Below are positions 1 to 64,000 of a stretch of 64,000 nucleotides of DNA, one piece after another. Both the position numbers and the translations under genes were made by a program. Location of the stretch: assembly GCF_021390715.1 (NCBI RefSeq), contig NZ_JAJGWT010000003.1:1-64000 (forward strand), read 5' to 3'. This stretch comes from Tenacibaculum piscium (lineage in GTDB: Bacteria > Bacteroidota > Bacteroidia > Flavobacteriales > Flavobacteriaceae). The first letter of the stretch is position 1, and each line of letters begins with the position of its first letter. The notes below the pieces were generated by a model. It had not been told where the DNA came from and made no database searches. It was given only the letters and a program-made list of their open reading frames with translations.

Positions 1-2998
1 CAGCATTCGTACTTTTTAAATTTGATGAATTTTCAGATAAAATACTATTTGCTCCACTATTAGCATTAAGATATGCCGTGTATGGATTCGAAATCATTTC
101 AAATGTATTATTTGCGTTTCCTGTTGCGGTATATTGAACATTATCAGTAGTTATTGTTCCTCTAAAATCAACTGTTCCTGCCGTAGTTTTTTTGATGGAA
201 TACGCTTTTGCAGTATCAAAACTCCCCCACGATAAGGTATTTTTATAATATGTCCAAGGAGCTGTATTTCCATTTTCATAAATTCCTAATCCTTTATGAT
301 TCGGGTTTACCGTTCCGCTTACCAATGAACTATTTGTTACAAAAGATGCAACATCTTGCCCAACAACTGGCGAACCTACTAAGTTCCATTTGTCAGAAAC
401 ATAACTTTTATAGGTTGCTTTTCCTGTTACAGTATTGATAACTTTCAAACTTCCATAACTATTTACATCTGATTCAATAGTTAAATTATCATTTGTAATA
501 ATATTTTCAGCCGTTAAATTTGCCGATGGCGAAATTGTTAAACTTGCTGAATTTTCAATAGTAATATCTTTAGCATTCGCACTATTTGAAATTACAGGAT
601 AATTTGTTGCTCCATTAAAAACAAACGCATTTAAAGTATTTGTTGGAACGCCATTGCTCCAGTTACTTGCGGTATTCCAAGAAGTATCTGTTGCTCCTAT
701 CCAATTAGTTTGTGGTAATGGTGGTACTGAACCAAATTCATATGCTCCCATATCTACGGTTGTGTTATGTATTCTTTGGTTTCCTACTAAATCGGTGGTT
801 GTACCTGCTGGTATTTTAGCGTTATCACCAGTATCTTTTGCTGGTGAACCTGCTTGTAAAGTAAAATCTGTGGCACTTGTAAATAACGGATTTGCATTAC
901 TTACGTTTGTTTTATTTGCAGTAGCTATTACTGAAAAACCGTCTGAATCAATACTGTTAAAAACATTTACTGTGTTCATCGTATAGTTTAACCCAGAAAC
1001 TGATTTTGAAGTTATACCACCAATAGTCGTATTACCCCAAAAAATACAATTAGACATTTCAACAGATATAGGAGAGCCTGCAGATTCTTCTTTAGTTACC
1101 CCTATGGTTGCTCTATTAAAGTTATTTAATCCACTAGAAGTACCTAAATCTGAATTATTTACATAAGTGTTATTTATCAGTTTAATACTTGTTGTATTGT
1201 TACCATAAGAAAAAGCAACTCCTCTAAACATACCTGCACTACCTGCTGATCCATTATTTCCAGTTCCTATGTTTTTTGAAATATTCCCTTTAAAAAGAGA
1301 ATTACTTATGATTGCAGAATATGCATATCTTCCTCTTTTACTGTAAGAAAGAGCTGCGCCTCCTTTTGCTAAATTATTTTCAAAAATACATCTATCTATA
1401 ATTAATTTATCTCCAGTTCTATATGCTTCATAAAACAAACCAGCACCGTAACCTGCAACATTATTTTTTATAATAGAGTTTTTTAAAATTAACCCTTTTG
1501 TATATCCTCCAGCAGGTAACGATATTCCAGTACCAGTACTATTTCCAGATGAGTTTCCACCAGAAATTGTAAAACCATCTATTACGGCATCATATCCATT
1601 TATTTTTACAACATTCAATGAGTTATCACTTCTTGTTGTATTACCAAAAGTTATATTAGCATCATCATTAGCCATTAAATCTCCAGATAAAATAGTTTCA
1701 TTTGTTGTATTTACACCTACTAAATTTCGTTCTGATAATAAACTTTCTGTTCCTTTAAAACCTCCATAAATCGTTACATTTTTTTTACTTATTTCAAAGT
1801 TTATTAATTTATCACTAGCATCAGGAATATAAGTACCTTTTGCGACCCAAACTTCATCGGCATCTTTTACCTTCAATAATGCGTCTTGTAAATCTGTATA
1901 AGCATTAATCCATGATGAACCATCATTAGCTCCAGTAGCATCAGCCTTCACATAATAACGCCCATCTGTTCTAAATTCTTTTTCTAAAGACCAATTAGAA
2001 CTTGGAGCATAAACAGAAGTACATTTAGTTCTATAATAAACATTGTAAAAACTAGAACTACTTAGGTTTAATATATTATAACTTCCTGTTGTTACATCAT
2101 TAATAATAGTATAATTAGCAAAAGGCTCATTTTTTAATCCATAAGCTATATCGTAAGTTCCAGCATCTGTCCAAGTAACATCTGCAGAATCTTCTGTAAT
2201 ATTAGTTATAGAAAGATTTGTAATATCTGGTGAAAAACAAAAACCATAACCTCCCAATTGAGCTAATTGGGTTACTTCTGTTTGAGTTAGAATTTTATCA
2301 TAAAAAAATAAATCATCTAAATCATCTAAATATTTATTTGTAGTTGATAAATTATTGTTTTTATTATTTGCAACCTTAAATGGTGTATTCGCATTAACTC
2401 CTCCCGAACCGTACATTCTATAATGGTTTCTACCTACGACTACTGTTTCTTTAACAGTATCAGTAAATACATCTATATGAAAATCAAATTTTTTATTATC
2501 TGATGCTTTTACATATTTAATATTCACAACTATATGATGCCAATTATTATCTGATATAGGCTTACTAAATAATTCATCAAAATCCCAATTAATAAAAGGT
2601 GTTCCCAAATCATAATATTGATTTCTACCAGAAACGCCTATTTTACCATCTTTTAAATAAACATTAAAACCTATATTATCTTTTTGTTCAAAAATAATTC
2701 TTGAATTTGAGTCATTAGTACTTGTTTTTACCCAAAAACTTAAAGCTATCTGAGAACCAAAAGAAAATTTATTAGCTGTTAAATAGTCTCCATTTAAACT
2801 AATGGCATTATTTACGGTATTAAACCTGTCATTAATCTTTGTTAATGCAGTTCCTGTTTGCAAAAAATTGTTTCCATTTGCAGCATCTGTTAGCCCCCCT
2901 TCTGTAAACTGATACATTGCTTGTAGACTATTTATCGGTATTTGTGCAAATGTTACACTACTTATTAAAAGCAATAATAGTAATATATTTTTTTTCAT
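1..2998 (-). CDS. Large secreted LamG / fibronectin III / beta-helix surface protein (partial, C-terminus beyond window)
   Basis: The frame starts at ATG 2998 and stays open to base 1, giving about 999 visible residues. Residues 1-19 form a signal peptide ending FAQ. Residues about 25-230 resemble a LamG/concanavalin-like domain (SLNGDYL, LSFWVKT, NNWHHIVVNIK). About 255-340 is fibronectin-III-like (ITNITEDSADVTWTDAGTYD). About 345-750 is a right-handed beta-helix with a choice-of-anchor Q ending (VDMGAYEFG near residue 747). A further beta module follows (NWIGATDTSWNTASNWSNG, near 765). The C-terminus is missing, so a type IX secretion sorting domain cannot be checked, but this architecture is common in such substrates. 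The gene is transcribed away from the LytTR operon and has a direct-repeat element 62 bp upstream of its start. Likely an adhesin or cell-surface polymer-binding protein; the ligand is unknown. Confidence 0.85.
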   Translation of the reverse strand, partial: MKKNILLLLLLISSVTFAQIPINSLQAMYQFTEGGLTDAANGNNFLQTGTALTKINDRFNTVNNAISLNGDYLTANKFSFGSQIALSFWVKTSTNDSNSRIIFEQKDNIGFNVYLKDGKIGVSGRNQYYDLGTPFINWDFDELFSKPISDNNWHHIVVNIKYVKASDNKKFDFHIDVFTDTVKETVVVGRNHYRMYGSGGVNANTPFKVANNKNNNLSTTNKYLDDLDDLFFYDKILTQTEVTQLAQLGGYGFCFSPDITNLSITNITEDSADVTWTDAGTYDIAYGLKNEPFANYTIINDVTTGSYNILNLSSSSFYNVYYRTKCTSVYAPSSNWSLEKEFRTDGRYYVKADATGANDGSSWINAYTDLQDALLKVKDADEVWVAKGTYIPDASDKLINFEISKKNVTIYGGFKGTESLLSERNLVGVNTTNETILSGDLMANDDANITFGNTTRSDNSLNVVKINGYDAVIDGFTISGGNSSGNSTGTGISLPAGGYTKGLILKNSIIKNNVAGYGAGLFYEAYRTGDKLIIDRCIFENNLAKGGAALSYSKRGRYAYSAIISNSLFKGNISKNIGTGNNGSAGSAGMFRGVAFSYGNNTTSIKLINNTYVNNSDLGTSSGLNNFNRATIGVTKEESAGSPISVEMSNCIFWGNTTIGGITSKSVSGLNYTMNTVNVFNSIDSDGFSVIATANKTNVSNANPLFTSATDFTLQAGSPAKDTGDNAKIPAGTTTDLVGNQRIHNTTVDMGAYEFGSVPPLPQTNWIGATDTSWNTASNWSNGVPTNTLNAFVFNGATNYPVISNSANAKDITIENSASLTISPSANLTAENIITNDNLTIESDVNSYGSLKVINTVTGKATYKSYVSDKWNLVGSPVVGQDVASFVTNSSLVSGTVNPNHKGLGIYENGNTAPWTYYKNTLSWGSFDTAKAYSIKKTTAGTVDFRGTITTDNVQYTATGNANNTFEMISNPYTAYLNANSGANSILSENSSNLKSTNA

Positions 2999-3358
2999 GA
3001 TAAATTTATTTTTAAATTTAAAACGAAAATAAAATGACTATTTAACCTCTCTACTTAAAAGTTTCCGAACGCTACAATATTGTTTCCGAACAAATTTTCA
3101 ATCCTCTTAGAGAACCTAATATTATAATAATTGACACTTTTTTTTCATAGTTATTAGAGCTTGTTTTTTTACTCTTACTTACAAAGCCACCTTATCAAGT
3201 GCTAAAAAGTTTCTCGTAGCTTATGAATTGTAAAAACTAAAGGATAATAATTCATTTTCAGATTATCGTATTCGATTATGGGCATTTGCTATTCTTTTTA
3301 GTTTCCGAAAAATGATATAACAAGTATTTACATCTTTAAAAAATTGATTCTAAAATTA
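2999..3358. other. Intergenic region between surface protein and LytTR operon
   Basis: This 360-bp stretch has no convincing gene. It carries the direct-repeat element at 3061-3091 upstream of the surface-protein gene. A -7-like TATTTTCG lies on the minus strand at 3031-3024. A single additional half-site, GTTTCCGAAA, lies at 3301-3310 with no partner at 21 bp. The rest is AT-rich and without clear structure. Confidence 0.6.
3061..3091 (-). promoter_or_regulatory. LytTR-type direct-repeat operator, site A
   Basis: On the minus strand GTTCGGAAAC occurs twice, perfectly repeated with a 21-bp period and separated by 11 bases that include ATTGTAG. LytTR-domain regulators bind two direct half-sites about two helical turns apart, so the geometry fits. 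The site lies 62 bp upstream of the surface-protein start. It matches site B at 6635-6665 in 25 of 31 positions. Binding by the neighbouring LytTR regulator is inferred. Confidence 0.7.
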
Positions 3359-4096
3359 TTAATGCATCAATTTTTCGAAATTTTCTTTATAGGTTTTACC
3401 AACAGAAATTATTTTATCAGTAAAAGTAAGAAGTTGTTTTTCTTTTTTTGAATAGCTATTTATATGATTAATATTTACCATCCAAGAACGATGTACTCTT
3501 GTAAAAAAATCTTTATCACTTAATAAATTTTCATAATAATTTAATTTTTTAGCAACCATAAATTCCTTGCCATTTGTAGTATAAATTACGCTGTACATTC
3601 TATCTGCTTGAATACAAATAATGTCAATAATATTTACAATTACATAATCTGTTTTATAAGGTATCGCTATTATTGTAAGTTGTTTTTTATTTTGTTGTAA
3701 TAATTCAACTCTGGTATTTAATTGCTTATTTTGAATATTTATGGCTACTTTTTCAACAGCTTTTTGCAACAAATCAACCGCGATTGGTTTTAATAAATAA
3801 TCTATTGCGGTTACTTGAAATGCTTTAATAGCATAAGTATCGTAAGCGGTTACAAAAATTACGTGAAAGTTGATTTCATTAAATTCTTCTAATAATTGAA
3901 AACCATTTTTTTGAGGCATTTCAATATCTAAAAACACGATTTGAGGTTGGTATTTTTGTATTATTTGTACTGCATCATCAACATTAGAAGCTTCTGAAAT
4001 TACTTCTACTTGCTTACAAAAAGCACCTAGTAAATAGCGTAAATTTTCTCTTGCGTTAATCTCATCATCAACAAGTACGGCTTTTATTTTTCTCAT
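3359..4096 (-). CDS. LytTR-family response regulator
   Basis: A 245-residue two-component response regulator. Residues 1-120 are a CheY-like receiver with acidic DD at 10-11, the phospho-acceptor Asp57 in VFLDIEMP and a conserved Lys in YLLKPI. Residues about 140-245 are a LytTR DNA-binding domain (ITVDYI-like start, then FTRVHRSWMVNINHI and the SVGKTYKE end). It is the last gene of an operon with two LytS/YpdA-type kinases, 14 bp after the nearer one. By family it would bind paired direct repeats, and such repeats lie upstream of the adjacent surface-protein gene and of the operon itself. Confidence 0.93.
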   Translation of the reverse strand: MRKIKAVLVDDEINARENLRYLLGAFCKQVEVISEASNVDDAVQIIQKYQPQIVFLDIEMPQKNGFQLLEEFNEINFHVIFVTAYDTYAIKAFQVTAIDYLLKPIAVDLLQKAVEKVAINIQNKQLNTRVELLQQNKKQLTIIAIPYKTDYVIVNIIDIICIQADRMYSVIYTTNGKEFMVAKKLNYYENLLSDKDFFTRVHRSWMVNINHINSYSKKEKQLLTFTDKIISVGKTYKENFEKLMH

Positions 4097-4110
4097 TTTA
4101 TCATATATTT

Positions 4111-5334
4111 TTAATCTATATACGGTATTTTTAATATGACTTTAGTTCCTTCTTCAATTTTTACATATTTAAAACCAATATCTGTTTTATAATAGTCTTT
4201 TAATAGCAATAATCTATCTTGTATTGCTTTTGTTGAAAATGATTCTTCTTTATTATTTAAGGTATTTATTTCTATAGAAGCTTTAATTCCAATGCCATTA
4301 TCTACAATTTCACATTCAAAAACTTCTTTTTGAGAAAAAGAAATCGTTACTTTTTTTATTCCTGATGTTTTGTGTAACAAACCATGTTTTATAGAATTTT
4401 CAACAAAAGGCTGAATTATCATCGAAGGTATTTTAATGTCTTTAATATTTTGATATCCTATTAAAACATATTCAAAATCATCTCGAAAACGCAATTTTTC
4501 TAACTCTAAATATTTTGTTAATAAGGATAATTCCTCATCAAAATACACAAAACTTTTTTCACTCATATTTAAGTTTTCTCTAATTAGCGATGCAAATTTT
4601 GTTAGATAATTATAGGCTTCATGTTTGTTTCCTTTTAATACTAAATTTTGAATTGAATTCATCGCATTAAACATAAAATGCGGATTCATTTGTGCTTTTA
4701 ACGATTTTAACTGTAAATATGCTAATTCATTCTTTTTTTTCTCTTCTAATTGTTTGTAGGCTTCTTTTAACTTTACTTCATTTTTTTGATTTAATAATTG
4801 TGAATAGTTAAGTATCACATAAGATCCTATAAAAACAGCAAGTAATAGAATCGGATTTAACATATCAGAAGGATATATACTTGGTATTAATTTATAAGGA
4901 ATATAATATAAGAGCCAGCACAATATCATTATTGAGATTGTTATTTGCTTTTTATCAATTAAAATAAGAGCGACTAATGGATATATAAAATAAAAATTTT
5001 CCATCATTCGAGATGGTTCTATATAATTTGCAAAAATAAAAGTTACCGTTATAAGTACTATTATAAACAATACTCTAGCATAAATATATTTTCTATTTTT
5101 TTGCAATAGATAAACTGCAATAATTGCTAAAAACGAAAAAAAATGTACTACAATGCTTTTGTTCATTTTATTTGAAAAAAACGGATCAAAAAACATAAAA
5201 GTACAGATTAAAATTCCCCATGTTAAACAAAATACATTTAACAGTTTTATTTTTTTATGTTCGTTTTCATTATTGTTGTAAACCCCAATATTTACAACGA
5301 ATTTATATGCTTTTTTCAAAAAAAATAGTATCAT
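4111..5334 (-). CDS. Membrane sensor histidine kinase, LytS/YpdA type (intact)
   Basis: A 407-residue histidine kinase. Residues about 30-175 hold some six hydrophobic membrane segments. A coiled coil at about 180-212 (NQKNEVKLKEAYKQLEEKK) leads into a His_kinase domain with phospho-acceptor His219 in NPHFMFN. The ATPase part has an intact N-box (QPFVENSIKHG, Asn313) and G1 box (DNGIGI, 345-350). There is no extracellular sensor domain, so the signal is probably sensed in the membrane. It lies 10 bp after a paralogous kinase with the same layout and 14 bp before the LytTR regulator, presumably its partner. Confidence 0.92.
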   Translation of the reverse strand: MILFFLKKAYKFVVNIGVYNNNENEHKKIKLLNVFCLTWGILICTFMFFDPFFSNKMNKSIVVHFFSFLAIIAVYLLQKNRKYIYARVLFIIVLITVTFIFANYIEPSRMMENFYFIYPLVALILIDKKQITISIMILCWLLYYIPYKLIPSIYPSDMLNPILLLAVFIGSYVILNYSQLLNQKNEVKLKEAYKQLEEKKKNELAYLQLKSLKAQMNPHFMFNAMNSIQNLVLKGNKHEAYNYLTKFASLIRENLNMSEKSFVYFDEELSLLTKYLELEKLRFRDDFEYVLIGYQNIKDIKIPSMIIQPFVENSIKHGLLHKTSGIKKVTISFSQKEVFECEIVDNGIGIKASIEINTLNNKEESFSTKAIQDRLLLLKDYYKTDIGFKYVKIEEGTKVILKIPYID

Positions 5335-5344
5335 TTTATTTCAA

Positions 5345-6583
5345 TTATTTATACGACATTTTAAGTACTACTTTAGTTTTTAAATTTTCTTCGATGTATT
5401 TAAAGTGTATTTTTATATTATAAAAATCTTTTAATAAAGCGACTCTTTTTTCTATTATTGCTGTTAAAGATAGTTCTAAATTCATTTTATCTTTCTCTTT
5501 CATTTCAACGGATTTTGCAATTCCTATTCCGTTATCAATTATGGTACAAACTAGCATTTTGTTTTCATGATGAAACGTAATTTTTAACTCTCTCAATTCA
5601 TTTATTTGATGCAAAAGTCTGTATCGAATAGCTTCTTCAACAAAAGGCTGAATAATTTGTGATGGAATTTCAATATTTTTATTGTTTTCTAAATTTTCAA
5701 TAGTATAATTAAAACTATCGCCAAAACGCAATTTTTCAAGTTCTAAATATTTGTTTAAAATGACTAATTCAATATCTAAACTTGTAAAATTTTTATTGCT
5801 GATTTTTAAATTTTCACGCATTAAAACAGCATATCTTGTTAAATAATCATACGCATCTTCTTTATTACCTTTTAAAATTAAATTTTGAATTGCATTTAAA
5901 GTATTAAACATAAAATGCGGATTCATTTGTGCTTTTAATGTTTGTAATCTTAAAAGAGCCAGTTCATTTTCTTTTTGTTTTTCGAGTTTAGCGTAAGCTT
6001 TTTCTAATTTTATTTTACGTTTTCGTAGTTTCTTTTCTTGTTTTTTATTTAATTGTTCGGAATAGTTTAAAATAACAAAAGTTCCTAAAAAAATACAGAA
6101 TACCAATACGGGCAAAATCATATTTTTAGGATACATATTTAAAAAAAGATTCGGGATAAAATACAATCCGAAGCAAAGAAGTAAAAACAACATATTAATC
6201 CATTTTTTTTCAATGAATAAAATACCGACCAAAGGATATAGAAAATAAAAATTTTCAATCAACATTAAAGGTGTTGTAAAGTTGGCGAATATAAATGTGA
6301 TGGAAATTATAGCAATTATAAAAACAATTCGAGCTATATGATAATTTTGTAAAAATTGTAAATAAAAAATACCTGTGATAATAACATACGAAATTCCATG
6401 TAAAATCAAACTTCCATATAATTCTCTTTCAAAAATCAAATCAAAAATGGTGATAATGACAATCATTACCGACCAGGTAATACAAAAAGCGTTTAAGAGT
6501 CTTATTTTTTTAGCTTCAACCGATTTTTTTTGAGGAACACCTATATTTAATAAATAAGAGTATGTGTTTAAAATTTTATTCAT
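5345..6583 (-). CDS. Paralogous membrane histidine kinase with degenerate N-box
   Basis: A 412-residue protein that aligns end to end with the downstream kinase (shared NIGV near the start, LLNxFCxTW, ENFYFxYPLV, LKAQMNPHFMFN), so the pair is a tandem duplication. The acceptor His223 and G1 box DNGIGI are kept. In the N-box the usual ENxIKHG reads EEAIRYR at 316-322, so the Mg-binding Asn is Glu317 and the His and Gly are Tyr321 and Arg322. I infer weak or no kinase activity, perhaps a partner or modulator that can still receive or pass phosphate. First gene of the operon, 51 bp downstream of direct-repeat site B. Confidence 0.9.
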   Translation of the reverse strand: MNKILNTYSYLLNIGVPQKKSVEAKKIRLLNAFCITWSVMIVIITIFDLIFERELYGSLILHGISYVIITGIFYLQFLQNYHIARIVFIIAIISITFIFANFTTPLMLIENFYFLYPLVGILFIEKKWINMLFLLLCFGLYFIPNLFLNMYPKNMILPVLVFCIFLGTFVILNYSEQLNKKQEKKLRKRKIKLEKAYAKLEKQKENELALLRLQTLKAQMNPHFMFNTLNAIQNLILKGNKEDAYDYLTRYAVLMRENLKISNKNFTSLDIELVILNKYLELEKLRFGDSFNYTIENLENNKNIEIPSQIIQPFVEEAIRYRLLHQINELRELKITFHHENKMLVCTIIDNGIGIAKSVEMKEKDKMNLELSLTAIIEKRVALLKDFYNIKIHFKYIEENLKTKVVLKMSYK

Positions 6584-6634
6584 GAAGCTATTTTTTTTAA
6601 ATATCGTTTTTTTATTTCAAAACAATTCTATTTA

Positions 6635-6665
6635 CTTTACGAATACTACAATCTAGTTTCCGAAC
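6635..6665 (-). promoter_or_regulatory. LytTR-type direct-repeat operator, site B
   Basis: On the minus strand GTTCGGAAAC is followed 21 bp later by the imperfect copy ATTCGTAAAG, with ATTGTAG in the spacer. Twenty-five of 31 positions agree with site A at 3061-3091. It lies 51 bp upstream of the first kinase gene and suggests autoregulation of the two-component operon. Confidence 0.65.
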
Positions 6666-6738
6666 GTTTTATTTTGATTTTATTGAACGTTTTTTTTCAT
6701 AAATATATCATAGTTAATAAGTTCTTAACTATAAAACA

Positions 6739-6773
6739 CAAAAAAACGCAATCAAATTAATGATTGCGTTTTA
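6739..6773 (-). terminator. Rho-independent terminator after dnaK
   Basis: A 12-bp perfect stem (AAAACGCAATCA with its complement) around a 6-base loop is followed on the minus strand by a T-run. Confidence 0.85.
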
Positions 6774-6823
6774 ATATAAAAAGTGTCAAAATATAAAGTA
6801 TAAAATATACTTAAAAGTTAAAA

Positions 6824-8713
6824 TTACTTAACTTCTTCGAAATCTACATCTTCTACATTATCAGCTTGTGCATCAGTTTTTGGCTGTGCTTCTTGCTGAG
6901 CTCCTGCTGCACCTTTATCAGCATACATCTCTTCAGATGCCGCTTTCCAAGCTTCGTTAATTGTTGCCATAGCAGCATCAATTTGTGCTAAATCTTGTAA
7001 TTGGTGTGCTGTTTGTAATTCAACTAAAGCGCTTTCAATTGGTGCTTTTTTATCATCTGATAATTTATCACCAAATTCTTTTAATTGCTTTTCAGTTTGA
7101 AAAATCATAGAATCAGCTTCGTTGATTTTTTCAGCAGTTTCTTTTGCTTTTGCATCGGAATCAGCATTTGCTTCTGCTTCTGCTTTCATTTTTTCGATTT
7201 CTTCTTCTGATAATCCTGAAGAAGCTTCGATTTTAATATCTTGTGTTTTTCCTGTTGCTTTATCTGAAGCAGATACTTTGATAATTCCGTTTGCATCAAT
7301 ATCGAAAGTTACTTCAATTTGAGGAACACCTCTTTGTGCTGGTGGAATATCTGTTAATTGGAAACGACCGATAGTATTGTTATCAGCAGCCATTGCTCTT
7401 TCCCCTTGTAAAACGTGAATATCTACAGATGGTTGGTTATCAGCAGCAGTAGAAAATACTTGTGATTTTTTTGTTGGAATAGTCGTATTTGCATCAATTA
7501 ATTTGGTGAATACGTTCCCCATTGTTTCAATTCCTAAAGATAAAGGCGTAACATCTAATAATAATACGTCTTTTACATCTCCTGTTAAAACTCCCCCTTG
7601 AATAGCCGCTCCTAAAGAAACAACTTCATCAGGATTTACGCCTTTACTTGGTGATTTTTTAAAGAAATTTTGAACAGCTTCTTGAATTGCAGGAATACGA
7701 GTAGAACCTCCAACTAATACAACTTCGTCAATTTCGTCGATAGTTAAATCGGCATTTTTTAAAGCAGTAGCACAAGGCTCAATAGTTCTTTTGATTAAAT
7801 CATCAATTAAAGCTTCAAATTTAGCTCTGGTTAATGTTCTAACTAAATGCTTAGGTCCTGAAGCAGTAGCAGTAATATAAGGTAAGTTAATTTCTGATGA
7901 AGTTGTGCTAGATAATTCAATCTTCGCTTTTTCAGCAGCTTCTTTTAAACGTTGTAAAGACATTGGATCTTTACGTAAGTCCATATCTTCCTCAGCTTTA
8001 AATTCTTCAGCTAACCAGTTGATAATTCTTTCATCAACATCATCTCCTCCTAAATGCGTATCACCATCAGTAGCTAATACTTCGAAAACACCGTCTCCTA
8101 ATTCTAAGATAGAAACATCATGTGTTCCACCACCAAAATCAAAAACAACGATTTTTTTATCGTCATGAGATTTATCTAAACCATACGCTAAAGCAGCTGC
8201 AGTTGGTTCGTTGATAATTCTTCTAACTTTTAAACCAGCAATTTCACCAGCTTCTTTTGTAGCCTGACGTTGTGCATCGTTAAAGTATGCTGGTACCGTA
8301 ATTACAGCTTCAGAAACATCTGTTCCTAAATAGTCTTCCGCTGTTTTTTTCATTTTCTGTAAAACCATGGCAGAAATTTCTTGAGGCGTATATAAACGAC
8401 CGTCAATATCTACACGTGGAGTATCATTATCACCTTTTACAACGCTATAAGGTACTCTTGCTGCTTCTTTTGAAGATTCAGAGAACTTATTTCCCATAAA
8501 ACGTTTAATAGAATAAACTGTTTTTGTAGGGTTCGTTACCGCTTGTCTTTTTGCTGGATCACCAACTTTACGCTCTCCACCTTCGATAAATGCAACGATA
8601 GATGGTGTCGTTCTTTTTCCTTCTGAATTAGGGATAACAACTGGTTCATTTCCTTCCATTACAGAAACACATGAATTTGTGGTTCCTAAATCAATTCCTA
8701 TAATTTTACTCAT
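6824..8713 (-). CDS. dnaK: Molecular chaperone DnaK (Hsp70)
   Basis: A 629-residue cytosolic Hsp70, close to the usual 610-640. The nucleotide-binding domain starts with [11 protein letters not shown], contains [10 protein letters not shown] and [13 protein letters not shown], and has the second phosphate motif as [13 protein letters not shown]. The linker [15 protein letters not shown] leads to the substrate-binding domain, and the C-terminus ends in the typical DVDFEEVK. It folds and protects proteins with DnaJ and GrpE, which are not in this window. It stands alone, with a terminator behind it. A sigma-54-like element lies about 50-65 bp upstream of the start. Confidence 0.99.
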
Positions 8714-8761
8714 AATACTTATTTATCTTAAATTTTTAATTCAATTTTACAGGTTGTATTA

Positions 8762-8777
8762 GTCAAAGTGTGTGCCA
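8762..8777 (-). promoter_or_regulatory. Sigma-54-like promoter element upstream of dnaK
   Basis: On the minus strand TGGCAC is followed after 5 bases by TTGAC, which fits the RpoN consensus TGGCAC-N5-TTGC except for the C of the -12 GC doublet. It would place transcription start about 35-40 bases before the dnaK ATG. No ordinary TAnnTTTG box is obvious there. The assignment is inference. Confidence 0.4.
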
Positions 8778-8840
8778 ACAAGCTATAACTTTTATTTTGG
8801 CAGAAAATTTATCGTATTAGCCACATTACGAACTGTAATA

Positions 8841-8857
8841 AATGACATTATGTCATT
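8841..8857. repeat. Inverted repeat in dnaK-pyrE intergenic region
   Basis: AATGACA and TGTCATT are perfect 7-bp arms around a 3-base centre. Possible operator; no assignment to a regulator is possible. Confidence 0.35.
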
Positions 8858-9136
8858 ATTTTTGATTTATTTTCTCAACTTATTTTTGATGTAGCTTCTT
8901 ATTTCTTGATTATGGTATAATTATCTTCTGATGATTTTTTAAGATTATTGCTATAATTTTAGATGTTTCTAATTTACAAAAATGCTTTTAATTTCAACTA
9001 ATTATGGATGTTAATAAATTATTATCTCTTTAAATAAGAGATTGTAAGAATGTATTTTAACAAAAATAACGGCTAATTTTTAATTTATTTTTAGTGTCGT
9101 TGTAAAAAAATTTAGTTATCATTAACAAAAAAATTA

Positions 9137-9144
9137 TACATTTG
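9137..9144 (+). promoter_or_regulatory. Promoter -7 element of pyrE
   Basis: TACATTTG matches the Bacteroidota -7 consensus TAnnTTTG. It ends 4 bases before the pyrE ATG, which implies a leaderless or nearly leaderless transcript. The -33 part is weak (TTAG at 9112). Confidence 0.5.
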
Positions 9145-9148
9145 TGTT

Positions 9149-9799
9149 ATGGATTTGAACAAAGATACAGCAAAAAGAACAGCAGAACTTCTGCTACAAA
9201 TAAAGGCGATTAAATTAAGCCCAAAAGCACCATTTACTTGGGCTTCTGGTTGGAAATCACCAATTTATTGCGATAACAGAATTACGTTATCTTACGTACC
9301 TGTTAGAAATTTTTTAAAAGAGCAAATAGCTAAATTAGTTATCGAAAAGCACGGCAAGCCAGATGTTATTGCAGGTGTTGCTACTGGTGCGATTGCCATT
9401 GGTATTTTGGTTGCTCAAGAATTAGGTGTTCCTTTTATATATGTTCGTCCTGAGCCTAAAAAACATGGACGTAAAAATCAAATTGAAGGACATTTAGAAA
9501 GTGGACAAAACGTAGTGGTTATTGAAGATTTAATCAGCACAGGAACGAGCAGTTTAAATGCAGTGAAAGCATTAAAAGAAGCCAATGCAACCGTTAAAGG
9601 TATGATTGCTATTTTTTCGTATGGATTTGCTATTGCTGATGAAAACTTCAAAAATAACAACGTATCACTTACCACATTGAGTAACTATAAATATTTACTC
9701 GAACAAGCATTGGATAGTAAATATATCACCAGTGAAGAGCGAACAATGCTGGAAGAATGGAGAGCTGCTCCTAGCGAGTGGAAACAAAATGAAAAATAA
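9149..9799 (+). CDS. pyrE: Orotate phosphoribosyltransferase
   Basis: A 216-residue cytosolic enzyme that joins orotate and PRPP to form OMP in pyrimidine biosynthesis. The PRPP-binding loop is VVVIEDLISTGTSS at residues 122-135. The substrate-binding FTWASGWKSPIYCDNR near residue 29 is typical of the family. The start is the ATG right after the -7 element. It is followed 18 bp later by an SRPBCC-fold gene on the same strand, probably in one operon. Confidence 0.97.
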   Translation: MDLNKDTAKRTAELLLQIKAIKLSPKAPFTWASGWKSPIYCDNRITLSYVPVRNFLKEQIAKLVIEKHGKPDVIAGVATGAIAIGILVAQELGVPFIYVRPEPKKHGRKNQIEGHLESGQNVVVIEDLISTGTSSLNAVKALKEANATVKGMIAIFSYGFAIADENFKNNNVSLTTLSNYKYLLEQALDSKYITSEERTMLEEWRAAPSEWKQNEK

Positions 9800-9817
9800 G
9801 ACCAAATATAAAGGAAT

Positions 9818-10207
9818 ATGACTATTGAAGGAAACAAAGTAATTGTAAAAAAATCTACTAAAGAAATTTTTGATTTTCTATTAAAATTAGAAAACTTTGA
9901 GCAACTAATGCCAGAAAATACTCAAAAATTTGAAGTTGATGGTGATAGTTTTATTTTCGGATTAAAAGGAATGCCAGAAATAAGATTGGTCATGAAAGAA
10001 AAAACCGAATATTCAAACATTACTTTAGGAGCTGCAAGTAGCAAATTACCGTTTACTTTATCTTCTGATATTTGTGAAATTTCTGAAAATGAAAGTGAGG
10101 TTGTTTTAAATTTCAATGGTGATTTCAATCCGATGATGGCAATGATGGTTAAAAAACCATTAACAAAATTTATTGATACCTTAACAGAAAATATTTCAAA
10201 ATTATAA
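9818..10207 (+). CDS. SRPBCC (START-like) family protein
   Basis: A 129-residue protein with the fold pattern of small polyketide-cyclase/SRPBCC proteins: a first beta-strand (GNKVIVKKS), a helix-turn (EIFDFLLKLENFEQLMPEN), alternating strands, and a long C-terminal helix (MMAMMVKKPLTKFIDTLTENI). These proteins bind hydrophobic ligands; no ligand can be read here. A Shine-Dalgarno-like AAGGA lies 7 bases before the ATG. It follows pyrE and converges on birA with only 5 bp between the stops. Confidence 0.8.
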   Translation: MTIEGNKVIVKKSTKEIFDFLLKLENFEQLMPENTQKFEVDGDSFIFGLKGMPEIRLVMKEKTEYSNITLGAASSKLPFTLSSDICEISENESEVVLNFNGDFNPMMAMMVKKPLTKFIDTLTENISKL

Positions 10208-10212
10208 ACTAA

Positions 10213-10974
10213 TTAAGCAAATGAAACTTCTTTAATTCCAAATTCTTGAATCGTTTCGTTTTCTAATTCAATTTGAAGGTTTCCTATTTTCGAAACTCCG
10301 ATAATTTTACCCATAAATAAAGTGTTCTGAGTTGTTTTAAACATACTCGGAACATTTTTTTTGTACAAAACACTCAAATAGTCATTTTCTAAAAGTTGAT
10401 ATTCTTTTTGATGTAAGATTTCTAACTTTTTCGCTAGACTTACTAAGATTTTATCTAATAAGAAATCAAGATCAATATTGTTATCAATATCAGGATTAAT
10501 AACTTGTTTTTTAGCTAACATTTTTTTGATAGATGACGCATTTGGTAAATCTTTAGGGAATTTATTTTGATTCACATTAACACCAATTCCTATTATAGCG
10601 GTATTAATTTTATCGGTAATTAAAGAATTTTCAATTAAAATACCTGCTATTTTTTTGTTTTCTGACAAAATGTCGTTCGGCCATTTTATTGTCAATCTTG
10701 ATAGATTAAACGTATTAATCGCCTGATAAACGGCTAAAGAAACAGCATAATTTAAATACTTATAATCGGCTACAAGAAAATCATCAAACTTAGTGTAAAC
10801 ACTGAAAGTAAGTGCTTTACCTGCTTGTGAATTCCAGCGAGTATTCCGTTGCCCTCTCCCTGCGGTTTGCTTTTTTGCAACAACGACCGTAAGATTATCA
10901 AGCGCTACTTTTGATGCCATATCCTTCAAAAAAGAATTGGTAGAATCAATGGCATTAAGTTTGATTATTTTCAT
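10213..10974 (-). CDS. birA: Biotin--[acetyl-CoA-carboxylase] ligase
   Basis: A biotin protein ligase that activates biotin to biotinyl-AMP and attaches it to the carboxyl carrier protein of acetyl-CoA carboxylase. Motifs seen are DSTNSFLKD, the biotin loop AGRGQRNTRWNS, KWPNDIL and KIAGILIEN. There is no N-terminal helix-turn-helix, so it should act only as an enzyme. I start at the ATG at 10974 because the family begins with KIIKLNAIDSTN; an ATG at 11013 would add 13 unlikely residues and lies right at the predicted transcription start. Divergent from rsfS. Confidence 0.95.
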   Translation of the reverse strand: MKIIKLNAIDSTNSFLKDMASKVALDNLTVVVAKKQTAGRGQRNTRWNSQAGKALTFSVYTKFDDFLVADYKYLNYAVSLAVYQAINTFNLSRLTIKWPNDILSENKKIAGILIENSLITDKINTAIIGIGVNVNQNKFPKDLPNASSIKKMLAKKQVINPDIDNNIDLDFLLDKILVSLAKKLEILHQKEYQLLENDYLSVLYKKNVPSMFKTTQNTLFMGKIIGVSKIGNLQIELENETIQEFGIKEVSFA

Positions 10975-11021
10975 ATAAGTTTTGTGAATAAAACAAGTGC
11001 TAATATTAAGCATAATACTCG

Positions 11022-11040
11022 CAAAAATATAATAACTTTG
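11022..11040. promoter_or_regulatory. Back-to-back -7 elements for birA and rsfS
   Basis: TATTTTTG on the minus strand (11029-11022) and TAACTTTG on the plus strand (11033-11040) are separated by 3 bp and face birA and rsfS. Both fit TAnnTTTG, so the two promoters are interleaved and may compete. Confidence 0.5.
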
Positions 11041-11060
11041 CTAAAAATATAATTTTTTTG

Positions 11061-11429
11061 ATGACTAAAAAACAAGCAAGCACAGACGATTTAATTGCTG
11101 TGATTATAAAAGGGATTGAAGAGGTAAAAGGAGAACACATCCAATTACTAGATTTAAGAGAAATAGAAAACACTGTTTGCGATTATTTTATAATCTGCTC
11201 AGGAAATTCAAACACACAAGTAAGTGCAATTTCTGGTTCTGTACAGAAAATGGTAAGTAAAGAACTTAAAGATAAACCTTGGCATATTGAAGGACAAACA
11301 AATTCTGAATGGGTTTTAATGGATTATGTACACGTTGTTGTTCATGTTTTTCAAAAACAAATACGTGATTATTATGATATTGAAAGTCTTTGGGGTGATG
11401 CTAAAATTACAGAAATTAATACATTATAG
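11061..11429 (+). CDS. rsfS: Ribosome silencing factor RsfS
   Basis: A 122-residue RsfS/Iojap protein that binds ribosomal protein uL14 and blocks subunit joining when nutrients are short. Family motifs are DLREIENTVCDYFIICSGNSNTQV and PWHIEGQTNSEWVLMDY with VVHVF following. I start at ATG 11061; a TTG one codon upstream is possible but needless. It opens a run of same-strand genes with ftsH 25 bp downstream, then LUD, cdsA and ACBP. Confidence 0.96.
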   Translation: MTKKQASTDDLIAVIIKGIEEVKGEHIQLLDLREIENTVCDYFIICSGNSNTQVSAISGSVQKMVSKELKDKPWHIEGQTNSEWVLMDYVHVVVHVFQKQIRDYYDIESLWGDAKITEINTL

Positions 11430-11454
11430 TTCTTAATAGTTTAGACCATTGTTT

Positions 11455-13407
11455 ATGAGTGATAAGAAAAAAAATGCTCCAAAATTTACGTTTAATTCAT
11501 TTTGGATATACGTTCCGATATTAGTAATCCTATTAGGATTGAGTTTTTTAAATTCGAATAATTTAGGAACTCGTAATATTTCAAAAAACGAGTTTAATAA
11601 AATATTACAACAAAACGATATTCAAAAAATCGTTATTGAAAATAATAATGTCGCTCAAATTTTCTTAAAAGCGGAAGCTGAAAAAAAAGAAGCACATAAA
11701 AAAATAACAACGTCTCCTTTTTATAGAAAAGGAGCGCCGTTATACACCTATAATTTTGGAGATTTACAAAATTTCGAAAATGAAATCAAAAAAGAAAAAG
11801 CCGATAAAAATCTCGATTTTGATAGAAAAAATGTAGAAGCAACAAGTTTAATAACCACCTTGTTTGATTTCTTACCTTTTATTTTATTGATTGGTATTTG
11901 GATTTTCTTTATGAAAAAAATGTCTGGTGGTGGCGCTGGAGGTGCTGGTGGCGGTAGTCAAATTTTTAACATTGGTAAATCAAAAGCAAAACTTTTTGAC
12001 GAAAACACCAAAGTAAAAACAAGCTTTAAAGATGTCGCTGGTTTGGAAGGTGCTAAAGAAGAAATTCAAGAAATTGTAGACTTCTTAAAAACTCCTGAAA
12101 AATACACTAAATTAGGAGGGAAAATTCCTAAAGGAGCCTTATTAGTAGGACCTCCTGGAACAGGAAAAACATTATTAGCAAAAGCCGTAGCTGGTGAAGC
12201 TGGTGTTCCTTTCTTCTCTTTATCTGGTTCTGATTTTGTTGAAATGTTCGTAGGTGTTGGAGCTTCTCGTGTAAGAGATTTATTTAAAAAAGCACAAGAA
12301 AAATCACCATCAATTATATTTATTGATGAAATTGATGCTATTGGTCGTGCTAGAGGAAAAAATAATATGACTGGCGGAAATGATGAACGTGAAAACACGT
12401 TAAATCAGCTTTTAACAGAAATGGATGGTTTTGGAACTGATACTAATGTTATTGTTTTAGCAGCCACAAACCGTGCCGATGTATTAGATAGTGCCTTAAT
12501 GCGTGCAGGTCGTTTTGACCGTCAAATTTATGTAGATTTACCAGATTTACACGAACGTAGAGAGATTTTTGAAGTACATATCAAACCCTTAAAATTAGCT
12601 AAAAATGCTGATTTGGAATTATTAGCACAACAAACTCCTGGTTTTTCTGGAGCTGATATTGCAAATTTATGTAACGAAGCTGCTTTAATTGCCGCTAGAA
12701 ACAATAAAGAAGCTATTGAACATCAAGATTTCTTAGATGCCGTTGATAGAATTGTTGGTGGTTTAGAAAAGAAAAATAAAGTAATCACTCCTAAAGAAAA
12801 AGAAGTTATTGCTTTTCATGAAGCAGGTCATGCTACCGTTAGCTGGATGTTAGAACATGCAGCTCCCTTAGTAAAAGTAACTATCGTTCCTCGTGGGCAA
12901 TCGTTAGGTGCTGCTTGGTATCTTCCTGAAGAACGAAAAATTGTGCAAACAGATCAAATGCTAGACGAAATGTGTGCTACCATGGGTGGTAGAGCTGCTG
13001 AAAAATTAATCTTTAATAAAATTTCAACAGGAGCTTTAAGTGATTTGGAAAAAGTAACCAAACAAGCACGTGCAATGGTTACCGTGTATGGTTTAAATGA
13101 AAGAGTCGGTAATATTACCTATTATGATTCATCTGGAAATGACTCTTTTGTAAAACCTTATAGTGATGATACCGCTAAAGTTATTGATGAAGAAATCTCT
13201 AAAATGATTGAAATTCAATATCAAAGAGCCATCGATCTTTTAACGCAACACAAAGATAAACTTAGCCAATTAGCAGCACTTTTACTTGAAAAAGAAGTAA
13301 TGTTTAAAGCCGATTTAGAAAAAATATTTGGCGAAAGACCTTTTGAAATTAAAGAAACTAAGGAAATAAAAGAAAATAAAGAAAGTAGAGATCTGAAAGA
13401 TCTTTAA
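11455..13407 (+). CDS. ftsH: ATP-dependent zinc metalloprotease FtsH
   Basis: A 650-residue membrane AAA+ protease that degrades membrane and regulatory proteins. Two membrane segments lie at about 15-33 and 131-154, with the periplasmic part between them, then a Gly-rich linker. Walker A is GPPGTGKT at 232-239, Walker B is IIFIDEID near 287, and the second region of homology is NRADVLDSALMRAGRFDRQ. The zinc site is HEAGH at 455-459. The C-terminus ends in a charged Lys/Glu run. I use ATG 11455 rather than the TTG at 11449. Confidence 0.98.
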   Translation: MSDKKKNAPKFTFNSFWIYVPILVILLGLSFLNSNNLGTRNISKNEFNKILQQNDIQKIVIENNNVAQIFLKAEAEKKEAHKKITTSPFYRKGAPLYTYNFGDLQNFENEIKKEKADKNLDFDRKNVEATSLITTLFDFLPFILLIGIWIFFMKKMSGGGAGGAGGGSQIFNIGKSKAKLFDENTKVKTSFKDVAGLEGAKEEIQEIVDFLKTPEKYTKLGGKIPKGALLVGPPGTGKTLLAKAVAGEAGVPFFSLSGSDFVEMFVGVGASRVRDLFKKAQEKSPSIIFIDEIDAIGRARGKNNMTGGNDERENTLNQLLTEMDGFGTDTNVIVLAATNRADVLDSALMRAGRFDRQIYVDLPDLHERREIFEVHIKPLKLAKNADLELLAQQTPGFSGADIANLCNEAALIAARNNKEAIEHQDFLDAVDRIVGGLEKKNKVITPKEKEVIAFHEAGHATVSWMLEHAAPLVKVTIVPRGQSLGAAWYLPEERKIVQTDQMLDEMCATMGGRAAEKLIFNKISTGALSDLEKVTKQARAMVTVYGLNERVGNITYYDSSGNDSFVKPYSDDTAKVIDEEISKMIEIQYQRAIDLLTQHKDKLSQLAALLLEKEVMFKADLEKIFGERPFEIKETKEIKENKESRDLKDL

Positions 13408-13452
13408 TCAATTTTTAAAAATTATTTTTATTTGAATTATCTGATGAATTAG

Positions 13453-14043
13453 ATGAATTTTTTTAAGAAAATATATAACTCATTTAAAAAACCATCTAGC
13501 GATGAATTAACCAACCAACAGGAAGTTAATTTGTCGCTAGATGATTCCTTTGTGCATAATTTTATCAATAAAGGTGGTAAATTTTTGTATTGTACTTCTA
13601 TCGATGAAGTATCTATGAATTTAATTCAAATTTTACAAGAAAATAATTGGTACACAATTAGCTGTTCCGATTTTAATTTACTGAAAATAACCCAAAAAAT
13701 AGGAATCAATACTCAGGAAAAAACAGCCAAAACAGTTCCCTTTTTCACAACCTGCGAACATTTAATAGCAAGTAATGGTGATATTTTATTTTCTTCAAAT
13801 CAGTTAGGTAGTGAAAAATTACCTTCTCACTCAGAAGATTTTATTGTGTATGCCACCACTAGCCAATTAGCAAAAAATATGAGCGAGGGATTAACGGGTA
13901 TCAAAACACAATTTAGCGGAAATATCCCTACAAATATTTGCTCAACAACAAATTATAAAATAGAAGTTGAAGACGGAAGTTTTTTAAGTTATGGTAACAG
14001 TAACTCCAAAAATTTATACCTACTTCTCTTTGAAGATTTATAA
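13453..14043 (+). CDS. LUD-domain protein (LutC-like)
   Basis: A 196-residue protein resembling the LUD (lactate utilisation) domain. It shows the late segment LIASNGDILFSSNQLG followed by FIVYATTSQLAKNMSEGL, similar to the SGTVV...P.HI...I.DGL.. core of LutC proteins. LutB is not nearby, so lactate oxidation cannot be inferred from context. It sits between ftsH and cdsA, a neighbourhood I recall as conserved in Flavobacteriaceae, and its role there is unknown. Confidence 0.75.
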   Translation: MNFFKKIYNSFKKPSSDELTNQQEVNLSLDDSFVHNFINKGGKFLYCTSIDEVSMNLIQILQENNWYTISCSDFNLLKITQKIGINTQEKTAKTVPFFTTCEHLIASNGDILFSSNQLGSEKLPSHSEDFIVYATTSQLAKNMSEGLTGIKTQFSGNIPTNICSTTNYKIEVEDGSFLSYGNSNSKNLYLLLFEDL

Positions 14044-14059
14044 AGAACACTTATAAACT

Positions 14060-14863
14060 ATGCGAAACATTATAGTAAGAAGTATTTCAGGACTTGTGTA
14101 TGCGATAATTTTTATTGCTGCAATCCTTTTTTCAGCAGAATCTTATATCGCATTAATCGCTATTTTTTCGACCATCTGCGTTTTTGAATTCTCAAGAATA
14201 CTGCAGTTAAAAAACATACTTCCTTATCTGATTTTAGCCTTATTCATATATGCGTCTGTCGTTAAAATACCTTCGGATTTCAATGGCTTTTTAATAGGAT
14301 TTTCTTTTGCCAGTTTGCTAGGACTACTCTATTATTTAATCAGTACAAAAGTTATCAAAACAAATAATAGCCTCCAAAAAATATTTTTACATCTAATTTA
14401 TTTAATACTGCCTTTTTATTTTTTAATAAAATTACCTTTTATCGAAAATACCTATCATCCAACTATTATTATTTATATTATTTTGATGATTTGGACTAAT
14501 GATAGCTTTGCTTTTATCGTTGGTAAAAATTTCGGAAAACATAAATTATTTGAATCAGTATCGCCTAAAAAAACAATTGAAGGTTTTATTGGCGGATTAT
14601 TATTTGCCGTTTTAGCAGGTTTTTTAATTGGAAAATTTGGAGAATATCCCAATTCTTTTTCAATTTTAAATTGGATACTAATCGCAATTATTGTGGCTGT
14701 TTTTGGTTCGCTCGGCGATTTAGTCGAATCAAAATTTAAACGACAAGCAAACGTAAAAGATAGCGGGAAAATAATGCCTGGACACGGTGGATTATTAGAT
14801 CGACTTGATAGTTTGTTTTTTCTTGCGCCCTTCGTATATTTATACCTACATTATATTATATAA
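14060..14863 (+). CDS. cdsA: Phosphatidate cytidylyltransferase
   Basis: A 267-residue integral membrane enzyme with about eight hydrophobic segments that makes CDP-diacylglycerol from phosphatidate and CTP. The C-terminal family signature is present: GSLGDLVESKFKRQANVKDS, followed by PGHGGLLDRLDSL. WTNDSFAFIVGKNFGKHK and SPKKTIEGFIGG are also typical. It lies 16 bp after the LUD gene and 17 bp before the acyl-CoA-binding protein gene, so the three are probably cotranscribed and linked by lipid metabolism. Confidence 0.96.
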   Translation: MRNIIVRSISGLVYAIIFIAAILFSAESYIALIAIFSTICVFEFSRILQLKNILPYLILALFIYASVVKIPSDFNGFLIGFSFASLLGLLYYLISTKVIKTNNSLQKIFLHLIYLILPFYFLIKLPFIENTYHPTIIIYIILMIWTNDSFAFIVGKNFGKHKLFESVSPKKTIEGFIGGLLFAVLAGFLIGKFGEYPNSFSILNWILIAIIVAVFGSLGDLVESKFKRQANVKDSGKIMPGHGGLLDRLDSLFFLAPFVYLYLHYII

Positions 14864-14880
14864 TTATATACCTTATTTTT

Positions 14881-15138
14881 ATGGTAAATGATTTAGACCG
14901 TCAATTTGAAAAAGCTTATAAAAAAGCCTCTGATTTTAAAGGTAAATTGCCTCCTGATACCATGCTTCGATTGTATAGTTACTACAAACAAGCAATAAAA
15001 GGGGATAAATTCACCTATGATTCTAATGACAATTTAAGAAATGCTTTTAAATTCAATGCTTGGATTCAACTAAAAGGAATGAACGAAAAACAAGCAAAAC
15101 AAGAATATATTAATTTAGTTAATTCAATTATAAAATAA
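14881..15138 (+). CDS. Acyl-CoA-binding protein
   Basis: An 85-residue protein of the ACBP family, a four-helix bundle that binds long-chain acyl-CoA. It has the typical LDRQFEKAYKKASD start, LRLYSYYKQAIKGD and KFNAWIQLKGMNEKQAKQEYI. The length matches the family. The place behind cdsA fits acyl-chain supply for phospholipid synthesis. Confidence 0.92.
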   Translation: MVNDLDRQFEKAYKKASDFKGKLPPDTMLRLYSYYKQAIKGDKFTYDSNDNLRNAFKFNAWIQLKGMNEKQAKQEYINLVNSIIK

Positions 15139-15143
15139 TTATC

Positions 15144-15785
15144 ATGAAAAAAATCATTTATTCTTTATTCGTATTTGTTGCAATTACTAATTTTGCTTCT
15201 TGTAAACCTGATGCTACATCAAAAAAAGAAAACTCAGTTAACGAAAACAACACTGAAAAAAAAGCTAAAAAAACTGCCTTTTCTTTACAAGATGCCGATT
15301 CCAAAATAAACTGGACAGCCTACAAAACAACCGAAAAAAAACCCGTTACTGGTGTGTTTCAAAAAGTAGATATCACCAAAAATGGTACTGGTAATACCGT
15401 GAAAGAAGCCATCAATAATGCCGAATTTTCAATTCCTGTAAGCAGTATTTTTACCAAAGAAACTAGCAGAGATTTTAAAATTAAAAAATTCTTTTTCGCA
15501 GTTATGGATAATACCAAATTACTTTCTGGAAAATTAATTCTTGAAAATGATTCGATTGGATATGCAGATATCACAATGAATACTGTAACTAAAAAACTTC
15601 CTTTTACGTATACTATCAACCAAAAAACCTTTAACTTAAAGGGAACTTTAAAAATCTCGGATTGGAATGCTCAAAAAGCATTAGCTTCTTTAAATGAAGC
15701 TTGTAAAGATTTACATAAAGGAGATGATGGCGTTTCTAAAACTTGGGACGATGTAGCAATAAACATCACTTCTACCTTTAAATAA
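15144..15785 (+). CDS. YceI-family lipoprotein
   Basis: A 213-residue exported protein. Residues 1-20 are a lipoprotein signal with lipobox FASC (Cys20), followed by a charged low-complexity linker of about 35 residues. The remainder matches the YceI lipocalin-like fold (SKINWTAYKTTEKKPVTGVF, INNAEFSIPVSSIFT, SGKLILENDSIGYADITMNTV, LKISDWNAQKALASLNEACKDL). YceI proteins bind isoprenoid or other lipophilic chains in the periplasm. It starts 5 bp after the ACBP stop and a terminator follows it, so it likely ends the operon. Confidence 0.85.
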   Translation: MKKIIYSLFVFVAITNFASCKPDATSKKENSVNENNTEKKAKKTAFSLQDADSKINWTAYKTTEKKPVTGVFQKVDITKNGTGNTVKEAINNAEFSIPVSSIFTKETSRDFKIKKFFFAVMDNTKLLSGKLILENDSIGYADITMNTVTKKLPFTYTINQKTFNLKGTLKISDWNAQKALASLNEACKDLHKGDDGVSKTWDDVAINITSTFK

Positions 15786-15829
15786 TCTTGACTAAATTTC
15801 AATAAAAAAAGAATTTAAAATAGCACACT

Positions 15830-15862
15830 AAAAAGCCTTGGATTTATTATCTAAGGCTTTTT
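15830..15862 (+). terminator. Rho-independent terminator after YceI gene
   Basis: A perfect 10-bp stem (AAAAAGCCTT with its complement) around a 13-base loop runs into T8. It ends the rsfS-to-yceI run. Confidence 0.85.
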
Positions 15863-15955
15863 TTTCATCAGAAAATATAAAATCATAAAAAATAAGTACA
15901 AAAACACCTAAACATAATAGTATTACTATTATATTTGCGAATATAATTTTCACTT

Positions 15956-16639
15956 ATGAAGAATTTTCTATCAAATATTAAAATTGAAATCCCTGTAGGA
16001 ATCTATATTAAAGATCCTGAAACATCCGATTTAGGAAAAAGAATTATAGAAAATAGTATCAAATTAATCGAAGAAATCGGTTTTGAAAGCTTCAATTTTA
16101 AAAAATTAGGCACTTTAATCGGCTCGAACGAAAGTTCTATTTATAGATATTTCGAAAGCAAACACAAATTACTCGTCTATTTAACTTCGTGGTATTGGGG
16201 ATGGATACAATATCAATTAGTTATAGAAACGTATAGCATTCATAATCCTGAAGAAAAATTAATAAAAGCCATTCAAATACTCACCAAAACAACCGAACAA
16301 GACAATAATTTTACCCATATTAATGAAGTTTTATTAAACTCAATTGTGATTAATGAAAACTCCAAATCATATTCGACAAAAGAAGTTGATGCCGAAAATA
16401 AAGAAGGTTTTTTTAAATTATATAAAGAAGTTGTAAAACGCTTAGCTGCTATAATAATCAATTATAATAGCACTTATAAACACCCACTAACCCTAGCAAG
16501 TACAGTGATTGAAGGCGCATTGCATCAACAATTTATAAAACAACATTTTAAATCGCTGACCAATTGTAATGACACTATTTCTCCCACTTCTTTTTTTATT
16601 GATGTAACGCTTAATATCCTTTCAAATAATGGAAAATAA
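15956..16639 (+). CDS. TetR/AcrR-family transcriptional regulator
   Basis: A 227-residue regulator. The N-terminal helix-turn-helix is at residues about 25-70 (LGKRIIENSIKLIEEIGFESF, then SNESSIYRYFESKHKLLVYL), as in TetR proteins. The C-terminal part is an all-helical ligand/dimer domain. A -7 element TATATTTG lies at 15930-15937. Its stop overlaps the start of the ABC exporter gene by 11 bp, so the regulator is the first gene of the export operon and most likely controls it. Confidence 0.88.
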   Translation: MKNFLSNIKIEIPVGIYIKDPETSDLGKRIIENSIKLIEEIGFESFNFKKLGTLIGSNESSIYRYFESKHKLLVYLTSWYWGWIQYQLVIETYSIHNPEEKLIKAIQILTKTTEQDNNFTHINEVLLNSIVINENSKSYSTKEVDAENKEGFFKLYKEVVKRLAAIIINYNSTYKHPLTLASTVIEGALHQQFIKQHFKSLTNCNDTISPTSFFIDVTLNILSNNGK

Positions 16640-18290
16640 AACCTTAACTCCTTGGCAACGGTTTTTAGGGCTCTTAACTTTAGAGAAAAAAGATATTTTA
16701 CAAATATCTTACTACGCTGTTTTTGAAGGAATTGTAGCTTTATCGCTTCCTTTAGGGATACAAGCAATTATCAATTTACTACAAGCGGCTGAAATTTCGG
16801 CTTCTTGGGTAGTGCTTGTAATACTCGTTACGGGTGGTGTCGCTTTTAGTGGTGTTTTAAAATTCATGCAAATTAGAATTATTGAAACCATACAACAACG
16901 AATTTTTACAAGAGCTTCCTTAGAACTTAGTTATCGATTTCCTAAAATAAAAATGAGCGAATTACGAAATTATTATCCGCCTGAATTAGCCAATCGTTTT
17001 TTTGATACGCTAACGATTCAAAAAGGGATTTCAAAAATTTTAATTGATGTTCCATCGGCTTTTTTACAGATAATTTTTGCACTAGTACTACTCTCTTTTT
17101 ATCATACCTTTTTTATTTTATTCGGATTTTTATTACTCTTATTGATTTATCTTGTATTTAAATATACTGCTAAAATTGGCTTAGAAACAAGCTTAAATGA
17201 ATCTAAAAATAAGTATAAAGTAGCGCATTGGTTGCAAGAAATCGCAAGAACAATTATCAGTTTTAAAGTAGCAGGAAAAACAACACTTGCCCTAGATAAA
17301 AGCGATGATTTGGTTAGTGATTATTTAAAATCAAGAGACAGTCATTTTAAAATATTAATCATTCAATATATTCAAATGATTAGTTTTAAAGTGATTGTTA
17401 CCGCTGGTTTATTATTGATGGGCGGTTTTTTAGTCTTAAATCAAAAAATGAATATTGGACAATTTGTTGCCTCTGAAATAATTATTTTATTGATAATAAG
17501 TTCTGTGGAAAAATTAATTTTAGGCTTAGAATCCTTTTATGATGTGCTTACTTCTATCGAAAAATTAGGGCAAGTTATCGATAAACCCATCGAGAATCAA
17601 CAAGGAAGTACTGTCAGCGACACCAAACCTTTCAAAATTGAAATTCAAAATATTTCATACACCATTTTTGAGAAAGAAAAACCCATCTTAAAAGATATTT
17701 CATTCCATATCGAACCCAATGATAGAATCTTAATTCAAGGAGAAAGTGGCGCTGGAAAATCGAGCTTAATACAGCTTATCGCAGGAATTACAACCCCTAC
17801 CGCTGGAAATATTTTCGTGAATGATTTATCCATAAAAAGCCTACAAATTAATAATTATAGAGCCTATTTAGGAATGTCATTATCCGAAGAAAATCCGTTT
17901 GAAGGAAGCATCCGAGAAAATGTAACTTTTGGAGATACCGCAATTTCAGATGATGAAATTTATACTGTTTTCGAAATTGTTGGATTAACCGATTTTTTAA
18001 AATATCAAGAAAATGGCTTAGAAACCCAACTAAAACCTGAAGGAAAACATATTGGCTATACCATTTCTAAAAAAATTATTCTAGCAAGAGCGATTATCAA
18101 AAAACCAAAACTTTTAATTTTAGAAGATCCTTTAGATCAATTAGAAAAAAAAGAAGCCAATAAAATTATCGATTTTATTACAAATCCTTCCCAAAAATGG
18201 AGCTTAATTATTGTAAGCAGTAACGACAAATGGGAAGAAAAATGTACTAAAAAAATTACACTGCATAAAGGTAAAATCATTAATAAATAA
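16629..18290 (+). CDS. ABC exporter (membrane plus ATPase domains) with degenerate ATPase motifs
   Basis: A 553-residue half-transporter. Residues about 25-300 are an exporter transmembrane domain; residues about 335-553 are the ATPase. Walker A is intact (GESGAGKS, 371-378). The rest is atypical: no Q-loop Gln (MSLSEENPFEGS), LSGGQ replaced by IGYTI near 475, Walker B reads LLILED rather than LLLDE, and the H-loop His is replaced by Ser530 (IIVSSND). ARAIIKKPKLLILE still aligns normally. There is no peptidase domain. With HlyD and TolC genes following it looks like a type I-like export system; the substrate is unknown and none is encoded nearby. Confidence 0.85.
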   Translation: MENKTLTPWQRFLGLLTLEKKDILQISYYAVFEGIVALSLPLGIQAIINLLQAAEISASWVVLVILVTGGVAFSGVLKFMQIRIIETIQQRIFTRASLELSYRFPKIKMSELRNYYPPELANRFFDTLTIQKGISKILIDVPSAFLQIIFALVLLSFYHTFFILFGFLLLLLIYLVFKYTAKIGLETSLNESKNKYKVAHWLQEIARTIISFKVAGKTTLALDKSDDLVSDYLKSRDSHFKILIIQYIQMISFKVIVTAGLLLMGGFLVLNQKMNIGQFVASEIIILLIISSVEKLILGLESFYDVLTSIEKLGQVIDKPIENQQGSTVSDTKPFKIEIQNISYTIFEKEKPILKDISFHIEPNDRILIQGESGAGKSSLIQLIAGITTPTAGNIFVNDLSIKSLQINNYRAYLGMSLSEENPFEGSIRENVTFGDTAISDDEIYTVFEIVGLTDFLKYQENGLETQLKPEGKHIGYTISKKIILARAIIKKPKLLILEDPLDQLEKKEANKIIDFITNPSQKWSLIIVSSNDKWEEKCTKKITLHKGKIINK

Positions 18291-18303
18291 AGCAACAGAG
18301 ATA

Positions 18304-19659
18304 ATGTTACATATATCAAATAATACTGTTTCTAATCAAATTGATTTGAGTAATTTTAAATCAGGAAAAAAAATATTTAAAAAAGAACATCACAAATTAT
18401 TTAGAAAGTTTTTACTATTCTTTTTTATAGTACTATTTATCACGCTATTTTTACCTTGGACTCAAAATGTTTCTAGTACAGGTAATGTTACGACGTTAAA
18501 ACCGAATCAGCGTCCGCAAACCTTGCAATCTCAAATTCCTGGAAGAATTGAACAGTGGTTTGTGCAAGAAGGTGATTTTGTAAAAAAAGGCGATACTATT
18601 TTAAGAATATCCGAAGTAAAAAGTGATTATTTCGATGCAAAACTTGCTGAAAGAACAGGAAATCAATTAAATTCTAAAAGTCTTTCTGGAAAATCATATC
18701 AAAATAAAATAAGTGCTTTAAAAAGGCAAATTTCAGCGATAAGAAACGAACAAAAATTAAAATCGGAACAAGCAAAAAACAAATTACAACAAGCTTACTT
18801 AAAAGTTAAAACCGATAGTATTGACTTAGAAACCGTTATTTTAAAGCAAAAAATAGCAAAAATTCAATATGAAAGAACTTTTACCCTACAACAAGAAGGT
18901 TTAAAAGCCACTAAAGATGTGGAAGAAAAAAGTGCAAAACTTCAAGAATTTTCAGCTAAAGTTATTTCTCAAAAAAATAAACTGTTAACTTCTAAAAATA
19001 ATAGTATCAATGCACAATTAGCTATTTCGGGAATAATCGCGACTTATACCGATAAATTATCCAAAGCACAAAGTAGTTTATATAGTGCTGAATCTGGCGC
19101 GTATGAAACTGAAGTACAAGTATCAAAACTACAAACAAATTTAGCTAATTATAACAAACGAAGTTCTTTATTATACATTACCGCTCCGCTTGATGGGTAT
19201 ATAAATAAAGCAATAAAATCGGGAATTGGAGAAACTTTTAAAGAAGGTGAACAGTTAATAAACATTATGCCTGCTGTATACGATTTGGCAGTAGAAATGT
19301 ATATAAAACCCATCGATTTACCGTTGATACATACTCACGAAAAAGTACGTGTTCAGTTTGATGGTTGGCCAGCAATTGTTTTTAGTGGCTGGCCTAATAT
19401 GTCATCAGGAACTTATGAAGCTAAAATTATTACAGTCGAAAATTTTATTAGCAGTAATGGAAAATATAGAGCCTTGATTGTTCCTGATAACGATGAACAA
19501 CCATGGCCAAAAGCCATTAGAGTTGGTTCGGGAGCAAAAACAATTGCACTGTTAGAAAATGTGCCTATTTGGTATGAATTATGGCGACAAATTAATAGTT
19601 TTCCACCTAATTTCTATCAGCCAAACACAAAAGAAACCGATTCTAAGAAAAAGAAATAA
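18304..19659 (+). CDS. HlyD-family periplasmic adaptor (membrane fusion protein)
   Basis: A 451-residue adaptor. A cytoplasmic N-terminus of about 35 residues is followed by one membrane segment (LLFFFIVLFITLFLPW). Then come a lipoyl half (IPGRIEQWFVQEGDFVKKGDTIL), a long coiled coil at about 130-290, the second lipoyl half (LLYITAPLDGYINKAIKSGIGE) and beta-barrel parts. It would bridge the inner-membrane ABC exporter and the outer-membrane TolC protein. It begins 13 bp after the ABC gene and its stop overlaps the next start as TAATG. Confidence 0.92.
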   Translation: MLHISNNTVSNQIDLSNFKSGKKIFKKEHHKLFRKFLLFFFIVLFITLFLPWTQNVSSTGNVTTLKPNQRPQTLQSQIPGRIEQWFVQEGDFVKKGDTILRISEVKSDYFDAKLAERTGNQLNSKSLSGKSYQNKISALKRQISAIRNEQKLKSEQAKNKLQQAYLKVKTDSIDLETVILKQKIAKIQYERTFTLQQEGLKATKDVEEKSAKLQEFSAKVISQKNKLLTSKNNSINAQLAISGIIATYTDKLSKAQSSLYSAESGAYETEVQVSKLQTNLANYNKRSSLLYITAPLDGYINKAIKSGIGETFKEGEQLINIMPAVYDLAVEMYIKPIDLPLIHTHEKVRVQFDGWPAIVFSGWPNMSSGTYEAKIITVENFISSNGKYRALIVPDNDEQPWPKAIRVGSGAKTIALLENVPIWYELWRQINSFPPNFYQPNTKETDSKKKK

Positions 19660-21074
19660 TGAAAAATATATCCTTTTTATATCTATTTATAAGTTTCGTT
19701 TCCTTTTCTCAAAACATGCCTAACAACACTATTTCTTTAGAGGAAAGTCTAGGATATGTTAAAAAATATCATCCTATTATAAAGCAGGCAAAACTTATTG
19801 TTAATACAAATCAAGCAAAATTATTAAAAGCCAGAGGTGGTTTTGATCCTAAAATTGAAGTTGATTACAGCAATAAAAACTTTAAAAATACCGAGTATTA
19901 TAAAACATTAGTTTCATCTTTTAAAATTCCTACTTGGTATGGAATTGAGCTAAAAGCTAGTTATGAAAATAATTCAGGAAAGTATTTAAATCCTCAATAT
20001 AAAACACCTAAAAATGGCTTATATAATGTAGGTGTTTCTGTTTCGTTGGCTAAAAATTTATTTATCAATAAAAGAATGGCTACCTTAAAAAAAGCCAAAA
20101 TTTACACCAAACAAAGTAAATTAGAACAACAATTATTAGTTAATACTATTTTGTTTGATGCTATTTCGGCATACTTAAATTGGACACAATATTATCAACA
20201 ATATAGCGTGTTTCAAAATTATTATGCCAATGCAACGATAAGACACCATAATGTTATTAAAAATTTTAAAGCAGGTGATAAAGCCGCTGTAGATACTTTA
20301 GAAACAAGTATCAACTTAGAAAATAGAAAATTAGATTTAGAAAAAGCACGTATTAAACACTTAAAATCAAAAGTAGCTTTTTCGAATTATTTGTGGATTA
20401 ATAATAATATTCCAATGGAATTAAAAAACAACATGATTCCTGATATCGCAACATTTTCTAAGATTGATAAATTATTAAAAATAGTCGAAAATGATTTCAA
20501 TAAAATAGATGAAAATGATTTAGAACAACATCCGAAGTTAAAATTATTAGCCTTAAAAAAGAATAATTTACAGATAAATAAACGATTAAAAACAAATAAT
20601 TTATTGCCAAAAATAGATTTTCAGTATAATTTATTATCATCAGAAGTACATAATTTTGATGATTTTAGTACTTTTAACGTTTCAAGTTACAAAAACTCGT
20701 TGCAAGTTAGTGTGCCGTTATTTTTAAGAAAAGCTAGAGGAGATTTAAAAATTGCAAAAATAAAATTACAAGATTTAGATTTTGAAATTTCAGCAACAAA
20801 AATAATTTTGCAAAATAAGATTAAAGCGACCAAACAAGAAATTGTATCGTATCAAAAACAACACAATATCTTAAAAAACCTGGTAAATAATTATAAAACA
20901 ATCGTTAAAAGCGAAGAGCGAAAATTTTCGTTAGGTGAAAGCTCCTTATTTTTAATTAATTACAGAGAAGTTAAATTAATTGAAACGAATTTAAAAGCAA
21001 TCAAAAATGAATATGAATACGCTAAAACAAAAAGTAAGCTACTTAAATTATTAGGGAAATTAACGAATATCTAA
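19659..21074 (+). CDS. TolC-family outer-membrane efflux protein
   Basis: A 471-residue protein with a signal peptide (residues 1-18, ending SFSQ). It has two repeated long helical hairpins with the typical start ISLEESLGYVKKYHPIIKQAK and the second-half QLKLLALKKNNLQINKRL-like segment, LPKIDFQYNL and SVPLFLRKARGDLKIAK. It would form the outer-membrane channel of the export system. Its start overlaps the HlyD stop by one base (translational coupling), and a strong terminator follows. Confidence 0.92.
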   Translation: MKNISFLYLFISFVSFSQNMPNNTISLEESLGYVKKYHPIIKQAKLIVNTNQAKLLKARGGFDPKIEVDYSNKNFKNTEYYKTLVSSFKIPTWYGIELKASYENNSGKYLNPQYKTPKNGLYNVGVSVSLAKNLFINKRMATLKKAKIYTKQSKLEQQLLVNTILFDAISAYLNWTQYYQQYSVFQNYYANATIRHHNVIKNFKAGDKAAVDTLETSINLENRKLDLEKARIKHLKSKVAFSNYLWINNNIPMELKNNMIPDIATFSKIDKLLKIVENDFNKIDENDLEQHPKLKLLALKKNNLQINKRLKTNNLLPKIDFQYNLLSSEVHNFDDFSTFNVSSYKNSLQVSVPLFLRKARGDLKIAKIKLQDLDFEISATKIILQNKIKATKQEIVSYQKQHNILKNLVNNYKTIVKSEERKFSLGESSLFLINYREVKLIETNLKAIKNEYEYAKTKSKLLKLLGKLTNI

Positions 21075-21090
21075 AAGATAATTTATATAA

Positions 21091-21141
21091 AAATCGCTTT
21101 ATTACAAGTTCATATTTCTTGTTATAAAGCGATTTTTTTTT
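21091..21141. terminator. Bidirectional terminator between export operon and kynurenine operon
   Basis: An 18-bp stem with one mismatch (AAATCGCTTTATTACAAG against CTTGTTATAAAGCGATTT) around a 9-base loop has T-runs on both strands. The two operons converge here. Confidence 0.88.
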
Positions 21142-21168
21142 CAAGATATTATAAAATAGTTTGAAAAA

Positions 21169-22254
21169 TTAGCCTAAAATCTTTGTAATTAAATCTTGTT
21201 TTGCTTTTTCATCATCACCAAATAACCAACGTAACGTGTTGTCTTCCCAAATTTCGTTATATTGTTTTTGATTGATAATATCTCTATCCATCGCTAAATC
21301 TAATAATTTCCCTGGATACGAAGATTGCGCATCATTTTCCATTTCTCCTAACGGATACGGGTCATCCAAGCCCATAATAATTTGATTAGAACCTTGTCTG
21401 TCAATCATTAATTTTAACGAATCGGTATCATGCACGAGCGTATCAAAGAAAATATTTGGATGCCCAACCGCTTTTCTAGGATGCGTTTTTCCTTCAAATA
21501 AATCAGGACGACCATCAAAACCTTGAATTCTACGCCCTAAATTCATTTGTGCCAATTGTCCGCCGTGTGCAAAACAGGTTCTGATATTTTTAAAACGCTC
21601 CTGCATTCCGTTTAAGGTATAAAAATGATACGCATCACCACATTGTGCCAACATCCAAATTAAATGAAAACGCCAATTGGTATTTTCTAATTTTATCATT
21701 TTATCGCCATCATACGGATGAATTTCAATGGCTAATTTATACTTATCGGCAAGTTCAAAAATACGGTCATTTTCTTTATCAAAAACACAACGCCACTGCC
21801 CTATCGAATCCATAAAATGCGTTGGTAAGCATAAAACTTTTAAACCTAATTCTTCCACACAACGTTCCATTTCATACAAAGCACCGTAAATAAAACCTGG
21901 ATGCACCACAAAACCACAGGTGAATTTATCAGGATGATCGTGTTGTACTTTTGCGTTAAAATCATTCTGAAAACGCAAAGCTTTTTTCATTTCTTCCAAA
22001 CGCAATCCGTTACCATATAATTGCGATAAATTTAAAACCACCGCATGGTCAAGCTTATTTTTTTCCATCCAACGTAATTTCTCATCTAAGAAAAAACTAG
22101 AATCTGTTACAGGTCGTTTCCAACCTTTTTGTAACATATGTTTACGCTCATCATCGACCCAAAAAATTTCTTTTTCCTTCATAAAATCAGGAATTTGTTC
22201 TGGATAAGGCAATAAATGAGAATGTCCGTTTATGCGTAGTTTACGTTTTTCCAT
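21169..22254 (-). CDS. 2-amino-3-carboxymuconate-6-semialdehyde decarboxylase (amidohydrolase fold)
   Basis: A 361-residue amidohydrolase-2 protein. It begins with the metal-site motif NGHSHLLP and has further metal or catalytic candidates in HPGFIYG, EIHPYDGD, CFAHGGQL and MGLDDPYPLGE. Its length and its place directly after 3-hydroxyanthranilate dioxygenase identify it as ACMSD, which converts ACMS to 2-aminomuconate semialdehyde and so diverts flux from quinolinate. It is the last gene of the kynurenine operon. Confidence 0.88.
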   Translation of the reverse strand: MEKRKLRINGHSHLLPYPEQIPDFMKEKEIFWVDDERKHMLQKGWKRPVTDSSFFLDEKLRWMEKNKLDHAVVLNLSQLYGNGLRLEEMKKALRFQNDFNAKVQHDHPDKFTCGFVVHPGFIYGALYEMERCVEELGLKVLCLPTHFMDSIGQWRCVFDKENDRIFELADKYKLAIEIHPYDGDKMIKLENTNWRFHLIWMLAQCGDAYHFYTLNGMQERFKNIRTCFAHGGQLAQMNLGRRIQGFDGRPDLFEGKTHPRKAVGHPNIFFDTLVHDTDSLKLMIDRQGSNQIIMGLDDPYPLGEMENDAQSSYPGKLLDLAMDRDIINQKQYNEIWEDNTLRWLFGDDEKAKQDLITKILG

Positions 22255-22284
22255 CTTTTATTTAATATTTTTTTAAAAAAATTC

Positions 22285-22818
22285 TTAAATATTCTTAATT
22301 TTATTCGGAGGATTCATAATTGTTCCACAATTAGTACAGGTACATTTTTGAATATCAGAATAATAATTATCAAAAATAACAGGCATATCAGTTTCAATAT
22401 TTTTCAAGGCAAATTCCTCTCGGTATAACTGATTTCCACAATTTTCGCAATACCATTCTAAGGCATCTAACATTCCTTTTGAACGAGGATATTCAATCAC
22501 TAAACCAACAGTATTTTCGGTACGTTGAGGCGAATGCGGCACTTTAGCAGGCAACAGATAAATATCGCCTTCCTTAATTTCGACATCAATCATTTTTCCA
22601 TTTTGGTCGATAATTTTCAAAATCATATCGCCTTCTATCTGATGAAAAAATTCAGGAGTTTCATTATAATGATAATCCTTTCTATTATTCGGACCTCCAA
22701 CAACCATTACAATATATTCGCCATTATCCCACACTTGTTTATTTCCAACAGGCGGTTTTAATAAATGACGGTTTTCATCAATCCACTTTTTAAAATTTAA
22801 AGGCTGTACTAAATTCAT
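22285..22818 (-). CDS. 3-hydroxyanthranilate 3,4-dioxygenase
   Basis: A 177-residue cupin dioxygenase that opens the ring of 3-hydroxyanthranilate to ACMS using Fe(II). Likely iron ligands are His50, Glu56 (YHYNETPEFFHQ) and His95 (KVPHSP). The C-terminus carries a rubredoxin-like metal site of the bacterial form (CENC at 124-127 and CTNC at 161-164). It lies 30 bp upstream of the ACMSD gene, the next pathway step. Confidence 0.95.
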   Translation of the reverse strand: MNLVQPLNFKKWIDENRHLLKPPVGNKQVWDNGEYIVMVVGGPNNRKDYHYNETPEFFHQIEGDMILKIIDQNGKMIDVEIKEGDIYLLPAKVPHSPQRTENTVGLVIEYPRSKGMLDALEWYCENCGNQLYREEFALKNIETDMPVIFDNYYSDIQKCTCTNCGTIMNPPNKIKNI

Positions 22819-22836
22819 ATGTATATATTTTGGGCG

Positions 22837-22922
22837 TTCCCTAAAGGTCGGGCTTTCCGCTATATCTTTTTATAAAAGAAAAATTTTATAAAAAGGATGC
22901 CGCTGCAATCCCTAACGCAAAT
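22837..22922. repeat. Candidate dispersed intergenic repeat element
   Basis: The stretch between haaO and the DUF6500-like gene has outer GCGTT and AACGC arms, a perfect 12-bp inner inverted repeat (CTTTTTATAAAA with its complement, 6-base loop) and GC-richer blocks (GGTCGGGCTTTCCGC, GGATGCCGCTGCAATCCC) unlike its surroundings. From memory, similar blocks recur between genes in flavobacterial genomes; this window holds only one copy. Confidence 0.55.
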
Positions 22923-22973
22923 TTCGTTTTTATGTATAATTTTGAATAAACCAACAATCAGAAAAACAACTAA

Positions 22974-23189
22974 TTATTCATTTTCAATCATTGCTTTAAT
23001 TTTGATAGCTTTTTCAAAATGATTTAATTGATGCGTTTGAATCCACCAAGTTGCCACCTGCATTAACAACTTCGGATTCTCATTTTTATTTTTAAAAAAC
23101 GCGTAAAAAGATAATCCTACATTTGCACCTTTTTTAGCAATTTTATCATCACAAACTTCAATAATTTTTTGTTTTATTTCGTATGTCAT
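22974..23189 (-). CDS. Small conserved protein, DUF6500-like
   Basis: A 71-residue, mostly helical protein (EIKQKIIEVCDDKIAKKG, LSFYAFFKNKNENPKLL, ATWWIQTHQLNHFEKAIKI). It resembles the short proteins grouped as DUF6500; that name is from memory. It sits inside the kynurenine operon between kmo and haaO. No enzymatic motif is visible and its role, if any, in the pathway is unknown. Confidence 0.7.
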   Translation of the reverse strand: MTYEIKQKIIEVCDDKIAKKGANVGLSFYAFFKNKNENPKLLMQVATWWIQTHQLNHFEKAIKIKAMIENE

Positions 23190-23239
23190 TTTTAGTCTGT
23201 TATTTATTTAGAAACTGTTAAATTTTATGGTAAAAATCA

Positions 23240-23285
23240 CTCTACTACAGCTATCGCGAGTATCTTGCTCGTGACCAGACTTATA
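23240..23285. repeat. Possible repeat remnant between kmo and the DUF6500-like gene
   Basis: A GC-richer patch (CTATCGCGAGTATCTTGCT, then CGTGACCAGAC) stands out from the AT-rich gap and can form a 6-bp hairpin (CGCGAG with CTCGTG, one G-T pair). It may be a fragment of an interspersed element. Weak. Confidence 0.25.
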
Positions 23286-23307
23286 CTTTACAGGTTTTAA
23301 AAAACTA

Positions 23308-24702
23308 TCACAAACCAGCAACCTCATCTTCTTTTAAAATTTCGTTCGTTTCTTCTTGTACTTTTTTAAGAAGATTACGTAAATTATCTGTTTGTTTAAA
23401 ATCAGCATCTGCTACCAAATTTAACAAGGCTTTATCTTGGGCGCGTCCTTTTTTCATGGCTACTGCATACGGAATATCGTCTTTAAAAGTAACCATCGAA
23501 TATTTCGAAAAATATTCCTCAGGAAATTCCTTTTCCAACGCCATTTCCAATATTCTTTTCTCTTTAAATAACGGATTCGCTACATGATTTTTCATTTCCT
23601 GAAAATTATCAAGCGCCAAATCGGCAATAGCATCGGTATCTTGTTTTCTTGCTTTTTCGTAAGTTTTAAACACCGTTTCCCAATCGCCTAAATCTTCTTC
23701 TAAAACAGCATCAAAAATGGTAATATCTTCAAAAGAAGCATTCATTCCTTGCCCGTAAAAGGGTACAATTGCGTGTGCTGCATCTCCTAATAAAATCGTT
23801 TTATTTTGATAATGCCAAGGAGAACATTTTACCGTTCCCAATGCTCCTGTCGGATTATTTAAAAATTCTTCTTTAATATTCGGAATTAATTTTAACGCAT
23901 CAGGAAATTGTGTTTCAAAAAAGGCAGTTATTTTTTCTTCGGATATTAAATTATTGAAATTATATTTTCCTTCATTATAACTTAAAAACAGCGTAACTGT
24001 AAAACTGCCATCCATATTTGGCAATGCAATTAACATATATGCCCCACGAGGCCAAATATGCAAATGCGCATTACTTATTTGATGATTTCCTTGTTTATCC
24101 GCAGGAATTTCTAACTCTTTATATCCGTGTGATAAATAATTTTGTGAATAACTAAACAGAAATTTATGCGCTAAATAATAGCTTTTACGTAAAACAGAAC
24201 CCGCGCCATCAGTACCAAAAATCACCTCAGCATTTACCGAAAATTCTTCTTTTGTATGATAATCTTTAAAGTTTGCTATTGTATTTTCTATATCTACAGA
24301 TGTACATTTTTTATTAAAATGAATGCTTACATTTTCGTGTTTTTCGGCTTCTGTTAATAAAATAGCGTTTAAATCGCCACGAGAAATGGAGTTGATACAC
24401 TCATTATCTCTACCCGAATAATTTGATGAAAATGTATTTCCTTCAATATCATGAATCAATCTTCCGTACATAGGAATACAAATTTCACGAGCTTTTTCGG
24501 CAACACCTGCTAAACGCAAGGCTTTAAATCCACGGTCTGATAATGCTAAGTTTATAGAACGACCCGCTGAAATATCAACAGTTCTTAAATCTGGTCTACT
24601 TTCATAAACAGCAACCTTAAACCCTCTTTGTGCCAATCGTAAAGCTAATAAGCTTCCGCATAAACCTGCACCTATTATTAATATATTGTCTTTTTTATTC
24701 AT
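23308..24702 (-). CDS. kmo: Kynurenine 3-monooxygenase
   Basis: A 464-residue FAD-dependent monooxygenase that hydroxylates L-kynurenine with NADPH and oxygen. It has the dinucleotide fold ILIIGAGLCGSLLALRLAQRG at the N-terminus and the second FAD motif LLGDAAHAIVPFYGQGMNASFED. ISAGRSINLALSDRG is typical of KMO. I start at ATG 24702 (MNKKDNILIIG); an in-frame ATG at 24735 would add 11 residues encoded partly by a palindromic repeat and is unlikely. Downstream of kynU in the same operon. Confidence 0.95.
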   Translation of the reverse strand: MNKKDNILIIGAGLCGSLLALRLAQRGFKVAVYESRPDLRTVDISAGRSINLALSDRGFKALRLAGVAEKAREICIPMYGRLIHDIEGNTFSSNYSGRDNECINSISRGDLNAILLTEAEKHENVSIHFNKKCTSVDIENTIANFKDYHTKEEFSVNAEVIFGTDGAGSVLRKSYYLAHKFLFSYSQNYLSHGYKELEIPADKQGNHQISNAHLHIWPRGAYMLIALPNMDGSFTVTLFLSYNEGKYNFNNLISEEKITAFFETQFPDALKLIPNIKEEFLNNPTGALGTVKCSPWHYQNKTILLGDAAHAIVPFYGQGMNASFEDITIFDAVLEEDLGDWETVFKTYEKARKQDTDAIADLALDNFQEMKNHVANPLFKEKRILEMALEKEFPEEYFSKYSMVTFKDDIPYAVAMKKGRAQDKALLNLVADADFKQTDNLRNLLKKVQEETNEILKEDEVAGL

Positions 24703-24729
24703 TTTTATGCTTCTTTTTATTTTCCGCTT

Positions 24730-24760
24730 CGTCATTCTGAATTTATTTCAGAATCGCATC
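24730..24760 (+). repeat. REP-like palindromic repeat, copy 1
   Basis: The unit CGTCATTCTGAATTTATTTC, continuing AGAATCGCATC, contains the palindrome ATTCTGAA-TTTA-TTCAGAAT-like core. Two variants with compensating changes occur at 51856-51889 and 51911-51941. It lies between kynU and kmo. Confidence 0.65.
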
Positions 24761-24793
24761 CATATCCAGTGTTATTTCTTCAATATTTTTTAA

Positions 24794-26074
24794 TTATTTT
24801 GATAACAATCCTTTTAAAATACCTACCATTTTATAAACATCTTCAAAAGAATTATACATTGGCGTTGGTGCGCAACGGATAACATCAGGTTCACGCCAAT
24901 CGGTAATAATATTATTTTCGGTTAGTTTTTTATGCAGACTTTTATCAGCATTTTTAACTTGAATAGATAATTGACAGCCTCTTTCTTTTGGATTTGAAGG
25001 CGTAATAATTTTAATATCCTCAGAATTTAACTCTTCAATTAAATTATTGATTAAAAACTCAAAATATCCAGTTAATTTTTCTGATTTTTCTCGTAAAGCC
25101 TCCATTCCTACCTCAGCAAACATATCTAAAGAAGCTTTAATGGCTGCCATTGATAATATTGGAGGATTCGATAATTGCCAACCCTCAGCACCAGCCATTA
25201 CATCAAAAGGTTGACGCATATTAAAGCGGGTTTCTTTATTATGATTCCACCAACCTGCAAAACGAGGTAACTCTTTATTAGTGGCGTGTTTTTCGTGGAC
25301 AAATAATCCGCCTAAACTTCCCGGTCCTGAATTTAAGTATTTATAAGTACACCAAGCGGCAAAATCTACGCCTGAATCGTGTAATTCAGGGGAAATATTT
25401 CCTGCGCCGTGTGCTAAATCAATTCCGACAAAACACTCTTTTGAATGTCCTATTTCAGCAATTCGCTTTAAATCTAAATATTGTCCTGTGTAATAATTTA
25501 CACCGCCAATTAATAATAATGCGATTTCATCGCCTTGTTCAGCAATAATTGTTTCTAAATCTTCAATATTTAATAATTCTTCGCCTTTTCTTGGCTTCCA
25601 TTCAATTAAACCATCTTCGGCATCAAAACCATGAAAATTTAATTGCGATTGTACGGCGTATCTATCCGAAGGAAAAGCGTCAGATTCTATTACAATTTTA
25701 TATTTCTTTTTCGTAGGCTGATAAAAAGACACCATCAGCAAATGCAAATTAGTTGTTAAAGTATTCATAACAACAACTTCTATAGGTTTTGCACCGACTA
25801 TTTTCGCCATATTTTCGGTTAAAAACTCATGATACGGCAACCAAGGAGTTTCTCCTTCAAAATGACCTTCTACGCCATATTTTGCCCAATCGTCTAATTC
25901 ATTTTGAATATATTTTTGAGTTTGTTTTGGCTGTAATCCGAGGGAATTTCCTGTAAAATATAACCAATCGTTCCCGTTTTTATCTTTCGGAATATGAAAT
26001 TGATTGCGTAAATGTGCTAATGTATCTTCTTTATCTTGTTGTTTTGCGTAGTCTAATGTGTTTTGATACTTCAT
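24794..26074 (-). CDS. kynU: Kynureninase
   Basis: A 426-residue PLP enzyme that cleaves kynurenine or 3-hydroxykynurenine, here giving 3-hydroxyanthranilate. Motifs include YFTGNSLGLQPK, FPSDRYAVQSQL, GIDLAHGAGNI and WCTYKYLNSGPGSLGG with the PLP Lys. It is the first gene of the minus-strand operon that continues with kmo, a DUF6500-like gene, haaO and ACMSD. Its -7 element lies in the loop of a hairpin just upstream (26085-26122). Confidence 0.96.
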   Translation of the reverse strand: MKYQNTLDYAKQQDKEDTLAHLRNQFHIPKDKNGNDWLYFTGNSLGLQPKQTQKYIQNELDDWAKYGVEGHFEGETPWLPYHEFLTENMAKIVGAKPIEVVVMNTLTTNLHLLMVSFYQPTKKKYKIVIESDAFPSDRYAVQSQLNFHGFDAEDGLIEWKPRKGEELLNIEDLETIIAEQGDEIALLLIGGVNYYTGQYLDLKRIAEIGHSKECFVGIDLAHGAGNISPELHDSGVDFAAWCTYKYLNSGPGSLGGLFVHEKHATNKELPRFAGWWNHNKETRFNMRQPFDVMAGAEGWQLSNPPILSMAAIKASLDMFAEVGMEALREKSEKLTGYFEFLINNLIEELNSEDIKIITPSNPKERGCQLSIQVKNADKSLHKKLTENNIITDWREPDVIRCAPTPMYNSFEDVYKMVGILKGLLSK

Positions 26075-26084
26075 CTAAATAGAA

Positions 26085-26122
26085 AAAAATGATTGTTTTC
26101 CAAAGATAAAACAATCATTTTT
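26085..26122 (-). terminator. Terminator-like hairpin overlapping the kynU promoter
   Basis: A perfect 15-bp stem (AAAAATGATTGTTTT with its complement) with an 8-base loop runs into T7 on the minus strand, 42 bp after the PAS gene and 10 bp before the kynU ATG. The loop edge holds TATCTTTG (26108-26101), a consensus -7 element for kynU. It may end the PAS transcript and start the next, or act as an operator. Confidence 0.7.
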
Positions 26123-26163
26123 CATTTATTAAGTAGCATATATTTATTTTAAGTTAAAATTCC

Positions 26164-26799
26164 TTAAAAAGGTCTTTTTTCAGCAAAGAAAAACCAGTTA
26201 AAAAATGCACCAACTTTTTTCTCTAATGGTTTGCCATTTTTTTCTTTTGATAAATCCATACTTCCTGAAACTAAACTTTCTATATAATGATCGTAATCTA
26301 GTTCTTTCGTATCTAAAAAACCATTTAAAAATTTCCGAGAAGCTTCCATTCCCTTTACATCTTCAATGTCTTTTAGTTTTTTGTATAAAGGAATTACTTC
26401 TTCAATCGCTTTTTTGGGCGCTAACCTTCGAACTCCTTTATAACTTAACACCTCATCTTTGGCATCTTTTTTAACGGTAAAATCGGTTACGACCCAATAA
26501 TATTTTCCTGATTTCGCCATATTTTTAACTACGGCAATCATATTTTTACCTTCTTGTAAACGCTCCCACATCATCTTAAAAATAACTCTAGGCATATCAG
26601 GATGTCGAACAATATTATGTCCTGAACCGACTAATTCACATTCTTCATATCCTGATGAAGTTACAAAATCTTCATTACAATATTCAATGACTCCTTTTTT
26701 ATCGGTAATACTAATAAGAATGGTATCATCTTGTAATTTCACTTCTCTATCAACAGGAGTTGGTGAGCGTAATTTTGGTTTTCTTGATATTTCGCTCAT
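26164..26799 (-). CDS. Aer-like PAS-domain protein
   Basis: A 211-residue soluble protein with one N-terminal PAS domain (residues about 20-130: ILISITDKKGVIEYCNEDFV, SGYEECELVGSGHNIVRHPD, MPRVIFKMMWERLQEGK, YYWVVTDFT), closest in pattern to the PAS of aerotaxis receptors. There is no transmitter or methyl-accepting domain; the C-terminal 80 residues are charged and helical. I use the ATG at 26799; an upstream ATG at 26895 adds a stretch that overlaps the promoter region. A -7 element TATATTTG (26828-26821) and a perfect palindrome precede it. The signal and output are unknown. Confidence 0.8.
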   Translation of the reverse strand: MSEISRKPKLRSPTPVDREVKLQDDTILISITDKKGVIEYCNEDFVTSSGYEECELVGSGHNIVRHPDMPRVIFKMMWERLQEGKNMIAVVKNMAKSGKYYWVVTDFTVKKDAKDEVLSYKGVRRLAPKKAIEEVIPLYKKLKDIEDVKGMEASRKFLNGFLDTKELDYDHYIESLVSGSMDLSKEKNGKPLEKKVGAFFNWFFFAEKRPF

Positions 26800-26846
26800 T
26801 TTTCCTAATTTTTTTGGTGACAAATATAAAACTGGACAAACACAAA

Positions 26847-26868
26847 ATTTATGATATATATCATAAAT
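26847..26868. promoter_or_regulatory. Perfect 22-bp palindrome, CRP/FNR-like operator candidate
   Basis: ATTTATGATAT is followed directly by its exact complement. The core TGA-N6-TCA is the symmetry of CRP/FNR-family sites. It lies about 20 bp upstream of the -7 element of the PAS gene, so overlapping the -33 region. Confidence 0.5.
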
Positions 26869-27019
26869 TAAAAACCTTAAGATACTGTTTTTCAATATAA
26901 AAAAATAATATATTATTCAATAATATAAATTTAAGACTAAGCAATAGTTTAACAAAATTGTGAATTCAAGTAACTTATAATAAATTCGAGTTCTTTTGAC
27001 TAAAATTTAAAATAGGCAT

Positions 27020-28909
27020 TTAATATAAAATTCGAAATTTGATAGTTCCTTTTATTTTTCGCAATTTTTCGATAACTTCTTCATCATATATTTTATTTAC
27101 ATCGGTAATTACATAGCCTACTTTTTCATCTGTTGATAAATATTGTCCTGTAATATTCAAATCATATTTTGCCAAAACTTTGTTGATTTTCGCCATTACG
27201 CCCGACACATTTTTATGAATATGCAAAAAACGGTGCGCATTATTTTGACGTGGCAATCGTATATTAGGGAAATTTACGGCATCTACGGTATTTCCAGAAT
27301 TTATATATGCCATTATTTTACTTGGTACAAAATCGGCAATATCTTTTTGAGCTTCCTCGGTGCTTCCACCAATATGAGGCGTTAAAATTACATTATTTAA
27401 GCCTTTTAATTCGGTATAAAAATCACCATTTTTTCGAGGTTCTTCAGGATAAACATCAATCGCTGTTCCTGCAATTTTCCCTGATTTCAAACCAGCGACT
27501 AACGCCTGAATATCCACGACAAAACCTCTTGATAAATTCACTAAATGAACGCCATCTTTCATTTGAGCAATTTCTGCTTCACCGATATAATTTTTATTGG
27601 CTATGTTATCATCAACATGCAAGGTTATCACATCTGAAATATTTAATAATTCTTTTAACGTACTTATTCTTTTTGCATTTCCTAAGGCTAAGGTATCTTC
27701 AACATCATAATAATACACGTCCATTCCGAGTGCTTCCGCTAAAACAGACAATTGTTTTCCGATATTTCCATAGCCTACAATTCCTAATTTCTTACCACGA
27801 ACTTCTTTAGAACCTTGGGCAGTTTTATTCCATTGTCCGTTGTGAAGTTCTGTACTTCGTTGAAAAACGCTACGCATTAACATAATAATTTCACCAATTG
27901 CCAATTCAACAACCGAACGAGTATTGCTGTAAGGCGCGTTAAAAACGACTACGCCATTTTCTTTACAAGCTTCTAAATCAATTTGTTTTGTTCCGATACA
28001 AAATGCCGAAACGACCATTAATTTTTCTGCCGATTCGATTACTTTTTTAGTAACCTGCGTTTTCGAGCGGATTCCTAAAACGTGCACATCTTTTAACTTT
28101 TCAATTAATTCTTCTTCGGATAAACTTTTTGAAAGCGTTTCCACGGAAAAACCATCGGCTGTTAATTTTGTAAAAGCGTCCGAATGTACGTTTTCTAATA
28201 ATAAAATTTTAATTCTGTTCTTTGGATATGATATATTTCTTGGCAAATCGTTTAGGTATAAAAATTCATCTAAATTAGGCGTAATATGATCGGCATTTTC
28301 AATTGTTTTTACTCTTGATACATTTTCAGTATAGGCAAAAAAAGTATCGGCAACGCCTGCTTTTTTGGTTACCGCATCGCTATAACCGTCACCGATTACT
28401 TGTATTTCTCCTGATAAATTTAAGTTTTGCAAACACTCAATTTTCCCATTGTGTTTCGATAACGGATTTTGAGTATCAAAACCTATAATTACATCATTTT
28501 GATCAAACTCAAAAGTATTGGCAAAAACTCTTTCGGGAGGAATATTATATGGAGCAACAATCGGAATTATAAATTCTTTAAAACCTGCGGATATTACATA
28601 AATATCATCAGAAAAATCTTTAAAAAAAGCTTTATTATCAGCAATTGAACGAGAAACTTTTTGTTCTAATTCTTTTATCAATAAAGGCAAATCTGATTTT
28701 GTAGCTTTTAATAAATCAATGCGTTTTTGTAAGGATTCGGTAAAGGATATTTCGCCGTCAATTCCTTGAGTTGTTATTGCTATAATTTCAGCAATAATGG
28801 CTTCTTTCTTCGGATTTCCTAGTAAGCTGATTTCTGCTAAAACATCTAATGCTTCTACTTTTGTGAGCGTACTATCAAAATCGAAAACAAAACTTCTTTT
28901 TGGTGTCAT
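27020..28909 (-). CDS. Fused phosphoserine phosphatase-like HAD domain and D-3-phosphoglycerate dehydrogenase
   Basis: A 629-residue fusion. Residues 1-215 are a SerB-like HAD phosphatase: nucleophile motif DFDST (Asp10, Asp12), SAGF at 107-110 and GDGYSD at 173-178. Residues about 232-540 are SerA: substrate-binding GIRSKTQVT, NAD fold GIVGYGNIGKQ at 376-386, and the catalytic His in LTPHIGGSTEEAQ. Residues about 555-629 are a regulatory ACT domain (VSGVMAKINKVLAKYDLNI). It would catalyse the first and last steps of serine synthesis from 3-phosphoglycerate; the aminotransferase SerC is not here. I recall the fusion as a Bacteroidota feature. Confidence 0.93.
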   Translation of the reverse strand: MTPKRSFVFDFDSTLTKVEALDVLAEISLLGNPKKEAIIAEIIAITTQGIDGEISFTESLQKRIDLLKATKSDLPLLIKELEQKVSRSIADNKAFFKDFSDDIYVISAGFKEFIIPIVAPYNIPPERVFANTFEFDQNDVIIGFDTQNPLSKHNGKIECLQNLNLSGEIQVIGDGYSDAVTKKAGVADTFFAYTENVSRVKTIENADHITPNLDEFLYLNDLPRNISYPKNRIKILLLENVHSDAFTKLTADGFSVETLSKSLSEEELIEKLKDVHVLGIRSKTQVTKKVIESAEKLMVVSAFCIGTKQIDLEACKENGVVVFNAPYSNTRSVVELAIGEIIMLMRSVFQRSTELHNGQWNKTAQGSKEVRGKKLGIVGYGNIGKQLSVLAEALGMDVYYYDVEDTLALGNAKRISTLKELLNISDVITLHVDDNIANKNYIGEAEIAQMKDGVHLVNLSRGFVVDIQALVAGLKSGKIAGTAIDVYPEEPRKNGDFYTELKGLNNVILTPHIGGSTEEAQKDIADFVPSKIMAYINSGNTVDAVNFPNIRLPRQNNAHRFLHIHKNVSGVMAKINKVLAKYDLNITGQYLSTDEKVGYVITDVNKIYDEEVIEKLRKIKGTIKFRILY

Positions 28910-29015
28910 AGCATTTTATTTAAGGGTTGATACCCAAAAATACAAAGGATATTAAACAAGCAAGCACTATTTAAAAAAGATTTTTATTTTTTATTAAAAT
29001 TGAAAGATTATGAAA

Positions 29016-29840
29016 CTAAAAAAACAGTAAAATTAGCCACCAAATTATAGGAATTGACTCCACAAAAAATGAGGCATAATATTTCGATTGTTTTTCCGAA
29101 GAACGCATCAATAAAATTAAAACAACAGTAAAAACCAGTAAAAAAATCATTTTAAAATCAGGATTTGGTGTTATGATAAATTCAAGAAATAAACAAAGTA
29201 TCAATAAAAAATAACCTAATTTTTTGGTTTTTTTAACGCCTATTTTCTTCGGAATTGTTTGCAAAGAAATTGCATCATATTGAACATCTCGAATATCAAA
29301 AGGTAAAATTAAAACTAGAACAAACAAAAAACGTTGTATTGCTATTAAATAAAGTGTTCTTGAAAATTCACCCTGAATATCAAAAATGGGTAAAAAAACA
29401 GTAGCTCCCACCCAAACTAAAGCAACAATTCCTATTTTTAAATAGCCGACACTTCGCAAATTTTTCTGAAATCCGCTTAAAAAAGGAACGGCATATAAAA
29501 ACGTTAATATTCCCAAAGGAATCAATAACAACAACGTATTTACCCTTAATTTACTTGCATAAAAACACATCAGCAAAAAAGAACACAACGAAAAAAGTTG
29601 AATTATTTTTAAAGATATTGGTAAACCTCGATGCTGTAATTTGGCAACACCCGAATATTTCACAAAATTATACCCTGTAATTGTTGCGAAAAAAAGAAAA
29701 AAATACAAAGAGTCATTAAATAATTTATGAAAAGATAAATCAGTATAAAATACTGTTATTCGAGCAAAAGAATATACCGCTAAACTCACGTGAATACTCG
29801 AATTTATGTAAAAATCAAGCAATTTTTTTATAAAATTCAT
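29016..29840 (-). CDS. UbiA-like integral membrane protein
   Basis: A 274-residue protein with about eight hydrophobic segments. The segment LPFDIRDVQYDAISLQTIPKKIG matches the second Asp-rich motif of UbiA prenyltransferases. The first motif (NDxxDxxxD) is not visible; the equivalent place reads GYNFVKYSGVAK. It may be an inactive or divergent family member. The terminal residues are hydrophobic to the end (WWLILLFF). Alone between the serine-synthesis fusion and the divergent gcvP. Confidence 0.6.
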   Translation of the reverse strand: MNFIKKLLDFYINSSIHVSLAVYSFARITVFYTDLSFHKLFNDSLYFFLFFATITGYNFVKYSGVAKLQHRGLPISLKIIQLFSLCSFLLMCFYASKLRVNTLLLLIPLGILTFLYAVPFLSGFQKNLRSVGYLKIGIVALVWVGATVFLPIFDIQGEFSRTLYLIAIQRFLFVLVLILPFDIRDVQYDAISLQTIPKKIGVKKTKKLGYFLLILCLFLEFIITPNPDFKMIFLLVFTVVLILLMRSSEKQSKYYASFFVESIPIIWWLILLFF

Positions 29841-29970
29841 AACACAAAAATAGTTTTTATGTTCAAATAGGATACATTTAGTTAATAAAATATCAATTTT
29901 ATACCAAAAATATACCGAAAAAATTAGTCTTTTTTGTTATTTTTGAGCTACTAAAAATAAACAACACAGG

Positions 29971-32826
29971 ATGAACACAAATTCATTTCAATTAAGACAT
30001 ATTGGTCCTAATTCAAAAGGTCAAGAGAAAATGTTAGAAACTATCAACGCTGATAGTATAGATCAATTAATTTTTGAAACTATTCCTGATGATATTCGCC
30101 TTAAAGACGAGTTAGATTTAGATCCTGCAATGAGCGAATATGAATATTTAAATCATATTAACGAATTAGGTGCTAAAAATAGCGTTTTTAAAAGTTACAT
30201 CGGTTTAGGATATAACGAAGCAATTGTGCCGAGCGTTATTCAACGTAATATTTTAGAAAACCCAAGCTGGTACACTGCCTACACGCCTTATCAAGCAGAA
30301 ATTGCACAAGGACGTTTAGAGGCTTTGTTAAATTTTCAAACGATGGTTTGCGATTTAACAGGTATGGAACTTGCAAACGCTTCTTTATTAGACGAATCAA
30401 CTGCTGCTGCTGAAGCAATGGCGTTATTATTTGACGTACGTGAACGTACTCAGAAAAAAGCGAACGTATGTAAATTTTTCGTTTCTGAAGATATTTTACC
30501 GCAAACATTGGCTGTTTTACAAACACGTTCAACGCCTATCGGAATTGAATTAGTTGTTGGAAACCATGAAGAATTTGATTTTTCAGAAGAATTTTTCGGA
30601 GCTATTGTTCAATATCCAGGAAAATACGGACAAGTTTGTGATTATACTGATTTCGTTGCCAACTGTACTGATAAAAATATTAAAGTAGCCGTAGCTGCCG
30701 ATATTTTATCATTAGTAAAATTAAAAGCCCCTGCTGAATTTGGAGCTTCTGTAGTCGTAGGAACTACACAACGTTTTGGAATCCCGTTAGGTTATGGAGG
30801 TCCTCACGCTGGTTATTTCGCTACCAAAGAAGCCTACAAACGTAGTCTTCCTGGTCGTGTAATTGGTATCACTAAAGATGCTGATGGTGGTCGTGCCTTA
30901 CGTATGGCTTTACAAACTCGTGAACAACATATTAAACGTGAAAAAGCGACTTCTAATATTTGTACTGCACAAGTTTTATTAGCGGTAATGGCAGGAATGT
31001 ATGCTGTATATCATGGAAAAGATGGATTGCAATATATTGCTGACACTACACATGCTTCGGCAAATACTGTAGCAACTGCTTTAGAAAAACTAGGTTTCAA
31101 ACAAAAAAATAAGGCATATTTCGATACTATTTTAATAGAAGCAGAAACGGCTGTTTTACGTCCTGTCGCTGAAGCAAATAATATCAACTTTAATTATATT
31201 GATGCTAATAACGTTTCTATTTCGATAAACGAAACCGTTAGTTTAAAAGAAATCAATGCAATTATTGCTTGTTTTGCAACAGCTTTTAACATCAAAAATA
31301 GCCCAGTTACAGCGCTTACTCCTGTTGATGTTATCACCGAAAATACTCAAAGAAATACTTCTTTCTTAGAAAATGACGTGTTTAATACGTATCAATCAGA
31401 AACTGAAATGATGCGTTATATTAAAAAATTAGAACGTAAAGATTTAGCCTTAAATCATTCGATGATTTCTTTAGGGTCTTGTACCATGAAGTTAAATGCA
31501 GCTTCGGAAATGCTTCCTTTAAGTAATCCACAATGGGGAAATATTCATCCATTTGTGCCGTTAAACCAAGCAGAAGGATATCAAACAGTATTAAAAAACC
31601 TAGAAGAACAATTAAACGTTATTACTGGTTTTGCAGGAACTTCTTTACAACCAAATTCTGGAGCACAAGGAGAATTTACTGGATTAATGGTAATTCGTGA
31701 ATATCATAAAGCAAATGATGATGCTCATAGAAATATTTGTTTAATTCCAGCATCGGCACACGGAACAAACCCAGCATCAGCAATAATGGCTGGTATGAAA
31801 GTGGTGGTTACCAAAACCGATGAAAAAGGAAATATCGATGTTGAAGATTTACGTGCAAAAGCCGAAAAACATAAAGATAATTTAGCTGCTTTAATGGTAA
31901 CCTATCCATCAACACATGGAGTGTACGAAAGAGCGATTAAAGAAATTACCCAAGTTATTCATGATAATGGTGGGCAAGTTTATATGGACGGTGCCAATAT
32001 GAATGCACAAGTTGGATTAACAAATCCAGCAACTATTGGAGCTGATGTTTGTCACTTAAATCTACATAAAACATTCGCTATTCCTCACGGAGGTGGTGGA
32101 CCTGGTGTTGGACCAATTTGTGTAGCACCACAATTAGTACCATTTTTACCAAGTAATCCATTAATCCAAACTGGAGGAGAAAATGCCATTACCGCAGTTT
32201 CTGCAGCTCCTTGGGGTTCTGCTTTAGTCTGTTTAATTTCTTATGGATACATAACGATGTTAGGTGCTAAAGGAGTAACAGATTCTACAAAAAATGCTAT
32301 TTTAAATGCCAATTATATTAAAGAGCGTTTACATGGTCATTACGAAACGTTATATTCAGGAGAAATGAATAGAGCTGCACACGAAATGATTATCGATTGT
32401 AGAGATTTTAAACAAAACGGAATCGAAGTGGTTGATATCGCAAAACGTTTGATGGATTACGGTTTTCACGCACCAACAGTTTCTTTCCCTGTAGGTGGAA
32501 CTATGATGATTGAACCTACGGAATCTGAAAATGTTGCTGAATTAGACCGTTTCTGTGATGCTATGATTGCTATCAGAAAAGAAATTGAAAGTGCTACCAA
32601 AGAAGAGCCTAACAATACACTGAAAAATGCACCACATACACAAGAAATGCTAACTTCAGACCAATGGACATTACCATATTCTAGAAAACAAGCAGCATTT
32701 CCATTAGCATATATTGCTGATAATAAGTTTTGGCCATCTGTTCGTAGAGTTGATGACGCTTATGGAGATAGAAATTTAATCTGTTCTTGTAATCCTATTG
32801 AAGATTATATGGACGAAGAAGCTTAA
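29971..32826 (+). CDS. gcvP: Glycine dehydrogenase (decarboxylating), P-protein
   Basis: A 951-residue P-protein of the glycine cleavage system, in its single-chain form. It decarboxylates glycine and passes the aminomethyl group to the H-protein. The PLP Lys is in HLNLHKTFAIPHGGGGPGVG. FQLRHIGP starts the protein as usual, and YTPYQAEIAQGRLEALLNFQ and SCTMKLNAASEM are family signatures. A -7 element TATTTTTG lies at 29938-29945 and a strong terminator follows. H- and T-proteins are not in the window. Confidence 0.98.
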   Translation: MNTNSFQLRHIGPNSKGQEKMLETINADSIDQLIFETIPDDIRLKDELDLDPAMSEYEYLNHINELGAKNSVFKSYIGLGYNEAIVPSVIQRNILENPSWYTAYTPYQAEIAQGRLEALLNFQTMVCDLTGMELANASLLDESTAAAEAMALLFDVRERTQKKANVCKFFVSEDILPQTLAVLQTRSTPIGIELVVGNHEEFDFSEEFFGAIVQYPGKYGQVCDYTDFVANCTDKNIKVAVAADILSLVKLKAPAEFGASVVVGTTQRFGIPLGYGGPHAGYFATKEAYKRSLPGRVIGITKDADGGRALRMALQTREQHIKREKATSNICTAQVLLAVMAGMYAVYHGKDGLQYIADTTHASANTVATALEKLGFKQKNKAYFDTILIEAETAVLRPVAEANNINFNYIDANNVSISINETVSLKEINAIIACFATAFNIKNSPVTALTPVDVITENTQRNTSFLENDVFNTYQSETEMMRYIKKLERKDLALNHSMISLGSCTMKLNAASEMLPLSNPQWGNIHPFVPLNQAEGYQTVLKNLEEQLNVITGFAGTSLQPNSGAQGEFTGLMVIREYHKANDDAHRNICLIPASAHGTNPASAIMAGMKVVVTKTDEKGNIDVEDLRAKAEKHKDNLAALMVTYPSTHGVYERAIKEITQVIHDNGGQVYMDGANMNAQVGLTNPATIGADVCHLNLHKTFAIPHGGGGPGVGPICVAPQLVPFLPSNPLIQTGGENAITAVSAAPWGSALVCLISYGYITMLGAKGVTDSTKNAILNANYIKERLHGHYETLYSGEMNRAAHEMIIDCRDFKQNGIEVVDIAKRLMDYGFHAPTVSFPVGGTMMIEPTESENVAELDRFCDAMIAIRKEIESATKEEPNNTLKNAPHTQEMLTSDQWTLPYSRKQAAFPLAYIADNKFWPSVRRVDDAYGDRNLICSCNPIEDYMDEEA

Positions 32827-32855
32827 AATTTCATCAAAAAAATATCAATAAAAAT

Positions 32856-32886
32856 AAAAAACCTCACTAAATCAGTGAGGTTTTTT
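32856..32886 (+). terminator. Rho-independent terminator after gcvP
   Basis: A perfect 13-bp stem (AAAAAACCTCACT with its complement) with a 5-base loop runs into T7. Confidence 0.9.
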
Positions 32887-33023
32887 TAGCTTTATTATTT
32901 AGCAATATACTATTATTAAAAAGTAATTAAATCAAAAATAATTAATATTCAAATAACCTATTAAAAACACATACCTCAACTCTCTACTATAGTTTTGCTT
33001 ACTCAAAATAAACCAAACTAAAA

Positions 33024-34304
33024 ATGAAAACTAATATTAGTAAAACAGCATTGTGTGTTTTTGCTGCCATAGCAATTTCATCTTGTAATAATGATGACGC
33101 TAAAGAATATCAAATCCCTGAACTAACAAACTTAGGTGCTAAATTACCCTATAATGTTTTAAAAACAGTTGATAATGTAGAAATTAGAAATGGAGGTTTT
33201 GGTTCTGCAGCAACTGCTCATCCAAGCAATCAAGGAGAATTTTATGCTTTAACTGATAGAGGTGCAAATTTAAAAACTAAAGGCGGAAAAATATTCCCAA
33301 CTCCTGATTATACACCACGAATAGGTCATTTTAAACTCAATGATAATGGTAAAGTTGAAATGATTAAAGAAATTCTATTTAAAGACCCAACAGGAACAGT
33401 TATCAGTGGACGACCAAATCCTGAAGGCTATGGAACTACAGGAGAAATTCCTTATGATTTAAAAAAGAATATTTTAAAAACCGATAGATACGGGCTAGAT
33501 AGTGAAGGTTTAGTTGCTCTAAAAGATGGAACATTTTGGGTATCTGATGAATACGGACCGCATATCGTTCATTTCGATGCTACTGGTAAAGAACTAGAAC
33601 GAATCAGTCCTGTAAATGTAAAAACTGGAAAACGAAAGTTACCCGCAGTTTTTGAAAGACGCTGGGCAAACCGAGGTATGGAAGGTTTAGCAATTACTCC
33701 TGATCAAAAAACATTAGTTGGTATAATGCAATCTACCTTATACAATCCATCAAAAGCAAAAGTTGCCGATTTTACAATCACCAGAATTGTAACTTTTAAT
33801 TTAGAAACAGCCAAAACAAAACAATATTTATTAAAACAAGAAAAAGCAAAAAATTCAAATTCTGAAATAGTCGCATTAAATAATACCGAGTTTTTAATCG
33901 TTGAGCGTGATGGTTTATTTACAGGAAATAACGCTACTGCTCAAAAACATATTTATAGAATAGATATTAGCAATGCAACAGACGTTTCTGGAGATGATTT
34001 TAATGCTTTAGACGGTATGCTTGTAAATGGTAAAACAATAGAGGAAAATACTTGGGAAGAATTATCAAAAGCAAATATAAAACCTGTTACTAAAAGTTTA
34101 GCAGTAGATTTAGTGCAAAAATTAGGTGATTATCCTCATGAAAAATTAGAAGGAATTTGGTTAATTAACCCTACTACTATTGGTGTTTTAAATGATGATG
34201 ATTTTGCAGTTACTGGAACAGATAAATTAAATCAAAAATATTTACCATCTAATAAAACAAAAAAAGATATTGATGGTAACACATTATACATTGTTAATTT
34301 CTAA
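33024..34304 (+). CDS. Phytase-like esterase-family lipoprotein
   Basis: A 426-residue lipoprotein. The signal ends in lipobox ISSC (Cys21) followed by NNDD. The body resembles the 'esterase-like activity of phytase' family, a beta-propeller-type fold (GEFYALTDRGANLKTKG, DSEGLVALKDGTFWVSDEYGPHIVHFDATG, NRGMEGLAITPDQKTLVGIMQS, LDGMLVNGKTIEEN). By family it may release phosphate from organic substrates outside the cell; the substrate is not evident. A monocistronic unit ending in a terminator. Confidence 0.8.
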   Translation: MKTNISKTALCVFAAIAISSCNNDDAKEYQIPELTNLGAKLPYNVLKTVDNVEIRNGGFGSAATAHPSNQGEFYALTDRGANLKTKGGKIFPTPDYTPRIGHFKLNDNGKVEMIKEILFKDPTGTVISGRPNPEGYGTTGEIPYDLKKNILKTDRYGLDSEGLVALKDGTFWVSDEYGPHIVHFDATGKELERISPVNVKTGKRKLPAVFERRWANRGMEGLAITPDQKTLVGIMQSTLYNPSKAKVADFTITRIVTFNLETAKTKQYLLKQEKAKNSNSEIVALNNTEFLIVERDGLFTGNNATAQKHIYRIDISNATDVSGDDFNALDGMLVNGKTIEENTWEELSKANIKPVTKSLAVDLVQKLGDYPHEKLEGIWLINPTTIGVLNDDDFAVTGTDKLNQKYLPSNKTKKDIDGNTLYIVNF

Positions 34305-34326
34305 CAACATAGAATAAATTTCAATT

Positions 34327-34366
34327 AAAAAATGCTTCAAATTAAATTAATTTGAAGCATTTTTTA
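34327..34366. terminator. Bidirectional terminator
   Basis: A perfect 14-bp stem (AATGCTTCAAATTA with its complement), 3-base loop and A/T runs on both sides separate the convergent phytase-like and rlmG genes. Confidence 0.88.
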
Positions 34367-34382
34367 TTATTTCTTAGTTTTC

Positions 34383-35474
34383 TTACTTTTTACATTCGAT
34401 AATTTGAAACTTTTTATTTTGATTAAGAATCGTAACTTCTTTAAAAAGTTTCTGTAAATGTGTCGTGTAATTTAAATGTGTATTAGCAACTAACACGAAA
34501 CGTCCACTTGTTTTTAAACAGTTTGCAACACCTTTAAAAAGTGATATCGCAACTTCAATATTATTTTCATATTCAAAATGAAAAGGCGGATTCGAAACAA
34601 CTAAATCAAAACTTTCTTTTGCTAAATCATCTAAATTATCAGCACATAAAAAATGTGTATTTTCTGCCCTTACATTTAACTTAGAAGATTCAATTGCAAC
34701 ATTAAAATCATCGACTAAAGTAAGTGTTGCGTTCGGATTTTGCTCCAAAACTTCACAAGCAATAATGCCATTTCCTGATGCAACATCTAACACCTTTACC
34801 TCTGTTGATTTCACTTGTAAAGTATCTAGTAAAAATTGCGTACCAATATCAATTTTAGTCGCCGAAAATACCCCGTAATATTGTTGTATTTCTTTACTTT
34901 TCCAAGTGATTTGATGTATCATTTTTGTTAAAGAACTATCTTTTTTAGGATTCTTTAAAATTAACAATCGTGCTTTTTTCCATGCTTTTGTTTGCGAAAC
35001 ATCTTCAAAATATGTTGTTGCTATTTTCAAATAAGAAGCTGTAAAATTTTTGGTCATAAACCCACAAACAACGGTTGTTTCTGTATCTGAAGCCTTATAA
35101 ATCTGCTGTAGAAACAAAGTAAACAATCCTAAAGATTTTGGAATTTTTAACAATACCAACGATGCTTTTTCTAAAGTATCGAAAGGTGTTTTATAAACAA
35201 CATCTGTAGCTAATGAATTTAATGCTAAGTTATTATAAATTGCTTTTTGCTGACTTGCATACGTCCAAATAGTGGTAATTTTTTTATCATTTAAAAAACA
35301 ATTAAAAAACCCAAATCTATCGTTATAAGTATGAATATCAGTTGTTTTAAAATCAGAAATATGCTTTAAAATTAACAATTCTGCATTACTCCAAGCGCGT
35401 AAAGAATGATCTTCTGTTTTCGGATAACGCACTAACTCATACGCTTTAGCATCAATTTCTACTGTTGTTTCCAA
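34383..35474 (-). CDS. RlmG/RsmC-type rRNA guanine-N2 methyltransferase
   Basis: A 363-residue SAM-dependent methyltransferase. The N-terminal half is a degenerate duplicated domain; the C-terminal half has the SAM motif VLDVASGNGIIACEVL and the catalytic VVSNPPFHF. This matches RlmG (23S rRNA G1835) or the related RsmC (16S G1207). The frame has no upstream ATG before the in-frame stop at 35505-35507, so translation appears to start at TTG 35474 with an N-terminus (ETTVEIDAKAYELVRYPKTED) that fits the family. Confidence 0.8.
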   Translation of the reverse strand: METTVEIDAKAYELVRYPKTEDHSLRAWSNAELLILKHISDFKTTDIHTYNDRFGFFNCFLNDKKITTIWTYASQQKAIYNNLALNSLATDVVYKTPFDTLEKASLVLLKIPKSLGLFTLFLQQIYKASDTETTVVCGFMTKNFTASYLKIATTYFEDVSQTKAWKKARLLILKNPKKDSSLTKMIHQITWKSKEIQQYYGVFSATKIDIGTQFLLDTLQVKSTEVKVLDVASGNGIIACEVLEQNPNATLTLVDDFNVAIESSKLNVRAENTHFLCADNLDDLAKESFDLVVSNPPFHFEYENNIEVAISLFKGVANCLKTSGRFVLVANTHLNYTTHLQKLFKEVTILNQNKKFQIIECKK

Positions 35475-35540
35475 TAAATTTAATATTATTTTTTGTTTGA
35501 TTTTTTAAATTAACTACAGAAATTTAACAAGATATAAACA

Positions 35541-37130
35541 CTATACGGTTGTTAAAACTTCCTTATTTTCTTTAGCTTTAGCAATTGTATCTTCCTGAAA
35601 AATAGTGTTTTCATTATAATCTTCTAACTGATAAATATCAGCAAAAGATTTTATCGTTTCTTTATCTCTTCTAAAAATATGTGTTGCATTAACATCGGAA
35701 ATTGATTCTTTTCCCATAGCACCAACCATTTCTTTAACTGCTTCAATAGTGTTTTCATGGTAGTTTTTAACACGAACATTTTTATCGCCAACAACTAAGG
35801 CTTTTACTAAATCTTTATTCTGTGTTGCCACACCAACAGGACAAGTATCTAAATTACATTCACGTGCCTGAATACAGCCTAAACTCAGCATAAAACTACG
35901 TGCCATTCCAATAACATCGGCACCTAAAGCTTTGTATTTCAAGATATCAAAAGCATCGATTGCTTTACCACTTGCTATTATTTTTACTTGCTCTTTTAGT
36001 TGATATTTTTTTAATGTTTTATTGATAAAAACCAATCCATCTAACAAAGGCGTTCCTATATAATTTGAAAATTCCAAAGGTGCAGAACCTGTACCTCCTT
36101 CACCTCCATCAACAGAAATAAAATCAGGATAATTATTAGCATCAGCAAATGCTTTTATCATATTTTCTATCTCCTGATTATCACCAACACAAAGTTTAAT
36201 TCCTACAGGTTTTCCTTCGGATAAATCTCTTAATTTTTGAATAAAAACAATCATTTCATCAAAATTAGAAAAAGCAGAATGACCTGGAGGCGAATCTACA
36301 CGTGTAAACGGCTCAACAGAACGAATTGCTGCAATTTCTTTGGTATTTTTTTTCGCAGGTAAAATTCCTCCATGCCCTGGTTTTGCACCTTGTGAAAATT
36401 TAATTTCAATCATTTTTACTTCTGGTAGAATAGCGTTTCTATTAAAAACAGCATCATCAAAAACACGTTTTCCGTCTACGCTTTTTCCTGCTCCAAAATA
36501 ACCTGTTCCTACTTGAAAAATTAAATCACCACCTTGTAAATGATACGGTGAAATTCCTCCTTCTCCAGTATTATGGGCAAAATTTGCCATTTTAGCTCCT
36601 TGATTTAACGCCATAACGGCATTTTTACTCAATGAACCAAAAGACATCGCAGAAATATTAACGATAGAAGCACTGTATTTTTGAAAACATTTATCAGAAC
36701 CAATAAGTACTCTATCTCCCTGAACATCGTGGTGATTTTTTGGAAACATCGAGTGTTTTACAAATTCATATCCTTTTTTATACACATTATGTTGTGTACC
36801 AAAAGGAATCGTTTCAATTTGTTTTTTTGAACGCTGATAAACAATACTTCTTTTTTCTCTGTTTATAGGTGTTCCGTTTAAATTGTCTTCAATAAAATAC
36901 TGTTGTATTTTTTCACGCTCCTCTTCAAAAACCCAACGCAAACGCGAAATAATAGGAAATGCACGCATTAAAGAATGCTTTTTTTGAATAAAAGCATCAT
37001 ATATTGCCAATAGAGTTACCGCCGAAGCAATGCTTAATAAAATGTAATTGCCAACATCAGGCATAAAATAAACTAAAACTCCACAAAGAATGTTTATAAA
37101 AATTACAATGGCTAAAATAGTATTTCTCAT
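35541..37130 (-). CDS. GltB-like FMN-binding glutamate synthase family protein
   Basis: A 529-residue protein with two N-terminal hydrophobic segments (residues about 3-45). The rest is the FMN/iron-sulfur domain of the glutamate synthase large subunit: GEGGISPYHLQGGD, KPGHGGILPAKKNTKEIA, SVDGGEGGTGSAP, and the Cys cluster CNLDTCPVGVATQ. The glutaminase domain is absent, so it is not a complete glutamate synthase. Such membrane-anchored stand-alone proteins are common; their substrate is unsettled. Single gene downstream of rpmE2. Confidence 0.88.
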   Translation of the reverse strand: MRNTILAIVIFINILCGVLVYFMPDVGNYILLSIASAVTLLAIYDAFIQKKHSLMRAFPIISRLRWVFEEEREKIQQYFIEDNLNGTPINREKRSIVYQRSKKQIETIPFGTQHNVYKKGYEFVKHSMFPKNHHDVQGDRVLIGSDKCFQKYSASIVNISAMSFGSLSKNAVMALNQGAKMANFAHNTGEGGISPYHLQGGDLIFQVGTGYFGAGKSVDGKRVFDDAVFNRNAILPEVKMIEIKFSQGAKPGHGGILPAKKNTKEIAAIRSVEPFTRVDSPPGHSAFSNFDEMIVFIQKLRDLSEGKPVGIKLCVGDNQEIENMIKAFADANNYPDFISVDGGEGGTGSAPLEFSNYIGTPLLDGLVFINKTLKKYQLKEQVKIIASGKAIDAFDILKYKALGADVIGMARSFMLSLGCIQARECNLDTCPVGVATQNKDLVKALVVGDKNVRVKNYHENTIEAVKEMVGAMGKESISDVNATHIFRRDKETIKSFADIYQLEDYNENTIFQEDTIAKAKENKEVLTTV

Positions 37131-37171
37131 TTTCTTTTAAATTAATATGCAAAAATACGTGTTTTTTTGCA

Positions 37172-37206
37172 CAAAAAAAGCCCTAACAAATAAATGTTAG
37201 GGCTTT
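37172..37206 (-). terminator. Rho-independent terminator after rpmE2
   Basis: A 12-bp perfect stem (AAAGCCCTAACA with its complement) with a 6-base loop is followed by T7 on the minus strand. Confidence 0.88.
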
Positions 37207-37228
37207 AAAATATGCTATAAACTTGAAA

Positions 37229-37480
37229 TTATTTTTTAAACTTCGAGTATTTGTTTTTAAACTTATCAATACGACCTGCAGTATCAATTAATTTAGACTT
37301 ACCTGTGTAAAAAGGGTGAGAAGTTCTTGAAATTTCTAATTTGATTAATGGATACTCTGTTCCTTCTACGTCTAAAGTTTCTTTAGTATTAGCAGTTGAA
37401 CGTGTTAAAAATACATCTCCGTTAGACATATCTTTAAAAGCTACCATTCTATAATTTTCTGGATGTATTCCTTTACGCAT
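37229..37480 (-). CDS. rpmE2: Ribosomal protein bL31, type B (zinc-free)
   Basis: An 83-residue bL31 of type B: starts [19 protein letters not shown], has [21 protein letters not shown] and a Lys-rich end, and lacks the CxxC zinc pair of type A. In other bacteria the zinc-free form can be induced under zinc shortage by Zur; a single-copy type B form is common in flavobacteria. It has a consensus promoter and a leader of about 100 bases with a 9-bp inverted repeat. Confidence 0.96.
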
Positions 37481-37531
37481 CTTAAATGACTTTTAAATAT
37501 TGTTTTATTTTTTTCTCAAACATTATTAACA

Positions 37532-37558
37532 AGTGTAAAAATGGTAAAGTTTTACACT
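37532..37558. promoter_or_regulatory. Inverted repeat in rpmE2 leader
   Basis: AGTGTAAAA and TTTTACACT are perfect 9-bp arms separated by 9 bases. The repeat lies about 20-45 bases downstream of the predicted start of the rpmE2 transcript and about 50 bases before the ATG, so it could be a leader hairpin or an operator. Confidence 0.5.
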
Positions 37559-37584
37559 AAAAATATTTTAACTGTTTGAAGTGG

Positions 37585-37614
37585 CAAATTTAACGATATT
37601 TTTTTATTTTCAAA
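37585..37614 (-). promoter_or_regulatory. Promoter of rpmE2
   Basis: On the minus strand TTTG (37614-37611), an 18-base spacer and TAAATTTG (37592-37585) exactly fit the Bacteroidota housekeeping consensus TTTG-N17-23-TAnnTTTG. Confidence 0.75.
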
Positions 37615-37685
37615 CAAATAAATTGTTTTAATTTGTAGTATCATTCAATAAAGTACGAATAAACAACAAAAACAACCTATAAAAG

Positions 37686-38726
37686 ATGCGTATTTACACC
37701 TATTTTGCCTTGGCTTTATCAGTAATTGCGGTTACTTCTTGTAACTCATCAGAATATAAATTTAAGTTAGATACTTCTAAAAAAACTACTTTAGGACAAA
37801 AAGCAAGTATCAAATTTGAGCAAGTCGCAGGTCAAAAAATAGATTCTGTACAATTATTCATCAATAAAAAACGGGTAAATAAAACCCAAACAAACATCGA
37901 AATTAATACCGCTGATTTTGGCGTAGGAAAACACTCCGTTACTGCACTAGCTTTTTATCCTCATAAATCAACAAAAATTACCAATAGTATTGAAGTTTTA
38001 GCCAAAAATGCGCCTAATGTATATTCCTATAAAATTGTAAATACGTATCCACACGATAAAAATGCATACACGCAAGGTTTGGAATTTAAAAATGGTTTTT
38101 TATACGAAACTACAGGGCGAAGAGGTGAATCTTCTTTGCGAAAAGTTGCTTTAAAAACAGGAGAAGTTCTTCAAAAAATCGATTTAGATAAAAAATATTT
38201 TGGTGAAGGAATGACTATTTTTAATCAAAAAATTTATTGGCTGACTTGGCAAGCTCGCAAAGGTTTTATCTATGATTTGGAAACTTTTAAGCAACTTGGC
38301 GAATTTAAATATGAAAATAGCAATCAAGGTTGGGGATTAACCCACAATAATACAGAATTAATAAAATCGGACGGAACTAATAAAATTTGGTTTTTAAATA
38401 CTGATAATCAGCAAGAAAAAAGAAGCATTCAAGTATATACCAACAAATATTCAGTAGATAATTTGAATGAAATTGAACTAATAAATGGGAAAATTTACGC
38501 CAATAAATGGCAACAAAACTCTATTTTAATTATCAATCCTGAAACAGGTGTTGTCGAAGGCGTAGCGAATTTAAACGGCTTAAGAGATATTGTTGCAAAA
38601 AATCAAACACTAGATCCAAACGATGATGTTTTAAACGGAATTGCTTTTGATACAGAAAATAATCGCTTGTTTGTTACTGGAAAACATTGGGACAAATTAT
38701 TTGAAATCGAGCTGATTAAACAATAA
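37686..38726 (+). CDS. Glutaminyl-peptide cyclotransferase (lipoprotein)
   Basis: A 346-residue lipoprotein (lipobox VTSC, Cys19). Residues about 115-346 are the bacterial/plant-type glutaminyl cyclase beta-propeller: AYTQGLEFKNGFLYETTGRRGESSLRKVAL, YFGEGMTIF, IYWLTWQARKGFIYD, NQGWGLTHNNTELIKSDGT and LNGIAFDTENNRLFVTGKHW. Residues about 25-105 look like an Ig-type beta domain. It converts N-terminal Gln of exported proteins to pyroglutamate. The predicted mature N-terminus of the surface protein at 1-2998 is Gln, a plausible substrate type. Confidence 0.93.
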   Translation: MRIYTYFALALSVIAVTSCNSSEYKFKLDTSKKTTLGQKASIKFEQVAGQKIDSVQLFINKKRVNKTQTNIEINTADFGVGKHSVTALAFYPHKSTKITNSIEVLAKNAPNVYSYKIVNTYPHDKNAYTQGLEFKNGFLYETTGRRGESSLRKVALKTGEVLQKIDLDKKYFGEGMTIFNQKIYWLTWQARKGFIYDLETFKQLGEFKYENSNQGWGLTHNNTELIKSDGTNKIWFLNTDNQQEKRSIQVYTNKYSVDNLNEIELINGKIYANKWQQNSILIINPETGVVEGVANLNGLRDIVAKNQTLDPNDDVLNGIAFDTENNRLFVTGKHWDKLFEIELIKQ

Positions 38727-38798
38727 TATTTTGGAAATATTATTGTTTAATTATTTATATTGCTGTTTTTATTCTGAATATTTTTATTGTAAATATGT

Positions 38799-40307
38799 AT
38801 GAAAAATACGTTTCTTTTTTTAGTGTTAATTTCAATAATTACGATTAGTTTATCTTGTCGAAAAGATTTTAATACGGTGGCTAATTTTGGAAAATTGGAA
38901 TTTTCTAGCGATACTATTTTTTTAGACACGATTTTTTCAAAAATTGGCTCGGCAACCTACAATTTAAAAGTGTATAATCGGAGTAATAAAGCCATTACAA
39001 TTCCTGAAATAAAGTTAGAAAATGGAAATACGTCTAAATATCGACTAAATGTTGATGGAGAATCAGGTAAAAACTTTAGTAATATTGATATTTTAGCCAA
39101 AGATAGTCTGTTTATTTTTGTAGAAACGACAGTAGATGTTAGCACAGTTATCAATCCATTATACACCGATAAAATTTTATTTGATAACGGAAATCAGCAA
39201 CAAAATGTAAATTTAGTAACCTTAATACAAGATGCTCATTTATTGTTTCCGCCTAAAAAAAATACCGCTATAATTCCTGCGGTACGAAACATTACTTTTG
39301 ATAATGAAAACATCAAAATACAGGCACGTTTTTTAACGGATTCGGAGTTAAATTTCACCGCTGAAAAACCCTATGTTATTTATGGATATATGGCTGTTCC
39401 AGCGGGAAAAACATTACATATTGACGCAGGTTCAAACATTTATTTTCATAAAAATTCTGGGTTACTTATTGGTGATAACGCAAGTTTAAAAATCAACGGA
39501 ACACTCGATAAAAAAGTCACTTTTCAAGGCGATAGATTAGCACATATGTATAATGAAATCCCTGGACAATGGGGCTGTATTTGGCTTGGTGCTGGAAGTT
39601 TGAAAAATGAGATTCATCACGCAATTATAAAAAATGGAAGCATTGGTCTTTTAGTCGATGCCGTTGCGAATGAAAATCCTGCATTACAGCTTGAAAATAC
39701 CGAAATTTATAATCATTCTAATTATGGAATTTTAGCCAGAAACACGCATCTTAAAGCAGCAAATTTAGTTATTGGTAATGCTGGAAAATCTTCATTAGCT
39801 TGTATTGCTGGCGGAAATTATAGCTTTACACATAGTACATTTGCCAATTATTGGAATAATAGTTTACGTCAAAACCCGACGGTTTTAATTAGCAATTATC
39901 AAGAAGTCATTCAAAAAAACCAGCAAGAAAATCAGGAAAAAAAAACAGATTTATATAATTTATATTCGGCTAATTTTGTCAATTGTATTATCGAAGGAAA
40001 TGGCAGTCGTGAATTTATTACCGATAAAAAAGGAGACTATATTTTTAAATATGCCGTTGAAAATTCAATGCTTCGATTCTATAATTTTGATACTTCTGTA
40101 AATTCATCAAGCAATTATAAAAATATTATTTTAAACGGCACGCCTGATTTTAAAGCAATGTATTCAAATAATTTCAGTATCGGAGAATATTCTGATGCCA
40201 TTCATAAAGCTAAAAAAACAGCGATTTCTAAGGATATTTTAGGCGTTTCAAGAAATACAACTCCTGATATTGGTGCGTATCAACATATCATATTTGATGA
40301 AAAATAA
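38799..40307 (+). CDS. Beta-helix lipoprotein of unknown function
   Basis: A 502-residue lipoprotein (lipobox SLSC, Cys20). Residues about 25-140 look like an Ig/ASPM-like beta domain (FSKIGSATYNLKVYNRSN). Residues about 200-480 have parallel beta-helix character (IDAGSNIYFHKNSGLLIGDNASLKINGT, WGCIWLGAGS, LENTEIYNHSNYGILARNT), and the end TPDIGAYQ resembles choice-of-anchor Q endings. It lies 72 bp after the glutaminyl cyclase on the same strand; I recall this pair as conserved in flavobacteria. No catalytic motif is visible. Confidence 0.75.
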   Translation: MKNTFLFLVLISIITISLSCRKDFNTVANFGKLEFSSDTIFLDTIFSKIGSATYNLKVYNRSNKAITIPEIKLENGNTSKYRLNVDGESGKNFSNIDILAKDSLFIFVETTVDVSTVINPLYTDKILFDNGNQQQNVNLVTLIQDAHLLFPPKKNTAIIPAVRNITFDNENIKIQARFLTDSELNFTAEKPYVIYGYMAVPAGKTLHIDAGSNIYFHKNSGLLIGDNASLKINGTLDKKVTFQGDRLAHMYNEIPGQWGCIWLGAGSLKNEIHHAIIKNGSIGLLVDAVANENPALQLENTEIYNHSNYGILARNTHLKAANLVIGNAGKSSLACIAGGNYSFTHSTFANYWNNSLRQNPTVLISNYQEVIQKNQQENQEKKTDLYNLYSANFVNCIIEGNGSREFITDKKGDYIFKYAVENSMLRFYNFDTSVNSSSNYKNIILNGTPDFKAMYSNNFSIGEYSDAIHKAKKTAISKDILGVSRNTTPDIGAYQHIIFDEK

Positions 40308-40326
40308 ACTTATGTATTAAAAAGTT

Positions 40327-40379
40327 AAAAAGCCTGTTTCATGTAAATTTATACAAACTTCATGAAAACAGGCTTTTTT
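40327..40379. terminator. Bidirectional terminator before gap
   Basis: A stem of AAGCCTGTTTCATG against CATGAAAACAGGCTT (one bulged A) with a 17-base loop has A and T runs on either side, between convergent genes. Confidence 0.8.
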
Positions 40380-40429
40380 AAAATACTATTTTTAGATACT
40401 TATTTTTAACTTTATAAAAAATTTAAATT

Positions 40430-41422
40430 TTATAAAGAAGCGGAATATTCTAATAAATCAACAATTTTAGTGGCGTATCCGAATTCATTATCATACCAAG
40501 AAATGATTTTAAAAAATTGTTCATTCAGTTCCATACTTGCCGATGCGTCAATTACTGATATTCTCGGTTCTGACACAAAATCTTGAGAAACTACAGCATC
40601 TTCGGTATATCCGATAATTCCTTTAAATTCATTTTCTGATGCTTTTTTGAAAGTTTCCATAATTTCTTTTAGCGACGTTTTTTGAGCAGTTTTAAACGTC
40701 AAATCGATTAGAGAAACATCTGCTACAGGAACTCGAATTGCCATTGCGGTTAATTTTCCTTTCATCTCTGGAATTACTTTTACCAACGCACTTCCTGCGC
40801 CTGTGGATGTTGGAATAATATTATTTATTGCCGAACGTCCTCTTCGCCATTTTTTATTAAAACCATCAACGGCATTTTGTGTAGCAGTTGCGGCGTGAAC
40901 CGTGGTCATAATTCCTTCGGTTAAACCATAGGTATCATTAATGATTTTAACTACGGGCGCTAAACAGTTTGTAGTACAAGAAGCGTTTGAAAATACAAGC
41001 TCATCGGCTTTTAAATTCTGATGATTTACGCCCATTACGTACATATTTGCATCTTTAGAAGGTGCTGAAATAATTACTTTTTTTGCACCTCCTTTTATAT
41101 GTAAACTTGCTTTATCTTTATCGGTAAATAAACCTGTTGCTTCCAAAATATAGTCTGCTCCTACTTCATCCCATTTTAAATTCTCAGGATTTTTATCCCC
41201 AGTAATTCTGATAACTTGTTCATTTACGACTAGATTTCCATCTTTTACGCTTACTTCGCCCTCAAAACGACCGTGTACAGAATCATATTTTAACAAATAA
41301 GCCAAATACTCGACATCTAACAAATCATTAATGGCAACAACTTGCACATTTTTTCTTTTCATCGCAGTTCGGAATGCTAACCTCCCTATTCTACCAAATC
41401 CGTTAATTCCTACTTTTATCAT
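40430..41422 (-). CDS. gap: Glyceraldehyde-3-phosphate dehydrogenase, type I
   Basis: A 330-residue glycolytic dehydrogenase. N-terminal NAD fold GINGFGRIGRLAFR, catalytic Cys in SNASCTTNCLAP, and the conserved IPTSTGAGSALVKVIPE and SWYDNEFGYATKIVDL are all present. Asp33-like in AINDLLD suggests NAD as cofactor. It follows pfkA by 58 bp on the same strand, so the two glycolytic genes likely form an operon. Confidence 0.98.
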   Translation of the reverse strand: MIKVGINGFGRIGRLAFRTAMKRKNVQVVAINDLLDVEYLAYLLKYDSVHGRFEGEVSVKDGNLVVNEQVIRITGDKNPENLKWDEVGADYILEATGLFTDKDKASLHIKGGAKKVIISAPSKDANMYVMGVNHQNLKADELVFSNASCTTNCLAPVVKIINDTYGLTEGIMTTVHAATATQNAVDGFNKKWRRGRSAINNIIPTSTGAGSALVKVIPEMKGKLTAMAIRVPVADVSLIDLTFKTAQKTSLKEIMETFKKASENEFKGIIGYTEDAVVSQDFVSEPRISVIDASASMELNEQFFKIISWYDNEFGYATKIVDLLEYSASL

Positions 41423-41499
41423 TATTTAACTATTTAATATCTATTTTTTTTATCTTTTGTCTTAAATTTTTTGCTTAAATTTTCAATTTAGATTTCTTA

Positions 41500-42483
41500 T
41501 TATGTCGTCATAATATCAGAAACTCTTAAAAGTTCCATATTGATGGTATTATGTCCTTTTATTGCTTTTTCTAAATTGGTGGTCGCTACTTTATTATTTT
41601 GCAATCCGACCATAAAATTCGTTTTTCCATCGAGTAATAATTCTACGGCTTTTACGCCTAACCTGCTGGCTAAAACTCGATCAAAACAACTTGGCGAACC
41701 GCCTCTTTGCATGTGTCCTAAAACCGATACACGCACTTCATATTCGGGCATATTTTGCTCGACATAATTGGCTAATTCAAACACATTTTTACCTGTTTTA
41801 TCTCCTTCGGATACCACAACAATACTAGAAGATTTTCCTGTTCTTCGGCTTTTCTTTAAGGATTCGAGCATTCGTTCTAATCCTAAATTTTCTTCAGGAA
41901 TTAAAATTTCTTCTGCTCCTGCTCCAACACCTGCATTTAAGGCGATAAACCCTGCATCTCTTCCCATAACTTCGACAAAAAACAAGCGATTATGTGAAGA
42001 AGCGGTATCTCTAATTTTATCAATTGCTTCCACGGCGGTATTTAAGGCGGTATCATAACCGATGGTATGACTTGTTCCAAAAATATCATTATCAATTGTT
42101 CCAGGGATTCCGATAATTGGAAAATTAAATTCTTTACCAAAAAGAACCGCTCCTGTAAAAGAGCCATCACCACCGATAACAATTAGGGCATCGACCTTGT
42201 TTTCTAATAATTTCTGATGCGCTTTTTTGCGTCCTTCTTTGGTTCTAAAATCATTGGAACGAGCTGTTTTTAGAATTGTTCCTCCTTTATTGATAATATT
42301 ATTGACACTTCTAGCGGTAAAAGGCACTAAATCTCCTTCTATCAAACCTTGATATCCTCTATAAATTCCCATACATTCTGCACGATAATATGCACAGGTT
42401 CTTACAACTGACCTAATTGCAGCATTCATTCCTGGAGCATCTCCTCCAGAGGTCATCACGGCTATTTTTTTTATTTTTCCCAT
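41500..42483 (-). CDS. pfkA: ATP-dependent 6-phosphofructokinase
   Basis: A 327-residue PFK with nucleotide motif MTSGGDAPGMNAAIR, IGGDGSF, and the catalytic GIPGTIDND. It phosphorylates fructose 6-phosphate in glycolysis. I start at ATG 42483 (MGKIKKIAVMTSGGD), as in the family. An in-frame ATG at 42507 would add SKFETSF; a -7-like TAAATTTG on the minus strand at 42502-42495 overlaps those codons, which speaks against it. Followed by gap. Confidence 0.97.
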   Translation of the reverse strand: MGKIKKIAVMTSGGDAPGMNAAIRSVVRTCAYYRAECMGIYRGYQGLIEGDLVPFTARSVNNIINKGGTILKTARSNDFRTKEGRKKAHQKLLENKVDALIVIGGDGSFTGAVLFGKEFNFPIIGIPGTIDNDIFGTSHTIGYDTALNTAVEAIDKIRDTASSHNRLFFVEVMGRDAGFIALNAGVGAGAEEILIPEENLGLERMLESLKKSRRTGKSSSIVVVSEGDKTGKNVFELANYVEQNMPEYEVRVSVLGHMQRGGSPSCFDRVLASRLGVKAVELLLDGKTNFMVGLQNNKVATTNLEKAIKGHNTINMELLRVSDIMTT

Positions 42484-42609
42484 AAAGCTAGTTTCAAATT
42501 TACTCATTTTTGCGGATTTTTGATGATTTTTAGTAATTTTATTGAAATTTAACGTATCATATTATTTAACTACATTTAGCCCTTTCAAAAATGATTTTAA
42601 AAACATACA

Positions 42610-44340
42610 ATGACATTAACCACGCTTGATTACACAATTATTATCGGATTTTTCATTATTTCATTACTGATAGGTATTTGGGCATCAAAATCCGCAGGAA
42701 AAAGCAGTGCTGATTTCTTTTTATCAGGAAGAAATATGCCTTGGTGGTTGTTGGGAGTTTCGATGGTTGCTACGACTTTCGCCGCCGATACACCTGGGTT
42801 AGTTACCGAATTAGTTCGTAAAAATGGTGTTTCAGGAAATTGGGTTTGGTGGGCAATGTTGCTCACAGGAATGTTGACCGTATTTTTTTATGCGAAATTA
42901 TGGCGAAAATCAGGAATTACTACCGATTTAGAATTTTATGAATTGCGCTATTCGGGTAAAATGGCAGGGTTTTTAAGAGGATTTCGAGCCATTTATTTAG
43001 GCGTAATTTTTAATATAATCACCATGGCAGGAGTTTGTTTGGCGGGTGCAAAAATCGCCAATATTTTATTGGGAATTTCACAAGCAGAAATGTTACTTTA
43101 TTCGTCTATTATTGTGGTTGTTTATTCCTCTTTAGGCGGATTAAAAGGCGTTTTACTTACCGATTTTGTACAATTTATACTTGCGATGATTGGTTCAGTT
43201 TGGGCAACAGTTTATATTGTAAATATGCCTGAAATAAACGGTTTATCGAATTTATTAAGCCACCCGAATGTCAGTGGAAAATTAAATATGTTGCCTGATT
43301 TTTCAAATACAGAATCATTAATTACCTTGTTTATCATTCCGTTTGCGGTGCAATGGTGGAGTACTTGGTATCCAGGCGCAGAGCCTGGTGGCGGTGGATA
43401 TATCGCTCAAAGAATGCTCGCCGCTAAAGATGAAAAAAATGCAACGTGGGCAACTTTATTTTTCAATTTCGCACACTATGCCTTGCGTCCTTGGCCGTGG
43501 ATTATTGTCGGATTAGCTTCATTAATAATTTTCCCAAGTTTAGAAAGTATGAATCAGGCATTTCCTAATTTATCCGAAGAAATGCAAGGACACGATGTAG
43601 GTTATGCCGCTATGATGACCTATTTACCCGCAGGTTTATTAGGAATTGTTTTAACGTCTTTAATTGCCGCTTTTATGAGTACGATTTCTACCCAATTAAA
43701 TTGGGGAAGTTCCTATGTTGTCAATGATTTTTACAGCCGTTTTATCAATAAAAACGCATCCGAAAAACAAAAAGTAGTCGTTGGTCGAATTTCCACCGTC
43801 GTTTTAATGATCTGTGCCGCTTTATTTTCATTTTATTTGCAATCGGCAAAAGATGTGTTCGATTTATTATTGCAAATCGGCGCGGGAACTGGTTTGTTAT
43901 TTATTTTAAGATGGTTTTGGAGCAGAATTAATCCGTATAGCGAAATTGCAGCAATGGTAATTTCATTCGTAATTGCAGGTTTCTTTTTTATCAATAGAAA
44001 ATTAGAAAATCCATTTTTTGAAATCGCAGGATATTGGGAATTAATTATTGGCGTTGTAATCACCACTTTTGGATGGATTTTAACCACACTTTTAACAAAA
44101 CCAACCGATGCAAAAACCATCAAAAAATTTGAAGATTTAATCTTTGAAGGCGAAGATAAATTCAAAAACATTGGCGTAAAAATTGTCGGTTTTATTACAG
44201 GAACAATCGGTGTTTATAGTTTCTTATTTGCCACAGGAAATTGGATTTATGGCAAAACAATTCTAGCATCTGTATTAACAATAATAACCTTACTTTGTGT
44301 TTTTATATTACTGAAAATTTGGAAACGTATTTCGTCATAA
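42610..44340 (+). CDS. Sodium:solute symporter
   Basis: A 576-residue SSS-family transporter with about 14 membrane segments. The N-terminal segment IIGFFIISLLIGIWASK is followed by the family's SADFFLSGRNMPWWLLGVSMVATTFAADTP. SLGGLKGVLLTDFVQF and the later FMSTISTQLNWGSSYVVND are also typical. Substrate (sugar, amino acid or organic acid) cannot be read from sequence. Divergent from pfkA; followed 29 bp later by the mechanosensitive channel gene. Confidence 0.9.
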   Translation: MTLTTLDYTIIIGFFIISLLIGIWASKSAGKSSADFFLSGRNMPWWLLGVSMVATTFAADTPGLVTELVRKNGVSGNWVWWAMLLTGMLTVFFYAKLWRKSGITTDLEFYELRYSGKMAGFLRGFRAIYLGVIFNIITMAGVCLAGAKIANILLGISQAEMLLYSSIIVVVYSSLGGLKGVLLTDFVQFILAMIGSVWATVYIVNMPEINGLSNLLSHPNVSGKLNMLPDFSNTESLITLFIIPFAVQWWSTWYPGAEPGGGGYIAQRMLAAKDEKNATWATLFFNFAHYALRPWPWIIVGLASLIIFPSLESMNQAFPNLSEEMQGHDVGYAAMMTYLPAGLLGIVLTSLIAAFMSTISTQLNWGSSYVVNDFYSRFINKNASEKQKVVVGRISTVVLMICAALFSFYLQSAKDVFDLLLQIGAGTGLLFILRWFWSRINPYSEIAAMVISFVIAGFFFINRKLENPFFEIAGYWELIIGVVITTFGWILTTLLTKPTDAKTIKKFEDLIFEGEDKFKNIGVKIVGFITGTIGVYSFLFATGNWIYGKTILASVLTIITLLCVFILLKIWKRISS

Positions 44341-44369
44341 AAACATCAAAAAAACTTAACTAAAAATAA

Positions 44370-45251
44370 ATGAAACCAGATTTAAAGAAAATTTTCTCAG
44401 ACTATTTTACCGAAATAGCAACCCTACTTCCTAACGTTATAACCGCAATTATCATTTTAATAATTGCTGTTTTTATCGCTAGAATAACCACTAAAATCAT
44501 CGAAAAAACAACCGAAGAAAAATGGAAAGACAAACTATTAGCTAACTTTTTTTCTCAAGGAATAAAATGGGCTATTTATTTATTTGGAATCCTATCCGCC
44601 TTTAGCGTAATGGGATTTGCCAATATTGCAAGCACCATTTTCGCAGGAGCTGGTGTAGGGGCTATTATTTTTGGTTTTGCCTTTAAAGATATTGGCGAAA
44701 ATTTTATTTCAGGAATCATTTTAGCCGTAAAACCGCCTTTTGATATTGGAGATATTATTGAAGTTCAAGGAAATAAAGGAACTGTTAAACAACTCAATTT
44801 GCGAATGACACACTTACGTAATTCTGATGGAAAAGATATTTATGTTCCTAATTCTTATCTGCTAAAAAATGCGCTAGTTAATTATACAAAAGATGGACTT
44901 TTAAGAGTTAATTTCAGCATCGGTATTGCTCCTGAATGCGATATCGAAACCACTAGAAAACTTATTTTAAACTATTTAACAAATCAAAAAGATGTTTTAA
45001 AAACACCCGAATTTAAAGTTACCGTGCAAGAATTAGCCGAATATACAACCAATATTCAAGTGCATTTTTGGATTGATTTATTAAAAAATAAAGAACTTGC
45101 AGAACATTATCTTGGAAATACCATCCGAGGAAAAATATTAACAGAAATAAAAGAAATTTTAGACCAAAATAATATCGAAATGCCTTCGCAAGTAATTGAA
45201 CATAAAATGTATCAAAAAAATACCATTCAAGTTACAAAGACAAACATCTAA
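44370..45251 (+). CDS. MscS-type mechanosensitive channel
   Basis: A 293-residue small-conductance channel. Three membrane segments lie at about 20-40, 62-85 and 90-118; the pore helix is Gly/Ala-rich (IFAGAGVGAIIFGFAFKDIGENFISGI). The beta domain PPFDIGDIIEVQGNKGTVKQLNLRMTHLRNSDGKDIYVPNS follows, then the alpha/beta C-terminal cage. It releases solutes under hypo-osmotic shock. Same strand as the symporter and perhaps cotranscribed. Confidence 0.93.
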   Translation: MKPDLKKIFSDYFTEIATLLPNVITAIIILIIAVFIARITTKIIEKTTEEKWKDKLLANFFSQGIKWAIYLFGILSAFSVMGFANIASTIFAGAGVGAIIFGFAFKDIGENFISGIILAVKPPFDIGDIIEVQGNKGTVKQLNLRMTHLRNSDGKDIYVPNSYLLKNALVNYTKDGLLRVNFSIGIAPECDIETTRKLILNYLTNQKDVLKTPEFKVTVQELAEYTTNIQVHFWIDLLKNKELAEHYLGNTIRGKILTEIKEILDQNNIEMPSQVIEHKMYQKNTIQVTKTNI

Positions 45252-45273
45252 AAAATAAGCAATTTACCTATTA

Positions 45274-45305
45274 AAAGCTGTGCCTTCTGAACAAAGCACA
45301 GCTTT
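45274..45305. terminator. Hairpin between convergent mscS and MgtC/DUF4010 genes
   Basis: A perfect 10-bp stem (AAAGCTGTGC with its complement) with a 12-base loop. The T-run is short, so it is a weak terminator; it overlaps the stop codon of the minus-strand gene. Confidence 0.55.
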
Positions 45306-46596
45306 ACAAATTATTGATTATAATATTGAAAATCCCTATTAAAATAACACTTCCAAAGGCATAACCAACGTATTTTCCTGCGGATGTTGCTCCTTTGAAA
45401 TACGTAATTCCTAATTTCACCAACATATTACTCAATGTTGCCACAATTATTACTGAAGATGCCAATGATAATTTATCATTATTTAATGAAAATTTTGCCA
45501 TACTAATTGTAATTGCATCGGTATCAGCTAATCCTGCAATAAATGCCGAATAATACAATCCTGCTTCCCCGAAGAATTGATTACTGTAAAAAACAGCAAA
45601 AAGAATCAGCAAATAAATAACACCAAACCCAAGGGCATTTAAAAAATTTAAAGGATTCCCCAATTTAATATTCGTATTCGGATGATGATTATCTTTTCGA
45701 ATTAAAATAAAAGTTGCCACCACACACACCAACGTTAAAAGCGTAAAAGGAATGACAATATGTTTAAAAATCTGATGATTAAAAAGATACGAAACAAAGG
45801 CTAACCTTGGAAACATAATCGCTGAAGCAATGATAATACCAGCACTATATTTTTTTGATAATTCAGGTGTTTCTTTACTTCTTGATGCATAATTCCAAGC
45901 AACAGCAGTACTCGAGATAAGTCCGCCGAGAATTGCCGTTATAATAATTCCTTTTTTAGATCCTACAAATTTTACCAGAAAATAACCAATAAAATTTATA
46001 AACGATACAATAACAACAATCGCTCCTATTTCAAAAAGATTGATTAAATTATTTGGTCCAAAATTTTTATTCGGTAAAAAAGGAAGTATCAATAATGCCA
46101 TTATTGAAAACTTAATAAAAGCAAAAAGTTCTTCGGAAGTAATATTGCTAATAACAGCTCTAAACTTAGTTTTTAAAGACAATAATGTAACGATAATCAC
46201 CGCAGTAGAAACGGCTTCTCGATACAAGGTTACCGAAACCATTACACCTAAAATACAGGTTGCCATTAATGCTAAATTAGTGGTAAGTCCTTGCCCATAT
46301 TCTTCTTTTTCTGGTGAAAAATGATACAAAGCTAAGAATAAAATAAAACATCCCAAGCTAATAATCACCAACCACGGCGAAAATTCAGAGGCTAAACTTC
46401 CTAACGAAAAACCAATAATACTAACAATCGGAAAGGTTCGAATTCCTGCAAAACCTTTTTCTTGAATTCTATCAAATTCTCTTTCCAATCCGATGATAAG
46501 TCCTAAACCTGTGGCAATTAAAATACCAAGCATATAAGGACCTAAAAACTCTATAAAACCGTACGATGTTTCCATATTTGAAGTAAAAATCAGCAT
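45304..46596 (-). CDS. MgtC/SapB and DUF4010 membrane protein
   Basis: A 430-residue protein with about 12 hydrophobic segments. The N-terminal third is MgtC-like (IATGLGLIIGLEREFDR, GIRTFPIVSIIGFSLGSLA). The rest matches DUF4010 (AILGGLISSTAVAWNYASRSK, GLADTDAITISMAKFS). Possibly a cation-related transporter or regulator, but the function is unproven for this family. An ATG at 46575 (METSYGFIEF) is an equally likely start. Confidence 0.85.
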   Translation of the reverse strand: MLIFTSNMETSYGFIEFLGPYMLGILIATGLGLIIGLEREFDRIQEKGFAGIRTFPIVSIIGFSLGSLASEFSPWLVIISLGCFILFLALYHFSPEKEEYGQGLTTNLALMATCILGVMVSVTLYREAVSTAVIIVTLLSLKTKFRAVISNITSEELFAFIKFSIMALLILPFLPNKNFGPNNLINLFEIGAIVVIVSFINFIGYFLVKFVGSKKGIIITAILGGLISSTAVAWNYASRSKETPELSKKYSAGIIIASAIMFPRLAFVSYLFNHQIFKHIVIPFTLLTLVCVVATFILIRKDNHHPNTNIKLGNPLNFLNALGFGVIYLLILFAVFYSNQFFGEAGLYYSAFIAGLADTDAITISMAKFSLNNDKLSLASSVIIVATLSNMLVKLGITYFKGATSAGKYVGYAFGSVILIGIFNIIINNL

Positions 46597-46676
46597 AAAA
46601 AAATGCCTAAATTAAAGTTTCCAAATATAGAAATCATTTTATAAAAAACAGTGAAAAGAAGTATCCTAAAATAGCC

Positions 46677-46706
46677 AAAAGCCTTGAAATTTATTTCAAG
46701 GCTTTT
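46677..46706 (-). terminator. Hairpin containing the stop codon of the TPR gene
   Basis: A 14-bp perfect stem (AAAAGCCTTGAAAT with its complement) has a 2-base loop. The TAA stop at 46693-46691 sits at the loop, so the last codons (KKALK) form the ascending arm. A short T4 follows on the minus strand. Confidence 0.6.
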
Positions 46707-48061
46707 TTATAACATGCTATAATTTCTTGTACTTTTTCACTTTGGTAAACCGTTGGATATAAAAAACTTATAAGCTGACGCGCTTCATAATCAATAGCTA
46801 ACGCATTTTTTAAATGTGTTAAACCATAGGCTTGCTTATCTAAAATCATAAATAAACCACACAAACGATACTCGATTTCAGCAAAATTAGTATATGTTTT
46901 TTTGGCTTTAATAAGTATTTTTAATGCCTGATCAAACTCACCTAAAAATAATAAAACATCTGCTAAATCGGTATAAAGCACCATTTCATCATCCCCCAAT
47001 TCGATACAAGTATAAAATGCCGTTACTGCTTCTTCATAAAAATTTAATTTCAAATTTATGCTTGCACATTTCTTCCAATAAGAAACATTTTCTGCGTCAA
47101 TTTCGATGGCTTTTTTTACGTAATACAATGCTTTTTGAAAATCTTCTGCATCAAAATAAACGTTTGTTAACAATATCCACGCTTTATCAAATGAAGCATC
47201 TTCTTTTACCGCTTTCTTATAAAAATTAATCGCCGTCATAGGATTGTTTAATTGTTGATAACAACCTCCTATTTTCATGTATATAAACGCCGTAGGATCA
47301 TCTAATTCTAAGGCTATCTTATAATTTTTAACGGCTTCTTCGTACCTGTTTAAATCTTCTAAAGTTTGTGCTTTTTCTAAATATCCACCAATAAATTCTT
47401 GATCGATTAATACCGAATAATCAAAAGATCTTAAGGCTTCTTTATGCATTCCAATTTCAGAATATTGTCTTCCTAATTGATGCCAAGCCACTTCACAATA
47501 CGGGTTTTTATTGATATAGTTATTCAGAAATTGTATGGCTTCAATGTGGCTTTCCTCCATGTCGAAACAATACACGATATTATATAATGATGAAAAATCT
47601 TCGTAATCAACTTCTAAACATTTTTCAAAATTTAAACGGGCATTTTCATAATCATCTAAATATAAAAATTCCATTCCTAACATCGACCAAATATCAGCAG
47701 GATCTTCCACGAATTTTAACGAATCATGCAATACCACAATAGCTTGTTCATGCTTTTCTTCTTTGGATAAAATCAATGCTTTTTGAATAAAAACCTCATC
47801 ATTATAAGGAACTAATGCTTCAATATCTTTTAGCATTTTAGATGCCTGTACTAACTCATCTTCAAGCACTAAAATTTCAACTTTCATTAATTTTAATTGA
47901 ATAGAAGATGGATGCTGTTCCAAACCTAATACAACCGCTTTTTTAGCCAAAGAATACTTCGAGATGGTTAAATAATGTTCAATAATAGTTTCAAACTCAA
48001 CGGCATCAAAAAAATAGACATCGTTGGTTTTTAACATAGATTCAAATTTTGATATCGACAT
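46691..48061 (-). CDS. Tetratricopeptide repeat protein
   Basis: A 456-residue protein made of about 11-12 TPR-like helix pairs with no signal peptide or membrane segment, so it is probably cytosolic (for example NPYCEVAWHQLGRQYSEIG, GYLEKAQTLEDLNRYEEAVK, ASFDKAWILLTNVYFDAED). TPRs mediate protein contacts; no partner can be inferred. Transcribed alone, divergent from the DUF2853 gene. Confidence 0.88.
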   Translation of the reverse strand: MSISKFESMLKTNDVYFFDAVEFETIIEHYLTISKYSLAKKAVVLGLEQHPSSIQLKLMKVEILVLEDELVQASKMLKDIEALVPYNDEVFIQKALILSKEEKHEQAIVVLHDSLKFVEDPADIWSMLGMEFLYLDDYENARLNFEKCLEVDYEDFSSLYNIVYCFDMEESHIEAIQFLNNYINKNPYCEVAWHQLGRQYSEIGMHKEALRSFDYSVLIDQEFIGGYLEKAQTLEDLNRYEEAVKNYKIALELDDPTAFIYMKIGGCYQQLNNPMTAINFYKKAVKEDASFDKAWILLTNVYFDAEDFQKALYYVKKAIEIDAENVSYWKKCASINLKLNFYEEAVTAFYTCIELGDDEMVLYTDLADVLLFLGEFDQALKILIKAKKTYTNFAEIEYRLCGLFMILDKQAYGLTHLKNALAIDYEARQLISFLYPTVYQSEKVQEIIACYKKALK

Positions 48062-48264
48062 AAAATCTTTATTTGATTATAGTTAAATATACTATATTAG
48101 AATCAATAATCAACAATTATTTAGTTTATTTTTTAAATTTTTATAAACAAGAATCGATAACAAATCAATAAGAAATCAAGTAATTTCTTTAAAAGAAAAC
48201 AAAATATTCGTTATATTTGGAAGGATGTTTTTAAACAACATTAATTATAACTAAAAAAAAAATC

Positions 48265-48606
48265 ATGAGTAAATTTGACGAAAAAGTAGAATTGTACAAG
48301 AAATTTATGGATGATAGAAATCTTCCCGTAAATCTTGAGTTATTAACCGCTGTAACCAAAGGCTTAGGACCTTCGATTTACAAAAAAGATGCAGAAACAG
48401 TATCTGGTAGCGATCCTAAAGAATTATTAACAGTTAAAAATAATTTTTTAATCAAGAAATTAGGTTTAGCTGATTCACCAGCATTAGACAAAGCAATTGA
48501 TGAAGTGATGGAAGAAATAGGACGTTCAGAACGAAGTAAATATCGTGCCGTAGTTTACTATTTATTAGCAAAGAAATTCAACAAAGAAGACGTGTACGGA
48601 TTATAA
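48265..48606 (+). CDS. DUF2853 family protein
   Basis: A 113-residue helical protein (KFDEKVELYKKFMDDRNLP, GLGPSIYKKDAETVSGSD, FLIKKLGLADSPALDKAIDEVMEEIG). It matches DUF2853, a small family without known function. The -7 element TATATTTG lies at 48212-48219, giving a leader of about 40 bases. Followed by a strong terminator. Confidence 0.85.
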   Translation: MSKFDEKVELYKKFMDDRNLPVNLELLTAVTKGLGPSIYKKDAETVSGSDPKELLTVKNNFLIKKLGLADSPALDKAIDEVMEEIGRSERSKYRAVVYYLLAKKFNKEDVYGL

Positions 48607-48668
48607 ACCTCACTACAAATCTTACATTTTTTATAAAAAGTGATTAACTTTTATAAAAAATCATAAAT

Positions 48669-48704
48669 AAAAGTCTTGTATTAATTTTAATACAAGACTT
48701 TTTC
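48669..48704 (+). terminator. Rho-independent terminator after the DUF2853 gene
   Basis: A perfect 15-bp stem (AAAAGTCTTGTATTA with its complement) with a 4-base loop and T5. It ends only about 30 bp before the sdaA start. Confidence 0.88.
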
Positions 48705-48735
48705 TATTTTAGCCACCAACAAATAAATTAAATTT

Positions 48736-50160
48736 ATGTCGCAGTTTATTAGTGTTTTTGATATGCTTAAAATTGGCGTAGGTCCTTCTAGCTCACACAC
48801 TTTAGGTCCTTGGAGAGGCGCGCAACAATGGATTGAAAAATTAAAAGAAACTGATATTTTTGATGTTATTGATGGCATCAAAATAGATTTATACGGTTCT
48901 TTATCGCTTACAGGAATAGGACACGCTACCGATTTGGCCGTTTTATTAGGGTTAAGCGGTACCGATCCAGAATACATTCCTGTAGAGGATATTGAAACTA
49001 TCATCAATAAAATAAAAGAAACCAATAAATTACACTTTAATGCAGAAAAAAATATTAATTTTTCTGTTGAAAATGTTGTTTTTAATAAAGATTTTTTACC
49101 CTTTCATTCCAACGGATTTATTTTTAGAGGTTTTTGTAAAGGAAAAGAAATTTCTACAGAAACCTATTATTCTATCGGAGGTGGTTTTGTGATTCAGGAA
49201 GAATTAGAAATTCCTTTAGAAACAGAAATAAACAAGAAAAATTTTCCGTATCCAATAAATAGAGCTACCGAATTGGAGTATTATTGCGAAAAAGAAGACA
49301 AAACTATTTCTGAGATTGTATATCAAAATGAACTGGTTTTAAAAACTGCTTCAGAGATTGATTTCGAGTTAAAACGTGTGTGGGATACCATGCTTGAATG
49401 TATGTATATCGGTTGTCATACGGGCGGTATTTTACCTGGCGGATTAAACGTAAAACGTAGAGCTTTTGGTACGCATCAAAAATTAATAAAAGACGCTACT
49501 TACACCAACGAACAAGAATGGATTACTGCTATTAGAAGCACGGAAGTCAAATTTCGTGAAATCTTGAAATGGGTAAGCTGTTTGGCATTATCGGTAAACG
49601 AAGTAAATGCGGCATTAGGAAGAGTTGTAACCGCTCCAACTAATGGAAGTGCGGGAGTAATTCCTGCGGTTTTAATGTATTATTTAGTGATTGAAAATCA
49701 TGATGCCGATTTTGAACACATAAAAAAATTCTTATTAGTTGCGGGAGAAATCGGAAGTATTTTCAAGAAAAATGCGACTATTTCAGCAGCAATGGGCGGT
49801 TGTCAGGCAGAAATAGGCGTTTCATCAGCAATGGCGGCGGCGGCACTTACCGAACTTTTAGGCGGAACTCCTGCACAATGTTTAGTGGCAGCGGAAATCG
49901 CCATGGAACATCACTTAGGATTAACCTGCGATCCTATTGGCGGTTTGGTGCAAATCCCGTGTATTGAACGTAATGCAATGGGCGCAATTAAGGCAATTAA
50001 TGCCGCTGAATTAGCTTTAGAAACGAATCCAAAAGAATCGTTAGTTCCGTTGGATAAAGTAATCGATACCATGTGGCAAACCGCAAAAGATATGCATCGA
50101 AACTATAAAGAAACATCCGAAGGAGGTTTAGCAATTACTGTCGGTTTAGCGGATTGTTAA
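48736..50160 (+). CDS. sdaA: L-serine ammonia-lyase (single-chain)
   Basis: A 474-residue enzyme that deaminates L-serine to pyruvate using a [4Fe-4S] cluster. The N-terminal beta domain starts with SVFDMLKIGVGPSSSHTLGPW; the C-terminal alpha domain has TAPTNGSAGVIPAVLMYY, MGGCQAEIGVSSAMAAAAL and CDPIGGLVQIPCIERN with the cluster Cys residues. The length fits the fused alpha-beta type. Monocistronic, ending in a long hairpin. Confidence 0.96.
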   Translation: MSQFISVFDMLKIGVGPSSSHTLGPWRGAQQWIEKLKETDIFDVIDGIKIDLYGSLSLTGIGHATDLAVLLGLSGTDPEYIPVEDIETIINKIKETNKLHFNAEKNINFSVENVVFNKDFLPFHSNGFIFRGFCKGKEISTETYYSIGGGFVIQEELEIPLETEINKKNFPYPINRATELEYYCEKEDKTISEIVYQNELVLKTASEIDFELKRVWDTMLECMYIGCHTGGILPGGLNVKRRAFGTHQKLIKDATYTNEQEWITAIRSTEVKFREILKWVSCLALSVNEVNAALGRVVTAPTNGSAGVIPAVLMYYLVIENHDADFEHIKKFLLVAGEIGSIFKKNATISAAMGGCQAEIGVSSAMAAAALTELLGGTPAQCLVAAEIAMEHHLGLTCDPIGGLVQIPCIERNAMGAIKAINAAELALETNPKESLVPLDKVIDTMWQTAKDMHRNYKETSEGGLAITVGLADC

Positions 50161-50171
50161 AATAATAATTG

Positions 50172-50223
50172 AAATAAATTAAATCATTATCATCTAATTA
50201 CTTAATAATGATTTAATTTATTT
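50172..50223. terminator. Bidirectional hairpin between sdaA and the SanA-like gene
   Basis: A perfect 19-bp stem (AAATAAATTAAATCATTAT with its complement) encloses a 14-base loop. It is entirely AT-rich apart from one C-G pair and overlaps the stop of the minus-strand gene. Confidence 0.65.
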
Positions 50224-50859
50224 AATCGTTATTTTTTTTCCTAAAAATTTCGGTTGCACATTACATAAAATATCAACAAAAACTTTTACTCGGGCTAAAT
50301 ATTCTCTTAATCGAACTTTTAGCCCATATTTTCCAGAAACATCTTTAGCATTAAATCCGATTGCTTTTACTCCAAAATGATTAGCTAAATAAAGAGCTCT
50401 TTCATTATGAAATTTTTGAGAAATAATAGTAATATCGGTTTGCCCAAAGACCTCTTTTACTCTTACTACAGAATCTAAAGTTCGAAAACCTGCGTAATCT
50501 AAAAAGATTTTATCCTCAGGAATCCCCGCTTTTATCAAATCATTTTTAAAAGTAGTTGGTTCGTCATATGTTTTGGAACTGTTATCGCCACTTATCACGA
50601 TAAACGTTATTTTTTGTGCTTTATATAATGATACTACTGCCCTAATCCGAAAGGTATAATATAGATTTACACGTCCATTTGTTAAATATTTTCCCGTCCC
50701 TAAAACAAGCCCAACCTTACGCTTTGGAATTTCTTTTGTACTTGTATAAGTATTATTTTTCGCATTATTTTCTACTAAAAAATTACAGACAAAAATGAGA
50801 CCGAGTATAAAAACCGTTAATAAAGCGATTATTTTGAGTATTTTAACGAGATTATACAT
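50218..50859 (-). CDS. SanA/YdcF-like (DUF218) envelope protein
   Basis: A 213-residue protein with one N-terminal membrane segment (ILKIIALLTVFILGLIFVCNF) and a DUF218 domain: VGLVLGTGKYLTNGRVNLYY, FIVISGDNSSKTYDEPT, LDYAGFRTLDSVVRVKEVF, IISQKFHNERALYLANHFG. SanA is linked to vancomycin exclusion and envelope integrity in enterobacteria; the biochemical role is unknown. Confidence 0.88.
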   Translation of the reverse strand: MYNLVKILKIIALLTVFILGLIFVCNFLVENNAKNNTYTSTKEIPKRKVGLVLGTGKYLTNGRVNLYYTFRIRAVVSLYKAQKITFIVISGDNSSKTYDEPTTFKNDLIKAGIPEDKIFLDYAGFRTLDSVVRVKEVFGQTDITIISQKFHNERALYLANHFGVKAIGFNAKDVSGKYGLKVRLREYLARVKVFVDILCNVQPKFLGKKITIK

Positions 50860-50917
50860 TATTAAAATAAATTAATTTTTAAGGTTTTTTAAATTTCTGA
50901 TATAAGAAACAAGATAT

Positions 50918-51676
50918 TTATCTTGTAAAATACAACTCCGTTTCTGTGGACATTTCTTCTGAAAAAGCATAGTTATCAACATTAAAAGCTTTTAATTCAT
51001 TGATTGTTTTCACATCATTTTCGATGATATAACGCACCATTAAACCGCGTGCTTTTTTAGCAAAAGTCATGATAGTTTTATATTCACCATTTTTAAAATC
51101 TTTAAAAACAGGCGTTATCATCGGAACTTTTAATAGTTTTTTTGGTAAGGCTTTAAAATATTCTAAACTCGCTAAATTGACTAATAACTCTCCCTCTTCT
51201 AATTCATCATTTAACGAATTGACTAAGCTATCATTCCAAAATTTATATAAGTTTTCGGTTTCGCCGACTTTCAATTTCGTTCCCATTTCCAAACGATATG
51301 GCTGTATTAAATCCAACGGTTTTAACAAACCGTACAATCCTGATAAAATTCGAAGATTGTTTTGTAAGGTTGGTATTTTTTCTTCGGATAAAGAATTTAC
51401 ATCAATCCCTTTAAAAACGGCTCCTGTAAAAGAATAAATTGCCTGTTTTGCATTTTCTAAATTGAAAGGCGGTTGCCAATCTTGGTTTCTTTGATAATTT
51501 AAGATTGCTAAAGCATCCGAAATTTTCATTAAATCGCTTAATTTCTGTGAAGAAAGTGTTTTTAATTGCTGATTTAATTTTGTTGATTGTTCTAAAAAAC
51601 GTGGTTGCGAATATAATTTTGTAGAAGCTTTTGTTTCAAAATCTAAGGACTTTGCTGGCGATATAATTATTTTCAT
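50918..51676 (-). CDS. yaaA: Peroxide stress protein YaaA
   Basis: A 252-residue YaaA/DUF328 protein. Typical are the start MKIIISPAKSLDFE, AILNYQRNQDWQPPF, LSGLYGLLKPLDLIQPYRLEM, FWNDSL and the C-terminal TFAKKARGLMVRYII. In E. coli YaaA lowers intracellular iron damage during peroxide stress and binds DNA. A single gene with a repeat-bearing gap upstream. Confidence 0.95.
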   Translation of the reverse strand: MKIIISPAKSLDFETKASTKLYSQPRFLEQSTKLNQQLKTLSSQKLSDLMKISDALAILNYQRNQDWQPPFNLENAKQAIYSFTGAVFKGIDVNSLSEEKIPTLQNNLRILSGLYGLLKPLDLIQPYRLEMGTKLKVGETENLYKFWNDSLVNSLNDELEEGELLVNLASLEYFKALPKKLLKVPMITPVFKDFKNGEYKTIMTFAKKARGLMVRYIIENDVKTINELKAFNVDNYAFSEEMSTETELYFTR

Positions 51677-51855
51677 TCAAAAAAGTTTTTTAAGTAGTTT
51701 CTGATCTAATTTTGATGTAAAAATAAGACGCTATTTTAAAAGATAAAATTAATTATGATACTTTAAATCAATATGAATATTAGAAAAATAAATATTAGAT
51801 CCTGTTTAAATTTCATCTGAAAAAAATATATAACAGAAAAATAAAGAATCGAATC

Positions 51856-51889
51856 CGTCAAACTGAATTTATTTCAGTTTCACATCCTG
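51856..51889 (+). repeat. REP-like palindromic repeat, copy 2
   Basis: The unit reads CGTCAAACTGAATTTATTTC, then AGTTTCACATCCTG. The core AAACTGAA-TTTA-TTCAGTTT-like palindrome keeps pairing although its bases differ from copies 1 and 3. Confidence 0.65.
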
Positions 51890-51910
51890 ATTTGCCGTAA
51901 TTCTCCTGTT

Positions 51911-51941
51911 GATGCGATGCTGAAATAAATTCAGCATGACG
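51911..51941 (-). repeat. REP-like palindromic repeat, copy 3 (inverted)
   Basis: Read on the minus strand it is CGTCATGCTGAATTTATTTC, then AGCATCGCATC, nearly identical to copy 1 at 24730-24760. It faces copy 2, so the two make a paired inverted element. Confidence 0.65.
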
Positions 51942-51986
51942 AGAATTTAGTTTTAATTTAATTTTTAAAAAGACTCTAAATAAATA

Positions 51987-52763
51987 TTAAATTTTTAAAC
52001 CATCATAGGCTAAAAAAACATTTTCTGGTAATTCTTTTTCAACCTCTTCATGCAAACCTAACAATTCGCTAATATGTGTTAAATACGCTTTTTTAGGTTT
52101 TATTTCGTCAATAAAAGCCAGCGATTCTTCCAAATTAAAATGTGTTGCATGCACTTCTTTTCGCAAGGATGTAACAATTAACACCTCTAAATTTGTTAAC
52201 TTTTTTTTCTCTTCTTCTGAAATCGTTTTAATATCCGTAAGATACGCTATATTATTAAATCGATAACCCAAAATAGGCAATCGCCCGTGCATTAATTCTA
52301 TTGGCGTTACTTTTACGGCATCTAAATAAAAACTATTATGATGCGAAATAACAGTACTGAAAACCGCTGGCGCACTTGGATATCTATTTTCGGTAGTAAA
52401 AATATAGTCGTATCTTTTCTTCAAAACGCCTAAAACTCGCTTACTCGTATAGATAGGAACTTCGCCCATTTGGAAACAATACGGACGTATTTCATCTAAT
52501 CCTGCAATATGATCGGCGTGTTCGTGTGTGAATAAAATACCGTTTATTGAAGTTACTTTTTCACGCATCATTTGTTGGCGAAAATCAGGACCGCAATCTA
52601 TTACATAATTAATGTTATCCCAAGAAATAACGATGGAAGAACGTAAACGTTTATCTCGAAAATCGTTAGACAATGCCACAGGATGTGTGCTGTTAATCAT
52701 CGGAACACCCGTAGAAGTTCCTGTACCTAAAAAGGTTACTTTTAATTGTATATTTTTCTTCAT
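51987..52763 (-). CDS. PhnP-like metallo-beta-lactamase-fold hydrolase
   Basis: A 258-residue MBL-fold protein. The start VTFLGTGTSTGVPMI and the metal motif FTHEHADHIAGLDEIRPY are typical of the PhnP-type phosphodiesterase subgroup; LMHGRLPILGYRF and YLTHISELLG give further ligands. There is no phosphonate operon here, so the substrate is uncertain. I start at ATG 52763; a GTG at 52772 would add 3 residues. Divergent from the next gene. Confidence 0.85.
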   Translation of the reverse strand: MKKNIQLKVTFLGTGTSTGVPMINSTHPVALSNDFRDKRLRSSIVISWDNINYVIDCGPDFRQQMMREKVTSINGILFTHEHADHIAGLDEIRPYCFQMGEVPIYTSKRVLGVLKKRYDYIFTTENRYPSAPAVFSTVISHHNSFYLDAVKVTPIELMHGRLPILGYRFNNIAYLTDIKTISEEEKKKLTNLEVLIVTSLRKEVHATHFNLEESLAFIDEIKPKKAYLTHISELLGLHEEVEKELPENVFLAYDGLKI

Positions 52764-52844
52764 TGTTAACACAAAAATAAGACAAAAATTACCTGATAAC
52801 TGCTATTTTAAGTACATTTGTTGCAATCACATAAAATTAGAAAA

Positions 52845-54287
52845 ATGGCCATCACACTAAAAGGAGATAAGAAAATAAGTACCGTACCGACAACCAATAG
52901 TAAAGCGTTAAAAATCAACTTAAATGCCCATATTTATGGAACGTTCGCAGAAATTGGTGCGGGACAAGAAACTGTTCGTAATTTTTTTAGAGCTGGTGGA
53001 GCTTCAGGGACTATCGCTAAAGCAATGAGTGCCTATGATAAAGATTTTTCAGATGCTATTTATGGTATTGAAAATGACAATCGTTATGTAACCGAAAAAC
53101 GATTGAAAAAAATGCTAAAACATGAAATGGATTTAATTGAAGACCGTCTTGACCGTCAAAAACATCCTGATAAATTGTTTTTTAGCTATGCAAATACCGT
53201 TGCAACAATCAATTTTTCTAAAAAATTTAAAGGACACGGATGGGTTGGTATTCGTTTTCAATTAGATCCTCTGGAAGATTATAATGAAATAATTTTACAC
53301 CTACGTTTTAAAGAAACAGATGCACGTCAGCAACAAGAAACCTTAGGCGTTTTAGGCGTTAATTTAATTTATGGTGCGTATTATTTAAATGATAATCCAA
53401 AGGAATTATTAAAATCTTTTTACGATAATATTGATAGCGATCGCTTAGAAATTGATATGATTAATTTCTCGGGACCTCGTTTTACCTATGTTGATAATCG
53501 TTTAATGAGTTTACAATTAGTTAAAAACGGAATGACAAATGCCGTAATGTTCGGTCCTGATGGAAATAACTTATTGCCCGCTCAAGTTTTATATAAAAAG
53601 AATATTTTAGCCTTACGTGGAAGTTATCGTCCTGTAACCAAAGTAAATATGGATATGTTTGAACGTGCTAAAAAATTATTTTTAGCCGAAAAGAAAGTAA
53701 ATCCTGATAAAACACAAATTATCTTCGAAATTACCCTTAGTAATCTTCGCTCAGAAGGTGAAATTAATGAACGAGACTTTTTAGATAGAGCCGAATTACT
53801 CTGCGCCTTAGGACAAAATGTAATGATTACCAATTATCAAGAATACTTTAGATTGGTTGATTATTTTGGTGAATTTACCAAAGAACGAATGGGATTAGCA
53901 ATGGGCGTTCAAAATCTTGTTCAAATTTTTGATGAAAAATATTATCGAAACCTTAGTGGTGGAATTTTAGAGGCTTCTGGTAAACTTTTTTATAGAGATT
54001 TAAAAGTATATATGTATCCGTATAAAGATGAAGAAACAGGCGATTTTATCAATAGTGAAAACCTAAAAGTTCATCCGAGAATGAAAGAATTATATAAGTT
54101 TTTCAAAAATAACGGAAGGCTTGTCGATATTAAAAATATTGATCAAAATAGTTTACATATCTTTTCTCGAAGAGTCTTAAAAATGATTAAAAATAACGAA
54201 GAAGGTTGGGAAAAAATGCTTCCTGAAGGAGTTTCGAAAACCATTAAAGAGAAACGTTTATTTGGATGCTCTAGAAAACGAATTTAA
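52845..54287 (+). CDS. Conserved flavobacterial protein of unknown function (480 aa)
   Basis: A 480-residue soluble protein that I recognise as a well-conserved Flavobacteriaceae family without an established role; annotations I recall for it (such as TonB-dependent receptor or nucleotidyltransferase) do not fit, since there is no signal peptide, barrel or HxGH motif. It begins MAITLKGDKKISTVPTTNSK and has AHIYGTFAEIGAGQETVRNFFRA-like and TNYQEYFRLVDYFGEF segments. Start at ATG 52845; a TTG at 52818 lies inside the -7 element TACATTTG (52813-52820). The conserved Gly/Ala segment (RAGGASGTIAKAMSAYDKD) may be a ligand loop. Confidence 0.75.
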   Translation: MAITLKGDKKISTVPTTNSKALKINLNAHIYGTFAEIGAGQETVRNFFRAGGASGTIAKAMSAYDKDFSDAIYGIENDNRYVTEKRLKKMLKHEMDLIEDRLDRQKHPDKLFFSYANTVATINFSKKFKGHGWVGIRFQLDPLEDYNEIILHLRFKETDARQQQETLGVLGVNLIYGAYYLNDNPKELLKSFYDNIDSDRLEIDMINFSGPRFTYVDNRLMSLQLVKNGMTNAVMFGPDGNNLLPAQVLYKKNILALRGSYRPVTKVNMDMFERAKKLFLAEKKVNPDKTQIIFEITLSNLRSEGEINERDFLDRAELLCALGQNVMITNYQEYFRLVDYFGEFTKERMGLAMGVQNLVQIFDEKYYRNLSGGILEASGKLFYRDLKVYMYPYKDEETGDFINSENLKVHPRMKELYKFFKNNGRLVDIKNIDQNSLHIFSRRVLKMIKNNEEGWEKMLPEGVSKTIKEKRLFGCSRKRI

Positions 54288-54299
54288 TAAATTAAAATG

Positions 54300-54388
54300 G
54301 TATCGAGAATTTGAATTATTTTTTGTTGATAAATTTTGATTGATTTTAATTGATTTTGAAGCTTAAAAAGTTCTCGATACTATTTTTT
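54300..54388 (+). terminator. Long-loop inverted repeat followed by T-run
   Basis: GTATCGAGAA (54300-54309) and TTCTCGATAC (54371-54380) are perfect 10-bp arms 61 bases apart, followed by a T7 run. The inner part is AT-rich with repeated TTGATTTT. It may be an atypical terminator or a remnant of an element. Confidence 0.45.
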
Positions 54389-54510
54389 TGAAGGAAAAAA
54401 GCACTCAAACTGACAGTTTAATTAATAAATTATACTCGCTATTTTAAACCTTTTACTTTTTTTAAAGTCTAAGCACTACATTTAAACATGATAAATTTAG
54501 TGGTCAATTA

Positions 54511-55059
54511 ATGCCAATTAACGAGCAAAAACTTATAGCCGAGTTACAAAACCCCAAAACTAAAGAACTGGCTTTTAAACAATTAATATCACTCTATAAA
54601 GAGCGATTGTATTGGCATATTCGAAAAATTGTAATTTCGCACACCGATACCGATGATGTTTTACAAAATACTTTTATCAAGATTTTTAAAAATATTGACG
54701 GCTTTAAAAAACAAAGTAAACTCTATTCTTGGATGTACAGAATAGCTACCAATGAAGCTATTACTTTTATCAATAAAAGAGCTTCACAAAAAAATGTAGC
54801 TATTGCCGAATATCAACAACAATTAGTTTCTTCTTTAGATAGCGATACTTGATTTACAGGCAATGAAATTGAGCAAATCCTACAAAAAGCAATTGCAACT
54901 CTGCCCGAAAAACAACAATTAGTTTTTAATATGAAATATTTTGACACCTTAAAATATCATGAAATTTCAGAAATTTTAGGAACTTCTGTAGGTGCTTTAA
55001 AAGCGTCCTATCATATTGCGGTAAAAAAAATTGAGCAATTTATTAAAAACAACCATTAA
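54511..55059 (+). pseudogene. ECF sigma factor interrupted by an in-frame TGA
   Basis: The frame from ATG 54511 encodes a sigma-70 region 2 (FKQLISLYKERLYWHIRKIV, DTDDVLQNTFIKIFKNIDGF, YSWMYRIATNEAITFIN), then meets TGA at 54850-54852 (codon 114). In the same frame region 4 continues (GNEIEQILQKAIATLPEKQQ, LVFNMKYFDTLKYHEISEIL, GTSVGALKASYHIAVKKI) to TAA at 55057-55059. Without the TGA the product would be 182 residues, the normal ECF length. The TGA is in the linker, where TGG (Trp) is the simplest ancestor. Either a broken gene, a sequencing error or readthrough. Followed by its usual partners. Confidence 0.85.
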
Positions 55060-55092
55060 ACCTTTTACAGATATTAAAGTCTTAGCATTGAG

Positions 55093-55623
55093 ATGGATAA
55101 AGAATTAAAACATACCTTGGATTTTAAAAATCAAAAGATAAGTAATAAAGCAGGTTTTTCTATTCCTGAAAATTATTTTCAGACAATTGATGCGACTATT
55201 TTAAATAAAATAAATCAGAAAAAAGTTACAGAAATTAAAAAAGTTAAAAATAATAAAGATGAAATAGAAGAAAATAATAAGGTAGAAAAAAATAAAGATA
55301 ATAAGATTATTTATTTATCTCAAAATTTATATAAAAAAACACCCTCATTTATTACACTAATTGCAGCAGCATCAGTAGTAGTATTTATTGGATTTTACTA
55401 TCTAAATACTACAAAAGCCCATTATTCTTTAGACGATATCACTCCCGCAGATATTAGTTTTTGGTATGAAAACGGATACGGTACGACCAATAATAATGAA
55501 TTAGCTATAATGTTAGAAAGCTCAACAATTGATGAACGTGATATTTTATCTTCTATAAATGATGAAAATTTAGAAGATTACTTAAATATGAGTAATGACG
55601 CTACTTTTTTAAATGAAAATTAA
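55093..55623 (+). CDS. Single-pass membrane protein of the ECF sigma cluster
   Basis: A 176-residue protein. A charged cytosolic N-terminus of about 92 residues, rich in Lys, Asn and Glu, is followed by one membrane segment (SFITLIAAASVVVFIGFYYL) and an acidic exported tail of about 65 residues. The layout fits a small anti-sigma-like protein, but no zinc anti-sigma motif is visible. It lies 33 bp after the sigma frame and 6 bp before the sensor-like gene, so it belongs to their operon. Confidence 0.7.
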   Translation: MDKELKHTLDFKNQKISNKAGFSIPENYFQTIDATILNKINQKKVTEIKKVKNNKDEIEENNKVEKNKDNKIIYLSQNLYKKTPSFITLIAAASVVVFIGFYYLNTTKAHYSLDDITPADISFWYENGYGTTNNNELAIMLESSTIDERDILSSINDENLEDYLNMSNDATFLNEN

Positions 55624-55629
55624 TAAAAA

Positions 55630-56091
55630 ATGAAAAAAAACATTCTTTTAGTTTTTCTGATATTCTTCGGATTTTTTTCAGGAAAAGCACAATCAAAAAA
55701 GGGGAATTATGAAAAAATTCGTACGTATAAAATCGCCTATTTAACCGAAAAATTAAATTTAACAGACGCCGAAACCAAAAAATTTTGGCCAATTTATCAT
55801 CAATATGACCAAAAAATGAGATTGCTTCGTAAAGAAAAACGTTTTATTTTCAAGAAAAAACTATTAAATACAGGGCAAATTGATGAAATTTCAGAAAAAG
55901 AATCCAAAGAAATTTTAGAAAAAATACAACGTATCAATAAACAAGAATACGAGATGAGGACATTGTTTTATCATCAAATTTCAAAAGTAATATCATTTAA
56001 AAAGATTTTGCGTTTACAAGTTTCTGAACATAATTTCAATCGAAAATTAATGAGAAAACTTAAAAATAAAAATCATAAAAAAAGAAGCTAA
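55630..56091 (+). CDS. Periplasmic 'sensor of ECF-type sigma factor' protein
   Basis: A 153-residue exported protein: signal peptide of about 20 residues ending GKAQ, then charged helices with YLTEKLNLTDAETKKFWPIYHQYD, a pattern like Spy/CpxP proteins. In Flavobacteriaceae this type follows an ECF sigma gene and a membrane protein and is often called 'sensor of ECF-type sigma factor'. The ligand is unknown. Its stop codon lies in the stem of a terminator. Confidence 0.8.
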   Translation: MKKNILLVFLIFFGFFSGKAQSKKGNYEKIRTYKIAYLTEKLNLTDAETKKFWPIYHQYDQKMRLLRKEKRFIFKKKLLNTGQIDEISEKESKEILEKIQRINKQEYEMRTLFYHQISKVISFKKILRLQVSEHNFNRKLMRKLKNKNHKKRS

Positions 56092-56111
56092 AACAGCTTC
56101 TTTTTTTTTAT
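56077..56111 (+). terminator. Terminator of the ECF sigma operon
   Basis: A stem of AAAAAAGAAGCT with AGCTTCTTTTTT around a 5-base loop, running into T10. It includes the stop codon of the last gene. Confidence 0.85.
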
Positions 56112-56161
56112 AATCTTATATACTTATAGGTTACGTATTCTGTAAGTAATCTATAATTGTT

Positions 56162-56365
56162 TTATAGTTGTTTTTTAACTAACGCTAAACTAACATATAA
56201 ATTCGGTTTATTTGCGGTATATTCTTTTAACCAAATTGTTAATTCATTAATTTCGTAAGGTAACAAACTATTTAATGCCTTTTCTAATTCTCTACAAAAT
56301 AAGCCTGTATTAAAACTTACTTTCTCTAATACAGTCTTTCTATACTCATACATTGCTCTTGCCAT
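56162..56365 (-). CDS. Small conserved flavobacterial protein
   Basis: A 67-residue helical protein (ARAMYEYRKTVLEKVSFNTG, LFCRELEKALNSLLPYEINEL). It resembles short hypothetical proteins I recall from many Flavobacteriaceae with the same TVLEKVSF start, and the codon pattern looks coding. No motif suggests a function. It lies alone on the minus strand downstream of the next small gene. Confidence 0.65.
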   Translation of the reverse strand: MARAMYEYRKTVLEKVSFNTGLFCRELEKALNSLLPYEINELTIWLKEYTANKPNLYVSLALVKKQL

Positions 56366-56449
56366 GTTATTAACGGGGGTTTAATTATAGTATTAATTCC
56401 AGGTAATTTACAACATTTTTTCAGGTATAAAATGTTAAATTTTTACAAA

Positions 56450-56482
56450 AAAAACCGATACTTATTACAAGTATCGGTTTTT
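56450..56482 (-). terminator. Terminator after the 88-residue protein gene
   Basis: A perfect 14-bp stem (AAAAACCGATACTT with its complement) with a 5-base loop is followed by T8 on the minus strand. Confidence 0.85.
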
Positions 56483-56503
56483 AATTATTTAACATACAGT
56501 TAA

Positions 56504-56770
56504 CTATAAGCTATTTACTTTTTCTATTAAAGCGTTTGCTTTTTGTTCTAATTCTGTACTTATTGCTTTAAAGTGTGCTTTTTTATTTTCAACTTTTTTA
56601 GCATTTATTTTTGAAATTAATTCGTCATACGTTTCAAAAACTTCTTCTACAATTGCTTCTGACTTTTCTGCATCTACCTCAGGATTTAATTGAGTAGATA
56701 ATCTACAGATATCAATAATATCTCCTAAAGTATAGTCAATATCTTTTTTTAAATTTTTAATGCTTGCCAT
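56504..56770 (-). CDS. Small helical protein of unknown function
   Basis: An 88-residue, highly charged helical protein (ASIKNLKKDIDYTLGDIIDI, EAIVEEVFETYDELISKINA, ISTELEQKANALIEKVNSL), probably a helical hairpin or coiled coil. It looks like a conserved small flavobacterial protein; no function is known to me. It has its own terminator. Confidence 0.7.
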   Translation of the reverse strand: MASIKNLKKDIDYTLGDIIDICRLSTQLNPEVDAEKSEAIVEEVFETYDELISKINAKKVENKKAHFKAISTELEQKANALIEKVNSL

Positions 56771-56860
56771 AATAATTATTATTTTTTTTGCAAAATTACT
56801 TGATTTAATCTTATTATTATTGTTATTGTCGTTATTTATTAAATTTTATGGATAACTCTT

Positions 56861-57547
56861 TTATAACAGTGGCAAAATATCGGTAATTTTGGAAACTGTT
56901 TTATAGCTATCATTTTTTTGTTGATTACTAACTTGTTCGTGAATCCAGGTAGTATGAAACGGCACGTGAATTGCGGAAGCGCCAATCTCCAGCAATGGTA
57001 AAACATCTGATTTCAAGGAATTTCCAATCATCAATAATTCTGATGGATGAATTTCTAAACGTTTTATCAATTTTAGATAATCGGCTATTTTTTTATCGCT
57101 CATCACTTCGGTATGATGAAAATATTGTAAGATTCCTGATTTTTCTAATTTTCGTTCTTGGTCTAATAAATCGCCTTTTGTGGCTACGATTATTTTATAT
57201 TTTCCTTGTAATTCTTGAAGTATTTCTACGACTCCGTCTAACAAATCGATTGGTTCTTCGAGCATTTCTTTACCAATTTCTAAAATTCTTTCAATTATTT
57301 TTTGATTGATTTTATAGTTTGATAATTCCACGGCAGTTTCGATCATCGAGAGTACGAATCCTTTAATTCCGTATCCATAAATTGCAAGATTATCGATATG
57401 TTTTTTATAGAGTTCTTGATGAATTTTATTTTCAGTTTCGTATCCCGATAGGAGTTTTGCAAATTCTTTTTCGGCGTTTCTAAAAAAGGTTTCATTTACC
57501 CAAAGTGTATCATCGGCATCAAAAGCGATTACTTTAATTTTAGTCAT
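56861..57547 (-). CDS. HAD-family phosphatase
   Basis: A 228-residue HAD hydrolase. Motif I is AFDADDTLW (Asp10 nucleophile and Asp12), motif II is IIVATKGD, Lys154-like in SDKKIADY, and motif IV is [19 protein letters not shown]. The cap is helical (C1 type), as in YjjG-like nucleotidases. It overlaps the end of kdsB by 8 bp and is translationally coupled to it. It is not an obvious KdsC (which lacks such a cap), so a role in Kdo synthesis is unproven. Confidence 0.88.
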
Positions 57548-58274
57548 TTTCGAGGATTTTTTTAGCTTTTTCTAAATCTTCGGGCGTATCAATCCCGATA
57601 CTTTCCACAGAAGTTTCAATCATTTTTATTTTTTTCCCAACTTCTAAATAACGGATACATTCTATTTTTTCGGCAGCTTCAATTGGTGTCATTGGTGTTT
57701 TATAGAAATCGAGTAAGGCTTGTTTTCTAAAGGCGTATACGCCTTTGTGCTTGTAATATGTAACCTTTAATTCTTGATCTCTATGAAACGGAATAACGCT
57801 TCTCGAAAAATAAATAGCAAAATTATGGATATCGGTAATTACTTTTACATTATTCAGATTTTCAATATCTTCTAAGGTTGTCATTGCTACTTTTAGCGAT
57901 GCTAAATCTATTTCTTTTTTGGTATCTTCTTCAAAGGCTTTTATCAATTTTGATAACGAAACCGTATCAATAAAAGGTTCATCTCCTTGCACGTTTACGA
58001 CAATATCAACGTCTAAATTCTCGACAGCTTCGGCAATTCTATCCGAACCACATTCGTGTTCTTTGATGCTCATTATTGCCTTCCCTCCTGTTTCTTCTAT
58101 GGTTTTGAAGATTAGTTCCGAATCCGTTACAACATAAACTTCATCAAATAAATGGGCATTCACGGCAGCTTGATATGTTCTTACAATTACAGGTTTTCCG
58201 CCTAAATTTTTCATTAATTTTCCAGGAAAACGAGACGCACTATAACGTGCAGGAATCATTGCAATTATTTTCAT
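57540..58274 (-). CDS. kdsB: 3-deoxy-manno-octulosonate cytidylyltransferase
   Basis: A 244-residue enzyme that activates Kdo with CTP for lipopolysaccharide inner-core synthesis. The nucleotide motif is [15 protein letters not shown] near the N-terminus; [20 protein letters not shown] and RSVIPFHRD are KdsB signatures. First gene of a two-gene unit with the HAD phosphatase. Confidence 0.97.
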
Positions 58275-58401
58275 ATAGTATACTTAATTTATATCATTTA
58301 TTGTATCCAAAGATACATATTTAAACACGTTTTTTAATTTTACCGAATTAGGGTTTGTAAAACTTTAACAATATTATGTCCTTAGTTTTTCTTGATTATT
58401 C

Positions 58402-58430
58402 TTGATTTCTAAAAAAAATGACTAAATTTG
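58402..58430 (+). promoter_or_regulatory. Promoter of the small transcript
   Basis: TTG at 58402-58404, an 18-base spacer and TAAATTTG at 58423-58430 fit the housekeeping consensus. Transcription should start near 58436. Confidence 0.7.
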
Positions 58431-58435
58431 GCTAC

Positions 58436-58624
58436 ATTATGAACATACTTTTATATATATATCGCATTATTTCAAACACTATCGTCACGATTGAGTGCAC
58501 TATGCGTATGCGTAAAAAATATATCTATATAAAAAGTACCACTAACAATAGCTTTAAAGAACGGTTTTAAAACCGATATTTAATACAAACTACAAAAGGT
58601 GCTTTTTTATAAAAAGCACCTTTT
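58436..58624 (+). ncRNA. Candidate small RNA
   Basis: An isolated unit of about 185 bases between a consensus promoter and a strong terminator, with no conserved gene. Structure is suggested by CGCAT (about 58463) against ATGCG repeats (58503-58514), flanked by AT-rich stretches that can extend the stem, by the palindrome CGGTTTTAAAACCG (about 58563-58576), and by the terminal hairpin. The length and isolation would suit a 6S-like or other regulatory RNA, but I cannot assign a family. A 43-codon frame starting at ATG 58439 lies within it and is probably incidental. Confidence 0.55.
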
Positions 58625-58628
58625 TTTT
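58594..58628 (+). terminator. Terminator of the small transcript
   Basis: A perfect 14-bp stem (AAAAGGTGCTTTTT with its complement) with a 3-base loop and T8. Confidence 0.9.
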
Positions 58629-58654
58629 ATTTACTTTTTAAAATTAAACAACTT

Positions 58655-58765
58655 ATGAACACTGTAAAAATCTCAAAAAAAATGAATATGCGCTTAAAAA
58701 AAACAATGTATTTCGTCCAAAATCCGTTTTATAAAAAATCTAAATTTCCACCGATAAATCCATAA
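58655..58765 (+). CDS. Possible 36-residue basic peptide
   Basis: A frame from ATG 58655 to TAA 58763-58765 encodes a Lys-rich peptide (MNTVKISKKMNMRLKKTMYF and so on, ending KFPPINP). It lies 4 bp before the next gene, whose product also begins MNT. It could be a small protein, a leader peptide affecting the downstream gene, or chance. There is no homology basis. Confidence 0.3.
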   Translation: MNTVKISKKMNMRLKKTMYFVQNPFYKKSKFPPINP

Positions 58766-58769
58766 TATC

Positions 58770-59117
58770 ATGAATACGTATATCATTTCTAAAAATAATT
58801 CTTCACAATTTACGGTTAGTAAAAAACAGGTTCATAAAAATAAAATCCTAAAAACGGGTATTTTATATGATAAAATCGAAACTAGCGTAAGTTCCTCTCT
58901 TATACTTCACAAAAATTTATCCAATTTAAGTTTTAAAAGCATTGAATTTGATATTATCAAAAATGCCTATTTAAATGATAATCTTATCATTAAAAATAAT
59001 ATTAAAAAATTGAGTGACACCGAAATTATTTTACAGATAACGGTTTCAAAAAAAGAAAAAAAACAAGAAATTATCTGTAAAGCAATCTTTGGATATCATT
59101 TACAAAAAGCGTCTTAA
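58770..59117 (+). CDS. Small protein of unknown function, possibly hotdog-like
   Basis: A 115-residue protein not recognised by family. Residues about 55-112 alternate like the beta-sheet of hotdog thioesterases: FDIIKNAYLNDNLIIKNNIK, KLSDTEIILQITVSKKEK, then EIICKAIFGYHL. An active-site Asp/Glu in a long hotdog helix is not clear, and the N-terminal part is Lys/Ser-rich. If it is a hotdog protein it is short. Between the small RNA unit and manA, ending in a convergent terminator. Confidence 0.55.
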   Translation: MNTYIISKNNSSQFTVSKKQVHKNKILKTGILYDKIETSVSSSLILHKNLSNLSFKSIEFDIIKNAYLNDNLIIKNNIKKLSDTEIILQITVSKKEKKQEIICKAIFGYHLQKAS

Positions 59118-59145
59118 TTTTGATGTTTAAAGTTTAAAAAACAAA

Positions 59146-59180
59146 AAGCTCAAAATGGGAAACTCACTTATTTTGAGCTT
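59146..59180. terminator. Hairpin between the small gene and manA
   Basis: An 11-bp perfect stem (AAGCTCAAAAT with its complement) with a 13-base loop between convergent genes; A-run on the left, weak T-rich stretch on the right. Confidence 0.65.
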
Positions 59181-59207
59181 CTTTTACACTTATTTTTAAA
59201 GTATTTT

Positions 59208-60179
59208 TTATTTGATAAAAACTTCTAAAAGTTTGGCATTTTCGGTGATAACGGTTACATTTTTAATACAGGCTGGCACTAAAATAGTTTCTCCTAAGCG
59301 TAATTTTTCATGTTGATTTCGATATACAAAAACCACTGTTCCTTCAACGCACATATAAATTACGAAACTATCTTTATCATGATTATTGATGATAAAATCT
59401 TGTGTTAAATGCAAATAATTTGTGGTAAAATATTTACAATCGACAATCGTTGATGGATTATTTTTACGTTTTAAATATTCGGCTTTATAGTTTGATTTTG
59501 CAGAATAATCAATCGCATCTAATGCCAAATTCAGGTGTAAATCTCTTAATTTTCCGTTGGAATCTTTTCTTCCCCAATCAGAAATTCGATAGGTAACATC
59601 GGAAGTTTCTTGTATTTCGGCTAATAAAACACCTTTTCCAATAGCGTGTACACGTCCTGATGGCACTAAAAAAGTATCGCCTTTTTTTACATAATCTACA
59701 TTAAGCAATGCTAATTCATCGTTAGATTTAACAGTTTTTAAAAACGATTTTTTATCAGTTTCTTCTGAAAAACCAATAATTATTTTTGCTTTTTTATCGG
59801 CATCAACAATATACCACATTTCGGTTTTCCCTAGAGAATTGTGTCTTCTTTGTGCCAGAATATCGTTGGGATGTACTTGTAAACTCAAGGTTTTTTTGGC
59901 ATCAATAAATTTAATTAACAATGGAAATTTATCTTGAAAAATTAAATACACTTTTTCGCCAACAATTTGTTCTTTAAATTCTTGAATAAGTCCTTTTAAA
60001 GCGCGTCCTTTTAAATCGCCATTATTAACGATTGAAATATCTTCTTGTACGTCTGAAATTTCCCAACTCTCACCAACATCTTTTTTGGTTGCTTTTTTAT
60101 GGAGTACTGTTTTTAGTTTTTGTCCGCCCCAAATTTTAGATTTTAAAATAGGTTCAAACCGTAATAATTGATGTATCAT
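59208..60179 (-). CDS. manA: Mannose-6-phosphate isomerase, class I
   Basis: A 323-residue cupin-fold zinc enzyme converting mannose 6-phosphate and fructose 6-phosphate. Zinc-ligand motifs LQVHPND, GKTEMWYIVDA and PSGRVHAIGKGVLLAEIQ are present, as is the N-terminal FEPILKSKIWGG. It feeds mannose-derived sugars for envelope polysaccharide. It lies 3 bp after queD on the same strand; idi, queD and manA form a tight run. Confidence 0.95.
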   Translation of the reverse strand: MIHQLLRFEPILKSKIWGGQKLKTVLHKKATKKDVGESWEISDVQEDISIVNNGDLKGRALKGLIQEFKEQIVGEKVYLIFQDKFPLLIKFIDAKKTLSLQVHPNDILAQRRHNSLGKTEMWYIVDADKKAKIIIGFSEETDKKSFLKTVKSNDELALLNVDYVKKGDTFLVPSGRVHAIGKGVLLAEIQETSDVTYRISDWGRKDSNGKLRDLHLNLALDAIDYSAKSNYKAEYLKRKNNPSTIVDCKYFTTNYLHLTQDFIINNHDKDSFVIYMCVEGTVVFVYRNQHEKLRLGETILVPACIKNVTVITENAKLLEVFIK

Positions 60180-60182
60180 AAA

Positions 60183-60596
60183 TTAAGCACCACTATAAGT
60201 TACATAATTTCTGCGTGTTTCGTAGAGCGTAATTGATAACGCTAATTTTTCTGGAATACAAACTCGTAATTTATTAAAAATAACGACAGATATATTTTCA
60301 GCTGTTGGGTTTAAATTTTGAAAATCTGGAACATCAATATTTAAATTTTTATGATCGAAAGAATTTTCTATTTCTGATTTAATTACGTTTTTTAATTTTC
60401 CTAAATCGTACACAAAACCAGTTTCAGGATCTATTTCTCCTGTTAAAGAAACAATTAAATCATAATTATGCCCGTGATAATTTGGATTGCTACATTTTCC
60501 GAAGATTTCAAAATTTTTCTCTGCAGACCATTTTTCATTAAATAATCGATGCGCCGCATTAAAATGGGCTTTTCTATGTACAGTTACTTTAGGCAT
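60183..60596 (-). CDS. queD: 6-carboxytetrahydropterin synthase
   Basis: A 137-residue enzyme that forms 6-carboxy-tetrahydropterin from dihydroneopterin triphosphate on the way to queuosine. Zinc ligands are in KAHFNAAHRL and NPNYHGHNYDL; the catalytic Cys is in FGKCSNPN, and the C-terminal SITLYETRRNYVTYSG is typical. Between idi (13 bp) and manA (3 bp) in one run, though these belong to different pathways. Confidence 0.95.
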   Translation of the reverse strand: MPKVTVHRKAHFNAAHRLFNEKWSAEKNFEIFGKCSNPNYHGHNYDLIVSLTGEIDPETGFVYDLGKLKNVIKSEIENSFDHKNLNIDVPDFQNLNPTAENISVVIFNKLRVCIPEKLALSITLYETRRNYVTYSGA

Positions 60597-60609
60597 TTTT
60601 ATATTTTTT

Positions 60610-61140
60610 TTAGATATTTATAAGAGAATTATTTAAAACCTCGTAAGATTCATCAAATATAATTTTAAACCAAGCGGTGTATATTTCAGGATTTTCTTGC
60701 ATATCTTTTTTAACGGCTTCTAAAGTCATCCATTTATGGCTTTCAACCTCTTCTTTATTGATTGTTGGTTGGTCATTAAAAGTCCCGACCATTACGTGAT
60801 CTAATTCATGTTCTGTTAATCCGTTATCAAAAGGTGCTTTGTAGATAAAAGAAAATATATCTTTTAATTCACAAACAAAGCCCATTTCTTCTTGAAGCCT
60901 ACGTTTTCCAGCACCTATATTTGTTTCTCCAACACGTTGATGCGAGCAACAGGTATTGGTCCATAATAACGGTGAATGATATTTCGTTTTGGCACGTTGT
61001 TGCAACATTAATTCTTTTTTATCATTAAAAACAAAAACGGAAAATGCTCTATGTAACAGGGCTTTTTCATGTGCTTCTATTTTTTCCATAAATCCGATAG
61101 GATTATCTTGTATATCGACTAAAATTACCTGTTCTTTCAT
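60610..61140 (-). CDS. idi: Isopentenyl-diphosphate delta-isomerase, type 1
   Basis: A 176-residue Nudix-fold isomerase that interconverts isopentenyl and dimethylallyl diphosphate. The catalytic Cys is in WTNTCCSHQR, and the Nudix-like box reads GAGKRRLQEEMGF. VLVDIQDNPIGFMEKIEAHEKALLHRAFSVF-type start and the TEHELDHVMVG segment fit the family. First gene of the idi-queD-manA run. Confidence 0.96.
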   Translation of the reverse strand: MKEQVILVDIQDNPIGFMEKIEAHEKALLHRAFSVFVFNDKKELMLQQRAKTKYHSPLLWTNTCCSHQRVGETNIGAGKRRLQEEMGFVCELKDIFSFIYKAPFDNGLTEHELDHVMVGTFNDQPTINKEEVESHKWMTLEAVKKDMQENPEIYTAWFKIIFDESYEVLNNSLINI

Positions 61141-61229
61141 GTATAAAATTTATGCAAAGCAAACATACAAAATTGGAATCAATTCGACAATGAAACTGTA
61201 AAAGCTTGCAAACAGTAAAGCAGTAAAGC

Positions 61230-61261
61230 TTTGAAAAATTACGCATTAAACCGTATCTTTG
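61230..61261 (+). promoter_or_regulatory. Promoter of prfC
   Basis: TTTG at 61230-61233, a 20-base spacer and TATCTTTG at 61254-61261 fit the housekeeping consensus exactly; the ATG follows 18 bases later. Confidence 0.75.
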
Positions 61262-61279
61262 CACCCTTAAATTTGATAC

Positions 61280-62869
61280 ATGAGCTTTTTAAAAGAAATA
61301 CAAAAACGACGTACATTCGGAATTATATCGCATCCAGATGCTGGTAAAACTACTTTAACCGAAAAGTTATTATTATTTGGAGGAGCAATTCAGGAAGCTG
61401 GTGCGGTAAAAAACAACAAAATAAAAAAGGGAGCTACTTCCGATTTTATGGAAATTGAACGTCAAAGAGGTATTTCGGTAGCGACCTCTGTATTGGCTTT
61501 TATTTATAAAGACAAAAAAATAAATATTTTAGATACCCCTGGGCATAAAGATTTTGCAGAAGATACTTTTCGAACATTAACCGCCGTGGATAGTGTAATT
61601 GTGGTTATTGATGTTGCAAAAGGTGTCGAGCCTCAAACTGAAAAATTAGTAGAAGTTTGTCGAATGCGTAAAATTCCGATGTTAGTTTTTATCAATAAAT
61701 TGGATAGAGAAGGAAAAGATGCCTTCGATTTATTAGATGAAGTGGAGCAAAAATTAGGATTGCGAGTAACTCCGATGAGTTTCCCAATTGGAATGGGCTA
61801 CGATTTTAAAGGAATTTATAATATCTGGGAAAAGAAATTAAATATTTTTTCTGGTGATAATAAAACAAAAATTTCAGAAGGTGTTCAATTTGATGATTTA
61901 TCAAACCCAAAATTAGATGAAATTATTGGGGAAGCAGCTGCCGAAACATTGCGTGAAGAAGCAGAATTAGTTTCAGAAGTATATCCTGAATTTAATCAAC
62001 AAGAATATTTAGCGGGTGATTTACAACCCGTTTTCTTTGGTTCGGCTTTAAATAATTTTGGTGTAAAAGAATTATTAGATGCTTTTATCCAGATTGCGCC
62101 TGAACCACAACCTAAAAAAGCAGAAGAACGTTTAGTTGATTCTAAAGAAGAAAAATTAACAGGTTTTGTATTTAAGATTCACGCAAATATGGATCCTAAA
62201 CACAGAGATAGACTTGCTTTTATCAAAATTGTATCAGGAACTTTTAAAAGAAATTCGCCTTATTTACATGTTCGTAATGGTAAGAAAATGAAATTTTCAA
62301 GCCCAAATGCCTTTTTCGCTGAAAAGAAACAAATTGTTGATGAATCTTTTCCTGGTGATATTGTTGGTGTTCATGATACAGGAAACTTCAAAATTGGTGA
62401 TACCTTAACCGAAGGCGAACAGTTAAATTTCAAAGGAATTCCAAGTTTTTCTCCAGAACATTTCCGTTATGTAAATAATGCCGATCCGATGAAATCGAAA
62501 CAATTATACAAAGGTGTAGACCAATTAATGGACGAAGGTGTAGCGCAATTATTTACCATGGAAATGAATGGTCGTAAAATTGTAGGAACTGTTGGAGCAT
62601 TACAATATGAAGTAATTCAATATCGATTAGAACACGAATATGGTGCGAAATGTACCTATGAAAATATTTCAGTACACAAAGCATGTTGGGTGGAACCTGA
62701 AGATGAAAAAAGTGAAGAATTTAAAGAATTTAAACGTGTTAAACAACGTTATTTAGCCAAAGATAAACAAGGGAAATTAGTGTTTTTAGCCGATTCATCA
62801 TTTACGATGCAAATGACACAAAGTAAATATCCAACCGTAAAACTACATTTTACAAGTGAATTTGAATAG
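61280..62869 (+). CDS. prfC: Peptide chain release factor 3
   Basis: A 529-residue translational GTPase that removes RF1/RF2 from the ribosome after termination. G1 is HPDAGKTT, the switch region ERQRGISVATS, G3 DTPGH and G4 NKLD; FVFKIHANMDPKHRDRLAFI begins the second domain. Length matches the family. It has a consensus promoter and is followed 32 bp later by the partial beta-barrel gene. Confidence 0.98.
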   Translation: MSFLKEIQKRRTFGIISHPDAGKTTLTEKLLLFGGAIQEAGAVKNNKIKKGATSDFMEIERQRGISVATSVLAFIYKDKKINILDTPGHKDFAEDTFRTLTAVDSVIVVIDVAKGVEPQTEKLVEVCRMRKIPMLVFINKLDREGKDAFDLLDEVEQKLGLRVTPMSFPIGMGYDFKGIYNIWEKKLNIFSGDNKTKISEGVQFDDLSNPKLDEIIGEAAAETLREEAELVSEVYPEFNQQEYLAGDLQPVFFGSALNNFGVKELLDAFIQIAPEPQPKKAEERLVDSKEEKLTGFVFKIHANMDPKHRDRLAFIKIVSGTFKRNSPYLHVRNGKKMKFSSPNAFFAEKKQIVDESFPGDIVGVHDTGNFKIGDTLTEGEQLNFKGIPSFSPEHFRYVNNADPMKSKQLYKGVDQLMDEGVAQLFTMEMNGRKIVGTVGALQYEVIQYRLEHEYGAKCTYENISVHKACWVEPEDEKSEEFKEFKRVKQRYLAKDKQGKLVFLADSSFTMQMTQSKYPTVKLHFTSEFE

Positions 62870-62901
62870 TTAATAATTGATATTTAATATTTTTTAGAAA
62901 A

Positions 62902-64000
62902 ATGGAAACAAAAAAACAATGTATCATTATAAGAAATAAAGCAATCTTTTTAGATGGATTACTTCACTACATTCGTAATGATGTATTTCTGATTTTTCTT
63001 TTTTCTTTTTTCTCTTTTATAACTTTCAGTCAAGAAAATTCATCTAATTTAAAAGGAACAGCATTACACAATAAAGTTCGTTTGAATTTTATTCCTGTAA
63101 AAATGCCTACGGATAAATTTCCAAATTTAAAACCAACTATGGGATTGGCTGGTTTACACTATCAAATACCGATTAATAATTGGTTGTATGGTGGCGCTGG
63201 ATTTCATTTTGCCGTAACTGGCGACCAAGGAGGTTTATTTACGTTAGGTGCGGAATTAGGCGTAAATAAACAACTTTATAAAAATTTATATGTCGATGCA
63301 AACCTTCATTTTGGTGGCGGTGGCGGATACCGAAATTTAGTAAATGATGGTGGCTTTATCAATCCAAATATTGGTTTACAATATAAAAAAGATAACTATT
63401 CTTTTGGTGTTCAATACAGTCATTTGAATTTTTTATCAGGAGAAATAAAAAGTAATTCGATATCTCTATTTGTTGAAATTCCAAGCGTTTTACGTTTTAC
63501 TGATTATAATAAAGCACATCAAAATTTTACAGCAAAAAATATTTCTTCGGATAATTTCTGGAGTAAACCTGTTGTAAAAAATGTACAACAAGTTCGTTTT
63601 GATTTTTTCAAACCTTTTGGAAATTCAAAAAAAGACAACGGAGAAACTTTAAACGAAACATTATATGTATTAGGTTTTGAATATCAAAAATATGTAAGTG
63701 AAAATACTTTTTTATTCGCGCATACCGATGCCATATATAAAGGATTACGTGCCGGTTTTATGGACTTATTTTTTGGTGCAGGATATCATCCGTATCAATC
63801 AAAATACATTAATCTTTTTACAAAATTAGGCGTTGGTGCAGCTGGCGGACGTGTTGCTCCTGAAGGTGGTTTGATGGTCTATCCATCCGCAGGAATTGAT
63901 TTGAAATTAGCTAATAATCTCGCATTGAGCGGACACGCTGGTTATTATCGTGCCATTGCTGGCGATTTAGAAGCATATACTGTTGGTTTTGGATTGAAAT
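62902..64000 (+). CDS. Outer-membrane beta-barrel-like protein (partial, C-terminus beyond window)
   Basis: From ATG 62902 the frame is open to the window end, with 366 visible codons. A long N-terminal leader contains a signal-like hydrophobic stretch (FLIFLFSFFSFITFSQ) ending near residue 45. The rest alternates Gly- and aromatic-rich strands (LGAELGVNKQLYKNLYVDAN, LHFGGGGGYRNLVNDGGFIN, YSFGVQYSHLNFLSG), typical of outer-membrane beta-barrels. An internal start nearer the signal peptide is possible. Function unknown. Confidence 0.75.
   Translation, partial: METKKQCIIIRNKAIFLDGLLHYIRNDVFLIFLFSFFSFITFSQENSSNLKGTALHNKVRLNFIPVKMPTDKFPNLKPTMGLAGLHYQIPINNWLYGGAGFHFAVTGDQGGLFTLGAELGVNKQLYKNLYVDANLHFGGGGGYRNLVNDGGFINPNIGLQYKKDNYSFGVQYSHLNFLSGEIKSNSISLFVEIPSVLRFTDYNKAHQNFTAKNISSDNFWSKPVVKNVQQVRFDFFKPFGNSKKDNGETLNETLYVLGFEYQKYVSENTFLFAHTDAIYKGLRAGFMDLFFGAGYHPYQSKYINLFTKLGVGAAGGRVAPEGGLMVYPSAGIDLKLANNLALSGHAGYYRAIAGDLEAYTVGFGLK

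Follow-up and report, generated by a model that had tools for sequence, protein, structure and literature searches.

Paired half-sites with a 21-bp period as probable LytTR operators linking a two-component operon to a surface-protein gene in Tenacibaculum piscium

In plantaricin and other Gram-positive bacteriocin systems, one LytTR regulator governs several promoters which have a common arrangement of repeat and promoter. The locus described here resembles these regulons in that one such arrangement recurs at several promoters, but its targets are mostly of the surface type and its promoters are of the Bacteroidota type. The regulators of the LytTR regulatory systems (LRS) are not known to have a receiver domain. 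A LytTR operator has been defined, in the accessible part of one report, as two repeats of 9–11 nt that lie 11–13 nt apart (PMC4847170). The YpdA/YpdB and BtsS/BtsR (YehU/YehT) systems of E. coli likewise combine a His_kinase protein with a receiver-LytTR regulator and a direct-repeat operator, and the YpdB oligonucleotide in that part of the report, as read here, consists of a 10-bp repeat, an 11-bp spacer and a 10-bp repeat, which gives the same 21-bp period as in our locus. However, the E. coli half-site given there (GGCATTTCAT) is unrelated in sequence to the one found here, and the E. coli targets are of the transporter type according to the available section of PMC5552118, unlike the surface-type targets of our locus. 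LRS, which include Bacteroides operons (PMC6193735, Table 3 and adjoining excerpts), have direct repeats just 5' of the promoter and are autoregulated, as is proposed here, and in the Bacteroides operons 11-bp repeats with 11-bp spacing are followed by a TATCTTTG box. In contrast to our locus with its kinase partners, the partner of the LytTR protein in these systems is an inhibitory membrane protein; their repeat sequence differs, and the distance from repeat to box is 11 + 4 + 19 = 34 bp there and 29 bp here (same excerpts). The present locus does not belong to LRS, as its regulator has a receiver domain and the partners are His_kinase proteins. A published operator for such a LytTR regulator was not found in the accessible portions of the literature on Tenacibaculum, Polaribacter, Flavobacteriaceae and type IX secretion.

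The window, i.e. the whole 64,000-nucleotide stretch of DNA that was analysed, contains an operon of two kinases and a regulator beside a large surface-protein gene (Table 1). The regulator was matched by Response_reg (PF00072, 75.1 bits) and LytTR (PF04397, 53.9 bits), both above cut-off, and stayed below the equivalog cut-offs of BtsR (NF008677, 143.2 vs 246 bits) and LytR (NF010684, 121.9 vs 375 bits). Both kinases, which are 47% identical, were matched by His_kinase (PF06580, 78 bits) and contain the NPHF phospho-acceptor motif. The first kinase of the operon lacks the intact ATP-binding-domain N-box of its partner; it is a probable pseudokinase, and the partner is apparently the active one. 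Laminin_G_3 (assigned by a Pfam scan of the N-terminal domain alone), weak fn3 and choice-of-anchor Q domains were found in the surface protein, which is 38% identical over 824 aligned columns to the neighbour of the orthologous regulator in locus L040. The C-terminal end of this protein lies beyond the contig.

Table 1 Features of the locus and their positions in the window
Feature	Position	Strand	Remarks
Large secreted-type protein	2..2998	-	at least 999 aa, runs past contig start; signal-peptide-like start
Putative -7 box TATTTTCG	3024..3031	-	TAnnTTTG with one mismatch; 29 bp past operator 1
Putative operator 1	3061..3091	-	GTTCGGAAAC-N11-GTTCGGAAAC; 62 bp 5' of surface-protein ATG at 2998
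Lone half-site TTTCGGAAAC	3301..3310	-	48 bp past regulator stop codon
LytTR response regulator, inferred binder of both operators	3359..4096	-	receiver and LytTR DNA-binding domain
LytS/YehU-type histidine kinase	4111..5334	-	N-box intact (FVENSIKHG)
Paralogous histidine kinase, first in operon	5345..6583	-	N-box degenerate (FVEEAIRYR), phospho-acceptor NPHF kept
Weak -7-like box GATATTTA	6598..6605	-	29 bp past operator 2
Putative operator 2, imperfect copy	6635..6665	-	51 bp 5' of kinase-operon ATG at 6583

With a probability of roughly 0.84, the two repeat elements are operators of the LytTR regulator, serving surface-gene activation and operon feedback. A preliminary description of this DNA had reported half-sites paired at a 21-bp period, with an imperfect second element, and both elements were recovered as described. 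The minus strand of operator 1 reads GTTCGGAAAC AATATTGTAGC GTTCGGAAAC with two perfect half-sites, and that of operator 2 reads GTTCGGAAAC TAGATTGTAGT ATTCGTAAAG with three mismatches in the second half-site. The proposed LytTR-type period and layout also held, as the 10-11-10 structure of operator 1 agrees with the LytTR operator definition, and so did the identity of the elements at 25 of 31 positions (counted by eye) and their distances to the two start codons. The spacer word ATTGTAG is indeed common to both elements, but the emphasis laid on it did not stand: relatives do not conserve the word (0.01–0.07 bits in spacer columns 16–19 of a 70-site matrix), so the signal that is recognised probably does not include it. 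A lone half-site is unremarkable in the window and near chance (6 matches with at most one mismatch vs 2.73 expected; 6 or more in 7 of 100 shuffles), and it is the pair that is remarkable, since it was matched in 0 of 100 dinucleotide shuffles. In the whole genome (2,645,744 bases), the genome-wide scan for the paired site suggested earlier gave two places when as many as 3 of the 20 positions were allowed to mismatch, both in the window and each 5' of the genes named above, and none for the reversed-pattern control; a third copy was absent from the 2.65-Mb genome at this threshold.

The comparison with relatives was based on 39 regulator-orthologue loci (583 kb; the window, L195–L224, L039 and L041–L047), with L034–L038, L040, L048 and L005–L011 left out as the same genomes. 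On the operon strand 56 half-site pairs were found at period 21, whereas the counts at all other periods between 10 and 60 were 4 or lower, and period 21 on the opposite strand gave none. At a looser threshold period 21 gave 87 sense vs 10 antisense sites, of which 12 of the 87 were set aside as ORF-internal by a simple ORF caller; some of those set aside, such as L199 at 7778 and L209 at 7745, look real and seem to lie under spurious ORFs. No pair at period 21 was found on either strand of 63 distant LytTR loci (1.42 Mb); the first locus set of this period scan includes two overlapping loci of a single contig, L037 and L040. That the elements are chance repeats, or a mobile repeat or recombination site that does not serve transcription, might be thought of for a half-site so short that single copies occur at near-chance frequency, but such a reading is hardly credible in view of the single preferred period, the restriction to one strand, the fixed promoter distance described below and the shuffles.

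The pattern of operator plus promoter box was present in 28 of 32 genus genomes with a regulator orthologue and in 26 of 134 without one (Fisher p 7e-13, a value which overstates independence because carrier loci had served to derive the pattern and the carriers are related). Summed by hand, there were 29 matches in the non-carriers and 62 in the carriers, where the reversed control gave 17, so that roughly one in four of the 62 would be a chance match. No match was found in the carriers G262, G299, G300 and G039, although in G262 and G039 the regulator is followed by a degenerate site; another carrier, G340, has its regulator at a contig edge and is not in the locus set. One of the two matches in the window genome falls inside ORF 23308–24735. 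Behind the regulator gene, at 3–68 bp, a pair with at most 4 mismatches in 16 was located for 30 of 41 regulators, and for five of the 41 (G299, G281, G002, G011 and G282) about 420 bp behind the gene held nothing better than a pair with 5 mismatches. Among 199 genomes of the family, 106 matched a loose pattern when 2 mismatches were allowed. The control columns, which were not summed, look similar, as is expected with the orthologue confined there to the window genome; absence of the orthologue was judged from at most 13 scored candidates per genome in the family set and at most 16 in the genus set.

Six further proteins of the window genome match the regulator (E<=0.001), and in one related genome at least 47 do, with receiver-only matches possibly included in both counts. 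The six leave room for the sites to belong to another transcription factor and to be merely co-inherited with the operon. This is very improbable, since the pair stands so often right behind the regulator, the matches track its presence across the 166 genomes, the 10-11-10 direct repeat is LytTR operator geometry, and another LytTR group has the half-site TTCAGAAA beside its own genes. The operator link from regulator operon to surface gene proposed in the preliminary description is strongly supported by the conservation, strand and period of the site, by its fixed spacing to the promoter and by its co-occurrence with the regulator.

The spacing was evident at the non-kinase target sites, where the distance from the second half-site to the start of TTTG in the sigma-A box was 33 bp for 30 of 45 distinct sites, the next-best offset accounting for 2. 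The Bacteroidota sigma-A -7 box is TAnnTTTG, from which TATTTTCG in the window deviates at one position. That the regulator is phosphorylated upon a signal, binds and activates, and which sign the feedback has, we infer, and the following course seems most plausible. The kinase pair, one apparently active and one a probable pseudokinase, would activate the regulator, which would bind as two subunits on one face of the DNA to the two 10-bp half-sites with their 21-bp period. Occupancy of operator 1, 29 bp 5' of the -7 box and at about -72 to -42 relative to the predicted transcription start, would recruit RNA polymerase, and the LamG surface-protein gene would be transcribed with a leader of about 20 nt. 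Operator 2, which is weaker and has another arrangement of the promoter, would provide feedback on the kinase-regulator operon.

Among the 34 kinase genes of the 39 loci, 17 have a site 5' of them, against 3 matches over six control periods. This supports the self-regulation proposed earlier, although the promoter geometry differs from that at the other targets. The words switch, in the sense of bistability, and adhesin in the preliminary description claim more than the sequence supports, the surface protein being cut off by the contig start. At the kinase-gene sites TTTG occurred at offset 33 in 0 of 19 and TTTA or TTTG in 3 of 19, and the distance to the start codon varied from 30 to 93 bp in 18 of 19. 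The operon may thus be controlled otherwise than the surface gene, and the feedback is not universal, since the other 17 kinase genes have no site. Blocking sites may likewise lack a fixed spacing to the -7 box and vary in their distance to the start codon, and the regulator could bind as a repressor, at least of its own operon, with operator 2 exerting negative feedback. We regard this as unlikely, because the non-kinase sites lie at one rigid, activator-like distance 5' of the -7 box, and LytTR repeats 5' of their own operons are positive feedback sites in the part of PMC6193735 that was available.

Judged from their sequences, most targets of the presumed activator encode secreted proteins or lipoproteins. 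A C-terminal sorting domain of type A, as expected of T9SS cargo, was detected in 13 of the 39 targets scanned, out of 52 listed (those omitted were near-duplicates, very small ORFs and some others). Of 11 distal sites inspected in carrier genomes, seven stand 83–133 bp 5' of a secreted or lipoprotein gene, L138 has its downstream gene 337 bp away, and L123, L139 and L141 have no long same-strand gene downstream. A regulator tree with 40 of the 41 regulators, together with the 3' neighbours, showed that the gene behind the regulator is swapped between unrelated families. This locus might tentatively be viewed as an exchange slot, in which unrelated surface genes are swapped behind a constant unit of regulator, operator and promoter, with LytTR regulators of the phylum owning different half-sites on a common 21-bp/29-bp grammar; we hold this at somewhat less than even odds. 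If true, the surface repertoire would change while control stays, which offers a possible route for surface-protein gene exchange without loss of control. For one LytTR group the half-site, period, promoter distance and regulon can now be read, and surface-protein regulons would become predictable from sequence and directly testable.

The half-site TTCAGAAA apparently follows the same grammar, with 21 matches in 166 genomes where the reversed control gave 3. At least seven matches adjoin another LytTR regulator (one each in G020, G043, G050, G285 and G303, two in G042), the G285 and G303 cases coming from 14 TTCAGAAA loci that were inspected; three matches in G274 run into a terminator-like hairpin and T-run and are therefore probably not operators. 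When 45 other LytTR loci were searched in general for any 10-bp repeat at a given period with TTTG behind it, counts were raised for period 21 at all offsets tried and not at offset 29 alone, an excess seemingly due to tandem repeats and coding sequence. Generality is therefore claimed, and weakly, for TTCAGAAA only.

Two features of the window had gone unmentioned in the preliminary description, namely the promoter-like box at a fixed distance and the lone half-site TTTCGGAAAC. By tblastn, with small targets, no remnant of the small 105-aa gene was found in 3051–3360, the single hit being a 23-residue match of another protein (E 0.73). The lone half-site is possibly a remnant of the regulator-proximal operator known from relatives.

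The two probable operator elements of the window are each built of two 10-bp half-sites with a period, the distance between half-site starts, of 21 bp. The preliminary description had placed them 62 bp before the ATG of the surface-protein gene and 51 bp before that of the first kinase, and both distances were confirmed. The exact half-site pair occurred once in the window and in 0 of 100 shuffles, and the number of single half-sites was near chance. The genome-wide scan it had proposed (2,645,744 bases, 37 contigs; at most 3 mismatches over the 20 positions) found the pair only at these two places, 3061 and 6635, with 0 matches in the reversed control. LytTR operators have been described with repeats of 9-11 nt and spacers of 11-13 nt, and the YpdB oligonucleotide shown there reads 10-11-10, as does the geometry here (PMC4847170). 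The LytTR-type layout claimed earlier fits these values, and the operator geometry is thus the already known one. Bacteroides LytTR operons, according to another paper, carry repeats before a TATCTTTG box, but these operons are of another type (PMC6193735). In the partly accessible literature on LytTR with Tenacibaculum, Polaribacter, type IX secretion, or Flavobacteriaceae and binding motif, an operator for such a regulator was not found. Since the geometry is known and no operator was found in that literature, this is an unusually clear predicted regulon of the known LytTR kind, with a possible exchange slot.

Probable operator elements and LytTR-system genes of the window, and loci of a possible second half-site group
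Feature	Position or locus	Strand	Sequence or evidence
Operator 1	3061-3091	minus	GTTCGGAAAC-AATATTGTAGC-GTTCGGAAAC
Operator 2	6635-6665	minus	GTTCGGAAAC-TAGATTGTAGT-ATTCGTAAAG
Lone half-site	3301-3310		TTTCGGAAAC
Receiver-LytTR regulator	3359-4096	(-)	domain matches
His_kinase (PF06580) protein	4111-5334	(-)	N-box FVENSIKHG, NPHF present
His_kinase (PF06580) protein, first operon gene	5345-6583	(-)	N-box FVEEAIRYR, NPHF present
TTCAGAAA sites beside other-group LytTR regulator genes	L120, L122, L017/L250, L253, L254, L256, L265		

Comparison of upstream regions in related genomes, also suggested earlier, showed that the site is conserved with period 21 on the operon strand. An initial set of 19 loci (203.6 kb), searched with up to 1 mismatch per half-site, contained 27 TTCGGAAA pairs at period 21 and one each at 13 and 33 (periods 12-40). 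At period 21 there were 0 on the opposite strand and 0 on either strand of 63 distant loci (1.42 Mb). For a bigger set, of 39 loci (583 kb), the counts were 56 at period 21, 4 or fewer at each of the other periods between 10 and 60, and 0 at 21 on the opposite strand. At a looser threshold, 87 sense and 10 antisense pairs were obtained at period 21, and 1-12 sense pairs at each remaining period between 17 and 26. A matrix was built from 70 distinct intergenic sites; its core columns carry search bias and the remaining columns none. It shows ATTCGGAAA and an A-rich tract after it, two times, 21 bp apart, with no conservation in the central part of the spacer.

The same matrix contains a T-rich block that was not selected for and ends in TTTG (first base T in 67/70). 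Of 45 distinct sites before non-kinase targets, 30 have a TTTG that starts 33 bp past the second half-site (next best offset, 2 sites), and 24 have the start codon 59-66 bp beyond the site. The sigma-A -7 box of flavobacteria, TAnnTTTG, has been placed at -12 to -5 (PMC9723704); judged from sequence, TTTG at offset 33 is the end of this box. With the box there and the spacing fixed, the operator is predicted by arithmetic to span about -72 to -42, with a leader of ~20 nt. The putative box in the window, TATTTTCG, has one mismatch to TAnnTTTG and the same spacing as in relatives.

Among 75 intergenic sites, 19 were before kinase genes, 1 before a regulator gene and 55 before other genes or none. 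By a crude rule, a signal-peptide-like or lipoprotein-like gene was downstream of 37/45 distinct non-kinase sites, compared with 135/349 same-strand genes of the same loci. The 39 scanned targets (E up to 0.01) contained T9SS type A sorting domains (13), choice-of-anchor Q (12), Laminin_G_3 (8), leucine-rich repeats (6), cadherin (4) and propeller sensor kinases (3). The window target, gene 2-2998, has a signal-peptide-like N-terminal start, a Laminin_G_3 match (34.6 bits, cut-off 27.6, residues 20-260 scanned alone), a choice-of-anchor Q domain and a weak fn3 match; its C-terminal end is off the contig start. Eleven operator-like sites distant from the regulator were inspected in carriers (genomes with a regulator orthologue): seven (L225, L231, L235, L238, L114, L129, L140) were before a secreted or lipoprotein-type gene 83-133 bp from the site start, and at L138 such a gene was 337 bp onward. 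At L123, L139 and L141 no ORF above 80 codons was found downstream on the same strand. The L139 (G003) and L141 (G002) sites, apparently at the same place in both genomes, perhaps serve a small gene or RNA. In T. haliotis, an array of genes for small secreted proteins and lipoproteins (L199 7778-10500; same region as L035) carries four operators, two of them identical across both half-sites and spacer.

Regulator orthologues (E<=1e-60) were found in 32 of 166 genus-group genomes (best 16 or fewer candidates per genome scored), and in the window genome only among 199 family-group genomes, nearly all of different genera (best 13 or fewer scored); their distribution is thus patchy. Among the named relatives are Tenacibaculum ovolyticum (68% identity), T. 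haliotis, Polaribacter porphyrae, Aquimarina, Wenyingzhuangia and Winogradskyella. Two half-sites plus TTTG, with at most 1 mismatch, were present in 28/32 carrier genus genomes (62 matches; reversed control 17) versus 26/134 non-carriers (29 matches); the Fisher p of 7e-13 is overstated, because of the relatedness of the genomes and because carriers supplied the pattern. In an earlier scan of 58 genomes with a stricter pattern, 8 carriers had 18 sites (control 3) and the 50 others had 13 (control 33).

A gene within 600 bp behind the regulator on the same strand was found for 36/41 regulators. These genes form nine clusters, mutually unlinked by blastp at 1e-6. LamG-type genes (17, window included), genes for a secreted protein of 105 aa (5) and those for cadherin/NHL lipoproteins (5) make up the largest clusters. 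Mapped onto the regulator tree, the five labels with several members require 9 changes (minimum 4, shuffled mean 14.0); downstream gene types are clustered, yet have changed repeatedly. Closely similar regulators of G353 and G286 (starred 100/100 clade) are followed by a LamG gene and by the small gene. The window regulator, on a long branch, groups with regulators of T. ovolyticum-type genomes, in which the small gene comes next (81/93, unstarred); a remnant of this 105-aa-protein gene was sought behind the window regulator and not found. The lone half-site between regulator and operator 1, 48 bp beyond the regulator stop codon, may be a remnant of a regulator-proximal operator, at the place where 30/41 regulators carry theirs (3-68 bp). 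L211 (G353) carries a tandem duplication of the system, with kinases, regulator and LamG gene followed by another regulator and then a gene for a small secreted protein.

The self-regulation proposed earlier was supported by the sites, with a different promoter geometry. Among kinase genes preceded by a gap, 17 of 34 had a period-21 site upstream (six control periods together gave 3 hits), as did 0/9 regulator genes, yet TTTG was at offset 33 in 0/19 kinase-gene sites. The regulator thus likely feeds back on its operon through a promoter arrangement differing from that of surface targets. The two window kinases share 47% identity. The first would probably be a pseudokinase partner, its ATP-binding N-box being degenerate and its phospho-acceptor motif retained, and it looks like an old, retained one since the same degenerate N-box (EEAIR[CY]R) occurs in kinases of L195, L196, L199 and L203; the pattern search missed the N-box of a few kinases. 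Upstream of the operon lies dnaK in the window, and in many relatives (L196, L199, L203, L206-L208, L210, L219, others) a ~960-aa propeller sensor kinase (Reg_prop, Y_Y_Y), sometimes itself preceded by an operator. Elsewhere in the window (15956-21074), a TetR-like gene is followed in a row by ABC transporter, membrane-fusion and outer-membrane-factor-like genes, named from translations.

When the period and the distance to the box were kept and the half-site was changed to TTCAGAAA, 21 matches were obtained in the 166 genomes (control 3). Three of these (L251, G274; three places 1.2 kb apart) are probably terminators and not operators, since they pass into a hairpin plus T-run. In an unguided scan of 45 other LytTR loci for any 10-bp repeat followed by TTTG, period 21 was raised at all offsets tried, seemingly through tandem repeats and coding sequence. 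Another LytTR group seems, from the arrangement of its sites, to use this half-site beside its own regulator genes; in L120 and L122 the site is framed by genes for a kinase, a different LytTR regulator (35-36% identity) and a secreted-type protein.
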